The position numbers were made by a program, and so were the translations under genes. Positions 1 through 10,000 of a stretch of DNA of 10,000 bases are shown piece by piece. The notes beneath the pieces are model-generated. The model was not told the DNA's origin and made no database searches. It saw only the letters and a program-made list of their open reading frames with translations. Numbering within the stretch: position 1 is the first letter of the stretch; every line of letters starts with the position of its first letter. Source of the stretch: Chloroflexota bacterium (lineage in GTDB: Bacteria > Chloroflexota > Anaerolineae > Anaerolineales > Villigracilaceae); assembly GCA_020217065.1 (NCBI GenBank), contig JAIWOB010000057.1:1-10000 (forward strand), written 5' to 3'.

Positions 1-479
1 GGCCACAACATGCGCTGGTTGGGATAGGGCATCAGCCAGTACGAAAGCCACACGCGACCCATGTGCATGAAGATGCTGAAGCCTGCCTGCACCAGACCGA
101 AGGTGGTCATCAACTCGGCGGCGCGGGTGAAGGGGCGGCGGAACTCGGCTTTGAACACGCGCAAGATGGCGGAGATGAAGGTCCCCGCGTGGCTGATGCC
201 AATCCAGAACACGGTGTTGACGAGGAACACGCCCCAGTACGACGGACGGTTGACTCCCGCCACGCCCAAGCCTTCGGCAATCAAGACCGCCCACGAATAG
301 ACGAGGCAGTACGCCACAATTCCGCCGAGGACGAACACGGTAAGCCAAAACTTCCACGAAGGCTTGCCCGTCATGGATTCCATCACCATGTCGTTCATCT
401 GCCCGCGCGGAAGCGGGTCGAGCATCAAATGTTTTTCACGAAAATGCGCTTCAGCGTCGTGATGTTTTTGTTCCGCCAT
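1..479 (-). CDS. actC: NrfD/PsrC-type integral membrane subunit of Alternative Complex III (ActC), N-terminal part
   Basis: This is the first ~159 residues of a quinol-interacting membrane subunit; the rest lies beyond position 1. It should sit in the cytoplasmic membrane, oxidise quinol and pass electrons to the iron-sulfur subunit B2. The N-terminus is hydrophilic and His/Glu-rich (residues 1-40). Hydrophobic segments follow at about 42-64, 82-106 and 122-141. Visible family motifs are GVNRPSYWGVFLVNTVFWIG, the SHAGTFISAILR segment that follows it, and MPYPNQ near the window edge, all typical of the NrfD-like subunit of Alternative Complex III. The ATG at 477-479 lies 2 nt after the stop of the B2 gene, with a GGGAGGG ribosome-binding site inside the end of that gene, so it is co-transcribed and probably translationally coupled. 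PsrC/QrcD-type NrfD proteins are the alternative; the pentaheme neighbour favours ActC. Confidence 0.88.
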   Translation of the reverse strand, partial: MAEQKHHDAEAHFREKHLMLDPLPRGQMNDMVMESMTGKPSWKFWLTVFVLGGIVAYCLVYSWAVLIAEGLGVAGVNRPSYWGVFLVNTVFWIGISHAGTFISAILRVFKAEFRRPFTRAAELMTTFGLVQAGFSIFMHMGRVWLSYWLMPYPNQRMLW

Positions 480-481
480 GC

Positions 482-1210
482 TTACCCTCCCTTCAAATAG
501 GTCACGCTCGGCAGCGTGCCAAGTTCTTCGTGATGCTTCACGCCGTGACCATGCTTCTTCGCCAGTTGCGAAACCAGCGACTCGGGGTCATCCACCCGCC
601 CGAAGGTGATGGCGTTGGCGGGACAAGCCTGGGCGCAGGCGGTGGTGAACTCGCCGTCCGCGACTTCGCGCCCTTCGGACTTCGCCTTGTCTTGCGCCTT
701 GTGGATGCGCTGAATGCAGAAGGTGCATTTTTCCATCACGCCGCGGCGGCGGACGGTGACGTCAGGGTTCAATTGATTCGGCAACGGTTCGGGACGCTCA
801 TAATCGCGCCAGTTGAAGGAGCGCACTTGGTAGGGGCAGTTATTGGCGCAATAGCGCGTGCCGACGCAGCGGTTGTAAACTTGCAGATTCAACTGTTCGG
901 CTTGTGAGTGGACGGTGGCGAATGCAGGACAAACGGGTTCGCAGGGAGCGGCTCCGCACTGCTGGCACATCATCGGCTGGTTGGGCGTCATCTTCACTTC
1001 GGGATACTCGCCCTCCCAAAAACGTTCGATGCGAATCCAGTGCATCGTGCGTCCGTAGCCCGCGTCCTCCTCGCCGACGAAGGAAATGTTGTTTTCCATC
1101 GCGCAGGCGGCGACGCACGCCTGACAGCCCGTGCATAAGTCCTGGTCAATGAGCATCCCCCACTTGCCCGTCTCCTCCGCGCTCATCTTGATTTCTTCAA
1201 CTTTAATCAT
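482..1210 (-). CDS. actB2: Four-cluster ferredoxin-like iron-sulfur subunit (split ActB, B2 part)
   Basis: This 242-residue electron-transfer subunit corresponds to the C-terminal half (B2) of fused ActB proteins. The cysteines fall in four groups: C26/C29/C32/C36, C82/C85/C90/C94, C115/C121/C125 and C162/C165/C192/C196. The third group reads CVGTRYCANNCP, with Thr118 where the usual second cysteine would be. Fifteen cysteines therefore fit three 4Fe-4S clusters and one 3Fe-4S cluster, the content known for Alternative Complex III. There is no signal peptide of its own, so it presumably crosses the membrane with the Tat-signal subunit B1. The ATG at 1208-1210 lies 2 nt beyond the B1 stop and is preceded by an AGGAG site; Met9 is a possible alternative start. 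Homologous PsrB/QrcC/DmsB subunits are the other candidates. Confidence 0.9.
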   Translation of the reverse strand: MIKVEEIKMSAEETGKWGMLIDQDLCTGCQACVAACAMENNISFVGEEDAGYGRTMHWIRIERFWEGEYPEVKMTPNQPMMCQQCGAAPCEPVCPAFATVHSQAEQLNLQVYNRCVGTRYCANNCPYQVRSFNWRDYERPEPLPNQLNPDVTVRRRGVMEKCTFCIQRIHKAQDKAKSEGREVADGEFTTACAQACPANAITFGRVDDPESLVSQLAKKHGHGVKHHEELGTLPSVTYLKGG

Positions 1211-1212
1211 CT

Positions 1213-3378
1213 CTAATGCTCCTCTCCAAGACCCTTGCCGTATACGCCCATCACGCTTTCGAGGCGCGAAAGCGGCCGCTTCCTGCCAGTCTTTTTGATA
1301 TTGACTTTCATGCCCGCGAAGGCGAGGTCGCCCGCTTCGTTAAAACGTTGACCAAGCAAATCGGCGGGATTGACTCCGCGACCTGCGGCGTAGCGACCGT
1401 AAGCGGTATGTCCCTGCCCAAAGGGGATGGCAATCGTATCGGGGCGGATGGCTGGATACAAATAAGCGGGCGCTTCCACCGTCCCAGCCTCGCTGACGAT
1501 TTGAATCACATCGTCGTCCTCAACGCCGAGTTCATGCGCTGTCGCGGGGTTAATTTCGACCCAGGTGTTCCACATGACTGTGGTGGTCGGGTCGGGCAAT
1601 TCTTGAAGCCAGGGCTTGTTCGCGCCCGCTTCGGCGAGGGTCGGCGAGACAAACGGAATGAAAAAGAACTCGCCTTCGCCCGCAAACTCCGCTTCAACGA
1701 CTTTCAGATTACGGTTGAGCGTGTCCGCCGCGTTGGGAATGACGCGGGCGTCGTAATTCGTCCACCAGCCGCCGTATTGCTGGAAATACGCCATAAAAGC
1801 GGGCAGGTCGGCGGCGGAGAAGAATCCGCCGGCTTCGTTCATCAGCGGCGCGACTTTGCTTTGGATGAATTCGACTTCATCTTTGAACGGCAGCGCGCCG
1901 GCGAATTTTTCGCCTGCAAGTTGAGCGGCGGCAATTAACACGTCAATGGTCGAGCGGGTGTTGTAATACGGCGAGACGACAGGCTGCGACCCCGAAAGCG
2001 CGGACTGGTTTGAGCCAGTGGTCACGCGCTGATAGCCCCAGGACTCAAGCGCGTGATGGTCGGGAAAGACGTAATCCGCCGCCTGCGCCGTCTCATCGGG
2101 GAAGGTCGCAAACGAGATGACCTGCTCCACGCCATCGAGCGCCTTCTTGAATTCAAGCGCGGCGGGAAGTTCAAACACAGGGTTCACGCCATGCACGAAC
2201 AAGACCTTGATTTTTCCGCTTGCCAGTTTCTGTGTGAACTCCTGCATTTCCTTCACGGAAGCGGAACGCTGGTATTCGGCTTGGTTGGGCGCAAGCGGCG
2301 AAAGGAACATGCCGCCCTCTTTGCCGAGGTTGTCGGCGACGGCGTTCAGCGCCAGAACCGCTTCGGCAAGCGCCAGTCCGCTGGTTTGACCCAGCGCCGC
2401 GCCGCCCGGTATCGCCAGCGCGCCGCCCGCTACAACCATCTCGGCGTAGCGCTCGAGGGTTTCAATTTCGACGCCGGATTTGGAAGCGGCATCCATCGGG
2501 TCAATATCGGCGAAGGCGCGGGGCAAAGGTCCGCCGCGTTTTTCGAGAGCCAGCCGTCCGATGGCAAGCGCAACGAGGGTTTCAGTTCCGGGGCGGAGCG
2601 GAATCCACTCGTCGGCTTTTGCCGCTGTGGCGGACATCCGCGCCTCGAACTGAATCAGCTTGCCGCGCATCTTGGTCAACGCCTCGCGCAGACCCGCAAA
2701 TCCGCGAGTGTAGGAGATGGGCGAGAGCCAGGTTTCGAGGAAATTCGCGCCGAAGGAGAGGACCGCCTTCGCGCCGCCCACGTCAAAGAAGGGCATGCCC
2801 GCCTGCCCAAAGAGGTTTTCGGCGGCTTTGGCAAGCGTGGCGCGGGACTCAAACATGCTCAACGCGCCAAAGCGCACCGGGGGGTTGATTCCGGTTTGGG
2901 CGGCAAGGTCGGATACAAGGTCGAAGAGATGGTCGGAGGTTGTCCCCAAAAGGAAGGCAATCTCGCCCGGCTGGTTATTCTTCAAAGCGTCGGCAACTAC
3001 CTGAATGGCGGCGTCCCAGTCCATGGGCTTTCCGCCGCCTTGCGGCTCTTGCACGCGGTCGGGATTGTACAGCCCGTGCAGGGTTGCCTGTCCGCGCGCG
3101 CAGGTCTTACCGAGGTTGAGCGGATGGTTCGCGTTGCCTTCGGTTTTGATGGCGCGTCCCTGCGAAGTGCGGACGACGAGTCCGCAGCCAGCCGCGCACT
3201 CGCGGCATGTGGTGGCGTAATAAGTACTCTGACCGTTGTAGGCGTATTCGGGCATTTCCATGTACGGCTCGCGCTTGACATACCGCGAAGCGGGTCCGCA
3301 GCCCGTGAGGATGGCGGTAGTCGCCGCGCCCACCCCAGCCAGCTTCAAAAAATCACGCCGGGAAAATTTATCAGTCAT
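1213..3378 (-). CDS. actB1: Tat-exported molybdopterin-oxidoreductase-like subunit (split ActB, B1 part)
   Basis: This 721-residue protein of the MopB superfamily corresponds to the B1 half of ActB. It starts with a Tat signal (SRRDFLK, residues 6-12) followed by a hydrophobic stretch and a lipobox-like LTGC (Cys27), so it may be a Tat-exported lipoprotein. A complete cysteine motif C58-X2-C61-X3-C65-X27-C93 predicts an N-terminal 4Fe-4S cluster, followed by CARGQATLHGLYNPDR, typical of the ActB/QrcB-like branch. I see no Cys at the expected molybdenum-ligand region (about 175-200). Family knowledge is that ActB1 lacks a molybdenum cofactor, so it is probably structural or electron-relaying rather than catalytic. 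The ATG at 3376-3378 follows a GAGAGGAAA ribosome-binding site, 21 nt after the actA stop. QrcB-type quinone reductase is the main alternative identity. Confidence 0.85.
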   Translation of the reverse strand: MTDKFSRRDFLKLAGVGAATTAILTGCGPASRYVKREPYMEMPEYAYNGQSTYYATTCRECAAGCGLVVRTSQGRAIKTEGNANHPLNLGKTCARGQATLHGLYNPDRVQEPQGGGKPMDWDAAIQVVADALKNNQPGEIAFLLGTTSDHLFDLVSDLAAQTGINPPVRFGALSMFESRATLAKAAENLFGQAGMPFFDVGGAKAVLSFGANFLETWLSPISYTRGFAGLREALTKMRGKLIQFEARMSATAAKADEWIPLRPGTETLVALAIGRLALEKRGGPLPRAFADIDPMDAASKSGVEIETLERYAEMVVAGGALAIPGGAALGQTSGLALAEAVLALNAVADNLGKEGGMFLSPLAPNQAEYQRSASVKEMQEFTQKLASGKIKVLFVHGVNPVFELPAALEFKKALDGVEQVISFATFPDETAQAADYVFPDHHALESWGYQRVTTGSNQSALSGSQPVVSPYYNTRSTIDVLIAAAQLAGEKFAGALPFKDEVEFIQSKVAPLMNEAGGFFSAADLPAFMAYFQQYGGWWTNYDARVIPNAADTLNRNLKVVEAEFAGEGEFFFIPFVSPTLAEAGANKPWLQELPDPTTTVMWNTWVEINPATAHELGVEDDDVIQIVSEAGTVEAPAYLYPAIRPDTIAIPFGQGHTAYGRYAAGRGVNPADLLGQRFNEAGDLAFAGMKVNIKKTGRKRPLSRLESVMGVYGKGLGEEH

Positions 3379-3399
3379 TTTGATTTCCTCTCGCCCGGT

Positions 3400-3954
3400 T
3401 TAATAATGACAGGTTCCGCAATCGGTTAGTTTGACCAGTTTAGCCTGGTCCTCGCCCGCTACCTGCTTATGACAATTCAAACAAAAGCCCATGTTAAAGA
3501 CCTGCGGATTTTCAGCCACCGTCTGCTTCGACATGTCGCCGTGACAGTTCTCGCAGTTCTGTCCCGCCGCAATGTGGGCGCGGTGGTTGAACTGGACGAA
3601 GTCGGGAACTTGCGCTACGGGAACCCATTGCAGCGGTTTGCCAATCAACACAGCCTGTTTCAACGGAGCGAGAAGGAGGCTGGTTTCAGTCTTGGCAATC
3701 TGGTTATGACACGCCCAACATTTCTCCTGCGAAGGAATACCCGCCGCAGGTCCTTTTGCCGCGCCGGGGTGACAATACAGGCATTGAATGCCGAAACCAA
3801 CATGCAGATTATGAGGAAACTGAACGGGTTGTTCGGGAGCCTGCTGGGTAAGCCAAACGCCATAAGCGGCAAAACTGACCGCCGCCAGCAAAACAATTCC
3901 CACCGCAATCAGACCGAGCGGCTGTTTCAGCCAGTCAAAGAGTCTTTTAAACAT
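3400..3954 (-). CDS. actA: Membrane-anchored pentaheme cytochrome c (ActA-like)
   Basis: This 184-residue multiheme cytochrome has one N-terminal membrane segment (about 12-34) and a periplasm-facing domain. Five CXXCH heme-binding motifs are visible: CLYCH (58-62), CWACH (79-83), CENCH (134-138), CLNCH (158-162) and CGTCH (179-183, one residue before the C-terminus). Additional histidines in FPHNLH and FNHRAH are likely distal heme ligands, as in cytochrome c3/c7 relatives. Five hemes match ActA of Alternative Complex III, whereas QrcA is hexaheme. It would receive electrons from the iron-sulfur subunits and pass them to a periplasmic acceptor or terminal oxidase. It is the first gene of the operon; the ATG at 3952-3954 has CAGGAG six nt upstream. 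A roughly 95-nt leader with a hairpin precedes it if the proposed promoter is right. Confidence 0.9.
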   Translation of the reverse strand: MFKRLFDWLKQPLGLIAVGIVLLAAVSFAAYGVWLTQQAPEQPVQFPHNLHVGFGIQCLYCHPGAAKGPAAGIPSQEKCWACHNQIAKTETSLLLAPLKQAVLIGKPLQWVPVAQVPDFVQFNHRAHIAAGQNCENCHGDMSKQTVAENPQVFNMGFCLNCHKQVAGEDQAKLVKLTDCGTCHY

Positions 3955-3982
3955 GGACGCTCCTGAATTGGTTTAAGCGCAA

Positions 3983-4004
3983 AGCCGCCGGACAAGGGGC
4001 GGCT
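3983..4004 (-). promoter_or_regulatory. Stem-loop in the actA leader
   Basis: The arms AGCCGCC (3983-3989) and GGCGGCT (3998-4004) are perfect complements with an 8-nt loop. The hairpin is about 30 nt upstream of the actA start and would lie in the mRNA leader if transcription begins near 4049. In the transcript it is followed by UUU, so it could attenuate transcription or stabilise the mRNA. No riboswitch family is recognised. Structure is seen; function is inference. Confidence 0.4.
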
Positions 4005-4051
4005 AAGGCTCGATTACACAAAATTGCTGAGCCCCGCCAGCAAGTAACCTG

Positions 4052-4111
4052 CCGCATTATAAACGAAAGTCCAAAAAAGTACAAATGAGAGAGTAATTGT
4101 CTATAATGCGG
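4052..4111. promoter_or_regulatory. Divergent promoter region with a perfect 10-bp inverted repeat carrying TATAAT on each strand
   Basis: CCGCATTATA at 4052-4061 and TATAATGCGG at 4102-4111 are exact reverse complements, 40 nt apart. On the minus strand, TATAAT (4056-4061) faces actA; 17 bp upstream of it the minus strand reads TTGTAC (4079-4084), a weak -35. On the plus strand, TATAAT (4102-4107) faces the small gene at 4163, but the same 4079-4084 block reads GTACAA there, a poor -35. The surroundings are AT-rich compared with the coding DNA. The arrangement suggests divergent promoters sharing their upstream DNA, possibly with a symmetric regulator site. Confidence 0.5.
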
Positions 4112-4162
4112 TTTTACCGCAACGCCAACTGAAAGATACTGTCATGATACAATAAATTAATT

Positions 4163-4429
4163 ATGAAAACGTCCCCTATCTTTGGATTTGCATTGATTTT
4201 CCTCACTCTGGTATTTGCGCTCGCTTCCGCGAACTTCGGTCAACCGGAGGCGGCGGCAAAAAACCTGGGCGCGGCTTCGCTTTCAGCGCAGGTCCCCACT
4301 CCCGTCTCAAACGGAGAAGATTTGTCCGAGGTTGGCTCAACGGACGGGATTGTAGCGATGGGTTTTGCGTTGGTGGCAATCGTCACGCTGCCGCTGTTGT
4401 TTCATCGAAGAGGGAAGAAGCAAAATTAA
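4163..4429 (+). CDS. Small exported or membrane protein with two hydrophobic segments, unknown function
   Basis: This is an 88-residue product I do not recognise. Residues 1-23 form a signal-peptide-like stretch (MKTSP then a hydrophobic core ending in ALASA). A low-complexity Ala/Ser/Pro-rich middle follows (about 24-60), then a second hydrophobic segment (about 62-80) and a basic tail HRRGKKQN. The C-terminal layout recalls surface-protein sorting signals, but there is no LPXTG or clear PEP-CTERM motif. It is the only plus-strand gene and is transcribed divergently from the respiratory operon. There is no good Shine-Dalgarno sequence before the ATG (AATAAATTAATT), which leaves the start uncertain. 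Support for a real gene comes from the upstream TATAAT, the coherent topology, and an intrinsic terminator starting about 10 nt after the stop. Confidence 0.65.
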   Translation: MKTSPIFGFALIFLTLVFALASANFGQPEAAAKNLGAASLSAQVPTPVSNGEDLSEVGSTDGIVAMGFALVAIVTLPLLFHRRGKKQN

Positions 4430-4438
4430 AACGTTCAT

Positions 4439-4477
4439 GCTCCGTTGTGGGCTTAACCTCCAACAGAGCGGTTTTTT
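4439..4477 (+). terminator. Intrinsic terminator between convergent genes
   Basis: A 31-nt imperfect palindrome (4439-4469; outer arms GCTCCGTTG and CAACAGAGC) is followed by six Ts (4472-4477). It lies right after the small plus-strand gene, and its T-run ends next to the stop codon of the minus-strand regulator gene. In the minus direction it has no clean T-run, so it mainly serves the plus-strand gene. A related palindrome occurs at 8913-8943. Confidence 0.7.
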
Positions 4478-4478
4478 A

Positions 4479-5087
4479 CTACAGCGAAATCAATCCAAGT
4501 TCGATTCCGCGCCTGACAGTCTCGGCGCGGTTTGACGTCCCCAATTTTGCGTACAAGGAAGAAAGGTGAAACTTCACCGTATGCTCGCTGACGCCAAGCG
4601 TCAGCGCAATTTGTTTATTCGCCAATCCCTGCGCCGTCAACTGCAAGATTTCCGCCTCGCGGGCGGTCAACGGTTCGACAAGCGAATCTTCATTGGAGGA
4701 TTCTTTTCGTTTGAAGTTTTGAAACAATTCCCCGATTAAAGACGGCGCGCCAACCCAAAGCCCTTCCGCCGCCGCGCGGATAGCCGCCGCCAATTCGTCC
4801 TCCGTCGCCTCCAATGAAAGCGCGCCCCAAGCCTGTAAATTTGAATTCAAAATCGAACGCACGGTTTGAGCGTCGTCAGTCAAAAATAGAATCGGAAAAG
4901 CAGGCTTGCTTTCGAGCAAGCGTACAGACGAGACCGACGCAAACGCCGCCACATCGGTCTCGTTTTCGTTTACGCTTGCAAGGTCAATGGTCTCGCCCAC
5001 CACTTTGATGTCGGATTGTCTGCCAAGCATTTCACGCAGACCAATCCGCAAGGCTGGGTTGGGCGAGACGATGGTCACTCGAATCAA
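4479..5087 (-). CDS. NarL/LuxR-type DNA-binding regulator with degenerate receiver domain
   Basis: This 202-residue protein has a receiver-like domain (1 to about 115), a charged linker, and a C-terminal LuxR/GerE helix-turn-helix (about 138-202; LTAREAEILQLTAQGLANKQ, then SEHTVKFHLSSLYAKLG). The HTH looks intact and should bind DNA. The receiver lacks the usual residues: the N-terminal acidic pair is replaced by S8-P9, the expected phospho-acceptor Asp aligns with Ala50, and the conserved Lys near GALSLEA is Leu92; only Thr70 remains. It is therefore probably not controlled by phosphorylation from a histidine kinase, and none is adjacent. The start is TTG at 5085-5087, with GAGGAG five nt upstream; the nearby ATG at 5098-5100 is in another frame. 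It follows the S1C protease gene after a 106-nt gap holding a palindromic repeat. Regulatory target unknown. Confidence 0.85.
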   Translation of the reverse strand: MIRVTIVSPNPALRIGLREMLGRQSDIKVVGETIDLASVNENETDVAAFASVSSVRLLESKPAFPILFLTDDAQTVRSILNSNLQAWGALSLEATEDELAAAIRAAAEGLWVGAPSLIGELFQNFKRKESSNEDSLVEPLTAREAEILQLTAQGLANKQIALTLGVSEHTVKFHLSSLYAKLGTSNRAETVRRGIELGLISL

Positions 5088-5103
5088 TAAGGCTCCTCAT
5101 TAC

Positions 5104-5188
5104 GTCCTTGCGAGACCGCAGAGCGAAGCGCTCTCTGGGTCTATTAAGGAGATTGCTTCGCCGGGAAAGGCGCCCTCCTCGCAATGAC
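5104..5188. repeat. Dispersed palindromic repeat (MITE/REP-like), 85 bp
   Basis: The ends are near-perfect inverted repeats: GTCCTTGCGAG (5104-5114) and CTCGCAATGAC (5178-5188) match at 10 of 11 positions. Inside are a small perfect hairpin, AGAGCG-AAG-CGCTCT (5120-5134), and the segment GGAGATTGCTTCG. Repeats of this 'TCATTGCGAG ... GGAGATTGCTTCG ... CTCGCAATGA' form are known as multicopy intergenic elements in Chloroflexota and other bacteria. That identification is from memory of the motif. There is no open reading frame of interest within. It sits between the protease stop and the regulator start. Confidence 0.75.
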
Positions 5189-5193
5189 ATCCA

Positions 5194-6093
5194 TTAGCGT
5201 TCTCCAACGACCACTTCGATGGATTCCAACTTGCCGCCGCGCAGCACATCAACCGCAATGGACTTTCCAACCGTGTCCGCGCCGAGGTTGACGAACAGGT
5301 CGTCTTGATGGGCAACCGGTTCGCCGGCGATTCCCACAAGGATGTCGCCGACCATCAAGCCGCCTTTGCCGGCGGGGCTATCGGCTTCAAGACCGACCAG
5401 CAGAAGCCCGCTCTCCTGTTCGCGCTTCAGCGCCTTCTTCGCGGCGGCGGGAAGCTCCACCGCCTGACTGCGGATTCCAAGATAGCCGCGCTTGACCTTG
5501 CCATGCTTGGCGAGGGTCTCCGCAATCTTCCAGGCAATGTCGGCGGGAATGGTGAGCGCGCCGCCATGCCCAAAACCCGAAGTGTTGACGCCGAGAATCG
5601 TCCCGTCGCCGTTAACCAGCGGTCCGCCGGAGAAGCCGGGATAGGAAACCACATCGGTCTTGATGTAGCGTTCCAGCACGCTGCCGCGCCCGGTGCGGAC
5701 AGGTCCGCCGATGGCGTTAATCGTCCCAAAACTGGATTGAATTCCGCCAGTGGAGGGTCTGCCGACCGCCAATATCAATTGTCCCACACGGGCAGCAGAC
5801 TGCGAGACTTCGGCGGGAACGGCTGAGGGTTGACTCAACTTGAGGACAGCCAGGTCAGTTCCGGGGTCGCGCCCGGCAAGTTGGGCGGGAAGTTCGGTCC
5901 CGTCCGCCAGAATCGCTTTGATGTCCTCGTCGCGCTCGACGACATGGTCCGCGGTGAGAATCAAATCTTTGGCAAAGGCGATTCCGCTGGCGGGGAATTT
6001 TCGGCGCGCGTCCACCAGCGCCGTGGATTTGCCGGCGCGCTCGGCGGCGTCCGCCATTGCAGTCGAAAGTTCAACAAATAAATTTTTAGTCAT
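5194..6093 (-). CDS. S1C-family (HtrA/DegP-like) serine protease with C-terminal PDZ domain
   Basis: This 299-residue protein has a trypsin-like domain (about 20-195) and one PDZ domain (about 204-299, from GYLGIR to VVVGER). The catalytic triad is visible: His50 in LTADHVV, Asp80 in GTDLAVL and Ser155 in GFSGGPLV. HtrA proteins usually have GNSGGP, so Phe replaces Asn before the nucleophile. There is no signal peptide or membrane segment: the N-terminus (MTKNLFVELSTAMADAAERA) is amphipathic, so the enzyme is predicted to be cytoplasmic, unlike periplasmic DegP or membrane-anchored HtrA. Substrate unknown; protein quality control is a family-based guess. The ATG at 6091-6093 has a strong AAAGGAGATGAACC leader. 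The LuxR-type regulator gene follows downstream and may be co-transcribed. Confidence 0.9.
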   Translation of the reverse strand: MTKNLFVELSTAMADAAERAGKSTALVDARRKFPASGIAFAKDLILTADHVVERDEDIKAILADGTELPAQLAGRDPGTDLAVLKLSQPSAVPAEVSQSAARVGQLILAVGRPSTGGIQSSFGTINAIGGPVRTGRGSVLERYIKTDVVSYPGFSGGPLVNGDGTILGVNTSGFGHGGALTIPADIAWKIAETLAKHGKVKRGYLGIRSQAVELPAAAKKALKREQESGLLLVGLEADSPAGKGGLMVGDILVGIAGEPVAHQDDLFVNLGADTVGKSIAVDVLRGGKLESIEVVVGER

Positions 6094-6374
6094 GGTTCAT
6101 CTCCTTTGCGCCAGTATAGCCAGCGCGCATTCGGAGTGTATCGCCAAAACGGGTGGAAGGACACTGGAAAAACGGTTAGGCGGGGAAAAGGTAAAATGAA
6201 GCGTAAGCGGGGCGGTTTGTTTTGCAAGATGTTGTCTTCGGCGCGGAAAATAACGCGGGCAATGAAAATAGACAACCCTCGTGACGGGCGGTAAACCGAA
6301 AATTCCTTAAACTAAAAAATACCCCTCCACGGCTCTTCCGAATTCAAAATTCTGAATTCCGCCTTGCCTTCCCC
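6094..6374. other. Intergenic region, 281 bp, no gene seen
   Basis: This stretch separates the protease gene from the end of the SHOCT-module operon, both on the minus strand. It should hold the protease promoter: TATACT on the minus strand (6113-6118) is a possible -10, but no convincing -35 lies upstream and the leader would be very short. Two GAATTC palindromes (6340-6345 and 6354-6359) could pair around an 8-nt loop downstream of the operon. No T-run follows directly on the minus strand, so I do not call it a terminator. Short ORFs here look like chance. Confidence 0.5.
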
Positions 6375-6761
6375 CTACTCTACATAAATCTCCACGTGTT
6401 CCCCGTCTTCCTCGTCCACCACATCAATAATCTTACCGGTCACGCCCATCCTCAAAGCGTCCATCACATTGGACATGTCCACGCCTTGCACTTCGGGAGC
6501 GAAATGCGCGCCGATTTTCATCCCCGCATCCACCAGCGCCAGCGGAATTTGCACCGACGCTTTCGAGCGTCCCGTGCGAACATCCGTCACGCGGATTCGC
6601 AGCCAGCGCGCCGAGCCGCCCATCCCCGATGGACGCGGCGGCATGGGCATCCCCTTTCTCGCCCCGCTCAACGCCGCCAGCAATTTCGCGCCTTCCTCCG
6701 CGCTGATTTTTCCTTCCTCAATCATCTTCAAAATCTTCATTCGTTCTTCGCTGTTCGCCAT
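6375..6761 (-). CDS. Small protein with N-terminal SHOCT-like module and a C-terminal domain shared with its upstream neighbour
   Basis: This 128-residue soluble protein is the last of the four-gene operon. Residues 4-31 form the helical SHOCT-like module (EERMKILKMIEEGKISAEEG, then AKLLAAL). A Met/Pro-rich linker (about 37-49, GMPMPPRPSG) leads to a C-terminal domain (about 51-128): SARWLRIRV, then IPLALVDAGMKIG, MDALRMG and a final IIDVVDEEDGEHVEIYV. The same order of elements closes the preceding gene (SSRWLYVNV, LPLPLGLAGWF, ILTAISA, VNVDESDGGERVQVFI), so the two are paralogous over this region. No signal peptide or membrane segment is present. The ATG at 6759-6761 follows TTAGGAGACTCAT, 9 nt after the upstream stop. 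I know of no assigned function; a role in assembling with the other module-bearing products is inference. Confidence 0.85.
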   Translation of the reverse strand: MANSEERMKILKMIEEGKISAEEGAKLLAALSGARKGMPMPPRPSGMGGSARWLRIRVTDVRTGRSKASVQIPLALVDAGMKIGAHFAPEVQGVDMSNVMDALRMGVTGKIIDVVDEEDGEHVEIYVE

Positions 6762-6770
6762 ATGAGTCTC

Positions 6771-7391
6771 CTAACCTATGAATACCTGAACCCGCTCGCC
6801 GCCGTCGCTTTCATCCACGTTGACAATCAGCGGTTCGGTTACGGTCTTTGCCGCCGAAATCGCCGTCAGAATTTCATCAACGTTCGTTCCCTTCAAGCCC
6901 TCGATGCGCGAGCCAAAGTTTTTCAAAAACCAGCCCGCCAACCCAAGCGGCAAAGGCAAAGCCAGCGTAATGTTTTCAGGTCCATCAGGCCGGCGCGAAC
7001 GGTCCACGTTCACGTAGAGCCAGCGAGAAGAACGTCCCCCCGCCCCCAGCGTAATCAACAAAATTCCAAGAAAGAACGGCAGGGTCATGCAGAAAAACCA
7101 GAAGTTCAATCCCGCCTTCTGTTGAATGGAGAACATCCACCAGGAGGTCAAAACGGTGAGGAGGATTCCCGCCCCAAGCGGAATCCAGGCGAAGAGTCTC
7201 GCCCGCGCGCGAATCCGGTCGAATTCTTCGGCGTTGATTCTCTCTCCGCCCGAAGTTGATTCAACTTCGACGGCTTGAATCTCTTCTTCAGCCGATTCCT
7301 CCAGCGAACGCATCAACGCCGCAGCCTCTTCCGCGCTGATTTTTCCATCCGCCACCATCTGCAAAATTTTTCTTTTTTCCTCAGCGGACAT
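6771..7391 (-). CDS. Two-TM membrane protein with N-terminal SHOCT-like module
   Basis: This 206-residue protein has a SHOCT-like module at 3-30 (EEKRKILQMVADGKISAEEA), an acidic segment (31-55), and two membrane segments (about 66-88 and 95-117) joined by a short loop. A soluble C-terminal domain (about 121-206) resembles that of the next gene, including the terminal VNVDESDGGERVQVFI. The frame is open for 50 more codons upstream, but I place the start at the ATG at 7389-7391. It overlaps the preceding stop (TAATG), has GGAGG just upstream, and opens directly with the module; a longer form would overlap the neighbour by 150 bp. The 1-nt overlap implies translational coupling. It probably anchors the system in the membrane, with the module and C-terminal domain on the same, likely cytoplasmic, side. 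Function unknown. Confidence 0.85.
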   Translation of the reverse strand: MSAEEKRKILQMVADGKISAEEAAALMRSLEESAEEEIQAVEVESTSGGERINAEEFDRIRARARLFAWIPLGAGILLTVLTSWWMFSIQQKAGLNFWFFCMTLPFFLGILLITLGAGGRSSRWLYVNVDRSRRPDGPENITLALPLPLGLAGWFLKNFGSRIEGLKGTNVDEILTAISAAKTVTEPLIVNVDESDGGERVQVFIG

Positions 7392-8497
7392 TATTCGCCT
7401 CCTTCGAGAGCGGCGAGCAATTTCTCCGCCTCTTCGGCGGTAATTTTCTTTTCCTGAAGCATCTTCAAAATCGCCATGCGCTCTTCCTCTGAAACAGGCG
7501 GCTTGGGCGGCATGGGAACGCCCTTCGGCGACAAATCCCAATTCCAGCGACCCACCCCCACGTTTATCTTCGGTCCGCGGCGGGAGAATTTTTGGTCCAT
7601 GCGGCGGGCAGCCTCGTCGGCGCGGCGAACGGCTTCGCTTGCCTGTTTGGCGGCGCGGCGCGTTGCCTGCTCCACTTGGCGCGAAATCCGCTCACCAAAA
7701 CCGGACCAATCCATGCCAATGCCGGCAAAGTTGCCAAAATCTTCGGCGGTTTCACCGGCGTCCGCTTGATTGGTGACGCGGATATCGCCTCCCGCCGTCA
7801 AGGACACGGTTGCAGAACCGTCTCCAAGCGTAATCACCCGGCTGGTGGCGTCCTCGTCATTTTTCACGCCCTTCCATTCAACGTCAATTTCATCGGCGTT
7901 CAAGCGCAGCGTGGCGTTGGCTGTAGGCGGCATCACCAGCAGAATATCGTCCCCCGCGTTCACCGTGTAAACGTTTCCCGCCTGCGGGTTAAGGTACAAC
8001 ACCACATCCCCCGCTACATTCGCCCCAAGATTACCGCGCGCGTCGCGCAGGGCAAGGTCGTCGGCGACAGTTTCGAGAGAAATATCTCCGTCCACCTCGC
8101 GGATGGCGACGTCTCCGTGGGCGTTTTTGACGAGAAGATTGCCCTTTACGTCGCGCAGGCTGAGGTCGGCGTGAACCGTATCAATCGAAACCGTATTGAC
8201 GCCGCGCAGGGAAAGGTCTCCGCCCACTTCTTTTAGTTGAACGCCGCCGCTCAAACTGCGGATGGACGCGTCGCCGGCGATTTTTTCGATGGAAATGGAA
8301 GCGGCTTTGGGAACTCGCAAAGAGAGGTCGTCTTCACAGGAAATACGCACCTGGTCTCCGTCCTGACGGACCTGAATCAGCCCCTCTTCTCCCTTGACGA
8401 GAATATCGTCCCCCTCCCAGCCGACAAGGCTGAGGTCGCCGGCGACAGACTCGATGAGAATTTTGGGGGCGCGTCCCGCTGAAATCGTCTGCGACAT
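7391..8497 (-). CDS. DUF4097-type beta-repeat protein with C-terminal SHOCT-like module
   Basis: This 368-residue protein resembles the DUF4097 (YvlB/adhesin-like) family. The first ~245 residues are beta-repeats: a D-(hydrophobic/small)-hydrophobic-R pattern such as GDLSLR, ADLSLR and GDVAIR recurs with aspartates at 76, 94, 111, 129, 147 and 164, a period of 17-18 residues that suggests a beta-helix or beta-roll. A basic amphipathic helix follows (about 268-305, ERISRQVEQATRRAAKQASE and onward), then a Trp-containing segment, a PMPPKPP linker, and the SHOCT-like module (338-364, EERMAILKMLQEKKITAEEA). No signal peptide is visible, so it is predicted to be cytoplasmic. The ATG at 8495-8497 lies 2 nt after the DUF2089 stop with GGAGGAA upstream; its stop overlaps the next start. 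Ligand and role unknown; in Bacillus such proteins lie in envelope-stress-linked loci. Confidence 0.85.
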   Translation of the reverse strand: MSQTISAGRAPKILIESVAGDLSLVGWEGDDILVKGEEGLIQVRQDGDQVRISCEDDLSLRVPKAASISIEKIAGDASIRSLSGGVQLKEVGGDLSLRGVNTVSIDTVHADLSLRDVKGNLLVKNAHGDVAIREVDGDISLETVADDLALRDARGNLGANVAGDVVLYLNPQAGNVYTVNAGDDILLVMPPTANATLRLNADEIDVEWKGVKNDEDATSRVITLGDGSATVSLTAGGDIRVTNQADAGETAEDFGNFAGIGMDWSGFGERISRQVEQATRRAAKQASEAVRRADEAARRMDQKFSRRGPKINVGVGRWNWDLSPKGVPMPPKPPVSEEERMAILKMLQEKKITAEEAEKLLAALEGGE

Positions 8498-8499
8498 GG

Positions 8500-8883
8500 C
8501 TATTCCTCCTCGCCGCGCAGGAGGCGGGTGGCTTCCTCGGCGGTAATCCTGCCTGCGCTCAAATCTTCAAGAATTTGGTTGCGCCGTTCCTGCGTAATCT
8601 CAGTCGGCTCCTCGCGCCCCGGCTCATATCCCAACTTGCGGATAACTTCGTTGAGGCGGTTGCGAATGGTTGGGTATGAAACGCCGAGTTCCTGCTCCAT
8701 GCGGTTGATTTTGCCTTCGCAGCGCACAAAAGTAAAGATGAATTCCAACTGTTCGGGAGTCAGGCTCGAAAACTGACCCGCGGAAAAATTTCCTTCGATG
8801 GAAGTGTCGCAAGATGGACAATGAAGACGGACGACAGTCAACTCAGACTGACAAATGGGGCAGCGCGATGGCGCAGGGCGCAT
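8500..8883 (-). CDS. DUF2089-family regulator: zinc ribbon, HTH and SHOCT-like module
   Basis: This 127-residue protein matches the DUF2089 family. It has an N-terminal zinc ribbon with two Cys pairs (CPIC at 8-11, CPSC at 22-25), a region SLTPEQLEFIFTFVRCEG leading into a helix-turn-helix (about 55-85; INRMEQELGVSYPTIRNRLN), and a C-terminal SHOCT-like module (100-124; RRNQILEDLSAGRITAEEAT, RLL). The HTH resembles those of sigma-like or MarR-type regulators and should bind DNA. As first gene of the operon it may autoregulate the three membrane- and envelope-related genes behind it; that is inference. The ATG at 8881-8883 has TTGGAGG eight nt upstream. A 31-nt palindrome lies about 30 bp upstream, close to where the promoter should be. 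Confidence 0.88.
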   Translation of the reverse strand: MRPAPSRCPICQSELTVVRLHCPSCDTSIEGNFSAGQFSSLTPEQLEFIFTFVRCEGKINRMEQELGVSYPTIRNRLNEVIRKLGYEPGREEPTEITQERRNQILEDLSAGRITAEEATRLLRGEEE

Positions 8884-8912
8884 AGTTCATACCTCCAAAT
8901 CATCTTGTACTT

Positions 8913-8943
8913 GCTCTGTTGGAGGCTAAGCCCCCAACAGAGC
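8913..8943. repeat. 31-nt near-perfect palindrome, related to the terminator hairpin at 4439-4469
   Basis: The arms GCTCTGTTGG (8913-8922) and CCAACAGAGC (8934-8943) pair perfectly and the stem continues almost to the centre. Compared in inverse orientation, it matches the palindrome at 4439-4469 at 28 of 31 positions; in the same orientation, 25 of 31. It lies 21 nt after the MFS stop and upstream of the DUF2089 gene, with no T-run on either strand. It could be a stem that ends or protects the MFS transcript, a dispersed REP-like repeat, or an operator. Confidence 0.7.
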
Positions 8944-8964
8944 GTAAATTCGGTAAAACTCAGG

Positions 8965-10000
8965 CTACAAAACAGCAGCCTCGGGGACGGCGTCTAAAAT
9001 CTTCTTCTCCCTTTCTCGCATCCGATGCAGGGCAAGAAAACCAAGCGTGGAGAGTATACCCACAAATCCGGCGGCGTACCATAACAGATACGGTTTTGGT
9101 CCGTCCATAATCAAGCCTGCCAGATAAGGTCCCACGGCAAAGGGGATGCCCCATGAAAACCCTGAGACCGCCATATATCGTCCGCGCATTTCTTCGGGCG
9201 CGAAGGAAGCCACCAAAGCCTGAGCCACAGGCGAGACCACCATCTCGCCCACTGTGAGGATGACCATTGCCGCGACGAACAGCGCATAGGTCGAGACAAA
9301 ACCGTACATCGAGAAGCCAATGACGTACAAGAAAGTTCCCAGCGCCATCATCAGCATCGGCGGATACTTGGAGATGCGGCGCGTAATCGGGAACTGCATC
9401 AACACCACCATGGCGGCGTTAATACTCAACAGAATACCGTACGCCGCTTCGGACGCGCCGTGCTCGTTCCGCAGATACACGCCCAGCGTGGTGTTCATGT
9501 TCATATAAGTAAAAACCTGAAGCATCACCGCGCCCAGGAAGAGCATGAAAGCCGCGTCGCGGAAGACCAGCCCATAGCCTTTGAAGGTTGCCGCCATGCT
9601 TTGTTTCGGCGCGTCGGGATGCGCCTGGGGTTTGGTCTCAGGCAGGAAGAGAAAGATAAGGCTGGCGGTCAACAGAGAAACGGCGGCGTCGGTCAAAAAC
9701 AGAGACAGGTAGGAATAGGCGGCGAGAATCCCCCCAATGGCAGGACCAATCGTCACAGACAGGTTGAACGCCACGCGCAAAATTCCATATCCGTCGGCGC
9801 GCTTTTCTTCGGGCAAAATGTCGGCGACCATCGCCTGATGCGCGGGACCAGCCACGTCGGTCAAAATGCCGACGAAAAGCGCCAAAAAGAAGAAGGTCTC
9901 AAAAGAGCCTATCAAGCCCATCGCCACCGTGCTAAACGAAGAGGCAATCAAACCGAAGATGATGATGCCCTTGCGCCCAAAGCGGTCTGTCAACGCTCCG
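8965..10000 (-). CDS. Major facilitator superfamily transporter, N-terminus outside the window
   Basis: At least 345 residues of an MFS permease are present; the true start lies beyond 10000. At the window edge the frame reads GALTDRFGRKG, the conserved loop 2-3 motif A (GxxxDRxGRK), so about two membrane helices are missing. An in-frame TTG at 9991-9993 is the Leu of this motif, not a start. About ten hydrophobic helices follow, with a hydrophilic central loop (PETKPQAHPDAPKQ) separating the two halves, and a short charged tail (RMREREKK). The second half contains SPVAQALVASFAPEEMRGRY followed by MAVSGFSWGIPFAVGPYLAG, typical of drug-efflux-type (DHA1, YfmO/MdtH-like) transporters. Substrate cannot be told from sequence. 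The stop is TAG at 8965-8967. Confidence 0.9.
   Translation of the reverse strand, partial: GALTDRFGRKGIIIFGLIASSFSTVAMGLIGSFETFFFLALFVGILTDVAGPAHQAMVADILPEEKRADGYGILRVAFNLSVTIGPAIGGILAAYSYLSLFLTDAAVSLLTASLIFLFLPETKPQAHPDAPKQSMAATFKGYGLVFRDAAFMLFLGAVMLQVFTYMNMNTTLGVYLRNEHGASEAAYGILLSINAAMVVLMQFPITRRISKYPPMLMMALGTFLYVIGFSMYGFVSTYALFVAAMVILTVGEMVVSPVAQALVASFAPEEMRGRYMAVSGFSWGIPFAVGPYLAGLIMDGPKPYLLWYAAGFVGILSTLGFLALHRMREREKKILDAVPEAAVL

Follow-up and report, generated by a model that had tools for sequence, protein, structure and literature searches.

PspA-free Toastrack neighbourhoods were described by Ravi et al. (2024), together with a DUF2089 architecture composed of a zinc ribbon, a helix-turn-helix (HTH) and a SHOCT-like domain (PMC11237479). 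SHOCT-like domains were noted there at both protein termini, in the N-terminal region in the case of CAB15517.1, and, judging from domain architectures, were proposed to serve as membrane anchors; for the contexts as such a membrane-to-transcription role was proposed (PMC11237479). In two-hybrid experiments, the partners of YvlB of Bacillus subtilis included PspA, LiaH and further members of the Yvl group (PMC9239133), and LiaX of enterococci, which combines a helical N-terminal part with a beta C-terminal part, was reported to inhibit envelope signalling (PMC10269926). The canonical SHOCT domain is a short two-helix module, usually located at a protein end and accompanied by many partner domains; one such domain did not oligomerise in a published test, and nucleic-acid binding was raised as an alternative (Eberhardt et al. 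2013; PMC3581485). Anchoring, oligomerisation and other binding are candidate roles of SHOCT-like modules.

The operon considered here, located in a window of 10,000 nucleotides (the whole stretch of DNA analysed), comprises four genes designated A to D (Table 1). Its DUF2089 architecture, Toastrack partner and SHOCT-like modules at both termini resemble the contexts of PMC11237479. At the same time, four modules in a single operon and the paralogy of C and D are not mentioned in section 27 and related passages of that paper, whose own four-gene context may nevertheless overlap with the present operon, and the terms "MFS", "major facilitator" and "microprotein" occur 0 times in its main text. 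The statement of an earlier sequence-only reading that this gene combination had no known function does not wholly hold, given the PspA-free Toastrack/DUF2089 contexts in PMC11237479; related gene groups have been known since 2024, and the present operon is a version with extra parts that the passages named above do not describe. The operon type is unnamed in the titles and abstract openings of the SHOCT-like, DUF2089 and toastrack literature, most subscription journals lying outside this search.

Like YvlB of the B. subtilis yvlABCD operon, the product of gene B is a Toastrack protein. We take CAB15517.1 to be YvlB, which would place the YvlB module at the N-terminus, whereas the module of B here is C-terminal. 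A further difference from yvlABCD is that no PspC domain was found among the Pfam matches of A–D, and that PspA is nearly absent in this lineage: PF04012 exceeded its cut-off in 2 of 61 related genomes, against 9 of 14 controls, and reached 19.9 bits in the operon's own genome (66% complete), under the cut-off of 33.9. In this group, nearly devoid of PspA, the operon is a candidate for an envelope response. LiaX acts on LiaFSR, whereas in this operon the DNA-binding protein itself bears the module; the comparison of C with the NCBIfam LiaX model stayed at chance level (E 0.42). The likeness of A–D to canonical SHOCT lies in the short two-helix module, but it is PF22746 that they match, and no match to the canonical family was obtained at E up to 1 in the Pfam search, the filters of which drop most very weak matches. 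We give an even chance to the reading that this operon is related to the Toastrack envelope-stress systems, is free of PspA and uses the SHOCT-like hairpin as a connector common to its proteins.

Organization and distribution of the operon

The genes are tightly packed, and the previously noted gaps of 2, -1 and 9 nt between A-B-C-D were found again, -1 being a TAATG overlap; the start of C lies inside a longer open frame (6771-7541). Both PF22747 (50.8 bits) and PF09862 (81.3 bits) matched A above cut-off, and the zinc-ribbon Cys residues and the SYPTIRNRL motif were conserved at 90% or more among 71 sequences, so that A has the zinc ribbon and HTH of a DUF2089 regulator, with a borderline SHOCT-like part. 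Gene B belongs to the Toastrack/DUF4097 family (PF13349, 27.3 bits against a cut-off of 22.9). When A, B, D and the D profile were compared with the sequences of solved structures, no convincing match emerged; the best one for A was the HTH region of a repressor (E 0.037).

Table 1 Features of the operon, its neighbour and the related microproteins (positions in the window unless a locus is given)
Feature	Position (nt)	Strand	Description
Gene A	8500-8883	(-)	DUF2089 regulator: zinc ribbon + HTH + C-terminal SHOCT-like, 127 aa
Gene B	7391-8497	(-)	DUF4097/Toastrack protein, 368 aa
Gene C	6771-7391	(-)	SHOCT-like + two TM helices + ββααββ domain, 206 aa
Gene D	6375-6761	(-)	SHOCT-like + predicted ββααββ domain, 128 aa
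SHOCT-like module of A	8512-8589	(-)	Residues 99-124; PF22746 24.6 bits, under cut-off
SHOCT-like module of B	7394-7486	(-)	Residues 338-368; PF22746 34.8 bits
SHOCT-like module of C	7293-7382	(-)	Residues 4-33; PF22746 37.1 bits
SHOCT-like module of D	6660-6749	(-)	Residues 5-34; PF22746 45.6 bits
Two TM helices of C, short outside loop	7038-7202	(-)	Predicted from hydropathy and K+R distribution
C-terminal domain of C	6777-7028	(-)	Homologous to C-terminal domain of D
C-terminal domain of D	6381-6611	(-)	No Pfam match above cut-off
MFS gene upstream of A	8965-9993	(-)	PF07690 169.4 bits; partly in window
SHOCT-only microproteins	L192:2970-3110, L194:1829-1972, L195:3520-3663		46-47 aa, conserved acidic tail

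A contig scan with D yielded 136 relatives, from which the best 80, with titles naming Chloroflexota, were taken; these loci are the closest matches and form an uneven sample with a few near-identical pairs. The order A-B-C-D was present in 68 of these 80; of the other 12, ten are truncated by the end of their contig, and two are true exceptions (L105, A-D; L106, A, short B, D). An order unique to the operon's own genome was thereby rejected. Conservation of the gene order was supported, as was the tight packing, in a single unit, of genes for a Toastrack protein, a membrane protein and a predicted DNA-binding protein. In the 68 complete loci, the A-B gap ranged from -4 to 5 nt and the B-C gap was -1 in 55; C and D were separated by 1-123 nt in 42 loci and by 1.28-1.65 kb in 26. 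Under a strict rule, an MFS gene occupied the larger C-D gap in 24 of the 26; for the two left over, the open frame of this gene starts inside C.

Across the phylum, the D profile matched 133 of 301 sampled genomes. A wider sample of 40 loci was composed of 39 regions (38 genomes with 24 family labels, chosen among the matches listed) and one Paraclostridium plasmid region. DUF2089 was located near D in 36 of the 40, the Paraclostridium plasmid included, and four had no A; the D domain was not recognised in three. With distances taken between stop-to-stop open frames, 26 loci had a D-type gene within 300 nt of A; among these, the neighbour at L145 is a C/D-like gene and the true gap at L156 is larger due to an early frame start; in ten other loci the distance was 0.86-2.1 kb, with a recognised B between them in at least five. 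The orders met were A-D, A-D-B, A-B-D and A-B-C-D, A-D-B being common elsewhere in the phylum, and in Niallia (Bacillota) A and a D-like gene stand in tandem (SHOCT-like, 32.7 bits). The wider core is A with D. Wherever detected, the module is C-terminal in A and B and N-terminal in C and D; the "switch" from C- to N-terminal position that had been read along the operon is therefore not a true transition, since the position is fixed per gene and it is the gene order that varies in the phylum.

Homology and properties of the SHOCT-like module

The module corresponds to PF22746 (SHOCT-like_DUF2089-C; curated cut-off 27 bits), which B, C and D pass. The module of A is borderline: under the cut-off at the protein level, it reached 27.4 bits, just above it, at 8506-8589 in a six-frame search. 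The same search of the operon's own genome (1.6 Mb, 66% complete) gave no match beyond the four. When the four segments were compared as profiles, all six pairs gave probabilities of 95.9-99.1%. One homologous module in all four products, as had been proposed, was thus borne out, and unrelated helices or chance as the source of the motif were rejected on the basis of the Pfam scores, the six-frame search and the pairwise profiles. The residue pattern written earlier for all four products is exact in A, B and D; its strict form fails in C, where the first two positions are E-K, and fits once K is permitted.

Hydrophobic positions are conserved in both helices of the hairpin. This pattern, together with the small size, suggests that the hairpin would be stable only when touching something. 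That something may be the inner membrane face, to which, following the proposal of Ravi et al. (2024), made from architectures (PMC11237479), the hairpins would anchor each protein separately with no mutual binding. The hydrophobic pattern agrees with such anchoring, and so does the charge of the D module (median net charge 0, positive in 20 of 81). At the same time, the medians for A, B and C were -4, -3 and -3, with none of these modules positive, and negative charge fits protein contact better than contact with an anionic membrane. Moreover, C keeps its module although it already has two TM helices. We consider separate anchoring unlikely, and the SHOCT-only microproteins also speak against it.

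These microproteins of 46-47 aa (Table 1) sit between B and C in three genomes among the loci examined, and a fourth genome (G007, also L081) has a 54-aa version with a different tail. For the three, dN was 0.11-0.12 against a dS of 0.36-0.59 in a very short alignment; dN well under dS indicates purifying selection. A SHOCT-only microprotein is a lone module and has no cargo to anchor, so that such lone modules, the negative charge of the A, B and C modules and the module retained by the membrane protein C together favour protein-protein contact over an anchor. The regulator, the Toastrack protein, the membrane protein and its small paralogue all bear the module, which in a few genomes also stands alone; this makes assembly versus anchoring testable with only a few small proteins.

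Binding of nucleic acid by the module, a hypothesis raised for SHOCT in PMC3581485, would suit the predicted DNA-binding protein among the four products; given that the modules of A, B and C are acidic and that the Toastrack product and the membrane-spanning C bear the module as well, we regard it as most improbable.

Assembly of the operon proteins through their hairpins is plausible. In favour of the hairpin as connector stand the linkage of the module to DUF2089, the conserved gene clustering, the lone modules, the negative charge of the A, B and C modules, the predicted topology of C and the frequent MFS neighbours. Several observations count against it. A canonical SHOCT domain was non-oligomerising in PMC3581485, the D module is near neutral, and the A module is weak and the most divergent of the four: two of its sites, hydrophobic in the other three modules, are mostly occupied by the residues D and E. 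In the wider sample, the module was detected in 28 of the 36 loci that have A, in 15 of the 23 B genes and in 38 of the 40 genes with a C/D domain; its lack of detection in the remaining eight, eight (one of them, L158, cut by a contig end) and two also counts against the connector.

Linkage of the module to DUF2089

SHOCT-like matches were found in 53 of the 61 related genomes, and DUF2089 matches likewise in 53 of 61. Among the matches listed for these genomes, 139 of 150 SHOCT-like matches lay within 6 kb of DUF2089, and the remaining 11 were on contigs without a listed DUF2089 match. Two of the 139 sit 171-174 nt from a DUF2089 profile match and, by distance, are probably the DUF2089 protein's own module. 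Conversely, DUF2089 matches above cut-off in these genomes had another SHOCT-like match within 6 kb in 58 of 61 cases.

A second DUF2089 copy was found at five loci (L186-L190), where it is directly followed by an open frame of 428-516 aa with a SHOCT-like module near the N-terminus and no Toastrack match. At L187, the one sequence inspected by eye, the module (35.7 bits) is followed by repeats of about 27 residues, and no Pfam family besides the module exceeded its cut-off. The regulator family thus has the module in common with two types of partner that are unrelated to each other.

This linkage, with its two partner types, bears on the possibility that the module stems from an old duplication and has its own purpose in each protein, such as self-association or binding of a common third partner, with no assembly via the module. 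Identity between the modules of different genes is only 31-51%, and B is often without the module in other classes. In a FastTree tree of the short modules, A and B were monophyletic and D nearly so, but not C, so that the A, B and D modules have long separate histories. The strong tie of SHOCT-like matches to DUF2089 and the unrelated partners argue in the opposite direction, and we hold independent purposes to be rather unlikely.

Returning to the hairpin as connector, its extended form would be a code of plugs and sockets, in which paired hairpins would bring the DUF2089 regulator to any of several exchangeable partners (Toastrack, TM protein, ββααββ protein and repeat protein) and the SHOCT-only microproteins would compete for the sockets. 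We put this forward tentatively, as a rather unlikely extension; if true, single-module signalling would stand in place of PspA-based envelope responses in this Chloroflexota group.

C and D as paralogues

The description of D as a small soluble protein was incomplete, since D is not unrelated to its neighbour: by profile alignment, C and D are paralogues, C having two TM helices between the SHOCT-like module and the C-terminal domain. The two profiles aligned over their full length (99.3%, E 7.4e-21), the TM helices of C forming an insertion. Without the SHOCT-like part, the C-terminal halves still aligned in hhalign (97.7%, E 1.8e-12), against control values for the D domain of 0.2% with A and 0.1% with B. 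D is strongly conserved, with a mean column identity of 78% (79 sequences); the value for C is 50% (73 rows).

The AlphaFold2 model of D (mean pLDDT 70.9, pTM 0.45) has helices at 3-16 and 21-32, a low-confidence linker and then a ββααββ arrangement, and that of C has the order HH-TM-TM-EEHHEE (mean pLDDT 60.5), the last domain being of low confidence. Sequence and profile searches with the C-terminal domain of D gave no convincing PDB match, and a Foldseek search of the PDB with the medium-confidence D model returned nothing at E 0.001 or better. The C-terminal domain shared by C and D has no Pfam match above cut-off and is tied to DUF2089 in two phyla. In C, the mean number of K+R was 4.7 before the TM helices, 0.2 in the loop and 3.5 after them (76 rows), and an N-in/C-in topology with both ends cytosolic is predicted.

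Additionally, small genes directly follow a D-like gene on two Bacillota plasmids (L185:5467-5748 and L164:6421-6702). By eye, they could encode a D domain that lacks the hairpin; profile comparison gave this weak support (29%, and 84.5% in an alignment of just 26 columns).

Possible mechanism and genomic neighbourhood

If the hairpins connect the operon proteins, that of the DUF2089 DNA-binding protein would pair with the hairpins of its partners under the membrane, where C would be held by its TM helices, and B and D via C. The state of the membrane could alter this pairing, so that the regulator would be freed or retained, and the regulator would then control the operon that encodes it, together with the MFS transporter next to that operon.

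The MFS gene upstream of A is possibly in the same transcription unit as the operon. Among the 68 complete loci, 22 have such a gene no more than 300 nt upstream of A and 27 have one between the end of B and D; both positions are occupied in 4, which gives 45 loci in total. The two MFS types have about 20% identity over 311 residues, and for each of them none of the best 25 NCBIfam models reached its cut-off; the best sub-cut-off scores came from H+ antiporter and multidrug-resistance models, and by sequence the proteins may be exporters.

Perfect inverted repeats in the 120 nt upstream of A were compared among 70 loci and the window, and none was widely shared, a result that counts against the regulatory reading. 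The hairpin GCTCTGTTGG...CCAACAGAGC at 8913-8943, between the MFS gene and A, has no T run after it; in the 70 upstream stretches, L034 alone repeats it, and L038 has a form with a single change in each arm. On account of this narrow recurrence it was rejected as a general operator.

An HtrA-like protease gene comes after the operon in the window, and one was located downstream on the same strand, at 96-3276 nt, in 10 of the 68 complete loci within the flank examined. The window also encodes a LuxR-type protein (4479-5087) with a GerE domain and with no receiver domain called by Pfam; a relative of this gene comes after the HtrA gene in several related loci. The genes at 482-3954 (-) look, by eye, to be of the iron-sulfur, molybdopterin and multiheme types and to resemble a respiratory complex.
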